Assembly: GCA_019112985.1 (NCBI GenBank)
Contig: DXIG01000043.1
Location: 1 to 33,666, forward strand
DNA length: 33,666 nucleotides
DNA from: Candidatus Butyricicoccus stercorigallinarum
GTDB taxonomy: Bacteria; Bacillota; Clostridia; Oscillospirales; Butyricicoccaceae
Direction: 5' to 3'
Made by a program: the position numbers and the translations under genes. Shown one piece after another: positions 1-33,666 of this stretch; the stretch's first letter is position 1, and each line of letters opens with the position of its first letter. A model generated the notes under the pieces. The model was not told the DNA's origin, made no database searches, and was given only the letters and a program-made list of their open reading frames with translations.

Positions 1-432
1 ATGGACACGTTTGTGGAGCTCTATAACGGCGGGACGGTCAGGCTGTCAGATTTTGTGAACCGGAAGCAGGACAAGGATCTGCTGCTCTCCGTGATTGTCC
101 GGAAAGGAAAGCGGCAGTTCCGCTATGAGTCCATCCGGCAGACACAGACCGATTTCCCGGTTCTCGCCTGCGCCACGGTGACAGGCATTGTGCACGGGCA
201 GGAGACCTGGTATTTCTCCATCGGCGCGCGGCCGATGAAGGCGGCGCTTCTGGAGAAGAAATGGGAGATACCGAGAGATGCGTCAGAGGAAATGATCAGA
301 GAGTACGCACAGGAAGTGGCGGCTTCATTTACCTATGGAACGAATATGAGGGGAAGCGCGGAATACAGGCAGCACCTGGCGGAAGTTCTGGTTCGCAGGG
401 AGATCAGCTCGATCTTAGCGGAGGAGAGATAA
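1..432 (+). CDS. xdhB: Xanthine dehydrogenase-type FAD-binding subunit, C-terminal part (5' end cut by window edge)
   Basis: The reading frame is open from base 1 and gives 143 residues ending at TAA 430-432. The sequence fits the C-terminal domain of CO dehydrogenase/xanthine dehydrogenase flavoproteins: a strand of the type LLLSVIVRKG, then FPVLACATVTG and the final helix region TYGTNMRGSAEYRQHLAEVL, which in this family packs against the FAD domain. Family members are about 290 residues, so roughly half is missing upstream. The ATG at position 1 is probably internal. The protein passes electrons from the Fe-S clusters to the final acceptor. The next gene starts one base after the stop, with a GAGGAGAG ribosome site inside this gene's end, so they share an operon. 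Arg codons are mostly CGG, AGG and AGA, unlike the genes after position 883. Confidence 0.85.
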   Translation: MDTFVELYNGGTVRLSDFVNRKQDKDLLLSVIVRKGKRQFRYESIRQTQTDFPVLACATVTGIVHGQETWYFSIGARPMKAALLEKKWEIPRDASEEMIREYAQEVAASFTYGTNMRGSAEYRQHLAEVLVRREISSILAEER

Positions 433-433
433 G

Positions 434-886
434 ATGGAAGTACAGTTTGTTTTAAATAAGAAGCAGGTGAAGGTGGACGTGGGACCGGATGCGGTCCTGC
501 TGAATGTGTTGAGAGAGCTTGGCTGCAAGAGTGTGAAATGCGGCTGCGAGACGACCAACTGCGGTCTGTGCACGGTGTGGATCGACGGGAAATCCCGGCT
601 TTCCTGCTCTGTCCTCGCGGTGAGCGTGGGAGGACATGAGATCACTACCCTGGAGGGAGTGGAGGAGGAAGCGGCGGAGTTCGGCAGGTTCCTGGCGGAG
701 GAAGGCGCCGAGCAGTGCGGGTTCTGTTCCCCGGGATTTATCATGAATGTGCTCGCCATGGTGAGAGAACTGGAAGATCCGGGCATTGAGGAGATCAAGG
801 AGTATCTGGCGGGCAATCTGTGCCGGTGCACCGGCTACATGGGACAGATGCGTGCCATCCGCAAGTATATGGAGGTGGAAGCGTGA
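434..886 (+). CDS. xdhC: Xanthine dehydrogenase-type 2Fe-2S subunit
   Basis: A 150-residue protein with both Fe-S domains of the molybdenum hydroxylase small subunit. The N-terminal plant-type ferredoxin domain has Cys38, Cys43, Cys46 and Cys58 (CGCETTNCGLC and SC). The C-terminal helical domain has the CGFC and CRCTGY pairs, near residues 96 and 130. The length is normal (about 150-160). It carries electrons from the Mo site to FAD in the cytoplasmic heterotrimer. Its TGA overlaps the GTG start of the Mo subunit, so translation is coupled. Codon use (AGA, CGG, GGA frequent) matches the upstream gene, not the downstream one. The exact substrate (xanthine, another purine or an aromatic aldehyde) cannot be read from this subunit. 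Confidence 0.93.
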   Translation: MEVQFVLNKKQVKVDVGPDAVLLNVLRELGCKSVKCGCETTNCGLCTVWIDGKSRLSCSVLAVSVGGHEITTLEGVEEEAAEFGRFLAEEGAEQCGFCSPGFIMNVLAMVRELEDPGIEEIKEYLAGNLCRCTGYMGQMRAIRKYMEVEA

Positions 887-3153
887 AATACGTCAATACA
901 GCGGTCAAAAAGCTGGATGCGGACGCGCTGGTACAGGGCAAGCCGGTGTACACCGACGACCTCGCGCCGAAGGAATGCCTGATCATCAAACTGCTCCGCT
1001 GTCCGCACGCGCACGCGAAAATCGTCGACATCGACACGACGGTCGCGGACAAGGTGCCGGGCGTCGAGCTGATCCTGACCTGCAAAAACGCGCCGCGTCA
1101 CCGCTATACCTCCGCCGGCCAGACCTATCCCGAGTGGTCGCCGTATGACCGCCTGCTGTGCGACGACACCATGCGCTATGTCGGCGACGTCGCGGCCATC
1201 GTGGCGGCGGACACCGAAAAGCACGCGGAGCAGGCGTGCAAGCTGATCCGCGTGACCTATCAGGTGCTCGAGCCGGTGCTCGATTTTGAAACCGCGAAGG
1301 ACAACCCCATCCGCGTGCACGACGACGACAGCTTTGCCAAGGCGCCGTTCCGCTATGAGCCGGAGCGCAACCTGATCACTTCCGGCCGCGAGGATTTTGG
1401 CGATTTCGACGCGGAATTCGCCAAATGCGCGCACACCGTCGACTGCACCTACTACACGCCCGCGCAGCAGCAGTGCATGATGGAGACGTTTCGCTCCTAC
1501 GCCTATATGGAATATTCCGGCCGCCTGACGCTGGTCTCCTCCACGCAGGTGCCGTTCCACGCCCGCCGCCATGTCGCAACCATGCTCGGCATTCCGTACA
1601 CCAAGGTGCGCGTCATCAAGCCGCGCATCGGCGGCGGCTTCGGCGCAAAACAGACCTCCGTCTCCGAGTTTTACCCGGCCGCGGTCACCTGGCTGACCGG
1701 CAAGCCGTCCAAGCTGCTGTTCACGCGGCAGGAGGCGTTCGCCTGCTCCAACAGCCGCCACCAGATGCGCGTGCGCGTGCGCGCGGGCTGCGACACCGAG
1801 GGCAACATCACCGCCATCTCGGTCGAATCGCTGTCCAACACGGGCGCATACGGCGAGCACGGCTCGACCGTCGTCGGTCTGGTCGGACACAAGACCATCC
1901 CGCTGTACAACAAGCTCAAGGGCGGGCGGTTCGTCTGGGACGTCGTCTACACCAACATGGAGCCGGCCGCCGCGTTCCGCGGCTACGGCGCGACGCAGGG
2001 AACGTTCGCGCTGGAATCCACCGTCAACCAGCTCGCGGAAAAGGTGGGCATCGACCCGGCCGAGCTGCGCCTGCGCAACATCGCGGAGGAGGGCGCGGAG
2101 GTGTTCATGACACCGGAAATCAAGCGCCTCAACTCCACCGGCCTGCGCGGCTGCATCACGCGCGGCATGGAGCTGATCGGCTGGAACGAAAAGCCGCACC
2201 GGCAGGTCATGCCGGACGGCAAGGTGCGCGGCATGGGCATGGCGATCTGTATGCAGGGCTCGGGCATCGCCAACGTGGACACCGCCTCGGTCGAGCTTCG
2301 GCTGGAGGATTTCGGCTTCTACACGCTGATGATCGGCGCCACCGACATGGGCACGGGCTGCGACACCATTCTGGCGCAGATGGTCGCGGACGCCATGCAC
2401 TGTCCGCTGGAAAAAATCATGGTGCACGGCGTCGACACGGACGTCTCGCCGTATGACCCCGGCTCCTACGCCTCCGCCTCCACCTATGTCACCGGCATGG
2501 CGGTCGTCAAGGCCTGCGAGACCATGCACGGCCTGATTTTGGACGAGGCCGCGGCGCGCATGAACGCCCCGCGCGAGACGCTCACATTTGACGGCGCGGT
2601 GATCACCGCCGCGAACGGCGCCTCGCTCTCGCTCGACGATCTGGCCGCCGCGCTCGTCGCGGGCCCGCAGACGCATCAGCTCGTCGCGACCGCCTCCCAC
2701 GGCTCCCCGATCTCCCCGCCGCCGTTCATGGCGGGCTTTGCCGAGACCGAGACCGACCCGGAAACCGGCAAGACCGGCGTCATCAAGATGGTCGGCGTCG
2801 TCGACTGCGGCACGCCGGTCAACCGCGCGCTCGCGCGCGTGCAGACAGAGGGCGGTCTGTCGCAGGGCATTGGCTTCGCGCTGTTCGAGGATGTGCACTA
2901 CCAGGCGGACGGCAAAATGATCACGGACAACTTTATGAATTACAAGATCCCGACCCGCATGGACACCGGTGAAATCGTCGTGGATTTCTCGAAGAGCTAC
3001 GAGCCGACCGGTCCCTACGGCGCGAAATCCATCGGCGAGGTCGTCATCAACACCCCCGCGCCCGCCATCACGCAGGCCGTCTATCTGGCGACCGGCGTGC
3101 GCGTGACCAGCCTGCCGGTCACGCCGGAGAAAATCCTGATGGGACACACGTAA
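883..3153 (+). CDS. xdhA: Xanthine dehydrogenase-type molybdenum-binding subunit
   Basis: A 756-residue large subunit of a molybdenum hydroxylase. I start it at GTG 883, not at the ATG 63 bases upstream: GTG overlaps the xdhC stop, sits about 5 bases after GGAGGTGG (871-878), and gives the family's normal N-terminus (KYVNTAVKKLDADAL). The molybdopterin loop IGGGFGAKQT lies near residues 249-258. The AFRGYGATQG cofactor-binding motif is present. The catalytic glutamate is in GAKSIGE (Glu719) near the C-terminus. It hydroxylates a purine-like substrate using water. Codon use is almost purely CGC for Arg; I saw no AGA or AGG, in sharp contrast to xdhB and xdhC. A hairpin terminator follows. Purine specificity is an inference from the operon type. 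Confidence 0.92.
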   Translation: MKYVNTAVKKLDADALVQGKPVYTDDLAPKECLIIKLLRCPHAHAKIVDIDTTVADKVPGVELILTCKNAPRHRYTSAGQTYPEWSPYDRLLCDDTMRYVGDVAAIVAADTEKHAEQACKLIRVTYQVLEPVLDFETAKDNPIRVHDDDSFAKAPFRYEPERNLITSGREDFGDFDAEFAKCAHTVDCTYYTPAQQQCMMETFRSYAYMEYSGRLTLVSSTQVPFHARRHVATMLGIPYTKVRVIKPRIGGGFGAKQTSVSEFYPAAVTWLTGKPSKLLFTRQEAFACSNSRHQMRVRVRAGCDTEGNITAISVESLSNTGAYGEHGSTVVGLVGHKTIPLYNKLKGGRFVWDVVYTNMEPAAAFRGYGATQGTFALESTVNQLAEKVGIDPAELRLRNIAEEGAEVFMTPEIKRLNSTGLRGCITRGMELIGWNEKPHRQVMPDGKVRGMGMAICMQGSGIANVDTASVELRLEDFGFYTLMIGATDMGTGCDTILAQMVADAMHCPLEKIMVHGVDTDVSPYDPGSYASASTYVTGMAVVKACETMHGLILDEAAARMNAPRETLTFDGAVITAANGASLSLDDLAAALVAGPQTHQLVATASHGSPISPPPFMAGFAETETDPETGKTGVIKMVGVVDCGTPVNRALARVQTEGGLSQGIGFALFEDVHYQADGKMITDNFMNYKIPTRMDTGEIVVDFSKSYEPTGPYGAKSIGEVVINTPAPAITQAVYLATGVRVTSLPVTPEKILMGHT

Positions 3154-3166
3154 ACCAGACAGAAAA

Positions 3167-3205
3167 AAAACGGACAGCCAGAAAAACAATCCGGCTGTCC
3201 GTTTT
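3167..3205. terminator. Bidirectional hairpin terminator between xdhA and tcdA
   Basis: Arms AAAACGGACAGCC (3167-3179) and GGCTGTCCGTTTT (3193-3205) pair over 13 bases around a 13-base loop. The A-run before the left arm and the T-run in the right arm give U-tracts on both strands. It lies between convergent genes and overlaps the tcdA stop codon. Confidence 0.9.
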
Positions 3206-3935
3206 AGCATCCCGCCAAATCCTTGATGACCTCTCCGGCCAGAATCAAGCCGGCGACCGAGGGCACAAAGGCGAGGCTGCCTGGCGCCCGCTTGTTGTTC
3301 TCCCCCGGCCGCCCCGGCACGGCGCTGTTCGCGATCTCGCGCCGGAGGGCAGACGGCTCCTCCCTGGAATAGACGGTCTTCAGGCGGCGGATGCCGCGCT
3401 TTTTCAGTTCGCGCCGCATGACGCGCGCGAGCGGATCGACCGAGGTCTGGTAGATGTCCGCCACCTCAAAGCGCGTCGGGTCGAGCTTGTTGCCCGCGCC
3501 CATCGAGCAGATGATCGGCACACCCGCCTGCTGCGCCCGGCAGACCAGCTCGAGCTTGGCGGAGACCGTGTCCACCGCGTCGATGATGTAATCGTATTGG
3601 CTCAGGTCGACGCGGTCGGCCGTCTCCGGCAGGTAAAACAGATTGTGCACGGTCACAACACAGTCCGGGTTGATGTCGAGAATGTGCGCGCGCATGACGT
3701 CGGTCTTCCGCCTGCCGAGCGTCGCCTGTGTGGCCACCAGCTGGCGGTTGATGTTGGAGCGCGAGACGACGTCGTCGTCAAACAGATCGAGCGCGCCGAC
3801 GCCGCTGCGCGCCAGCGCATCGACCGCATGGCCGCCGACGCCGCCGATGCCGAACACGGCCACGCGCGCCCGCGCCAGCCGCTCCATTCCCTCCGCGCCG
3901 AGCACCGCCTCAGTGCGCACAAATTCCTCCCGCAT
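3204..3935 (-). CDS. tcdA: tRNA threonylcarbamoyladenosine dehydratase (ThiF/E1-like)
   Basis: A 243-residue E1-like ATP-dependent enzyme. TcdA (CsdL/YgdL) cyclises t6A at tRNA position 37 to ct6A. The nucleotide-binding loop is GIGGVGG (residues 29-35), followed by the acidic run DDDVV (53-57) and NINRQ (61-65), the ATP-binding signature of the ThiF family. DAVDT (119-123) and the later CSMGAGNKLDP stretch fit TcdA rather than MoeB or ThiF. There is no C-terminal rhodanese domain. The start ATG at 3933-3935 follows GGGAGG. A strong promoter lies upstream on the minus strand. The t6A genes tsaE and tsaB are about 24 kb away in this window. A generic ThiF/HesA dehydratase is the alternative. 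Confidence 0.88.
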   Translation of the reverse strand: MREEFVRTEAVLGAEGMERLARARVAVFGIGGVGGHAVDALARSGVGALDLFDDDVVSRSNINRQLVATQATLGRRKTDVMRAHILDINPDCVVTVHNLFYLPETADRVDLSQYDYIIDAVDTVSAKLELVCRAQQAGVPIICSMGAGNKLDPTRFEVADIYQTSVDPLARVMRRELKKRGIRRLKTVYSREEPSALRREIANSAVPGRPGENNKRAPGSLAFVPSVAGLILAGEVIKDLAGC

Positions 3936-3975
3936 GTCCTGTCCTCCCGGTTTTTCCCGTATTTTTCGTCTTCTC

Positions 3976-4005
3976 AGTATAGTACAGCCGCCGGCGCCCT
4001 GTCAA
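3976..4005 (-). promoter_or_regulatory. tcdA promoter
   Basis: On the minus strand the -35 is TTGACA (4000-4005), the spacer is 18 bases and the -10 is TATACT (3976-3981). The expected start is about 35 bases before the tcdA ATG. The -35 overlaps the left half of the dyad at 4003-4024. Confidence 0.8.
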
Positions 4006-4024
4006 TGCATCCGATGTTGCATTG
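4003..4024. promoter_or_regulatory. Dyad overlapping both divergent -35 boxes (putative operator)
   Basis: CAATGCA (4003-4009) and TGCATTG (4018-4024) are perfect inverted repeats 8 bases apart. The left arm covers part of the tcdA -35 and the right arm covers part of the cysE -35. The placement suits a repressor acting on both genes. The binding protein is not identifiable from sequence; the nearby Rrf2 regulator is one candidate. Confidence 0.45.
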
Positions 4025-4045
4025 GTGCGCGTTTGTTGTTATACT
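4017..4045 (+). promoter_or_regulatory. cysE promoter
   Basis: The -35 is TTGCAT (4017-4022), the spacer 17 bases and the -10 TATACT (4040-4045). The start would be near 4052, giving a leader of about 48 bases before the cysE ATG. Confidence 0.75.
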
Positions 4046-4099
4046 ATCATGGTAGGAAATGGCTGCCCACAGCCGTTCATGTGTAAGGAGATCAAAACC

Positions 4100-5023
4100 A
4101 TGTCCCATTTCAACGACCATCTGGACGACATCGTCCGGCAGCTTCAGACCGGCTACCAGTCCAGTGATTTATTTTTCACCCGCGACGGCCTGGAGCGCCC
4201 CAACCGCAACGCCATCATTCAGATTCTGAACGATTTCCGTCAGCTGCTGTTCCCCGGCTATTTCGGCAACGAAAAGCCGACGCGCACCTCCGCCCCCTAT
4301 TTCGCCGGCCATATGCTGACCCGCATCTACGAGGAGCTGTATCCGCAGATCGCGCTGGCGCTCGCCTACCGCGAGGGCGGCTGCACCGAGCGCATCTCGC
4401 TGCGCGCCGAGGAGGCCGCGTCCGAGCTGCTCGGCGAGCTGCCGCGCATTCAGAAGCTGCTGCTCATCGATGTGGAGGCCGCGCTCAACGGCGACCCCGC
4501 CGCGGGCAGCCGCGAGCAGGTCATCTTTTCCTATCCGGGTCTGAACGCCATCTTCGTCCACCGCATCGCCCACGAGCTGTACCTGCGCGATATCCCGTAT
4601 ATCCCGCGCATCATGAGCGAATACGTCCACGGTCTGACCGGCATTGACATCAACTCCGGCGCGACCATCGGCGAATATTTCTTCATCGACCACGGTACCG
4701 GCGTCGTCATCGGCGAGACCACTGTCATCGGCAACAACGTCAAGATCTATCAGGGCGTCACGCTGGGCGCGCTGTCCACCCGCGCCGGACTCAAGCTGGC
4801 GGGCAAAAAACGCCACCCCACCATCGAGGACGACGTCACCATCTACTCCAACGTCTCGATTTTAGGCGGCCAGACCGTCATCGGTCAGGGCTGCACCATC
4901 GGAGGCAGTGCGTTTATCACCTCCTCCATTCCCCCGTTTTCGCGCGTCAGCGTCAAGAACCCCGAGCTGACCGTGGACGATTTCGGCGAAAAGGCCTATG
5001 AGGCGTCGGGCAACCAACCGTGA
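4100..5023 (+). CDS. cysE: Serine O-acetyltransferase (EpsC/CysE type)
   Basis: A 307-residue enzyme making O-acetylserine from serine and acetyl-CoA, the committed step of cysteine synthesis. The start is ATG 4100, 9 bases after TAAGGAG (4084-4090). An in-frame start at 4022 lies upstream of the predicted promoter -10 and lacks a ribosome site. A helical N-terminal domain of about 180 residues is followed by a left-handed beta-helix with hexapeptide repeats (INSGATIGEYFFIDHGTG, VVIGETTVIGNNVKIYQG). DHGTG carries the catalytic Asp-His pair. The length suits the longer EpsC-like clostridial form. Its product feeds CysK, encoded at 14302-15231. It faces an Rrf2 regulator convergently, which may hint at cysteine-responsive control. 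Confidence 0.93.
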   Translation: MSHFNDHLDDIVRQLQTGYQSSDLFFTRDGLERPNRNAIIQILNDFRQLLFPGYFGNEKPTRTSAPYFAGHMLTRIYEELYPQIALALAYREGGCTERISLRAEEAASELLGELPRIQKLLLIDVEAALNGDPAAGSREQVIFSYPGLNAIFVHRIAHELYLRDIPYIPRIMSEYVHGLTGIDINSGATIGEYFFIDHGTGVVIGETTVIGNNVKIYQGVTLGALSTRAGLKLAGKKRHPTIEDDVTIYSNVSILGGQTVIGQGCTIGGSAFITSSIPPFSRVSVKNPELTVDDFGEKAYEASGNQP

Positions 5024-5058
5024 AAAAAGCGGCAGCCGCGCGCCCGCGCCGGCTGCCG
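5023..5058. terminator. Hairpin terminator between cysE and the Rrf2 gene
   Basis: CGGCAGCCG (5030-5038) pairs with CGGCTGCCG (5050-5058). The A-run at 5023-5028 gives a U-run on the minus strand, so it best serves the Rrf2 gene. The plus-strand tail (TTCCTCTG) is weak. Confidence 0.75.
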
Positions 5059-5083
5059 TTCCTCTGTCCATGCAATTGCGTGC

Positions 5084-5518
5084 TCAGATGGAATAAAAAT
5101 CCTCCATCGTCTCGCTGCGCGCGACGAGATCCGCCAGCGTGACGCGGTCCACGACGCCGTTGATCGCGTCGTTGAATTCCTTCCACAGCGTCAGCGTGAC
5201 GCACCGGTCCGCCTTCGGGCAGGTCTCCACGCCCTCCTCCACGCAGGCGACCGGCGCGAGCGAGCCCTCCGTCAGGCGCAGAATGTCCCCCACGGTGTAT
5301 TCCTCCGGCTCTCTGGCCAGACGGTACCCGCCGGACGAACCGCGCACGCTCTTGACAAATCCGGCCTTGGTCAAAATGCCGATGATCTGTTCGAGATACT
5401 TTTCGCTGATGTTCTGACGCTTTGCGATGGTTTTCAGCACGATATTTTCCCCGGTGTCGTGCAGCGCCAGATCGAGCATCAGGCGAAGCGCATACCGGCC
5501 TTTGGTCGAAATTCTCAT
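5084..5518 (-). CDS. Rrf2-family transcriptional regulator with three conserved cysteines
   Basis: A 144-residue DNA-binding regulator. The start is ATG 5516-5518, preceded by an AAGGAGGGGG-type ribosome site; the longer upstream frame has no such site. The N-terminus (MRISTKGRYALRLMLDLA) and the winged helix with the wing SSGGYRLARE (61-70) are typical of Rrf2. Cys92, Cys100 and Cys106 form a C-x7-C-x5-C set in the region where IscR and NsrR bind an Fe-S cluster. CymR-type cysteine regulators usually lack these cysteines. It could sense Fe-S status, redox or sulfur supply. Its neighbour cysE suggests sulfur control, but that is inference from context only. Confidence 0.9.
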   Translation of the reverse strand: MRISTKGRYALRLMLDLALHDTGENIVLKTIAKRQNISEKYLEQIIGILTKAGFVKSVRGSSGGYRLAREPEEYTVGDILRLTEGSLAPVACVEEGVETCPKADRCVTLTLWKEFNDAINGVVDRVTLADLVARSETMEDFYSI

Positions 5519-5539
5519 CTCAAACCCCCTCCTTCCCCC

Positions 5540-5568
5540 ATTATATAATAGGGATACTGGGAATACAA
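5540..5568 (-). promoter_or_regulatory. Promoter of the Rrf2 gene with palindromic -10 region
   Basis: Minus strand -35 TTGTAT (5563-5568), 17-base spacer, -10 TATAAT (5540-5545). The predicted start is only about 15 bases from the ATG. ATTATATAAT (5540-5549) is a perfect palindrome over the -10. GGATAC and GGAATAC form an imperfect direct repeat in the spacer, a possible autoregulatory site. Confidence 0.6.
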
Positions 5569-5657
5569 GTTTTTCCTTTTGTTCTGTACAACATACACAG
5601 AACATCCCGGGAAAACCGGACGTATTTGCACAAAACACCGCAACCTTTATTTTTTGC

Positions 5658-5686
5658 TTGCATCCAGTGGAAGGAGATGTTATGAT
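5658..5686 (+). promoter_or_regulatory. Promoter of the lipoprotein gene at 5723
   Basis: -35 TTGCAT (5658-5663), 17-base spacer, -10 TATGAT (5681-5686). The leader to the ATG would be about 30 bases. Confidence 0.65.
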
Positions 5687-5722
5687 ATTAACCAACGTTT
5701 TACAAACAGGGAGGTTTCTGTC

Positions 5723-6325
5723 ATGAAAAAGTCGGGCGCAATTCTCGCAGCCTGTCTGCTGAGCGTTGCCTTAACCGCCTGCGGCACAGCGCCTGCCGCG
5801 CCGGCGGGCTCTGCCGAACCGGCAGGCTCCGGTTCCGCTCCCGTCGAACCGGCTGCCCCCGCGGGCTCTGCCGAACCGTCCTCCGGCTCCGGATCTTCCG
5901 CCTGGGCGGACGATCCCAACACGCGCGTCTACCGCGACTGCTCGATCACCGTGCTCGATTACAGTCTCCACAAAGACCGCGACGGCGATCTCGCGCTGCG
6001 CGTGACCTACCGGTTCCAGAACAATTCCCAGTCGCGCGCGTCGTTCAGCACGACGGTCATCCCGAGCGCCTATCAGGGCGATTCGGAAGAACCCCTGGCC
6101 TACGCCACCCCCGCAGAGGCCGACCCGGAATATTCGGCCATGCTCACCCAGCTCGACCCGCAGGAGTCCATCCTCTGCGCCGGCTATTTCAAGCTGTGCT
6201 CTGCCGACAGCCCGGTGGAGCTGGAGGTCAAGGACCTGCTCGACAGCTCGGCGGAGGCGCTGCGCTGCACGCTGGACATCGCCGGTCTGACCGTGGAAGA
6301 GGCTGTCCCGGAGGTGGAAAACTGA
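5723..6325 (+). CDS. Secreted lipoprotein, DUF5067-like
   Basis: A 200-residue predicted lipoprotein. The start ATG 5723 follows AGGGAGG (5707-5713). The signal peptide ends in the lipobox LTAC with Cys20 as the lipid anchor. Residues 21-60 are a low-complexity Ala/Pro/Ser/Gly linker containing the unit PAGSAEP more than once, a cell-wall-spanning type of spacer. The C-terminal domain (about residues 65-200) contains DLALRVTYRFQNNSQSRASF and a later AYQGD stretch, which resemble the DUF5067 immunoglobulin-like domain seen in Bacillota surface lipoproteins. No enzymatic motif is visible. It converges with another lipoprotein gene across a shared terminator. The function is unknown. Confidence 0.75.
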   Translation: MKKSGAILAACLLSVALTACGTAPAAPAGSAEPAGSGSAPVEPAAPAGSAEPSSGSGSSAWADDPNTRVYRDCSITVLDYSLHKDRDGDLALRVTYRFQNNSQSRASFSTTVIPSAYQGDSEEPLAYATPAEADPEYSAMLTQLDPQESILCAGYFKLCSADSPVELEVKDLLDSSAEALRCTLDIAGLTVEEAVPEVEN

Positions 6326-6338
6326 CACAATCCCATCA

Positions 6339-6373
6339 AAAAACGGAGTTCACACAGAACTCCGTTTTTCTTT
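6339..6373. terminator. Bidirectional terminator between two lipoprotein genes
   Basis: Arms AAACGGAGTTC-type (6339-6351) and GAACTCCGTTTTT-type (6357-6369) pair over 13 bases around the loop ACACA. There are A-runs and T-runs on both flanks. Confidence 0.9.
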
Positions 6374-6376
6374 TGC

Positions 6377-7327
6377 TCATTCCGCCGCGATGTAGATCAG
6401 TCGGTCGGGAAAGACATTGTCCTCGTCCGGCGCATCCGCGTCGTATACGGTCTCCGCGTCCCGGTCGGTGTACGCCGCATAACCGTCCGGCGCCTGCACC
6501 AGCGTGGGAATGCCCGCCGGGGCGACCACCGTTTCCGAAGACTGGTCGGGATAGCGCAGCGTGATCATGCGGCTCCAGTCCGCCTGCTTGACGTCCTCCT
6601 GCATGAAATCCGGCAGCGAGACAATGCGGTCGTTGTACGTCATGCAGCGAGAGCGCGTGCATTCTTTCACCGTGCCGTCGGTATCGGTAAACTGATAGGT
6701 GCGGAAGACGTCCAAAATGCGCAGCGTCTCCTTTTCCACATCGTATTCCTGCGTCGTGTAGGTATAGGTGCGCCCCGTGCTGTCCGTGAAGGACAGGGCG
6801 GAAATATCCGTGATGATGTGGTACGTATCGCCGCAGTCGGTGCACGAAACCATCGTCTCCCGGCTGTTGTACTCGCCGAAGCCGTACTGCCGGAACAGGC
6901 GCTCGGCATAGGTCATCTCCGCGTCGCCGCCCTCCGGGTCGTCCGCGAGCGCCATCAGGAAGGTCTCCTCCTCCTCGGTCACGGCGGCGTAATAGTCGGT
7001 ATCCTGCCGCGAAAAATAGTAGCGGAACGACTGGTTTGTGCTGCGGAAGCGGGAGACCAGGCCGAGCTCCTCGTCCCAGTACAGCGTCAGCAGCGCGTTA
7101 AATTCCGTGTTCTCCGGCCCTTCGCGCTGGCATGTGCTCAGCGACGGCTGGATGTTCGCCTGCCGGTACGCCTCCAGCGTATTCGCGGCATAGATTTCCT
7201 CCAGTGTCGGCGTATCCGCCGAAAGCGTACCGCTTCCCGCGTTCTCGTCTGCCGGCGCGCCGCAGCCCGCGAGCAGGGCGGTCAGGCACGTCGCGGCGGC
7301 AAGGGCTGCCAGTTGTCTCAGTTTCAT
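6377..7327 (-). CDS. Secreted lipoprotein of unknown function
   Basis: A 316-residue predicted lipoprotein. The signal peptide has a short basic N-terminus (MKLRQ), a hydrophobic core and the lipobox LLAGC with Cys22. The mature part is acidic and rich in Tyr, Thr and Asp, and I do not recognise the family. It holds two close cysteine pairs, SCTDCGD and ECTRSRC, which might form disulfides or bind metal. Repeated beta-type stretches (RTYTYTTQEYDV, FRTYQFTDTDGTV) suggest a sandwich or propeller-like fold. The start ATG 7325-7327 has GGAGA about 8 bases upstream. It is transcribed from its own promoter between it and ndk. Confidence 0.75.
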   Translation of the reverse strand: MKLRQLAALAAATCLTALLAGCGAPADENAGSGTLSADTPTLEEIYAANTLEAYRQANIQPSLSTCQREGPENTEFNALLTLYWDEELGLVSRFRSTNQSFRYYFSRQDTDYYAAVTEEEETFLMALADDPEGGDAEMTYAERLFRQYGFGEYNSRETMVSCTDCGDTYHIITDISALSFTDSTGRTYTYTTQEYDVEKETLRILDVFRTYQFTDTDGTVKECTRSRCMTYNDRIVSLPDFMQEDVKQADWSRMITLRYPDQSSETVVAPAGIPTLVQAPDGYAAYTDRDAETVYDADAPDEDNVFPDRLIYIAAE

Positions 7328-7385
7328 ACGTTCGTCTCCATGATTGACTCAAAATTCCCGTGCAGCGGGCACGGGCTGCATGCCT

Positions 7386-7414
7386 ATCGTACCATATTTC
7401 CCGTTTTGATGCAA
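7386..7414 (-). promoter_or_regulatory. Promoter and leader hairpin of the lipoprotein gene ending at 6377
   Basis: Minus strand -35 TTGCAT (7409-7414), 17-base spacer, -10 TACGAT (7386-7391). The leader holds a small hairpin, CCCGTGC (7357-7363) against GCACGGG (7369-7375), with no T-run, about 30 bases before the ATG. Confidence 0.6.
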
Positions 7415-7436
7415 GAAACGTGCCGGCGGCCGCCCG

Positions 7437-7841
7437 TTATCCGCCGAAAAAGCGCGCGATTTCGATCGCCGCGGTCTCTTCCGAATCCGAGCCGTGGATG
7501 AGGTTTTCCGTCGTCGTGTTGGCAAAATCGCCGCGGATGGTGCCCGGCAGTGCTTCGCCGAACTTGGTCGCGCCCATCAGCATGCGCATACCGGTCACCG
7601 CGTTCTCGCCCTCTATGATCATCGCCAGAACCGGGCCGGAGGTCATGTATTCGACCATCTGCGGGAAAAACGGCTTGTCCGCCACATGGGCGTAGTGCTC
7701 GGTCAGAATCGCCTCGTCCAGCTGCTTCAGCTCGCAGCGCACCATGCGGTATCCCTTCTTCTCGATGCGGGAAAGGATCTCCCCCGCCAGGCCGCGCTGC
7801 AGCGCGTCCGGTTTGAGCATCACATATGTCTGTTGCACCAT
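7437..7841 (-). CDS. ndk: Nucleoside diphosphate kinase
   Basis: A complete 134-residue kinase that moves a gamma-phosphate from ATP to NDPs through a phosphohistidine. NLIHGSDS holds the catalytic His116. The N-terminal YVMLKPDALQRG strand-helix and GATKFGEALPGTIRGDF, the nucleotide-binding region, are typical. The length is slightly short of the usual 136-150 but all motifs are present. The start at 7839-7841 is preceded by AGGAGAGGAG. A TATAAT-like -10 (minus strand, 7894-7899) lies about 50 bases upstream with no clear -35. Flanked by an unrelated lipoprotein gene and the divergent queuosine operon. Confidence 0.96.
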   Translation of the reverse strand: MVQQTYVMLKPDALQRGLAGEILSRIEKKGYRMVRCELKQLDEAILTEHYAHVADKPFFPQMVEYMTSGPVLAMIIEGENAVTGMRMLMGATKFGEALPGTIRGDFANTTTENLIHGSDSEETAAIEIARFFGG

Positions 7842-7958
7842 TGTCTCTGTTCTCCTCTCCTAATCAGACCTTCCATGCGGTCGTTTATACAGTATTATAC
7901 CGGTTTTGCGCAGAATACGCCAGCTGTTTTTGGTTTTTTTCGCGCGGCGAACAAACAT

Positions 7959-7987
7959 TTGACAACCCGGCGCGCCGGTGGTATAGT
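7959..7987 (+). promoter_or_regulatory. Promoter of the queuosine precursor operon
   Basis: -35 TTGACA (7959-7964), 17-base spacer, -10 TATAGT (7982-7987). It is the best sigma-70-type promoter in the window. The start near 7994 lies just before the riboswitch stem. Confidence 0.88.
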
Positions 7988-8002
7988 AGGGAAGAATGTA
8001 AA

Positions 8003-8048
8003 TCAGACAGTTCGTTTGCACCATCCTGTCTCTAAACAAAACCAGGGC
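8003..8048 (+). ncRNA. PreQ1-I riboswitch aptamer
   Basis: P1 is AGACAG (8005-8010) with CTGTCT (8026-8031). The loop starts TTC and ends with a C-rich ACCATC, as in this class. The tail CTAAACAAAACCAGGG (8032-8047) matches the A-rich tail of preQ1-I aptamers, which folds back into the stem groove. It sits between a strong promoter and five genes that make preQ1, exactly where the class occurs. I did not resolve the pseudoknot base pairs by hand. An attenuator hairpin follows about 30 bases later, so control is probably by transcription termination when preQ1 is abundant. Confidence 0.85.
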
Positions 8049-8076
8049 TACTGTATCCGGATCACGATCCGCTTGC

Positions 8077-8100
8077 AGCAGGCCGTTGCGGCTGCTTTTT
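8077..8100 (+). terminator. Attenuator hairpin of the preQ1 riboswitch
   Basis: AGCA-G-GCCG (8077-8085) pairs with CGGCTGCT (8089-8096) around loop TTG with one bulged G. TTTTT follows (8096-8100). It is located between the aptamer and the queD ribosome site, so it acts as the off-state terminator. A small hairpin at 8058-8072 (CGGAT against ATCCG) lies between them and may be part of the switch. Confidence 0.8.
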
Positions 8101-8121
8101 GTTTGCCCAAAAGGAGAAGCT

Positions 8122-8550
8122 ATGTATTATCTGAAGGCGGAGGCCAGCTTTGACGCGGCGCATTTTCTCGCCCGTTACGACGGCAAATGCCGCAACATCC
8201 ACGGACACCACTGGGTCGTCCACCTGCGCGTCTGCGGCGAGACGCTGCAGGACACCGCGCAGGAATCCGGCATGCTGGTGGATTTTTCCCAGCTCAAGGC
8301 GGATCTCAAGGCGATCGTCGAGCCGCTGGATCACACGCTGATCTACGAGGCGGGCACGCTGCGCGCGCAGACGCACGCCGCGCTGTGCGAGGACGGGTTT
8401 TCGCTGACGGAAATTCCGTTCCGCCCGACGGCGGAGCAGTTCGCCCGCTATTTCTTCGACCGCGCGGCGGCGCTGGGCTACCGCGTCGCGGAGGTGACGG
8501 TGTACGAAACGCCGAACAACTGCGCCTCCTACACCGGGGAGGCGGACTGA
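8122..8550 (+). CDS. queD: 6-carboxy-5,6,7,8-tetrahydropterin synthase
   Basis: A 142-residue PTPS-family enzyme that converts 7,8-dihydroneopterin triphosphate to 6-carboxytetrahydropterin, step two of preQ1 synthesis. The zinc ligands are His14 (DAAHF), His27 and His29 (IHGHH). Cys23 in GKCRNIHGH is the catalytic cysteine. The glutamate near the end (TVYETPNN) fits the substrate-binding site. The start ATG 8122 follows AAGGAG by 5 bases; an in-frame ATG at 8086 lies inside the attenuator hairpin and is unlikely. First gene of a five-gene operon under the preQ1-I riboswitch. The neighbours exclude the eukaryote-type PTPS role. Confidence 0.95.
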   Translation: MYYLKAEASFDAAHFLARYDGKCRNIHGHHWVVHLRVCGETLQDTAQESGMLVDFSQLKADLKAIVEPLDHTLIYEAGTLRAQTHAALCEDGFSLTEIPFRPTAEQFARYFFDRAAALGYRVAEVTVYETPNNCASYTGEAD

Positions 8551-8553
8551 CGC

Positions 8554-9222
8554 ATGACACAGTTTTCTGTAGCGGAAACCTTCGTCAGCATCAACGGCGA
8601 GGGCGTGCGCGCCGGACAGCTGTCCGTCTTCGTCCGCTTTACCGGCTGCAACCTGCGCTGCTCGTACTGCGACACGCAGTGGGCGAACGACGCGCAGGCG
8701 CCGCACACCGACATGACGGCGGAGCAGATCTGTCAGGCCGTGCGCGAAACCGGCGTGCGCAACGTCACGCTGACCGGCGGCGAGCCGCTGCTGCGCGCGG
8801 GCATGGCCGGGCTGCTGCGGCAGCTGACGGAGGACCCGCAGCGGCGCGTGGAAATCGAGACCAACGGCAGCGTCGATCTCGCGCCGTTTACCGGCATCTC
8901 CCCCGCCATCACGTTTACCATGGACTACAAGCTGCCGGGCAGCGGCATGGAGGCGCACATGCGCACGGACAACTTCGCGCTGCTGACCGCGCGCGACACG
9001 GTCAAATTTGTCGCGGGCAGCCGCGCCGATCTCGACCGCGCGCTGGAGATCATCCGCGGCTACGACCTGACCTCCCGCTGCCATGTCTATCTCAGCCCGG
9101 TGTTCGGGCAGATTGAGCCGGTGGAGCTCGTGGCGTTTTTGCAGGAGCACGCGCTCAACGACGTCACGATGCAGCTCCAGATGCACAAAATCATCTGGGA
9201 CCCCGACCAGCGCGGCGTATGA
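8554..9222 (+). CDS. queE: 7-carboxy-7-deazaguanine synthase (radical SAM)
   Basis: A 222-residue radical SAM enzyme that contracts the ring of 6-carboxytetrahydropterin to 7-carboxy-7-deazaguanine. Cys32, Cys36 and Cys39 (CNLRCSYC) bind the 4Fe-4S cluster. The GGEPLL motif ([11 protein letters not shown]) contacts SAM, and VEIETNGS is the later strand motif. The N-terminal [19 protein letters not shown] is diagnostic of QueE. It starts three bases after the queD stop with GGGGAGG in the end of queD. The last bases overlap an upstream ATG of folE. Confidence 0.95.
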
Positions 9223-9248
9223 GCGCCGCAGAAAGGGAACAAAACAGT

Positions 9249-9827
9249 ATGGCTATTGATACCAACGCAATCAGAGAACATATCCGCGGCATTCTCGTCG
9301 CGCTCGGCGACGACCCCGACCGCGAGGGGCTGAAGGACACGCCCGACCGCGTCGCCCGCATGTACAGCGAGGTGTTCGAGGGCATGAACTACACCAACGA
9401 ACAGATCGCGCACATGTTCGACAAGACGTTTGAAGACGAGATGGATTTCGCCAGTGACTCCAAGGATCTCGTCATCGTGCGCGACATCCAGCTGTTCAGC
9501 TACTGTGAGCACCACATCGCGCTGATGTACGACATGACCGCGACCGTCGCCTATATGCCGAACGGCAAGGTCATCGGCCTGAGCAAAATCGCGCGCATCG
9601 CCGACATGGTCTCCAAGCGCCTGCAATTGCAGGAGCGCATCGGCTCGGACATCGCGCAGATCATGCAGATTGTCACCGGCTCGGAGGACGTCGCCGTGCT
9701 CATCGAGGGCAGCCACAGCTGCATGACGGCGCGCGGCATCCGGCAGGCGAACGCGCGCACCACAACCACCACGCTGCGCGGACGGTTTTGCACCGATTCC
9801 GACCTGCAAATGAGACTGTATCGCTAA
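9249..9827 (+). CDS. folE: GTP cyclohydrolase I
   Basis: A 192-residue enzyme turning GTP into 7,8-dihydroneopterin triphosphate, the entry step for both folate and 7-deazaguanine synthesis. The zinc ligands are Cys86 and His89 (SYCEHH) and Cys158 ([10 protein letters not shown]). LSKIARI and the C-terminal TTTTLRGRF are also typical. I prefer ATG 9249, preceded by AAAGGGA. ATG 9219 overlaps the queE stop but lacks a ribosome site and would add ten atypical residues. Placement inside the que operon means this copy is dedicated at least partly to queuosine precursor supply and is under preQ1 control. Confidence 0.95.
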
Positions 9828-9840
9828 GGAGGACACCCGG

Positions 9841-10530
9841 ATGAAAGCTCTTGTTCTGGCCAGCGGCGGTGTGGACAGCACCACCTGCCTCGGTCTGGCC
9901 GTCGAAAAATACGGGCAGGAAAACGTCGTCGCGCTCGCCATCACCTACGGCCAGCTGCACACGAAGGAAGTGGACGCCGCCCGGCGCATCGCCGCGCACT
10001 ATCAGGTCGAGTTTCTGACGCTCGATCTCGCAAAAATTTTCCAGTACGACACCAAATGCTCGCTGCTTCAGGGCTCGGAGAACGAGATTCCGGAGGAGTC
10101 CTATGCCGAGCAGCTCAAAAAGACCGACGGCAAGCCGGTTTCCACCTATGTGCCGTTCCGCAACGGCCTGTTCCTGTCCTCGGCGGCCAGCATCGCGCTG
10201 TCCAAGGACTGCTCGGTGATCTATTACGGCGCCCACAGCGACGACGCCGCCGGCAACGCCTATCCGGATTGCAGCAGCGCATTCAACAACGCCATGCGCG
10301 ACGCGATCTACATCGGCAGCGGCGGGCAGCTGACCATCGAAGCGCCGTTTGTGCACGCCACGAAGGCGGATGTCGTGCGCGAGGGCCTGCGCCTCGGCGT
10401 GCCCTATGCCCTGACCTGGAGCTGCTACGAGGGCGGGAACCGGCCGTGCGGCAAGTGCGGCACCTGCCGCGACCGCGCGGCGGCATTTGCCGCCAACGGC
10501 GTCACCGACCCCGCGTTACAGGAGGACTGA
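9841..10530 (+). CDS. queC: 7-cyano-7-deazaguanine synthase
   Basis: A 229-residue PP-loop ATPase that turns 7-carboxy-7-deazaguanine plus ammonia into preQ0. The ATP pyrophosphatase loop is SGGVDS (residues 8-13). The zinc site at the C-terminal end is Cys195, Cys203, Cys206 and Cys209 ([16 protein letters not shown]). [13 protein letters not shown] is the family's central motif. It starts 13 bases after folE with a strong AAGGAGG. The length is normal. Confidence 0.97.
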
Positions 10531-10532
10531 CC

Positions 10533-11030
10533 ATGACCGGAAGAACCAGCGAAGAGACGCAGGGCATCTCCCTGCTCGGCAACCAGGGCACGAAATACCG
10601 CGACGATTACGCGCCGGAGGTGCTCGAAACCTTTGTCAACAAGCACCCGGAAAACGACTATTTTGTCAAATTCAACTGCCCGGAATTCACCAGCCTGTGC
10701 CCCATCACCGGACAGCCGGACTTTGCCACCATCACCATCTCCTATGTGCCGTCCGAGCGCATGGTGGAGAGCAAATCGCTCAAGCTGTACCTGTTCAGCT
10801 TCCGCAACCACGGCGATTTCCACGAGGACTGCGTGAACATCATCATGAAAGACCTGATCCGGCTGATGCAGCCCAAATACATCGAGGTCTGGGGCAAGTT
10901 CACGCCGCGCGGCGGCATTTCCATCGATCCCTACTGCAACTACGGCATGCCCGGCACGCGCTGGGAGCAGGTCGCCTGGAACCGCCTGGCAAACCACGAC
11001 CTGTATCCGGAAAAGATCGACAACCGATAA
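10533..11030 (+). CDS. queF: NADPH-dependent 7-cyano-7-deazaguanine reductase
   Basis: A 165-residue unimodular (YkvM-type) QueF reducing preQ0 to preQ1. Catalytic Cys56 lies in CPITGQPDF; the signature ESKSLKLYL spans residues 79-87; His97 and Glu98 follow in HGDFHE. The start ATG 10533 follows AGGAGGA in the end of queC and overlaps no gene. It is the last gene of the operon, and its product preQ1 is the ligand expected to shut the operon off through the leader riboswitch. A bidirectional terminator follows. Confidence 0.96.
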
Positions 11031-11034
11031 ACGA

Positions 11035-11070
11035 AAAAAGACATTTCCTTTGCCCGGGAAATGTCTTTTT
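11035..11070. terminator. Bidirectional terminator between queF and sdaAA
   Basis: AAAAAGACATTTCC (11035-11048) pairs with GGAAATGTCTTTTT (11057-11070), 14 base pairs around an 8-base loop. U-tracts arise on both strands. Confidence 0.92.
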
Positions 11071-11082
11071 CTGTGCGGCGCG

Positions 11083-11958
11083 TCAGCCGCGCATGCGCCT
11101 GGCGATCTGCTGTCCGGTCGGCGTTGTGGCGAGCCCCTCCTGGCTCGTCTCGCGCAGGCAGGCGGGCAGCAGGTGCCCGATGCGGCGCATCGCGTCGATC
11201 ACCTCGTCCGGCGGAATCACGCTGCGCACGCCCGCGAGCGCCAGCTGCGCGCTCGTCACCGCATTGACCGCACCGGAGACGTTGCGCTTGATGCACGGCA
11301 CCTCAACCAGCCCCGCGACCGGGTCACACGTCAGGCCGAGCATGTTTTTCAGCGCCAGCGCCGCCGCGTGGACGATGTCCTCCGGCGCGCCGCCCTCCAG
11401 ATACGCCACCGCGCCGGCCGCCATGGCGCTCGCGGAGCCGATCTCCGCCTGACAGCCGCCCTCCGCGCCCGCGATGCTCGCGCTGGCGGCGATCACCTCT
11501 CCGATGCCCGCCGCGACAAACAGCGCCTCCACCATGCGCTCCTCCGGCACGCGCTTCTGCGCCTCACAGGCGAGCAGGACGGCGGGGATGACGCCGCAGG
11601 AGCCCGCCGTGGGCGCCGCGACAATGCGCCGCATACACGCGTTGGACTCCGCCATCTTCACCGCCTTTTCCATCACCTCCGACAGGTAATCGCCCACCAG
11701 ATGGCCGCCCTGCGCGCGGAACCGCGCGAGCTTTTCGCCGTCTCCGCCCGCCATGCCGCTGGCCGAGCGCAGCTGCGCGTCGTAGGCCGCGTCCGCCTCC
11801 TTCATCGCGCGGTACATGCCGCGCATCGTCTCAAACGACTGCTGCGCGGATACGCTGCGCTCCGCGCAGTCGTCCTGCAAAATCACCCGCCAAAACGGGA
11901 TGTTCTCCCGCTGTGCGCTGTCCAAAATGCCCTGCAATGTCTCAAACGCCACTGTCAT
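11083..11958 (-). CDS. sdaAA: L-serine dehydratase, Fe-S type, alpha subunit
   Basis: A 291-residue catalytic subunit that deaminates L-serine to pyruvate and ammonia with an oxygen-labile 4Fe-4S cluster. Conserved cysteines lie in APTAGSCGV, AEGGCQAEIGSASAM and LTCDPVAGLVEVPC, the three segments that build the cluster site. It is the standard alpha subunit of clostridial two-subunit serine dehydratases. Its ATG overlaps the sdaAB stop by four bases (11955-11958), so the two are translationally coupled. It consumes the serine that CysE, encoded 6 kb away, would acetylate. Confidence 0.96.
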   Translation of the reverse strand: MTVAFETLQGILDSAQRENIPFWRVILQDDCAERSVSAQQSFETMRGMYRAMKEADAAYDAQLRSASGMAGGDGEKLARFRAQGGHLVGDYLSEVMEKAVKMAESNACMRRIVAAPTAGSCGVIPAVLLACEAQKRVPEERMVEALFVAAGIGEVIAASASIAGAEGGCQAEIGSASAMAAGAVAYLEGGAPEDIVHAAALALKNMLGLTCDPVAGLVEVPCIKRNVSGAVNAVTSAQLALAGVRSVIPPDEVIDAMRRIGHLLPACLRETSQEGLATTPTGQQIARRMRG

Positions 11959-12623
11959 TCACCGTCCTTCAGGCTGTAATATGTGACCTTCTGCACGCCC
12001 TCCAGGTGCTCCAGCCAGGCGATGGACGCCCGCGGCACCTCCTGGTCGCATTCGATGACCATGACGGCATATCCGCCGCGCGAGGCGCGGTACAGCTGCA
12101 TGGTCGCGATGTTGACCGACTTGTGCGCCAGCATGCTCGTCACCTCCGCGACATGCCCGGGCTGGTCGAGGTTGTGGACGATGAGCGTCGGGTAATCCCC
12201 CGAAAAGTTCGTGGAGATGCCGTCGATGCCCGCAATGTTGATGCGCGAGCCGCCGATAGATTCGCCCACCACCTCCAGCCGCCTGCCGTCGACGCCGGTC
12301 AGGTTCAGCTGGACGGAGTTGGGGTGCGCGTCGCGCAGGTCGGCCTCGCCAAACGTCACCTCCATGCCGCACGCCTCGGCGATGCGCAGGCTGTCCGGAA
12401 TGCGGCTGTCGTCCGTCTTCATGCCGAGCAGACCCGCCACGAGCGCGAGCGGCGTGCCGTGCCCCTTTCCGGTCGCCAGAAACGAGCCGTACAGCAGAAT
12501 TTCCGCCTTTTGAATCGGCTCCGCCAACAGCTTGCGCGAGACATATCCGATCTTGACCGCACCCGCCGTGTGCGAGCTGGACGGACCGACCATCACCGGT
12601 CCAATGATGTCAAATACATTCAT
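11955..12623 (-). CDS. sdaAB: L-serine dehydratase, Fe-S type, beta subunit
   Basis: A 222-residue beta subunit. The N-terminal domain contains GPSSSHTAGAVKIG (residues 13-26), part of the dehydratase substrate site. A C-terminal ACT domain (about residues 147-220, PTLIVHNLDQPGHVAEVTSM) probably senses serine. The start ATG 12621-12623 follows GGAAGGAG. First gene of the sdaAB-sdaAA unit. Its promoter (12747-12775) is followed at once by a hairpin with a T-run, about 75 bases before the start codon. Confidence 0.95.
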   Translation of the reverse strand: MNVFDIIGPVMVGPSSSHTAGAVKIGYVSRKLLAEPIQKAEILLYGSFLATGKGHGTPLALVAGLLGMKTDDSRIPDSLRIAEACGMEVTFGEADLRDAHPNSVQLNLTGVDGRRLEVVGESIGGSRINIAGIDGISTNFSGDYPTLIVHNLDQPGHVAEVTSMLAHKSVNIATMQLYRASRGGYAVMVIECDQEVPRASIAWLEHLEGVQKVTYYSLKDGE

Positions 12624-12696
12624 GGCTTCTCCTTCCGTGCGCTGTGTTTGGGAAACATCGGGCGACGCCGCACCCGCAGGCCGTCCACCGTTTTCT

Positions 12697-12741
12697 GAAA
12701 AAAGAAAAAGGATAGCGGACGTTTGCAGACGCCGTTATCCT
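12697..12741 (-). terminator. Hairpin plus T-run in the sdaAB leader (putative attenuator)
   Basis: On the minus strand AGGATA-a-CGG-CGT pairs with ACG-t-CCG-c-TATCCT around loop CTGCAA: 12 pairs with one mismatch and one bulge. TTTTTCTTTTTT follows immediately (plus strand A-run 12697-12708). The hairpin starts at 12741, within a base or two of the expected transcription start. It could end transcripts of the upstream gene, or attenuate sdaAB. Confidence 0.7.
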
Positions 12742-12746
12742 CTCCT

Positions 12747-12775
12747 ATTATATCCGCCCGCGCCCGGTTTTTCAA
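12747..12775 (-). promoter_or_regulatory. Putative sdaAB promoter
   Basis: Minus strand -35 TTGAAA (12770-12775), 17-base spacer, -10 TATAAT (12747-12752). The expected start is 12740-12741. I see no other promoter-like pair between the hairpin and the sdaAB start. Confidence 0.72.
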
Positions 12776-12791
12776 CCGTTTTCCGCTCCGT

Positions 12792-13418
12792 TTACGGGAG
12801 CAGCCTCCGCAGGTCGGCCGCGCGCAGCAGCAGAACGCCGAACGCCGCCGCCCCGCCCGCGCAGCCCGCGGAAAACAGCGCGCGGTTGACCAGCCCCTTG
12901 GAGGAGCACAGGCCGAAGCTCAGTCCCCACGACAGCGGATAGAGCAGGCGCTCGTCGCGCCGGTTGAGCAGATCAAGCGCAAGATGGCTGACAAAGCCGG
13001 CGGCAAAGTACGGCGCCGCCAGCGGGAACATGAGATGCACGCACCCGGTCAGCAGCGCAAGCGCCGGGAGGGAGTGCATAAACGAGCGGTGCGGCTGCTC
13101 CTTGCCGAACGCGCAGAGCAGCAGAAACGCCGCCGCGCCCAGCACAATGCGCAGCGCGTTGCTGCTCTGCATCAGCCGCTCGTAAATGCCGAGGTGCAGC
13201 GCGCCCTCCGCCGCCGCGACCGCAAAGCAGGCCAGCCCCGCGAGGGCGATGATTTTGTCCGCGTCGCGGTGCGACTCCGACGTGCCGCTGTCGATGTCGC
13301 TGAGCACCGCGCCGACGGCGAGCGTCCCCGTGCCGATCACCAGCTCCGGCAGAGTCTGCGGGCGCAGAAGCGCCAGCCCGGCGGCCACGCCGACCGCCAT
13401 ATGTGTTTTTCCAAGCAT
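12792..13418 (-). CDS. YdjM-like membrane-bound metal-dependent hydrolase
   Basis: A 208-residue inner-membrane protein of the YdjM/LexA-binding-hydrolase family. The family's conserved histidines and acids are visible: THMAVG near the N-terminus, LSDIDSGTSESHRDADK, PHRSFMHSLPAL and SHLALDLLN. Four or so hydrophobic segments alternate with them. The start ATG 13416-13418 follows AAAAGGAA; an upstream extension of 38 residues reads as non-conserved. The real substrate is unknown for the family. It is followed on the same strand by the sdaAB promoter and hairpin. The C-terminal 40 residues are Leu/Ala/Arg-rich without recognisable motifs. Confidence 0.8.
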   Translation of the reverse strand: MLGKTHMAVGVAAGLALLRPQTLPELVIGTGTLAVGAVLSDIDSGTSESHRDADKIIALAGLACFAVAAAEGALHLGIYERLMQSSNALRIVLGAAAFLLLCAFGKEQPHRSFMHSLPALALLTGCVHLMFPLAAPYFAAGFVSHLALDLLNRRDERLLYPLSWGLSFGLCSSKGLVNRALFSAGCAGGAAAFGVLLLRAADLRRLLP

Positions 13419-13504
13419 GGTTTTTCCTTTTCTTTCTGTATGACTGTCAAATGTACCTGAGATGGGCGCGCCGCCCGCCGCGCGGCCGCATTTTTCTCCG
13501 TTCG

Positions 13505-13545
13505 TTGGATTTCCAACATACCTGCGCCCCATGGCGGTGTATCAT
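13505..13545 (+). promoter_or_regulatory. Dyad and possible -10 before the ferredoxin gene
   Basis: TTGGA-TT-TCCAA (13505-13516) is a perfect dyad. TATCAT (13540-13545) could be a -10, but no -35 lies at the right distance, so the promoter may need an activator bound at or near the dyad. Confidence 0.35.
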
Positions 13546-13581
13546 AGGGTCAGACAAACCGAACCACAGGAGGTCACAACG

Positions 13582-14244
13582 ATGATTCGCAGGATAATCA
13601 AAATCGATTCGGAAAAATGCAACGGCTGCGGCGCGTGCGCCAGCGCCTGCCACGAGGGCGCGATTGGCATGATCGACGGCAAGGCGTACCTGCTGCGCGA
13701 GGATTACTGCGACGGTCTGGGCGACTGTCTGCCCGCCTGCCCGACCGGCGCCATCTCCTTCGAGCAGCGCGAGGCGGCCGTCTACGACGAAGCGGCCGTG
13801 CAGGCGGCCAAGGCGCAGCGCGCGGGCGCATCCGGCTGTCCGGGCGCACAGGCGCGCGCGGTCGCGCCCGGCGGGGCGGCGAGCGCGCTGGCGCAGTGGC
13901 CGGTGCAGCTCAAGCTCACCCCGGTGCGCGCGCCGTATTTCCACGGCGCAGACCTGCTGATCGCCGCCGACTGCGCGGCCTATGCGCACGGCGATTTCCA
14001 CAACACGTTCATGCGCGGCCGCATCACCCTCATCGGCTGCCCCAAACTGGACGGCATCGATTACGCCGGAAAGCTGGCGCAGATCATCGCGGAAAACGAC
14101 ATCGCGCGCATCACGGTCGTCCGCATGGAGGTACCCTGCTGCGGCGGCATGGAGCACGCGGTCAGGCGCGCCCTGCAAGCGTCCGGCAAGCAGCTGCCGC
14201 TTGCGGTCGTGACGCTCACAACAAACGGAACCGTCCTGCGCTGA
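13582..14244 (+). CDS. 4Fe-4S ferredoxin-domain protein
   Basis: A 220-residue cytoplasmic protein with an N-terminal ferredoxin domain. The first cluster motif is CNGCGACASAC (residues 13-23). The second, CDGLGDCLPACP, has the longer C-x5-C spacing seen in a clostridial family of such proteins. After an Ala-rich linker the C-terminal domain (about 105-220) contains ADLLIAADCAAYAHGDFH, LIGCPKLDG and MEVPCCGGMEHA, with further cysteines that could hold another metal site. The start follows AGGAGGT. No reductase partner is adjacent, so the electron donor and acceptor are unknown. The family is common in anaerobic Bacillota; the role is not established to my knowledge. Confidence 0.85.
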   Translation: MIRRIIKIDSEKCNGCGACASACHEGAIGMIDGKAYLLREDYCDGLGDCLPACPTGAISFEQREAAVYDEAAVQAAKAQRAGASGCPGAQARAVAPGGAASALAQWPVQLKLTPVRAPYFHGADLLIAADCAAYAHGDFHNTFMRGRITLIGCPKLDGIDYAGKLAQIIAENDIARITVVRMEVPCCGGMEHAVRRALQASGKQLPLAVVTLTTNGTVLR

Positions 14245-14255
14245 CGCCGGAAAAT

Positions 14256-14298
14256 AGCCCCAAATCGACCGATTCGGTGCGGATTTGGGGCTGTTTTT
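14256..14298. terminator. Bidirectional terminator between the ferredoxin gene and cysK
   Basis: AGCCCCAAATC (14256-14266) pairs with GATTTGGGGCT (14282-14292). The loop holds a smaller hairpin, ACCG against CGGT. GTTTTTG follows on plus, and the preceding AAAAT serves the minus strand. Confidence 0.9.
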
Positions 14299-14301
14299 GC
14301 G

Positions 14302-15231
14302 TCAATCGACAAACATGGTGGTGGACAGATAGCGCTCGCCGGTATCCGGCAGCAGCGCCACGATGGTCTTGCCCGCGTTCTCCGGGCGTCTGGCCAGCTC
14401 GGTTGCGGCATGCACGGCCGCGCCGGAGGTGATGCCCACCAAAATGCCCTCCGTCCTGGCGATGGCGCGTCCGGCGGCGAAGGCGTCCGCGTCTGTCACC
14501 GCGATCACCTCGTCGTAGACCTGCGTGTCCAGCGTATCCGGCACAAAGCCCGCGCCGATGCCCTGCAAGCCGTGCGCCCCCGCGCGCCCGCCGGACAGCA
14601 CCGGAGAGCCCGCCGGCTCCACCGCCACGATTTTCACGTTCGGATCGCGTTCCTTGAGATACCGGCCCGTGCCGGTGATCGTGCCGCCCGTGCCCACACC
14701 GGCGACAAAGAAATCCACCTTGCCCTCGGTGTCCCGCCAGATCTCCGGCCCGGTCGTCGCGTAGTGCGCCTGCGGGTTGGACGGGTTGACAAACTGCCCG
14801 AGAATCACCGCACCCTCGATGGTGTGTTTCAGCTCCTCCGCCTTTTCGATGGCGCCCTTCATGCCGGCGGCGCCCGCGGTCAGCACGACCTCCGCGCCGT
14901 AGGCCGCCACCAGCCGGCGGCGCTCCACGCTCATCGTCTCCGGCATGGTCAGGATGACGCGATAGCCCTTCGCCGTGCCGACGGCTGCCAGACCGATGCC
15001 GGTGTTGCCGGAGGTCGGCTCGATGATCGTCGCGCCCGGGCGCAGCAGACCCGCCTGCTCCGCGTCCGCAATCATCGCGGCGGCGACACGGTCCTTCACG
15101 CTGCCCACCGGATTGAAATATTCCAGCTTGGCGACAAGGCGCGCGTTCAGGTTGTTCTTCTGTTCGTACTGTACCAGCTCGAGCAGCGGCGTGCCGCCGA
15201 TCAGCTGTGTCATACTCGTTGCGATAGACAT
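14302..15231 (-). CDS. cysK: Cysteine synthase (O-acetylserine sulfhydrylase)
   Basis: A 309-residue PLP enzyme making cysteine from O-acetylserine and sulfide. Lys46 in NPVGSVKDR binds PLP. SGNTG (74-78) is the substrate-binding asparagine loop. GTGGTITG binds the PLP phosphate, and the C-terminal SGAAVHAA segment is normal. [11 protein letters not shown] matches CysK rather than cystathionine beta-synthase. The start ATG 15229-15231 follows AGAGG. Its own promoter lies in the gap behind metY. It uses the product of CysE encoded at 4100-5023. Confidence 0.94.
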
Positions 15232-15301
15232 GGTTTTCAAACCTCTTTTCCAAAGTAAACCCAGGATGCCCCGACCATGGGGCGCGGATTCCCCGTCTGT
15301 T

Positions 15302-15330
15302 ATGGTACTACGTGCGGGGCAAAAAATCAA
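15302..15330 (-). promoter_or_regulatory. cysK promoter
   Basis: Minus strand -35 TTGATT (15325-15330), 17-base spacer, -10 TACCAT (15302-15307). The leader of about 65 bases holds GCCCC/GGGGC (15268-15283), a small hairpin with no T-run. No terminator is visible between metY and this promoter, so read-through from metY is possible. Confidence 0.6.
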
Positions 15331-15351
15331 TGCGTCCGGCGGCGCAAATCG

Positions 15352-16641
15352 TCATCCCGCCACCTGCCGGAACGCCTGATCGAGATCCCAGACGATGTCC
15401 TCCCAGTGCTCCGTGCCGATGGACAGGCGGATGGTGTTGGGATAAATGCCCTGCTGCCGCAGCTCCTCCGGCGTGCACTGGCCGTGCGTCGTCGTCGCCG
15501 GGTGGATGACCAGCGATTTGGCGTCCGCGACGTTGGCAAGAATGGAGAAAATTTGCAGCGAATCGATGAAGCGCTTCGCCTCGCGCTCGCCGCCCCGGAT
15601 GCGGAATGTAAAAATCGAGCCCGCGCCGTTGGGGAAGTACACGCGGTAGAGCGGCGCGTCGTGCGGGTTGAGCGACGGGTGGCAGATGGATTCCACCAGC
15701 GGCTGAGTCTGAAGGTATCGGAGCACCTGTTTGGTGTTTTCCACATGGCGCTCGACGCGCAGCGAGAGCGTCTCCAGACCCTGTAACAGCAGGAAGGCGT
15801 GGAACGGGGACAGCGTCGCGCCGGTATCGCGCAGCAGAACGGCGCGAATCTTGGTGGTAAACGCCGCGGGGCCGCAGGCCTCGGCGAAGCGGACACCGTG
15901 ATAGCTCGGGTCCGGCTCCACCAGCGTGTCAAAGCGCCCGGACGCCTGCCAGTCAAACGCGCCGCGCTCGACGATGACGCCGCCGAGCGTCGTGCCGTGT
16001 CCGCCGATAAATTTCGTCGCGGAATGCACCACGATGTCTGCGCCGTAGTCAAACGGGCGCAGCAGATACGGCGTCGCAAACGTGGAATCGACGACGACCG
16101 GAACGCCGTGCGCGTGCGCAATGTCTGCGACCGCCTGCATGTCGACCAGATTGCCGTTCGGATTGCCCAGCGTCTCAAAGAACACCGCCTTCGTGTTGTC
16201 GTCGATCGCCGCCTCAAAGTTGCGCACATCCTCCGGGTCGACGAAGGTCGTCGTCACGCCATCCCGCGGCAGCGTGTGCGCCAGATAGTTGTACGTGCCG
16301 CCGTAAATCGTCCGGGCGGCGACGATGTTGTCGCCGTTCTGCGCGAGCGTCTTGAACGTATAGCTCAGCGCAGCCGCACCGGAGGCGACTGCCAGCGCGG
16401 CTGTTCCGCCCTCCAGCGCCGCCATTCGCCGCTCAAAGACCTCCTGCGTCGGATTGGTCAAGCGCCCGTAGATGTTTCCGGCGTCCTCCAGGCGAAACCG
16501 CGCCGCCGCGTGGTCACAGCTGTGGAATACATACGACGTCGTCTGGTAAATCGGCACCGCGCGCGCGTCCGTCGCCGGGTCGGCCAGCTCCTGCCCGACG
16601 TGAAGCTGCAAGGTCTCAAAGTGAAACGCTCTCTCGCTCAT
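15352..16641 (-). CDS. metY: O-acetylhomoserine sulfhydrylase (aminocarboxypropyltransferase)
   Basis: A 429-residue Cys/Met-metabolism PLP enzyme. Lys210 in VVHSATKFIGGHG binds PLP; YGRLTNPT (58-65) and SGAAALSYT are the other cofactor contacts. The length near 430 and the start FETLQLHVGQELADPATDARAVPIY-type segment fit MetY, which makes homocysteine from O-acetylhomoserine and sulfide, rather than the shorter MetB/MetC enzymes (about 380). The start ATG 16639-16641 follows GAGGAGG; the open frame continues upstream for 258 codons but is not gene-like. It lies upstream of cysK on the same strand, which joins both sulfide-fixing routes. Confidence 0.93.
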   Translation of the reverse strand: MSERAFHFETLQLHVGQELADPATDARAVPIYQTTSYVFHSCDHAAARFRLEDAGNIYGRLTNPTQEVFERRMAALEGGTAALAVASGAAALSYTFKTLAQNGDNIVAARTIYGGTYNYLAHTLPRDGVTTTFVDPEDVRNFEAAIDDNTKAVFFETLGNPNGNLVDMQAVADIAHAHGVPVVVDSTFATPYLLRPFDYGADIVVHSATKFIGGHGTTLGGVIVERGAFDWQASGRFDTLVEPDPSYHGVRFAEACGPAAFTTKIRAVLLRDTGATLSPFHAFLLLQGLETLSLRVERHVENTKQVLRYLQTQPLVESICHPSLNPHDAPLYRVYFPNGAGSIFTFRIRGGEREAKRFIDSLQIFSILANVADAKSLVIHPATTTHGQCTPEELRQQGIYPNTIRLSIGTEHWEDIVWDLDQAFRQVAG

Positions 16642-16707
16642 GCTGTCCTCCTCTTTTTCCGGCGCGCGATGCGTCGGGCGGCATCCGCCGCACACCGCGC
16701 ATGACAA

Positions 16708-16735
16708 AGGAAATTTAATTCCTACTAAACTACTA
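16708..16735 (-). promoter_or_regulatory. AT-rich direct repeat and dyad upstream of metY
   Basis: AGGAA (16708-16712) and TTCCT (16719-16723) form a dyad. It abuts two copies of CTACTA (16722-16727 and 16730-16735) separated by AA. This AT-rich island in GC-rich DNA lies about 70-95 bases before the metY start. I could not fix a convincing -35/-10 pair. A regulator site overlapping the promoter is plausible. Confidence 0.4.
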
Positions 16736-16810
16736 TGATTTGTGAACGGACTAAACATACCATGTTTGCGCCCGTCTGTCAAGCGATTTCCCTCCGCCGG
16801 CAGCGGGCGC

Positions 16811-16838
16811 AAAAAGGGGGCGCGCCGCCGCGCGCCCC
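16811..16838 (-). terminator. Terminator of the degV-like gene
   Basis: On the minus strand GGGGCGCGC (16830-16838) pairs with GCGCGCCCC (16817-16825) around a 4-base loop, followed by CTTTTTG. It lies 13 bases after the degV-like stop codon. Confidence 0.9.
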
Positions 16839-16850
16839 TCTGTGATGCGG

Positions 16851-17702
16851 TTATGGATTGGCGAGTACGCCGATACCCAGCAGGCCCGGCCCGGTGTGCA
16901 CCGCGAGCGACGCGGTGATCTGTCCCTCCGCCAGAATCGTTCCCTTTTTGATCGTCTCGATCAGCTTCGGCTTGACCTGCGCCATCGTTTCCGGCGCGCC
17001 GCCGTGCATCAGCGCGAGCCAGGACGGGCCGCTGCCCGCCTTCGCCGCCGCGTGCTCCAGCAACTTGCTGACACCCGCCTTCGCGCCGCGGATCTTTTCG
17101 ACGGTGTAGTAGATACCCGCTTCGTCGCACGAGATGATCGGCTTGATTTTGAGCAGGCTGCCGACCACCGACGTCACCGCGCCGATGCGCCCGCCCTTGC
17201 GCAGGTACTCGAGCGTGTCCATGTAAAAGAACACCTTGGCGTCCGCGACCTTCTCCGGCAGCCGCCGACAGACTTCCTCGAACGAAACGCCGTTCTCCAG
17301 CTGAACCGCCGCCCACATCGCCAGCAGACCCGCGCCGATGGAGATGTTTCTGGTGTCCAGCACGAAGGAATGGAACTCCGGGTGCTCCTCCAGCACCAGC
17401 TTCGCCGTCTGGCATGTGCTGCTCAGGTTGCCCGAAATAAACACGCCGAGGATGTTTTCATAGCCCTCCGCCCTGAGCTGCTCCAGGACGGTATAAAAAT
17501 CCTGCATGACCGGCGTCGACGTGTGCGGAATCTCCTGCGGAAAGCGCCGGTACACCTCGGCGGCCAGCTCCACGCTGTCCACATGGCTCTCCGCCTCATA
17601 GGAAACGCGCAGCGGCAGCACGCGAATCGGATACCGCTCCAAAAAGGACTGCGGGACATCGCAGCCGGAATCCACAAGAATGGCTGTTTTTTTCTCTATC
17701 AT
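16851..17702 (-). CDS. DegV-family fatty-acid-binding protein
   Basis: A 283-residue DegV/FakB-type protein that would present an acyl group to a fatty acid kinase (FakA) for phosphorylation. Family motifs are VDSGCDVP near residue 10 (the usual TDSxxDL), HTSTPVMQDF, GVFISGNLSSTCQTA, LDTRNISIGAGLL and YLRKGGRIG. The two-domain length is normal. I start at ATG 17700-17702 after GAGGGATGG; the frame extends 47 codons upstream across the AT-rich promoter region and is unlikely. No fakA homologue is in the window, so the kinase must be elsewhere. Which fatty acid it binds cannot be read. Confidence 0.92.
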   Translation of the reverse strand: MIEKKTAILVDSGCDVPQSFLERYPIRVLPLRVSYEAESHVDSVELAAEVYRRFPQEIPHTSTPVMQDFYTVLEQLRAEGYENILGVFISGNLSSTCQTAKLVLEEHPEFHSFVLDTRNISIGAGLLAMWAAVQLENGVSFEEVCRRLPEKVADAKVFFYMDTLEYLRKGGRIGAVTSVVGSLLKIKPIISCDEAGIYYTVEKIRGAKAGVSKLLEHAAAKAGSGPSWLALMHGGAPETMAQVKPKLIETIKKGTILAEGQITASLAVHTGPGLLGIGVLANP

Positions 17703-17721
17703 CGTCCATCCCTCACAGAAA

Positions 17722-17739
17722 ATAGTTTTTATAACTATA
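17722..17739 (-). promoter_or_regulatory. AT-rich dyad and -10-like box before the degV-like gene
   Basis: ATAGTT (17722-17727) and AACTAT (17733-17738) are inverted repeats 5 bases apart. The minus strand has TATAGT (17734-17739) overlapping the second arm. A -35 is not clear. Such a dyad over the start region suits a repressor. Confidence 0.4.
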
Positions 17740-17805
17740 TTCAATAGCATTGCATAACGCAGTCTGTTTGTCAAGAGCGATTGCGCGCGCGTCCGTCTTT
17801 TCCGC

Positions 17806-17835
17806 TTGCCCTGCGCGCCGGTTTCGTGGTAAACT
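17806..17835 (+). promoter_or_regulatory. Promoter of the small gene at 17863
   Basis: -35 TTGCCC (17806-17811), 18-base spacer, extended -10 TGG-TAAACT (TAAACT 17830-17835). The leader is about 20 bases with the ribosome site AAAGGAG. Confidence 0.55.
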
Positions 17836-17862
17836 AATGCCATTCAAAGGAGTTGATTTCCC

Positions 17863-18243
17863 ATGCATACTTTTGGTTCCCCCTTGTCCGCCGAAGAGCT
17901 GGAATTTTGCATTTCCGCGCTCCAGCTCGCCATCGAAGACGCCGAACGCGAATTGGCAGCCGGCGGCCACAGCAAAGACACGCGCATCCGCATGAACGAG
18001 TACATCCAAAAGCTCGATGAGATTCAGGATCAGTTTCTGCTGCAAAACAACGCCTTCAAGTCCGCCGACCTGCTGCTGGTCAGCGACCTTGTGGAAGACG
18101 AGCGCGACCGGCTCAACGAGATACTCGACGAGCCGCACTGCACCGGCGAAATGCGGGCGGAGGCACAGCGCCATCTGCGCACGGCGAACAGCCTGCTGCG
18201 CAAGTTCAAAAAGTACTTTCAATCGTTTGGCGTCTCTCTGTAA
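17863..18243 (+). CDS. Small helical protein of unknown function
   Basis: A 126-residue protein that I do not recognise. The start ATG 17863 follows AAAGGAG (17845-17851) and a promoter-like pair, and a good terminator follows, so it is very likely a real monocistronic gene. The composition is rich in Glu, Asp, Leu, Arg and Lys with no long hydrophobic segment, so it is cytoplasmic and mostly alpha-helical. The stretch SAEELEFCISALQLAIEDAERELAAG-type and the later EDERDRLNEILDEP show heptad-like spacing. The end is basic (SLLRKFKKYFQSF), which could contact nucleic acid or membrane. Two cysteines are far apart with no metal motif. It is divergent from the degV-like gene with about 160 bases between. 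Confidence 0.75.
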   Translation: MHTFGSPLSAEELEFCISALQLAIEDAERELAAGGHSKDTRIRMNEYIQKLDEIQDQFLLQNNAFKSADLLLVSDLVEDERDRLNEILDEPHCTGEMRAEAQRHLRTANSLLRKFKKYFQSFGVSL

Positions 18244-18279
18244 AAAAGCGCGTGGACTGCGCGCGCCGGTTTCGCACGA

Positions 18280-18315
18280 AAAAACAGGTGTACGATCGAT
18301 CGCACACCTGTTTTT
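18280..18315. terminator. Bidirectional terminator between the small gene and the MFS gene
   Basis: AAAAACAGGTGT (about 18280-18291) pairs with ACACCTGTTTTT (18304-18315). The loop is rich in CGAT repeats and may pair further. Confidence 0.9.
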
Positions 18316-18330
18316 CTTATTTTTATATTT

Positions 18331-19596
18331 TTAACCGACCGAGCGCTCGTAGCGTCCCCATCGGCCGGAGCCGCCCAGCGCCGCGAGCAGTGCGAGCAGC
18401 GAGAACGCGACCCACACCCAGATCGCGGGCGCCCAGCCGAAGCTGTCCGCGACCGCGCCGATGCCGAAGCTTGACAGCGCCGAGCCGACATAGGCCGCGC
18501 AGTTGAGAATGCCGGTGACCGAAGAGGCGCGCCCGATGGCGCCGAAGTGAATCGGCATCAGGTTGACCAGCATGATGTTCGCACCGACCATGCAGGTGCT
18601 GGCCACCGTCAGCAGCAGCAGCGACGCCACTGCGCTGCTGTCGCACACAAAGCCGAGCAGCGACAGCGCCACAATCGTGACGGCGAAAAAGCCCGCCGAG
18701 CCCTTCAGCTCGTTGTGAATGTGGTTTTTGGCAATCGCCTTGGTGAGGAAGACGCCGGAGATGTTGACCAGCGGGAGGACGATGTCCAGCGCGACGGAGG
18801 CCGAGGTGCCCAAATGGAAGTTGTCCGTCATCAGCGACGGCAGCCAGGTCTGAATGCCGTCGCGCAGCATGCCGTGCGTCATCGAGGAAACCGCGGCGAG
18901 CAGCACGCCGGAAATCACCATCAGATGCAGCAGGCCGCCCTTCTGCCGGCTGCTGTGCTGGTGATGCAGCTCAATGATCTCCACCTCGCCGCGCGCCGCG
19001 ATGACGCGCTCAAACCAGCTCATGCCCGCAAACCACAGCACAGCCGCAGCCGCCATAACGGCACTGGAGACGAGGAAGACGCTGCGCCAATCCAAAACGG
19101 AGAGCAGCACCGACGCGAGCAGATAGGTCAGCACCGTCGCCAGCGGATAGGTCGCCGCCGCGTTGCTGCACACGCGCCTGCGCTGGTCGGGCGGCATCTG
19201 CTCGGCAAAAATGCGCGCAACCGGGGACCAGATGAGCGACTGGAACACGCCGTTGAGCGCCCACAGCGCGACCATCACCGCATAACTCCCGGTCAGACCC
19301 ATGCCCAGATTGAGCACGGCCGAGCCGAGCACGCCGGCAAACACCAGCTTCTTCGGGCTGACGTGGTCGCCGATCAGGCCGCTGAAAATCTGACAGACGC
19401 CATACGCGACAAACAGCGCCGTGCCGACAAAGCCCGCCTGCGCCTTGTCCATACTGCCGGATGCAATCAAATCGACCATGACCGCCGAATAGCTGAGCCG
19501 CCCGAACAGACCGACGATATATGTCGCGGCGCACAGCAAAAACAGCCTTTGCGACAGTGCGTGCGGGCACACGCGGCGCTCTCTGACCTGTGTCAT
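18331..19596 (-). CDS. MFS transporter, GlpT/OPA-like
   Basis: A 421-residue integral membrane transporter with about twelve hydrophobic segments. The N-terminal half resembles the organophosphate:phosphate antiporter branch: YSAVMVDL, then AGFVGTALFVAYGVCQIFSGLIGDHVSPKK (helix 2 and the loop 2-3 signature GDxxxPKK), and NGVFQSLIWSPVARI in helix 4. A long cytoplasmic central loop (ARGEVEIIELHHQHSSRQKG) is His-rich. The start ATG 19594-19596 follows AGGAGAGG. The substrate is not readable; a phosphorylated sugar or glycerol ester is a guess from the family only. No linked sugar-phosphate genes are adjacent. Confidence 0.85.
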   Translation of the reverse strand: MTQVRERRVCPHALSQRLFLLCAATYIVGLFGRLSYSAVMVDLIASGSMDKAQAGFVGTALFVAYGVCQIFSGLIGDHVSPKKLVFAGVLGSAVLNLGMGLTGSYAVMVALWALNGVFQSLIWSPVARIFAEQMPPDQRRRVCSNAAATYPLATVLTYLLASVLLSVLDWRSVFLVSSAVMAAAAVLWFAGMSWFERVIAARGEVEIIELHHQHSSRQKGGLLHLMVISGVLLAAVSSMTHGMLRDGIQTWLPSLMTDNFHLGTSASVALDIVLPLVNISGVFLTKAIAKNHIHNELKGSAGFFAVTIVALSLLGFVCDSSAVASLLLLTVASTCMVGANIMLVNLMPIHFGAIGRASSVTGILNCAAYVGSALSSFGIGAVADSFGWAPAIWVWVAFSLLALLAALGGSGRWGRYERSVG

Positions 19597-19638
19597 ACTA
19601 CCTCTCCTCTTTTTTCGTGATCTTCTGAAACCTCACCC

Positions 19639-19678
19639 AGTATATTCCTTTATCCGCGAAGAATCAATACACATTGAT
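19639..19678 (-). promoter_or_regulatory. MFS gene promoter with overlapping dyad
   Basis: Minus strand -35 TTGATT (19662-19667), 17-base spacer, -10 TATACT (19639-19644). ATCAAT (19663-19668) and ATTGAT (19673-19678) are perfect inverted repeats 4 bases apart that cover the -35, a likely operator for a repressor. Confidence 0.65.
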
Positions 19679-19714
19679 GCCATGTTTGCGCGCCTTCCCC
19701 CGGCTTTTTCTCGG

Positions 19715-19752
19715 CAAAATGCCCACCCGCTTCCGAAGGGAAACGGGTGGGC
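19715..19752 (-). terminator. Terminator after the aldo/keto reductase gene
   Basis: GCCCACCCG (19721-19729) pairs with CGGGTGGGC (19744-19752), 9 base pairs. On the minus strand it is followed only by ATTTTG, a short T-run, so efficiency may be moderate. Confidence 0.65.
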
Positions 19753-19775
19753 AGAATTTTTCCGTTCTGTGGGGC

Positions 19776-20621
19776 TCAGTACACCAGATTGTCGGGATCC
19801 AGGCCGGACCAGCCGCAGTCGGTCAGCGCGCTGATGCGGTCCATGTCCTCCGGCTCCAGCTCGAAGTCGAAGAGGCGGCTGTTTTCCGCGATGCGCGACG
19901 GCGTGACCGACTTCGGCAGCGGGATGACGCCGCGCTGCACATGCCAGCGCAGAACGATCTGCGCGACGGTGCGCGCGTATTTTTCCGCCAGCTCCTGTAC
20001 CTCCGGGACGGAGAAAATGCGCCCGGTGGCCATCGGGCTCCAGCCCTCCACCACCATGTCGTGCGCGCGGCAGTAGGCGATCATGTCGTCCTGCGGCATG
20101 CCCGGATGAATCTCGATCTGATCGACCATCGGCTTGATCTCGCAGTGCTCAAACAGGTTTTCCAGATGGCGCGGGCGGAAGTTGCTGACGCCGATCGCCT
20201 TGATGCGGCCGTCCTGATACAGCTTCTCGAAGGCGCGCCAGGTCTCGCGGTTCTTCTCCTCCCAGTTGTCGAAGTACTTGCGGTCGTGCGGCCAGTGAAT
20301 CAGGTACAAATCGAGATAGTCGGTTTGCAGCTTGTCGAGCGAGCGCGCGAATGCATCCAGCGTGCTCTGATAGCCCTGATGCGGGTTCCACAGCTTGCTG
20401 GTGAGGAAGATGTTCTCACGCGGGATGCCCGACTGCGCGATCGCCTGTCCGACACCCGCTTCGTTGCCGTAGGCCGTCGCGGTGTCGATGTGGCGGTAGC
20501 CGACGCGAAGCGCCTCCGCGACCGAGGCCGCCGCCTCGTCGTTCGGCGTCTTCCAGGTGCCAAAGCCGATGCACGGGATGCTCGTCCCGTTGCTGAGCGG
20601 CATGCGTGTCTGTAAGTCCAT
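19776..20621 (-). CDS. Aldo/keto reductase
   Basis: A 281-residue NADPH-dependent carbonyl reductase with the AKR barrel. The catalytic tetrad is Asp46, Tyr51, Lys76 and His109 (DTATAYGNE, TSKLW, LIHWP). IGVSNFRP and LPKSVTPSRIAEN, the cofactor-binding end, are present. The length and the motif order resemble the 2,5-diketo-gluconate-reductase-like AKR branch. I start at ATG 20619-20621, 8 bases after AGGAGG, not at the ATG 33 bases upstream. No promoter is visible in the 90-base gap behind the acyltransferase gene, so it may rely on read-through. The physiological aldehyde is unknown. Confidence 0.92.
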   Translation of the reverse strand: MDLQTRMPLSNGTSIPCIGFGTWKTPNDEAAASVAEALRVGYRHIDTATAYGNEAGVGQAIAQSGIPRENIFLTSKLWNPHQGYQSTLDAFARSLDKLQTDYLDLYLIHWPHDRKYFDNWEEKNRETWRAFEKLYQDGRIKAIGVSNFRPRHLENLFEHCEIKPMVDQIEIHPGMPQDDMIAYCRAHDMVVEGWSPMATGRIFSVPEVQELAEKYARTVAQIVLRWHVQRGVIPLPKSVTPSRIAENSRLFDFELEPEDMDRISALTDCGWSGLDPDNLVY

Positions 20622-20680
20622 AACCAGTTCCTCCTGTCGTTTTTTTGTTGTCAAACGGTTTTCTTCTCTGTTTCAACCTG

Positions 20681-20708
20681 TAAAACGGTTCGGCGAGCGC
20701 CGAACCGT
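20681..20708 (-). terminator. Hairpin after the acyltransferase gene
   Basis: ACGGTTCGGC (20685-20694) pairs with GCCGAACCGT (20699-20708) around GAGC, followed on the minus strand by TTTTA. The T-run is short, so read-through into the aldo/keto reductase gene is possible. Confidence 0.75.
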
Positions 20709-20713
20709 CCGTG

Positions 20714-21682
20714 TTATGCGAGATAGGTGCCGATCTTCGGAATTTTCCGAATCACATAGGTCAGCGCGCCGGAGACGAGCAGCAGCCCGATGGCCGCGAC
20801 CGGGATAAAGACGCCCGCCGGGAGAACGACGCCCGCGCGGTTGAGCGCGCAGCACAGCGCCGCCAGCAGCAGCGGATGAATCAGATAGATGCCAAAGCTG
20901 AGCTGGGACAGCGCCGCAATCGGGCGCAGCACCCTGCGCGACAGGCGCATGCCGGACAGCGTGTTTTTGACGACGAGGAACAGCGCCATCGCGATGAGCA
21001 CCGCGTCGGGCGAGACAATCATCATCGCCGGGTCTGTGGTAAACGCCGTCGCGCTGAGCCAGAAACCGCGCAGCGTCAGCAGCAGGCAGAGGCCGCCGAG
21101 CAGATAAATGACGCGCAGCTGCTTGCGCGTGAGCATCGCGCTGCGCAAAAACCAGCCCATGACGAACACGGAGAGCAGGCCGAGGCCGAGCATCGCGTGG
21201 TCCATCAGGCGGGTCGTGCCCAGCTGAACCTGGAAAAACGGGTACAGACAGCCGAGCACATAGCCCAGAAGGACGGCAAACTGCAGCTCCTTCGGCTGCG
21301 CCGCGCGCGTGAAGACGCGCAGCGCCGGAGAAAAGGCGTACAGGACGATCATAACAAACAGAAAGTTCAGATACAGGCTCTGTCCGTTCAGCATGCCCTG
21401 CAATACGCCGCCGGTCGCCAGATTGACACCGACTGAGATCGGAAACCAGACCAGATAGGCGACCAGCAGGCGAAGGCCGTATTTGCGCGCCATGTCGCGC
21501 GGGCTGATGTACCAGCTGCCGTCGAGGAAAAACATGCCGCTGAGCATGACAAAGAGCGGAACCGCCCATGTGAACAATCCGCTCAGCGCCGTTCTGCCCG
21601 CCGCCATGGATACGCTGAGGAAAACCACGGCGATGCAGCTGAGCGCGCGCAGGACATCGGGGTAAACCATTCTTCGTTTCAT
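20714..21682 (-). CDS. Acyltransferase-3 family membrane protein lacking the usual histidine
   Basis: A 322-residue integral membrane protein with about ten hydrophobic segments. It has the layout of acyltransferase-3 (OafA/WecH-like) proteins, which move acyl groups onto surface sugars. The N-terminal helix has the family form YPDVLRALSCIAVVFLS with Arg12. The catalytic His expected 11 residues after this Arg is Ser23 here. The later IGIYLIHPLLL-type helix (LSFGIYLIHPLLLA) is kept. It may be an inactive or altered homologue. The ATG 21680-21682 has only a poor ribosome site (AAAGAGAT, distant). The minus strand has an extended -10 TGG-TATGAT (21762-21767) upstream. Confidence 0.8.
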   Translation of the reverse strand: MKRRMVYPDVLRALSCIAVVFLSVSMAAGRTALSGLFTWAVPLFVMLSGMFFLDGSWYISPRDMARKYGLRLLVAYLVWFPISVGVNLATGGVLQGMLNGQSLYLNFLFVMIVLYAFSPALRVFTRAAQPKELQFAVLLGYVLGCLYPFFQVQLGTTRLMDHAMLGLGLLSVFVMGWFLRSAMLTRKQLRVIYLLGGLCLLLTLRGFWLSATAFTTDPAMMIVSPDAVLIAMALFLVVKNTLSGMRLSRRVLRPIAALSQLSFGIYLIHPLLLAALCCALNRAGVVLPAGVFIPVAAIGLLLVSGALTYVIRKIPKIGTYLA

Positions 21683-21721
21683 TGTGTTCAGATCATCTCT
21701 TTTCCAGAAAAATCATCGCTT

Positions 21722-21753
21722 GGGTTTTTTTGTCATATCTACAGAAAAAACCC
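21722..21753. repeat. AT-rich hairpin in the acyltransferase-ldh intergenic region
   Basis: GGGTTTTTT (21722-21730) pairs with AAAAAACCC (21745-21753) around a 14-base loop. It lies in the acyltransferase gene leader on the minus strand and upstream of ldh on plus. It could be a weak terminator or a regulator site. Confidence 0.45.
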
Positions 21754-21828
21754 GCGAATACATCATACCACATTGGAAAAACTATGAAAACAGATACACG
21801 CCATTTTTTTGTGAAGGAAGTGTGAATT

Positions 21829-22764
21829 TTGACAAATTCTCAAAAATGCGGCATCATCGGCTGCGGCAGCGTCGGCGCGGCGGCCGCTTACACGCTCGCC
21901 ACGCACGGACTGTTTTCCGAGCTGGTGCTCGTCGACACCAACCGGCAGCGCGCCCGCGGCGAGGCGATGGACATCAGCCACGGCGTCTCGTTTTCCCAGC
22001 CGTGCCGCGTCATCGACGGCGGCTACGACGACCTGCGGGATGCGGCCATGGTCATCATCGCGGCGGGTGTCGGGCAGCGCCCCGGCGAGAGCCGCCTCGA
22101 TCTGCTGACGCGCAACGCCGCCGTCATGCGCGCCATCATCGCGGAGATCACGCGCGTCTGCCCGGACGCCGTGCTGCTCATCGTCTCCAATCCGGTCGAT
22201 CTGCTGACCGCCATCGCGCTGCGCCTGTCCGGCTTTCCGCCCGCGCGCGTCATCGGCACGGGCACGGTTCTCGACACCGCCCGGCTGAAATTCCTGCTCG
22301 GGCAGGCGCTCGGCGTGGACGGCAGAAACGTGCACGCCTTCGTCATCGGCGAGCACGGCGACAGCGAGCTCGCCGTCTGGTCGGGCGCCAACATTTCCGG
22401 CGTCGATCTGGCGGATTACTGCGTCTGCCGCGGGCTGTCGGACGATTTTTCCGGGCTGTTTGAGTCGGTGCGGCGTGCGGCGTATGAGATCATCGAGGGC
22501 AAGGGCGCGACGTATTTCGGCATCGCCATGTCCGTGCTGCGCATCGCCACCTGCATCATGCGCGGCGAGCACAGCGTGCTGCCCGTCTCCTGCCATGCCG
22601 CGGGGCACTACGGGCTGGGCGACGTCTGCATCGGCCTGCCGTGCGTCATCGGGCGCGGCGGCGTGGAATCCGTGCTCGACATCCCGCTGAGCGGGGACGA
22701 GCAGCGGCAGCTGCACCGCTCCGCCGAAACGCTGCGGCAGGCCCTCGACCAGCTCGGCTTATAA
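21829..22764 (+). CDS. ldh: L-lactate dehydrogenase
   Basis: A 311-residue NAD-dependent enzyme interconverting pyruvate and L-lactate. The dinucleotide loop is GCGSVG (11-16) with Asp36 after the second strand. The substrate loop VGQRPGESR has Gln83 and Arg89, the lactate-type choice (malate dehydrogenases have Arg at the Gln83 place). Arg152 binds the carboxylate and His176 in GEHGDSE is catalytic. The start codon is TTG 21829, 8 bases after AAGGAAG; no ATG or GTG fits the conserved N-terminus. No clear promoter is seen, but the upstream 145 bases are AT-rich. It regenerates NAD during fermentation. Confidence 0.93.
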   Translation: MTNSQKCGIIGCGSVGAAAAYTLATHGLFSELVLVDTNRQRARGEAMDISHGVSFSQPCRVIDGGYDDLRDAAMVIIAAGVGQRPGESRLDLLTRNAAVMRAIIAEITRVCPDAVLLIVSNPVDLLTAIALRLSGFPPARVIGTGTVLDTARLKFLLGQALGVDGRNVHAFVIGEHGDSELAVWSGANISGVDLADYCVCRGLSDDFSGLFESVRRAAYEIIEGKGATYFGIAMSVLRIATCIMRGEHSVLPVSCHAAGHYGLGDVCIGLPCVIGRGGVESVLDIPLSGDEQRQLHRSAETLRQALDQLGL

Positions 22765-22783
22765 CCAAATCGAAGCTTTTTCC

Positions 22784-22809
22784 ATCCACTGCCGCGCGCA
22801 GTGGATTTT
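22784..22809 (+). terminator. Terminator after ldh
   Basis: ATCCACTGC (22784-22792) pairs with GCAGTGGAT (22798-22806) around CGCGC. TTTTC-TTT follows. Confidence 0.85.
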
Positions 22810-22820
22810 CTTTGCCCGCG

Positions 22821-22849
22821 TTGACTTCTTTTGTCGAAATCGCTATACT
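22821..22849 (+). promoter_or_regulatory. Promoter of the AAA_28-CYTH gene
   Basis: -35 TTGACT (22821-22826), 17-base spacer, -10 TATACT (22844-22849). The leader to ATG 22889 is about 33 bases. Confidence 0.78.
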
Positions 22850-22888
22850 GAACATATGGCAACCTGTACACGGGAGGGATATCCTCAC

Positions 22889-24013
22889 ATGAAATCAATC
22901 ACAAAAATCGTCGTCACGGGCGGCCCGTGCGGCGGAAAATCCACCGCCATGACCTGGATTGAGAGCAACCTGACCAAGCGCGGCTACAAAGTCCTGTTTA
23001 TCCCGGAAACCGCATCCGAGCTGATTTTGGGCGGCGTCGCGCCGTGGACGGTCAGCTCCAACTATGAATTTCAAAAAGCGCTCGTCTCGCTGCAAATCCA
23101 GAAGGAGCGCGTGTTTGAAATGGCCGCGCGCAACATGGACGACGAAAAAATCCTGATCGTCGCCGACCGCGGCATTCTGGACAACAAGGCCTATATGACC
23201 GACGAGGAGTTTCACTCGCTGTGCCGCGAGCTGGGCAGCAGCGAGGTCTCGTTCCGCGACACCTACGACGCCGTCTTTCACCTGGTCACGGCGGCGCAGG
23301 GCGCGAGCAAATTCTACACCCTCGCCAACAACCAGGCGCGCACCGAAACGCCCGAACAGGCGATTGAAATGGATCAGAAGCTGATCTCCTGCTGGACGGG
23401 ACACCCGCACCTGCGCGTGATCGACAACTCCACCGACTTCAACACCAAGATGAAGCGGCTGGTCAACGAGATCACCCAGTTTCTCGGCGAGCCGGACCCC
23501 TATGAAATCGAGAGCAAATTCCTCATCCGCATGCCCGATCTCGACAAACTGGAGCGCATGCCGAACTGCAAAAAGGTGGAGATCATCCAGACCTATCTGC
23601 TCAGCAGCGAGCAGAACGTCGAGCAGCGCATCCGGCAGCGCGGGCGCGACGGCAGCTATATCTACATCAAGACCACCAAGACGACCGTCGCCAACGGCAA
23701 GCGCATCGAGACCGAGCAGCGCATCACCAAGGACGAATACCTCGATCTGCTCATGGACGCGGACACCTCGCTGCGGCAGATCCGCAAAAACCGCTACTGC
23801 CTGACGGAAAACAACCTGTATTTTGAAATCGACGTCTATCCGTTCTGGACGCGGCAGGCGCTGCTCGAGGTGCAGCTCAACACGCCGGAGCAGCGCGTGG
23901 TATTCCCCACCTATCTGACCGTTCTGCGCGAAGTCACGGACGACAGCGCATACAAAAATCACAGCCTCGCGCGCAGCATCCCGCCAGAGGAAGACGAAGC
24001 AGAAAATGCATAA
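22889..24013 (+). CDS. Two-domain P-loop NTPase (AAA_28) fused to a CYTH domain
   Basis: A 374-residue cytoplasmic protein. Residues 1-200 are a kinase-like P-loop domain of the AAA_28 type: Walker A GGPCGGKST (11-19), the strand ILIVADRG (88-95) with Asp93-Arg94, and a helical lid. Residues about 204-350 form a CYTH (triphosphate tunnel) domain: EIESK (206-210) is the ExExK signature. Alternating charged strands RIRQRGRDGSYIYIKTTK, KRIETEQRIT and LYFEIDVYPF give the inward-facing Arg/Lys/Glu residues. CYTH enzymes act on triphosphates (PPPi, ThTP, ATP to cAMP), and AAA_28 proteins resemble nucleotide or metabolite kinases. Joined, they suggest making or breaking a phosphorylated compound, but the substrate is unknown. 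I start at ATG 22889 after GGGAGG. It is monocistronic. Confidence 0.85.
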   Translation: MKSITKIVVTGGPCGGKSTAMTWIESNLTKRGYKVLFIPETASELILGGVAPWTVSSNYEFQKALVSLQIQKERVFEMAARNMDDEKILIVADRGILDNKAYMTDEEFHSLCRELGSSEVSFRDTYDAVFHLVTAAQGASKFYTLANNQARTETPEQAIEMDQKLISCWTGHPHLRVIDNSTDFNTKMKRLVNEITQFLGEPDPYEIESKFLIRMPDLDKLERMPNCKKVEIIQTYLLSSEQNVEQRIRQRGRDGSYIYIKTTKTTVANGKRIETEQRITKDEYLDLLMDADTSLRQIRKNRYCLTENNLYFEIDVYPFWTRQALLEVQLNTPEQRVVFPTYLTVLREVTDDSAYKNHSLARSIPPEEDEAENA

Positions 24014-24058
24014 AAAACGACCGGCGGCAGGCGCAAATCTCGCGCACAGCCGCCGGTC
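24012..24058. terminator. Bidirectional terminator between the AAA_28-CYTH gene and rodA
   Basis: GACCGGCGGC (24019-24028) pairs with GCCGCCGGTC (24049-24058). The A-run 24013-24017 supplies a U-run for the minus strand. TTCTCTG-TTC-TTTTTTT lies a little beyond on plus. Confidence 0.85.
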
Positions 24059-24078
24059 TTCTCTGTTCTTTTTTTCGG

Positions 24079-25392
24079 TCACTTCTCCTCGTCGTCGCGA
24101 TGGGAGCGGCCGGTTTTTTTCCGTCTGGGAACCCAGTCGATTTTGACGCGCGCCGCCGCCGACGCGATCTGTCCGCCGGCGCGGCGGAGCCGCTCGCGCA
24201 CGGGCACGGCGGGCCCGGCCGCGTGCTTCGGGCGCTCCTGCTCGCGGAACAGAACCGGCTCGCCCGCGGGCAGTCCCTGCGCACGGCGGCGCTTTTCCCG
24301 CCGGGACACGCTGGCCACCACGCCGAGCGAGAGATACATGGTCACAATCGACGATCCGCCGTAGCTGAAAAACGGGAGCGTCAGACCCATGACCGGCCCG
24401 ATGCCGAGGCACATGAAGATGTTTTCAAACGTCTGGAACAGCAGCATGCTGCCCACGCCCACGCACAGCAGCGATGAGACCTGTCCCTGCGCGCAGTGCG
24501 CGACAAAAAACACGCGGAACATCAGCGCCATCAGCGCGGCGACGATCACCAGACAGCCGATCAGCCCCCACTCCTCGCCGGCCACGGCGAAGATGAAGTC
24601 GGTCTGCTTTTCCGGCAGCATATTGTTCTGCGTCTGGTTGCCCTGCAAAAAGCCTGTGCCGAACAGCTTGCCCGAGCCGATGGCGATGCGGCTCTGCTCC
24701 TGCTGCCAGAAGGTATCCGGCGCGATGCTCGGGTCGAACAGCACCAAAATGCGGTTTTTCTGCACATTGCTGAGCACCTGCCACAAAATCGGCACGGCAG
24801 CGCAGGCCAGAATCACGCCGCCCGCGAACCATTTCAGGCTGAGCCCCGCGGCGAACAGCATGAGCACGGCGATGAACACATAGGGCAGCGACATGCCGAC
24901 GTCGCTCGACGGCAGGATGATCGCCACCATCATCGCCAGCAGGTGCGCGCCAAGCTGCAACAGGCTGCGCACGCGGTTGAGCCGGTAGCGCAGCAGATTG
25001 ATGTGCTTGGCGAACGTGAAGATAAACAGCAGCTTGCCCAGCTCCGCCGGCTGAATGCCGATGCCGCCGAAGCGCAGCCAGCTCTTATTGCCGCCGTCCT
25101 CGTAGCCAAACAGGATGAGCGAAAGCTGAAACAGAATATTGACGAGGAAGACGATGCGCCACAGCGCCGCCAGCTTTTCCAGATTGACGCAGGACACGAT
25201 GACGAAGCCGGCGACGCCAAGCACAATGGCCAGGCTCTGGATGACCATATAGCGCGTGCTGCCGCCGTCCAGACTGTGCGTCGCGGAGAAGATCAGAACC
25301 AGTCCGAACGCCGAGCAGCACAGCGCGAGCAGCAGCAGAAAATAGTCCATCGCCACAAAGCATCGGCTCAGTTTCTCTTTCAAAAATTGCAT
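24079..25392 (-). CDS. rodA: SEDS peptidoglycan glycosyltransferase, RodA type
   Basis: A 437-residue polytopic membrane protein that polymerises lipid II during cell elongation. SWLRFGGIGIQPAE (104-117) is the SEDS signature. Asp164 in SSDVG is the catalytic acid (usual form QPDxG). QQEQSRIAIGSG, LPEKQTDFIFAVAGEEWG and the final LPFFSYGGSS fit RodA over FtsW or SpoVE. A basic cytoplasmic tail of about 75 residues (RREKRRR, then KIDWVPRRKKTGRSHRDDEEK-type composition) is longer than usual. The start ATG 25390-25392 is 11 bases after AAAGGA. The leader carries two GC-rich hairpins. No cognate class B PBP or MreBCD gene is adjacent. Confidence 0.92.
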   Translation of the reverse strand: MQFLKEKLSRCFVAMDYFLLLLALCCSAFGLVLIFSATHSLDGGSTRYMVIQSLAIVLGVAGFVIVSCVNLEKLAALWRIVFLVNILFQLSLILFGYEDGGNKSWLRFGGIGIQPAELGKLLFIFTFAKHINLLRYRLNRVRSLLQLGAHLLAMMVAIILPSSDVGMSLPYVFIAVLMLFAAGLSLKWFAGGVILACAAVPILWQVLSNVQKNRILVLFDPSIAPDTFWQQEQSRIAIGSGKLFGTGFLQGNQTQNNMLPEKQTDFIFAVAGEEWGLIGCLVIVAALMALMFRVFFVAHCAQGQVSSLLCVGVGSMLLFQTFENIFMCLGIGPVMGLTLPFFSYGGSSIVTMYLSLGVVASVSRREKRRRAQGLPAGEPVLFREQERPKHAAGPAVPVRERLRRAGGQIASAAARVKIDWVPRRKKTGRSHRDDEEK

Positions 25393-25410
25393 GAATGGGT
25401 GTTCCTTTCC

Positions 25411-25465
25411 GCAGGCGGCGGACCGCCTGCGCGGCTGCGGCTCTCCGCGCCGCCCGGCGGGAGAG
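25411..25465 (-). other. Two GC-rich hairpins in the rodA leader
   Basis: GCAGGCGG (25411-25418) pairs perfectly with CCGCCTGC (25423-25430) around a 4-base loop, ending just before the rodA ribosome site. CTCTCC (25441-25446) pairs with GGAGAG (25460-25465). Neither has a T-run, so they are leader structures rather than terminators. A -10 TATGAT with TGG extension (minus, 25499-25504) lies upstream. Confidence 0.5.
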
Positions 25466-25560
25466 AAGACGCCTCCGTTTCCGATTTAATACCCAATAAT
25501 CATACCACCTTTGCCGCGGACGGTAAATAGTTTTTTGCCGCCATTTGCAGTTTCCTGCCC

Positions 25561-25579
25561 TCCGCCCGCGCCGGGCGGA
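25561..25579. other. Orphan perfect hairpin in the rodA-fhs intergenic region
   Basis: The 332-base gap 25393-25724 has no gene. In it TCCGCCCG (25561-25568) pairs with CGGGCGGA (25572-25579) around CGC, followed by CAAAATTTTCC. No transcript is known to end here, and it lies upstream of the fhs promoter, so its role is open. Confidence 0.45.
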
Positions 25580-25638
25580 CAAAATTTTCCCGGCGGCGCG
25601 CGCTTTCCAAAACTCGGTCTTCATTTTTGCGGCATTCA

Positions 25639-25647
25639 TGGTATAAT
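25639..25647 (+). promoter_or_regulatory. Extended -10 promoter of the fhs operon
   Basis: TGG-TATAAT (25639-25647) is an ideal extended -10 with no clear -35. The leader of about 70 bases holds a small hairpin, CTCCG against CGGAG (25664-25677). Confidence 0.65.
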
Positions 25648-25724
25648 AGAAACTATATTTATGCTCCGACAGCGGAGTCTGTTCGCATATCAACGCACAT
25701 CTCAGTTTGAAAAGGAGTTTTTTC

Positions 25725-27395
25725 ATGCTTACTGATATCGAAATTGCCCAGAGCTGCCGCATGCAGCCGATCCGCGATGTCGCGGCAAAGGCGGGTCTCG
25801 CGGAGGACGAGCTGGAGTATTATGGCAAGTACAAGGCCAAAATCTCCAACGACGCCTGGACGCGGCTGAAGGACAAGCCGAACGGCAAACTGATTCTGGT
25901 CACCGCGATCAACCCGACGCCCGCGGGCGAGGGCAAGACGACGACCACCGTCGGTCTGGGTCAGGCGCTCGACCAGATGGGCAAGCGCGCCATCATCGCG
26001 CTGCGCGAGCCGTCCCTCGGCCCGGTGTTCGGCATCAAGGGCGGCGCCGCCGGCGGCGGCTATGCGCAGGTCGTCCCGATGGAGGACATCAATCTGCACT
26101 TCACCGGCGACATGCACGCCATCGGCGCGGCCAACAACCTGCTGTGCGCGATGCTCGACAACCATTTGCAGCAGGGCAATGAGCTGCAAATCGACCCGCG
26201 CCGCATCGTCTTCACCCGCGTCGTCGACATGAACGACCGCGCGCTGCGCAACATCGTCGTCGGCATGGGCGGCCCGATGAGCGGCGTCCCGCGCGAGGAT
26301 CACTACATGATCACCGTCGCCAGCGAGGTCATGGCCATTCTCTGCCTCGCGACCGACCTGTCCGACCTGAAAAAGCGCTGCGGCGACATTCTGGTCGCCT
26401 ACCGTTACGACGGCTCCCCGGTGTTCGCGCGCGACCTCAAGGCGGACGGCGCGATGACCGTCCTGCTCAAGGACGCGCTCAAGCCGAATCTGGTGCAGAC
26501 GCTCACCGGCTCGCCCTGCCTGATGCACGGCGGCCCGTTCGCCAACATCGCGCACGGCTGCAACTCCATCTCCGCCACGCGCATGGCGCTCAAGCTGGCG
26601 GATTACACCGTCACCGAGGCGGGCTTCGGCGCGGATCTCGGCGCGGAGAAGTTCTTCGACATCAAGTGCCGCAAGGCGGGGCTGCACCCCGACTGCGTCG
26701 TGCTCGTCGCCACCATCCGCGCGCTCAAATACAACGGCGGCGTGCCCAAGGCGGAGCTGGGCGAGGAAAATCTGGAAGCGCTCAAGGCCGGTTCGGTCAA
26801 CCTGCAAAAGCACATCGAGAACATCGGCAAATACCACGTGCCCGTCGTCGTCGCGATCAACCGCTTCGCCTCGGACACCGACGCCGAAATCGAATACCTG
26901 CGCACGCTGTGCCACGACATGGGCGCGCGCTATGCGCTGTCCGAGGTGTTCGCCAAGGGCGCCGAGGGCGGACTGGAGCTGGCGCAGATGGTTCTTGAGG
27001 AAGCGGACAGCGGCAAGGCCGCCTTCGCCCCGCTGTATCCCGACGAGATGCCGCTGCGCGAGAAGATCGAGACCATCGCCCGCGAAATTTACGGCGCGGA
27101 CGGCGTCTCCTATTCCCCGGCCGCCGAAAAGTCGCTGGAGGCGATCACGCAGCTGGGCTACGGCAACCTGCCCGTCTGCATCGCAAAAACGCAGTATTCC
27201 CTGTCGGACGACGCGGCGAAGCTCGGCCGCCCGACCGGCTTTACCGTTCAGGTGCGCGCGGTGCGCGTCAGCGCAGGCGCCGGTTTTGTGGTCTGCGAGA
27301 CCGGCGCGATCATGACCATGCCCGGCCTGCCCAAAAAGCCCGCCGCCTTCGCCATCGACATCGACGCGGACGGCCACATCACCGGGCTGTTCTGA
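25725..27395 (+). CDS. fhs: Formate-tetrahydrofolate ligase
   Basis: A 556-residue enzyme making 10-formyl-THF from formate, ATP and THF. The P-loop is TPAGEGKTT (65-73). [37 protein letters not shown]-type sequence (I cite [15 protein letters not shown]) is the family signature. [15 protein letters not shown] is also diagnostic. The length is exactly that of the family. I start at ATG 25725 after AAAAGGAG. It supplies one-carbon units for purines and formylation, and in acetogens feeds the Wood-Ljungdahl pathway; no other gene of that pathway is in the window. First gene of fhs-tsaE-tsaB-upp. Confidence 0.97.
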
Positions 27396-27826
27396 TGATG
27401 ATCCTGCAAACGCACAATGTCGCGGACACCGAGCGCGCGGGCGGCATGCTCGCGCAGAAGGTCTCCCCCGGCACGCTGGTCGCCTTTACCGGCGATCTCG
27501 GCGCGGGAAAGACGGCGTTCTGCCGCGGCTTTCTGCATGCGCTCGGCTATCCCGGCCGCGTCACCAGCCCGACGTTCGCCATTGTCAACGAATACGACAC
27601 CGATCTGTGCCGCGTCTGTCACTTTGACATGTACCGCATTTTGGACGAAGACGCGCTGTACGACATCGGCTGGGACGACTACTTCGACGGCGAGACCATC
27701 CTGCTCGTCGAATGGAGCGAAAACATCACGGACGCGCTGCCCGAGCGGCATATCACCGTGGATATCCGCCGCGGCGCGGAAGAAAACGACCGCACGATTA
27801 CGATAGACGGAGGAAACGCATCTTGA
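27395..27826 (+). CDS. tsaE: tRNA threonylcarbamoyladenosine biosynthesis ATPase TsaE
   Basis: A 143-residue ATPase needed with TsaB, TsaC and TsaD to make t6A37 in ANN-decoding tRNAs. Walker A is GDLGAGKT (33-40). RVTSPTFAIVNEY and VCHFDMYR are family motifs, and LLVEWSEN near residue 108 is the last conserved strand. The ATG overlaps the fhs stop (TGATG); a second ATG follows directly and either may be used. It ends in overlap with the tsaB start. Confidence 0.95.
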   Translation: MMILQTHNVADTERAGGMLAQKVSPGTLVAFTGDLGAGKTAFCRGFLHALGYPGRVTSPTFAIVNEYDTDLCRVCHFDMYRILDEDALYDIGWDDYFDGETILLVEWSENITDALPERHITVDIRRGAEENDRTITIDGGNAS

Positions 27827-28554
27827 AAATTCTGACGTTGGAATCCTCCTCCCTGTCCGCCTCGGTCTGCGTGACGGAGGACACCAGACTGCTCGCGCAG
27901 TCGTTCCAGAACTGCGGTCTGACGCACAGCGCGACGCTGCTGCCGATGATCGACCACGTCATGACGACCTCCCAGCTGACGCTGGACGACATCGACGCCG
28001 TCGCCGCTGTCACCGGCCCCGGCTCGTTCACCGGCATCCGTATCGGCGTGGCCACGGCCAAGGGCATCGCAGACGCCAGAGACCTGCCCTGCATCGCCGT
28101 CTCCAGTCTGGCGGGCGCGGCGTGGAACGTCGCGCTGACCGACCGCGTCATCTGCCCGGTCATGGACGCGCGGCGCAGCCAGCTGTACAACGCGCTGTTC
28201 GCCTGCACAGGCGGCGCGCTCGAGCGCCTGACGCCCGACCGGCTGATCGTCAGAGCCGATCTCAAAAAAGAGCTGATTTCTTTGGGAAAATCTGTTCTTC
28301 TGGTTGGAGACGGCGCGCAAATGTGCTATAATGAGTTCATCGGCTGCGAGGCGCTGGATGTCGCTCTCGCGCCTCCCGGTTTGGTTTTTCCCTGCGCCCA
28401 CGGCGCCGCCATGGAAGCGCACCGTCTCGCGCAGGAAGGGCATCTGCTCTCCGCTGCACAGCTGCTGCCGTGCTACCTGCGTCAGCCGCAGGCTGTGCGC
28501 GAGAGGCTCGCACGCGAGGCCGCTCAAACCCCCGAAACTACGACAAAGGAGTAA
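27823..28554 (+). CDS. tsaB: tRNA threonylcarbamoyladenosine biosynthesis protein TsaB
   Basis: A 243-residue ASKHA-fold protein that scaffolds TsaD in t6A synthesis. The N-terminus KILTLESSS, the central VTGPGSFTGIRIGVATAKG and MDARRSQLYNALF are diagnostic. The start is TTG 27823, which overlaps the tsaE stop (TTGA) and lies 8 bases after GGAGGA (27809-27814); it gives the correct N-terminus. tsaD and rimI, which often follow, are absent here; upp follows 6 bases after the stop instead. Confidence 0.93.
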   Translation: MKILTLESSSLSASVCVTEDTRLLAQSFQNCGLTHSATLLPMIDHVMTTSQLTLDDIDAVAAVTGPGSFTGIRIGVATAKGIADARDLPCIAVSSLAGAAWNVALTDRVICPVMDARRSQLYNALFACTGGALERLTPDRLIVRADLKKELISLGKSVLLVGDGAQMCYNEFIGCEALDVALAPPGLVFPCAHGAAMEAHRLAQEGHLLSAAQLLPCYLRQPQAVRERLAREAAQTPETTTKE

Positions 28555-28560
28555 CAAATC

Positions 28561-29190
28561 ATGGCTCAGGTTCACGTAATGAATCATCCGCTGATTGTAC
28601 ACAAGCTGTCTCTCATGCGCGATAAGTCCACCGGCCCCAAGGAATTCCGCGAGGCAGTGGAGGAAATCTCCACCCTGCTGTGCTATGAGGCCACCCGCAA
28701 TCTTCCGCTGAAGGAAGTCGAAATCGAAACCCCGATCGCCCGCACCAAGGCGAGCTTCATCTCCGGCAAAAAGCTGGCGATCGTCTGCATCCTGCGCGCC
28801 GGTCTCGGCATGGTGGACGGCGTGCTCGACCTGATCCCGAACGCCAAGATCGGCCACATCGGTCTGTACCGCGATCCGGACACGCTGCAGCCGGTCGAGT
28901 ACTACTGCAAGCTGCCGACCGATATCGGCAGCCGCGATGTCATCATTGTCGACCCGATGCTCGCGACCGGCGGCTCCGCCATCGCGGCCATTCAGTTCCT
29001 CAAGAACTACGGCGTGCAGAACATCAAGCTGATCTCCATTCTCGCCGTTCCGGAATCGCTTCAGGCCATTCAGGAGGAGCACCCGGACGTCGAGGTGTAC
29101 TGCGCGGCCATCGACGAAAAGCTCAACTCCAAGGGCTATATCGTCCCGGGCGTGGGCGACGCCGGCGACCGCCTGTTCGGCACCAAGTAA
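28561..29190 (+). CDS. upp: Uracil phosphoribosyltransferase
   Basis: A 209-residue salvage enzyme joining uracil and PRPP to [13 protein letters not shown] (131-140) is the PRPP loop. [11 protein letters not shown] (77-87) and the C-terminal [14 protein letters not shown], which binds uracil, are typical. The start ATG 28561 follows AAAGGAG. Last gene of the fhs operon, with a strong terminator after it. Confidence 0.97.
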
Positions 29191-29204
29191 ATCAAAAAAA
29201 ATTC

Positions 29205-29242
29205 GGCCTGCTGCAAACCACACGATTTGCAGCAGGCCTTTT
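29205..29242. terminator. Bidirectional terminator between upp and the SWIM gene
   Basis: GGCCTGCTGCAAA (29205-29217) pairs with TTTGCAGCAGGCC (29226-29238), 13 perfect pairs around an 8-base loop, then TTTT. The A-run before it serves the minus strand. Confidence 0.93.
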
Positions 29243-29259
29243 GCTGTCTGAATTCCGGC

Positions 29260-30033
29260 TCACAGCGTGATGCTGCCGGTCTCCTTTCCGTTGAGAGCGA
29301 AGGCGAGCAGCGTCTCCCGGTCAATCGCCGCGAAATAGCCGGCGCGCGCATACTCGTCCGCATAATGCGTCTCAATGCGCGCAAGCAAGTCCCGCAATTG
29401 CAGCATGGTCGCGACCTCGTGCTTGCAGGTATAGCTGCAAATACAGGAGCAGACGAGGTCGCGAATCTCCCCGGCGTCGTGCAGAAACTCCACCTCATAG
29501 GCATTTCTGCCCTCCACGATGGCGTAGCCCCGCGCGCCGTCCAGGCTGAGATAGCGCACCCGGTTTTCCATGTAGTAGTTGTGCCCGCGCTCCGCGATGG
29601 CGCGGTTCACCTGCATCCCCTGCAAATCGTCCAGCCGGAAGACCGTGCCGTCGCTGCCGGTGACGAAGGTCTCCTCCCCGGCCGCCGGTGCGCGGAACCA
29701 GGGGAGTACCCGGCTGCCCGGCAGCGCCGCGCGGTCAAACGTCAGAAAATGACTGCCCGCCAGAAAGAACTGCCCGTGGACGTCGGTATCCACCCGGGCG
29801 ATAACGCGCCGGTAGTCGGACACCTTGATCTTAAAATTGTAGTTGACGTCCACGACACATCCGCGCATGCCCTCCAGCTTGCCCTCCACATAGACCATAT
29901 CGCCGCGGTGCAGGTCGAAGCGGTCGTTATAGTAGGCGAGCGTCATGTTCCTGCCCGCAAAATACACCTGAACGACAGAGTTGCGCGGCGCAGGCTGCTG
30001 GCTTTCCGCCGCAAATCCAATCTTTTCTGCCAT
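29260..30033 (-). CDS. SWIM zinc-finger protein of unknown function
   Basis: A 257-residue cytoplasmic protein. The SWIM motif C-x-C-x5-C-x-H is Cys195, Cys197, Cys203 and His205 (CSCICSYTCKH), which binds zinc and usually DNA or protein. The first 190 residues are beta-rich (VVQVYFAGRNMTLAYYNDRF, GDMVYVEGKLEGMRG, VSDYRRVIARV) with no recognised domain. There is no SNF2 helicase or transposase domain, with which SWIM motifs often occur. I start at ATG 30031-30033, 10 bases after AGGAGG. A promoter with extended -10 TGC-TATACT (minus, 30117-30122) lies upstream. It is isolated between upp and an alkyltransferase-like gene. Confidence 0.8.
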   Translation of the reverse strand: MAEKIGFAAESQQPAPRNSVVQVYFAGRNMTLAYYNDRFDLHRGDMVYVEGKLEGMRGCVVDVNYNFKIKVSDYRRVIARVDTDVHGQFFLAGSHFLTFDRAALPGSRVLPWFRAPAAGEETFVTGSDGTVFRLDDLQGMQVNRAIAERGHNYYMENRVRYLSLDGARGYAIVEGRNAYEVEFLHDAGEIRDLVCSCICSYTCKHEVATMLQLRDLLARIETHYADEYARAGYFAAIDRETLLAFALNGKETGSITL

Positions 30034-30116
30034 AACCAAGTCCCTCCTTGCCGATTGCCGGCCGTCCTCTGCGGCAATCGCGGCACACCATACATCTGTC
30101 CGTCACTCTTTGTTAT

Positions 30117-30145
30117 AGTATAGCACAAATCTGCGTCTCGCGAAA
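30117..30145 (-). promoter_or_regulatory. Promoter of the SWIM gene
   Basis: Minus strand extended -10 TGC-TATACT (TATACT 30117-30122) with a poor -35 TTTCGC (30140-30145) at 17 bases. Confidence 0.5.
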
Positions 30146-30172
30146 TACCATCCCGCCTGTGTCCCGCGGTTT

Positions 30173-30670
30173 TTACGGCTGCGCCGCGGCGTCCTCCAGT
30201 GCGAACAGGGCGTTTTCGTAGTCCCGGACATAGTAGCGCACCTGCTTTCTGCCCCGCTGGAGAATCATGTGCCCCTCGGCCTCCAATTTTTCCTTTTGCG
30301 CCAGTGCGCCGCCGGGATATTTGGGATTCAGCTCTCCGTTGGCCTTCAGCGTCCGCCAATACGGCGTCTTGTCCTCCGCGCGCTGTTCGCTTGCCCAGGC
30401 GGCGATCGAGACAAAAATGCCCGCTGTGATCGGATCGGTAAAATCCGCGCCCGCTTTTTTGGCAAAATACGCGCGAATTGCGCCGACGGTAATCACCTTC
30501 CCGCGCGGAATGCGCTTCATAACCGCGTCATACGCGAGGGGTGGGGCGAAATACATCCGCTCTCCCCCGTATTTTTTCACGCTGGCCGGGTCGGAAATGA
30601 TCTGTATCTTCGGCATATCCTTGCTGTTGCGCAGCATGGCATTGAAATCCTTGGCCGCTTCCTTCGTCAT
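30173..30670 (-). CDS. Alkyltransferase-like (MGMT-fold) protein without the acceptor cysteine
   Basis: A 165-residue protein with the DNA-binding domain of O6-alkylguanine transferases. IPRGKVITVGAIRAYFAKKAG (54-74) is the helix-turn-helix region (usual form IPxGxVxTYGxIA). QKEKLEAEGHMI (125-136) matches the end of the MGMT domain. The acceptor motif PCHR is replaced by PYWR (103-106), so it cannot transfer alkyl groups. Alkyltransferase-like proteins (PWHR type) instead flag damaged bases for excision repair; this one differs again. The start ATG 30668-30670 follows AGGAGG by 8 bases. No repair gene is adjacent. The N-terminal 40 residues and the basic RGRKQVRYYVRDYEN tail are extra. Confidence 0.78.
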   Translation of the reverse strand: MTKEAAKDFNAMLRNSKDMPKIQIISDPASVKKYGGERMYFAPPLAYDAVMKRIPRGKVITVGAIRAYFAKKAGADFTDPITAGIFVSIAAWASEQRAEDKTPYWRTLKANGELNPKYPGGALAQKEKLEAEGHMILQRGRKQVRYYVRDYENALFALEDAAAQP

Positions 30671-30765
30671 GCCAACCACCTCCTGCCTTCAGCATACCGC
30701 ATTTCTCCGCCGCGCGCAATGAGACGGTTGTCCCTTTTTTCGCTGTTTCGCGCCGCATCCGGACG

Positions 30766-30800
30766 CAAAAACCTCCCGCGCCTGCGCCGGCACGGGAGGT
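30766..30800 (-). terminator. Terminator after the EFR1-like gene
   Basis: ACCTCCCG (30771-30778) pairs with CGGGAGGT (30793-30800), with further GGCGC/GCGCC pairing inside. On the minus strand TTTTTGC follows. Confidence 0.85.
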
Positions 30801-30843
30801 CTGTGGTAATCGGCGGTTGATACAAATCGGACGGTTCGCCGCG

Positions 30844-31602
30844 TTACAGGTACAGCTCGCACGCCTTTCGATCCGCGCACACCTTCTCCAGCATGGCGGT
30901 GATGGCGGCGAGCCGCTCGGCGTCCACCCGGCGCGCGCCATGGGGACAGCGGGCGACGCAGCGCATACACGAGATGCAGGCATCGCCGTCGACCTGCGCG
31001 GCGTCGTCCGGGCGGATGGCCTGCACCGGGCAGCCTTGCGCGCACAGCCCGCACTGCACGCAGGCCTCGGACGGCATCGGCACCATGCCGCCGCCGCGCG
31101 GTTTATACGGGCGGTTTCCGGGGATCTCCGGCCGCGAAATATCGCCCGCAGCCAGCTTTTCTTCAATGCTTGCGGCAAACTGCCGCAGGCAATCCCGGTC
31201 GTCCGCATCCGGCCGCCCGGCCGCAAACTGGCGGGCGATCGAGTGCTCCGCAATGGCGGCAATCGCCGCGACGACGCGGAACCCCGCCTGCTCAGCGGCA
31301 TCCTGTAATTCCACCAATGTATCCTCATACGCCCGGTTGCCGTAGACGCAGACCAGCACGGCAGCCGCGCCGTTTCCCCTGACCGCAGACAGGCGTTCGA
31401 CCGCCGCGCCCGGCACCCGGCCGCCATACGACGGCGCCGCGATCACGGCGACATCGTCCGGTTCGAGCGCGATGGCGGAAAAATCCACGCGGCTGTCGGT
31501 CAGATCGACCGGACAGACCGCTTCCTTCCAGGTGTCCGTCAGGATATCCACAACCTGTTTGGTTCTGCCCGTGGGGCTAAAATACAGTGCATACCGTTTC
31601 AT
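30844..31602 (-). CDS. EFR1-family flavodoxin-ferredoxin fusion protein
   Basis: A 252-residue electron carrier. The N-terminal flavodoxin-like domain has the FMN-phosphate loop SPTGRTKQ (9-16) and the AAPSYGGRVPG loop (55-65). The C-terminal domain holds two 4Fe-4S clusters: Cys181, 184, 187 and 191, and Cys209, 212, 215 and 219. This order is that of the EFR1 family of anaerobes. It could link low-potential ferredoxin to flavin enzymes; the partner is unknown. The start follows GGAGGG by 8 bases. A TATACT (minus, 31710-31715) with weak -35 TTTCTT lies about 110 bases upstream. Confidence 0.88.
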   Translation of the reverse strand: MKRYALYFSPTGRTKQVVDILTDTWKEAVCPVDLTDSRVDFSAIALEPDDVAVIAAPSYGGRVPGAAVERLSAVRGNGAAAVLVCVYGNRAYEDTLVELQDAAEQAGFRVVAAIAAIAEHSIARQFAAGRPDADDRDCLRQFAASIEEKLAAGDISRPEIPGNRPYKPRGGGMVPMPSEACVQCGLCAQGCPVQAIRPDDAAQVDGDACISCMRCVARCPHGARRVDAERLAAITAMLEKVCADRKACELYL

Positions 31603-31648
31603 ATAGCAATCCCTCCATGCTTCGACGGCGCAGGCCCGCGCCGTCCGC

Positions 31649-31677
31649 TTGCAATTTTTCTCAAAAACGCATACAAT
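31649..31677 (+). promoter_or_regulatory. Promoter of the GGCT-fold gene
   Basis: -35 TTGCAA (31649-31654), 17-base spacer, -10 TACAAT (31672-31677). The leader would be near 118 bases and overlaps the upstream region of the divergent EFR1 gene. Confidence 0.6.
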
Positions 31678-31801
31678 CTTCGATAGAAGCAGTGTTTCGT
31701 CTGTCTTTCAGTATACTACAAAACAGGCGGAAAAGAAAGCGCCGGCCAGCGGCGCACCCGCCCGCAAACCGCGGTCAAACAGAGCAAAGGACGGTGACGA
31801 T

Positions 31802-32269
31802 ATGGCAAAGAGATATTATCTTGCTTACGGAAGTAACCTCAATCTGCCTCATATGCGCATGCGCTGTCCCCACGCCGCGCTGCTCGGCACAGCCGAGCTC
31901 AAGGGCTGGGCGCTGCTGTTTCGCGGCATCGGGACGGAGGTCTACCTCACCATCGAGCCGCGCGCGGGCGGCGTCGTTCCGGCGGCGGTCTGGGCTGTGA
32001 CCGCTTCGGACGAGGCGGCGCTCGACCAGTACGAGGAATACCCGACGGTTTATTACAAGCGCGACATCCGGCTGCGCTGCCGCAGCCTGCGCACGGGAGC
32101 GCTGCGGACGGTGACCGCCTTCGCCTACCTCATGCACGAAGCGTGGCCGGTCGGCCTGCCCTCCGCTTCCTATCTGAGAACCTGTCTGGAAGGGTATGAC
32201 GCATTCGCCTTCGACCGGACGATCCTGCTTGAGGCGTACGACAGCTGCCGGCGGCGCGCCGGGCGGTAG
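31802..32269 (+). CDS. Gamma-glutamylcyclotransferase-fold protein
   Basis: A 155-residue GGCT-like protein. The signature YGSNL (9-13) lines the substrate pocket, and Glu78 in LDQYEEYP is the expected catalytic acid. Enzymes of this fold release 5-oxoproline from gamma-glutamyl amines or amino acids, but many bacterial members have unknown substrates. I start at ATG 31802 after AAAGGA; the longer frame begins at 31649, in the predicted promoter -35. The end is basic (CRRRAGR). No glutathione gene is adjacent. The GIY-YIG-like gene starts 100 bases later on the same strand. Confidence 0.85.
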   Translation: MAKRYYLAYGSNLNLPHMRMRCPHAALLGTAELKGWALLFRGIGTEVYLTIEPRAGGVVPAAVWAVTASDEAALDQYEEYPTVYYKRDIRLRCRSLRTGALRTVTAFAYLMHEAWPVGLPSASYLRTCLEGYDAFAFDRTILLEAYDSCRRRAGR

Positions 32270-32369
32270 GGGCGAAGCATGGAAAACGGCGCTATTCTGT
32301 GATATACTGAATGCAGCCGAGTATGGATACACTGGTAATGAAAAGCAGACGATCACAAGGAGTGCACCT

Positions 32370-33041
32370 ATGGATAAGAAGCATGGGGTAATTTATATTC
32401 TAACCAACCCGTCTTTCCCCGAATACGTCAAAATCGGCTATGCGGATGACATTGACCGAAGGCTGTCCGAGCTCAACCGAACCGAATGTACGCCGTTTGC
32501 GTTTCGCGTCTATGCGACATACGCGGTTCAGACACGGCTCACGGATTTGAAAATCCATCAAATGATCGATCGCATCAATCCCACGCTGCGCTCCATCGAC
32601 AATGTAAACGGCAAGAAACGCATCCGGGAGTTTTACGCCATGAGCGCAGAGGACGCATACCTGATGTTCGAGGCGATGGCCGAAATCCATGGAACGACCA
32701 AATTGCTCAAAAAAGTCCGCCCGGACAAAAAGCAGGAAGAGGAAGAAGCGACGGCAAACGAGGTGAAAGAAATCACACGCGAAAAATTATCGCCCTTTTC
32801 CTTTGATCTGGTTCAAATTGCGCCCGGCGAAGAGGTTGAATTTTGGTACACCACCAAACTGAACTCCGGAATCGTGTGTAAGGTGGCGGACAGCAAGCAC
32901 ATCGAGTACGAGGGCGAGTTGTATTCTCTCTCCTCTTTCGCGACGAAAATGCTCCAGTCCAAACACGGTGTACAGGGTCCACGATATTTCAAATACAAAG
33001 GCGAATGGCTGAACGATATCCGCAACCGGCTCGGCGTATAA
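32370..33041 (+). CDS. GIY-YIG-type (T5orf172/MUG113) protein
   Basis: A 223-residue protein. The N-terminal 95 residues have the T5orf172-like GIY-YIG core: GVIYILTN (6-13), VKIGYADDIDRRLSELN (20-36) with Arg30, and a conserved helix DLKIHQMID. After a charged linker rich in Glu and Lys (about 118-140) a second domain ends in YSLSSFATKMLQSKHG and GPRYFKYKGEWL, resembling the DUF4357-type module found with restriction or phage nucleases. It may cut DNA or may be a regulator. The start ATG 32370 follows AAGGAG. A -10 TATACT (32303-32308) lies upstream with weak -35 TGGAAA. Codon use is less CGC-biased than the core genes. Confidence 0.82.
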   Translation: MDKKHGVIYILTNPSFPEYVKIGYADDIDRRLSELNRTECTPFAFRVYATYAVQTRLTDLKIHQMIDRINPTLRSIDNVNGKKRIREFYAMSAEDAYLMFEAMAEIHGTTKLLKKVRPDKKQEEEEATANEVKEITREKLSPFSFDLVQIAPGEEVEFWYTTKLNSGIVCKVADSKHIEYEGELYSLSSFATKMLQSKHGVQGPRYFKYKGEWLNDIRNRLGV

Positions 33042-33084
33042 GCGAGGCGGCCAAGTACCGCTCTGGTCTTTCGGGCAAAAACAG

Positions 33085-33131
33085 GCACCGCAGCTTTGAT
33101 CCGCAAGAAGATCAAAACTACGGTGCTTTTT
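33085..33131 (+). terminator. Terminator after the GIY-YIG gene
   Basis: GCACCG-c-AG-c-TTTGATC (33085-33101) pairs with GATCAAA-a-CT-a-CGGTGC (33110-33126): 15 pairs with two mismatches, loop CGCAAGA-like, then TTTTT. It also separates the convergent Fic gene. Confidence 0.88.
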
Positions 33132-33189
33132 ATGGGATGCGGCCGATTTGCTTGTAATATTGCGTCTTATCCGTCGTCTGCGGGATAAT

Positions 33190-33666
33190 TCACTCCGCTT
33201 CACTGGTTGAATGATCTGCATCAACCTTTGATAAATTAAGACGATAATACTTCATCCGTTTGATGATGTCTATCAAAAGCAGATCCGCTTTTTTGAATTC
33301 ATTCAAACGCCTGCGCACAGTATTTTCACTGCATCCGCAGACTTGTGCCAACTCAATCACGGTAATTCCATTTTCTGAAAAAAGCGCTGCCTGAATCAAA
33401 AGATCGAGCATCTTTGTTGTTGTCTGATCGGTTGAGTAAGATAACACAAACTGTTTGCACAGGTGCTCCCATTCATGGTATCTGGCGCTCAGATGGTCAA
33501 TAATCTCTTGCTGCGCATTCTGGATCATAAACAAAAACATATGCACAAATTCTGTCATATCCCCACGGCTGCGGGGATCATTACAATGTTCAAAGGCTTT
33601 ATAATATGTTGTCAGATGTTGTTTTATTGTATAAGAAAGCTGATAAGACGTAATGGCTTCCAATTG
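33190..33666 (-). CDS. Fic-family protein, C-terminal part (5' end cut by window edge)
   Basis: The frame stays open past the right edge; about 158 residues are visible, ending at the stop 33190-33192. The segment TTYYKAFEHCNDPRSRGDMTEFVHMFLFMI matches in part the helices after the Fic active-site loop (I note YYKAF and GDMTEFV as the key parts). A winged helix follows: ITVIELAQVCGCSENTVRRRLNEFKKADLL. The catalytic HPFxDGNGR loop would lie outside the window. Fic proteins add AMP to target proteins, and the winged helix may allow self-regulation. The DNA is AT-richer than the core, which suggests recent acquisition. It is not certain that it forms a toxin-antitoxin pair. Confidence 0.75.
   Translation of the reverse strand, partial: QLEAITSYQLSYTIKQHLTTYYKAFEHCNDPRSRGDMTEFVHMFLFMIQNAQQEIIDHLSARYHEWEHLCKQFVLSYSTDQTTTKMLDLLIQAALFSENGITVIELAQVCGCSENTVRRRLNEFKKADLLLIDIIKRMKYYRLNLSKVDADHSTSEAE

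Follow-up and report, generated by a model that had tools for sequence, protein, structure and literature searches.

NadR combines an HTH domain, an NMNAT and a ribosylnicotinamide kinase in one protein, and its kinase domain is of the AAA_28 type. We know of no kinase activity for any AAA_28-CYTH protein, TTD14 having been shown to bind GTP and not to phosphorylate, and the physiological roles of bacterial TTM domains are, to our knowledge, largely open. The domain pairing itself is already known from Drosophila TTD14 (PMC4624897) and the plant TTM1/2 proteins (PMC8233210, PMC8615392). TTD14, a eukaryotic trafficking factor of 475-515 aa, binds GTP and PtdIns(3)P, and its P75L exchange, at the Pro of the GGP Walker A, abolishes GTP binding, which makes this Pro functionally essential (PMC4624897). 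In TTM enzymes, the second Glu of the ExE signature binds metal 2 and is needed for hydrolysis (PMC8233210, PMC4641920), mutation of a metal-site Glu causes a strong drop in activity (PMC4641920), and NeuTTM (NE1496), an inorganic triphosphatase, has been proposed to work via a Tyr28/Lys52 dyad (PMC3440374). A literature search, thin on subscription journals and preprints, returned no paper on bacterial AAA_28-CYTH proteins, on their HTH variant or on the promoter element described below.

The gene studied here lies at 22889..24013 of the window, the whole 33,666-nucleotide stretch of Candidatus Butyricicoccus stercorigallinarum DNA analysed in this work, and it and all its features given below are on the forward strand. 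Its translation is an AAA_28-CYTH fusion of 374 aa with zero internal stops. A sigma-70-type promoter, TTGACT-17-TATACT, occurs at 22821..22849 (one found by the promoter scan versus 0.3 expected), 3′ of the terminator-like hairpin of the upstream gene (22784-22806). Behind the stop codon, at about 24019-24075, a GC-rich hairpin with a T-rich tail resembles a terminator; it was read directly from the sequence, being absent from the list of the hairpin scan owing to its long loop, and it also faces the downstream neighbour, a convergent FtsW/RodA gene. No co-directional partner gene stands beside the fusion gene. Because the gene has its own promoter, a 3′ hairpin with a T-rich tail and a convergent neighbour, we consider it monocistronic, as the preliminary description had stated for a 374-residue protein. 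An alternative ATG at 22856 follows the -10 box by just 7 nt, and 22889 is therefore the likelier translation start. The fusion occurs as a single copy in its own genome, where the search found no second AAA_28 match above the cut-off and the sole further CYTH match lies on another contig (C54). Elsewhere in the window, radical SAM, GTP cyclohydrolase I-type and QueF genes stand in a row at 8554-11030 and likely form a queuosine precursor pathway.

Both domain identities, proposed earlier from the sequence alone, were borne out by Pfam, phmmer, a family profile and structure prediction. The N-terminal half (residues 6-186; 22904..23446) matches the NadR/Ttd14-type family AAA_28 (PF13521, E=5e-23, 82.5 bits versus a cut-off of 27), and this match together with the Walker A and DRG motifs places it in AAA_28. 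The match of the C-terminal half (residues 205-362; 23501..23974) to the CYTH family (PF01928) is borderline, with E=5e-5 and 23.7 bits versus a cut-off of 23.2 over residues 205-301; however, phmmer aligned residues 206-365 with NE1496/NeuTTM (3typ, 2fbl) at E about 1e-6, and a profile built from 68 relatives backs the call as well (E=2e-9). The AlphaFold2 model of the protein is of high confidence (pLDDT 90.6, pTM 0.87), and Foldseek returned NE1496 at the top for the C-terminal half, followed by AtTTM3 and other TTMs (probability 1.00 for TTM structures), and thymidylate kinases and deoxycytidine kinase (TMPK/dCK) for the N-terminal half. With a profile score above the cut-off, the tunnel fold, the ExExK signature, the tunnel Arg and Lys residues and the metal-1 Glu, the C-terminal domain belongs to the CYTH/TTM superfamily.

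The locus shares different features with each of the described systems. It resembles TTD14 in the order of P-loop and CYTH domains, in the GGP Walker A and in a DxG Walker B, a likeness judged by architecture and motif position (PMC4624897). As in plant TTM1/TTM2, a TTM domain follows a P-loop kinase fold, and the Foldseek matches covering both halves included the tandem of Arabidopsis TTM1 (7z67); however, the domain arrangement differs from that of the window model (rmsd 21.5 over the full module), and the plant kinases are of the uridine kinase/PRK type (PF00485), carry W/YxRxR and prefer PPi. As the window kinase is AAA_28 by Pfam and W/YxRxR is absent, we do not assign the protein to the plant TTM1/2 group. 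Among solved structures, NeuTTM (2fbl, 3typ), of the same short TTM type, comes closest to the CYTH half (29% identity), but it is a single-domain protein with ExE where the window protein has ExQ. The likeness to NadR lies in the HTH-bearing relatives described below, in which an XRE-type HTH precedes the AAA_28 kinase and a vitamin-type importer is often encoded alongside; these relatives have CYTH and lack NMNAT, and the window copy lacks the HTH, so the protein is not a NadR. An existing characterised homologue, which the preliminary description had named as grounds for refutation, is found in part, in the shared architecture of TTD14 and the crystal structure of the TTM1 kinase-TTM module, but neither gives a bacterial substrate.

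At the residue level, the kinase half is strongly conserved among the 68 relatives: the Walker A GGPCGGKST (residues 11-19; 22919..22945) is kept in all 68 except for A/G and S/T choices, its GGP Pro and the DRG motif (residues 93-95; 23165..23173; Walker B or kinase DR motif) are invariant in 68/68, and E40, D93-R94-G95 and R151 are invariant or nearly so. In the CYTH half, the ExExK signature EIESK (residues 206-210; 23504..23518) is conserved as E206 in 68/68, E208 in 66/68 and K210 in 67/68, and the tunnel residues R247, R249, K264, E274, E276, R278, R299, K300, R302, E313 and E327 are conserved as well. The window protein has E206, E208, K210, the RxR pair (R247, R249), K264, the RKxR motif (R299, K300, R302) and the metal-1 Glu E327. 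Therefore, of the claim that both signatures are intact, GGPCGGKST and EIESK stand, but the wider CYTH set is incomplete: the ExE signature reads E327-V-Q329 (23867..23875), so that the substrate-binding Arg and Lys residues of the tunnel remain while the metal-2 Glu is a Gln.

This replacement is a trait of the genus, since position 329 is Gln in 7/7 distinct copies examined from it. The second Glu is present in all other fusions examined except one (L115, Asn) and in 12/12 CYTH-only homologues. Within the genus, E208 is changed to Asp in 3/7 copies and K264 to Val in one (L090). The second ExE Glu that marks a catalytic TTM tripolyphosphatase (PMC8233210, PMC4641920) is thus absent from the window protein; however, Y236 and K264, the equivalents of NeuTTM Y28/K52, are both intact, and therefore Gln329 may not abolish hydrolysis. 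Two other TTM assignments were rejected by published sequence criteria (PMC8233210): a ThTPase, as the W/YxRxR motif is absent and E245-x-R-x-R stands in its place, and a class IV adenylyl cyclase, defined by HFxxxxExExK and replacement of the first Arg of RxR, as no HF precedes EIESK and R247 is present. Half-lost versions also occur, namely L115, in which E208, E327 and E329 are replaced by K, K and N and the domain region is retained, and L124 (1162-2085), in which the tunnel with ExE is kept and the Walker A is lost, and they indicate that one activity is not strictly tied to the other.

The CYTH half of the genus has also diverged faster than its kinase half. Among pairs that are not independent of each other, the CYTH/AAA_28 protein-distance ratio was 2.0-4.8 (median 2.6) in the window's genus versus a median of 1.1 elsewhere at matched distance, and CYTH dN was 2.3-4.9 times AAA_28 dN, compared with mostly 0.4-1.8 in other clades and 2.87 in one small-count pair outside the genus. 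With an omega of 0.07-0.22, the CYTH domain of the genus is therefore relaxed yet still under selection. Judged from residues and rates, it may be a weakened or lost hydrolase that is probably ligand-binding.

A survey of the fusion against its separate domains, which had been suggested for this gene, found full-length relatives to be common but patchy in Clostridia. The scan of genome contigs gave 280 relatives, the best 80 of them in Clostridia at 58-85% identity. Within the window's GTDB family, the fusion was confined to the window's genus, 7 of 11 genomes having the fusion and 2 of the same 11 only the kinase half, at about 52% identity. At the level of the order, 43 of 295 genomes matched at E<=1e-15, comprising 11 with the fusion, about 30 with a CYTH protein only and 2 with the kinase half only. 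Farther away, a copy on an actinobacterial plasmid is 37% identical across the whole length, five full-length fusions lie on viral contigs, and another viral contig (L138) carries the two domains in separate, adjacent genes, CYTH (4998-5450) immediately 5′ of AAA_28. Since the halves are found separately, the domains also work, or at least are inherited, apart.

In 37 of 113 fusion loci, upstream in-frame reading revealed an N-terminal XRE-type HTH ahead of AAA_28 (HTH_3 match, E 1e-14 to 5e-17), in L008, L012, L015, L066, L081 and 32 other relatives; the fusion loci share ancestry, so that this count and those of the promoter element and the S component below are not independent. The HTH state changed at least 14 times on a quick tree with several long branches, on which gain and loss are therefore indistinguishable, and the structure model of the HTH form is poor (pLDDT 73.7, pTM 0.52) and was set aside. 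Just 5′ of the -35 box, 31-32 of the 37 HTH-type promoters contain the element TCTACCGnnATTCGAY, mostly 77-86 nt before the start (e.g., L015, L052 and L073). Scored with a 17-position consensus, 31 of the 37 HTH members have it at no more than 5 mismatches, and 26 sites at no more than 3 mismatches compare with 0 in 3,700 shuffled sequences. Outside the HTH set, it was found only in L014 and L094, both with remnants of a broken HTH. Across 32 genomes with the HTH form, the element occurred 26 times, 22 of them ahead of the HTH-AAA_28-CYTH gene, essentially one per genome, and a search of the same genomes for a wider regulon gave 4 hits elsewhere versus 8 for a reversed-pattern control. A hit preceding a KptA-like gene (L173) falls within a reading frame and is regarded as a chance match, and no palindromic dyad shared by the promoters was found.

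A transporter gene accompanies part of these loci. Beside 12 of the 37 HTH members, on one side or the other, lies a gene for the S component of an ECF transporter (PF07155, E=7e-14, above the cut-off; L066:7253-7783, L051, L076, L082, L009, L047, L055, L070, L072, L073, L096 and L113), and none of about 65 fusion loci without the HTH has one; in L051 and L066, the S-component gene stands ahead of a co-directional HTH gene, and the element is found farther upstream, at about 650 nt, before the S-component gene. Against the NCBIfam models for folate and riboflavin, the S component scored below the cut-offs, and these models assign it no substrate. Rfam scans gave no riboswitch beside the S component, the sole match being RNase P in L113, and none in the window. 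No neighbourhood is conserved across all fusion loci, and a neighbour association emerges only once the HTH members are taken separately; three more unnamed families (7, 3 and 3 loci) occur exclusively beside them. One unnamed family found only beside HTH members, of about 200 aa and with an EAEWHxxNSHE motif (L079:2193-2783, homologues beside L008, L046, L060, L071, L112 and L114), has no Pfam match. KptA (L133:6204-6776) and RlaP (L137:3519-4604) genes lie near AAA_28(-CYTH) genes, and ADP-ribosylglycohydrolase genes follow those of L034 (9090-10457) and L131 (6163-6930), a possible RNA-repair or NAD link. The window's own genome contains another PF07155 S component, beside a pyridoxal kinase-like gene (L175, G000:C27) and unrelated to the fusion gene. 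In the window, the fusion gene has neither the HTH nor the promoter element, and no S component adjoins it.

Based on these findings, we propose, with slightly less than even confidence, that the window gene encodes a two-module kinase/sensor, which forms a NadR-like unit in sister Clostridia and consists only of kinase and tunnel in the window. The N-terminal module would be a kinase of the NadR/Ttd14 (AAA_28) type that has a dNK/TMPK-like fold and uses ATP or GTP to phosphorylate a small molecule. Both the S component and the fold of the kinase suggest, indirectly, that this metabolite is probably vitamin- or nucleoside-like. The TTM tunnel may bind a tri- or polyphosphorylated ligand, such as inorganic triphosphate, a nucleoside triphosphate or a product of the kinase pathway. 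Most members of the family retain every tunnel residue that metal-dependent hydrolysis would need; in the window's genus, the metal-2 site is eroded (E329Q in all, E208D in some) and the phosphate-binding residues stay, so the window's tunnel would most likely be a weak hydrolase or a ligand-binding, allosteric domain that regulates the kinase. In sister Clostridia, where its gene often lies next to that of the S component, the XRE HTH protein probably binds the element ahead of its own gene and could thus constitute an autoregulated, NadR-like unit that imports, phosphorylates, senses and regulates. The sensory role may have arisen, or remained, in some lineages only, and for the window copy the regulatory reading is extrapolated from relatives that share about 60% identity with it. 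Of the paired roles suggested earlier, make-and-break is therefore weakened for the window copy by the Gln at the metal-2 position in it and its genus, while sense-and-act gains from the HTH, promoter element and S component of sister lineages, but not from the window copy, which has none of these parts.

A bifunctional housekeeping enzyme, in which the kinase is joined to an active TTM triphosphatase that would proofread metabolites by clearing tripolyphosphate or some over-phosphorylated by-product, and in which E329Q only tunes metal preference, is a possible but doubtful alternative. The TTM residues are conserved family-wide outside the window's genus, the Y236/K264 pair matching the NeuTTM dyad is retained and the closest relative of solved structure is an inorganic triphosphatase; against this, the metal-2 Glu is lost in all copies of the genus, E208 is changed in some and constraint is relaxed, and L115 keeps the domain region without E208, E327 and E329 as L124 keeps the tunnel without Walker A. 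We regard as improbable a GTP-binding switch like TTD14, whose P-loop would bind without phosphate transfer and whose CYTH domain would bind anionic ligands such as phospholipids: the fold and the DRG motif resemble TMPK/dNK kinases, although the domain order and the GGP Walker A, with its Pro in 68/68 relatives, are as in TTD14 and the P75L effect (PMC4624897) fits such a switch. Moreover, the phospholipid binding of TTD14 is ascribed to a PX-like region.

More improbable still is an RNA-repair or NAD/ADP-ribose-linked enzyme, e.g., a kinase acting on RNA ends, ADP-ribose or nicotinamide riboside, to which the AAA_28-type kinase domain of NadR and the single-locus neighbours KptA, RlaP and ADP-ribosylglycohydrolase would point. 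NAD-consuming KptA and RlaP repair systems are present in jumbo phages (PMC7824862); however, these neighbours amount to four loci among more than 100, none stands beside the window gene, and the only widely recurring neighbour families are the four exclusive to HTH members.

The kinase/sensor reading, extended to the whole group, would make the HTH-AAA_28-CYTH proteins undescribed one-protein regulators of gut Clostridia, which phosphorylate a vitamin- or nucleoside-like nutrient delivered by the S component, sense it through the tunnel and control their own operon via TCTACCGnnATTCGAY, with the window's genus as a derived state in which a tunnel hydrolase became a sensor; in this full form, the proposal is tentative and rather unlikely to hold in every part. 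A family in which the TTM domain follows a kinase, and in one third of the loci found also comes with an HTH, a promoter element specific to it and, often, a neighbouring transporter gene, would offer a direct route to the ligand. The ExQ genus, in turn, may serve as a natural test of whether hydrolysis in the tunnel is required for function.
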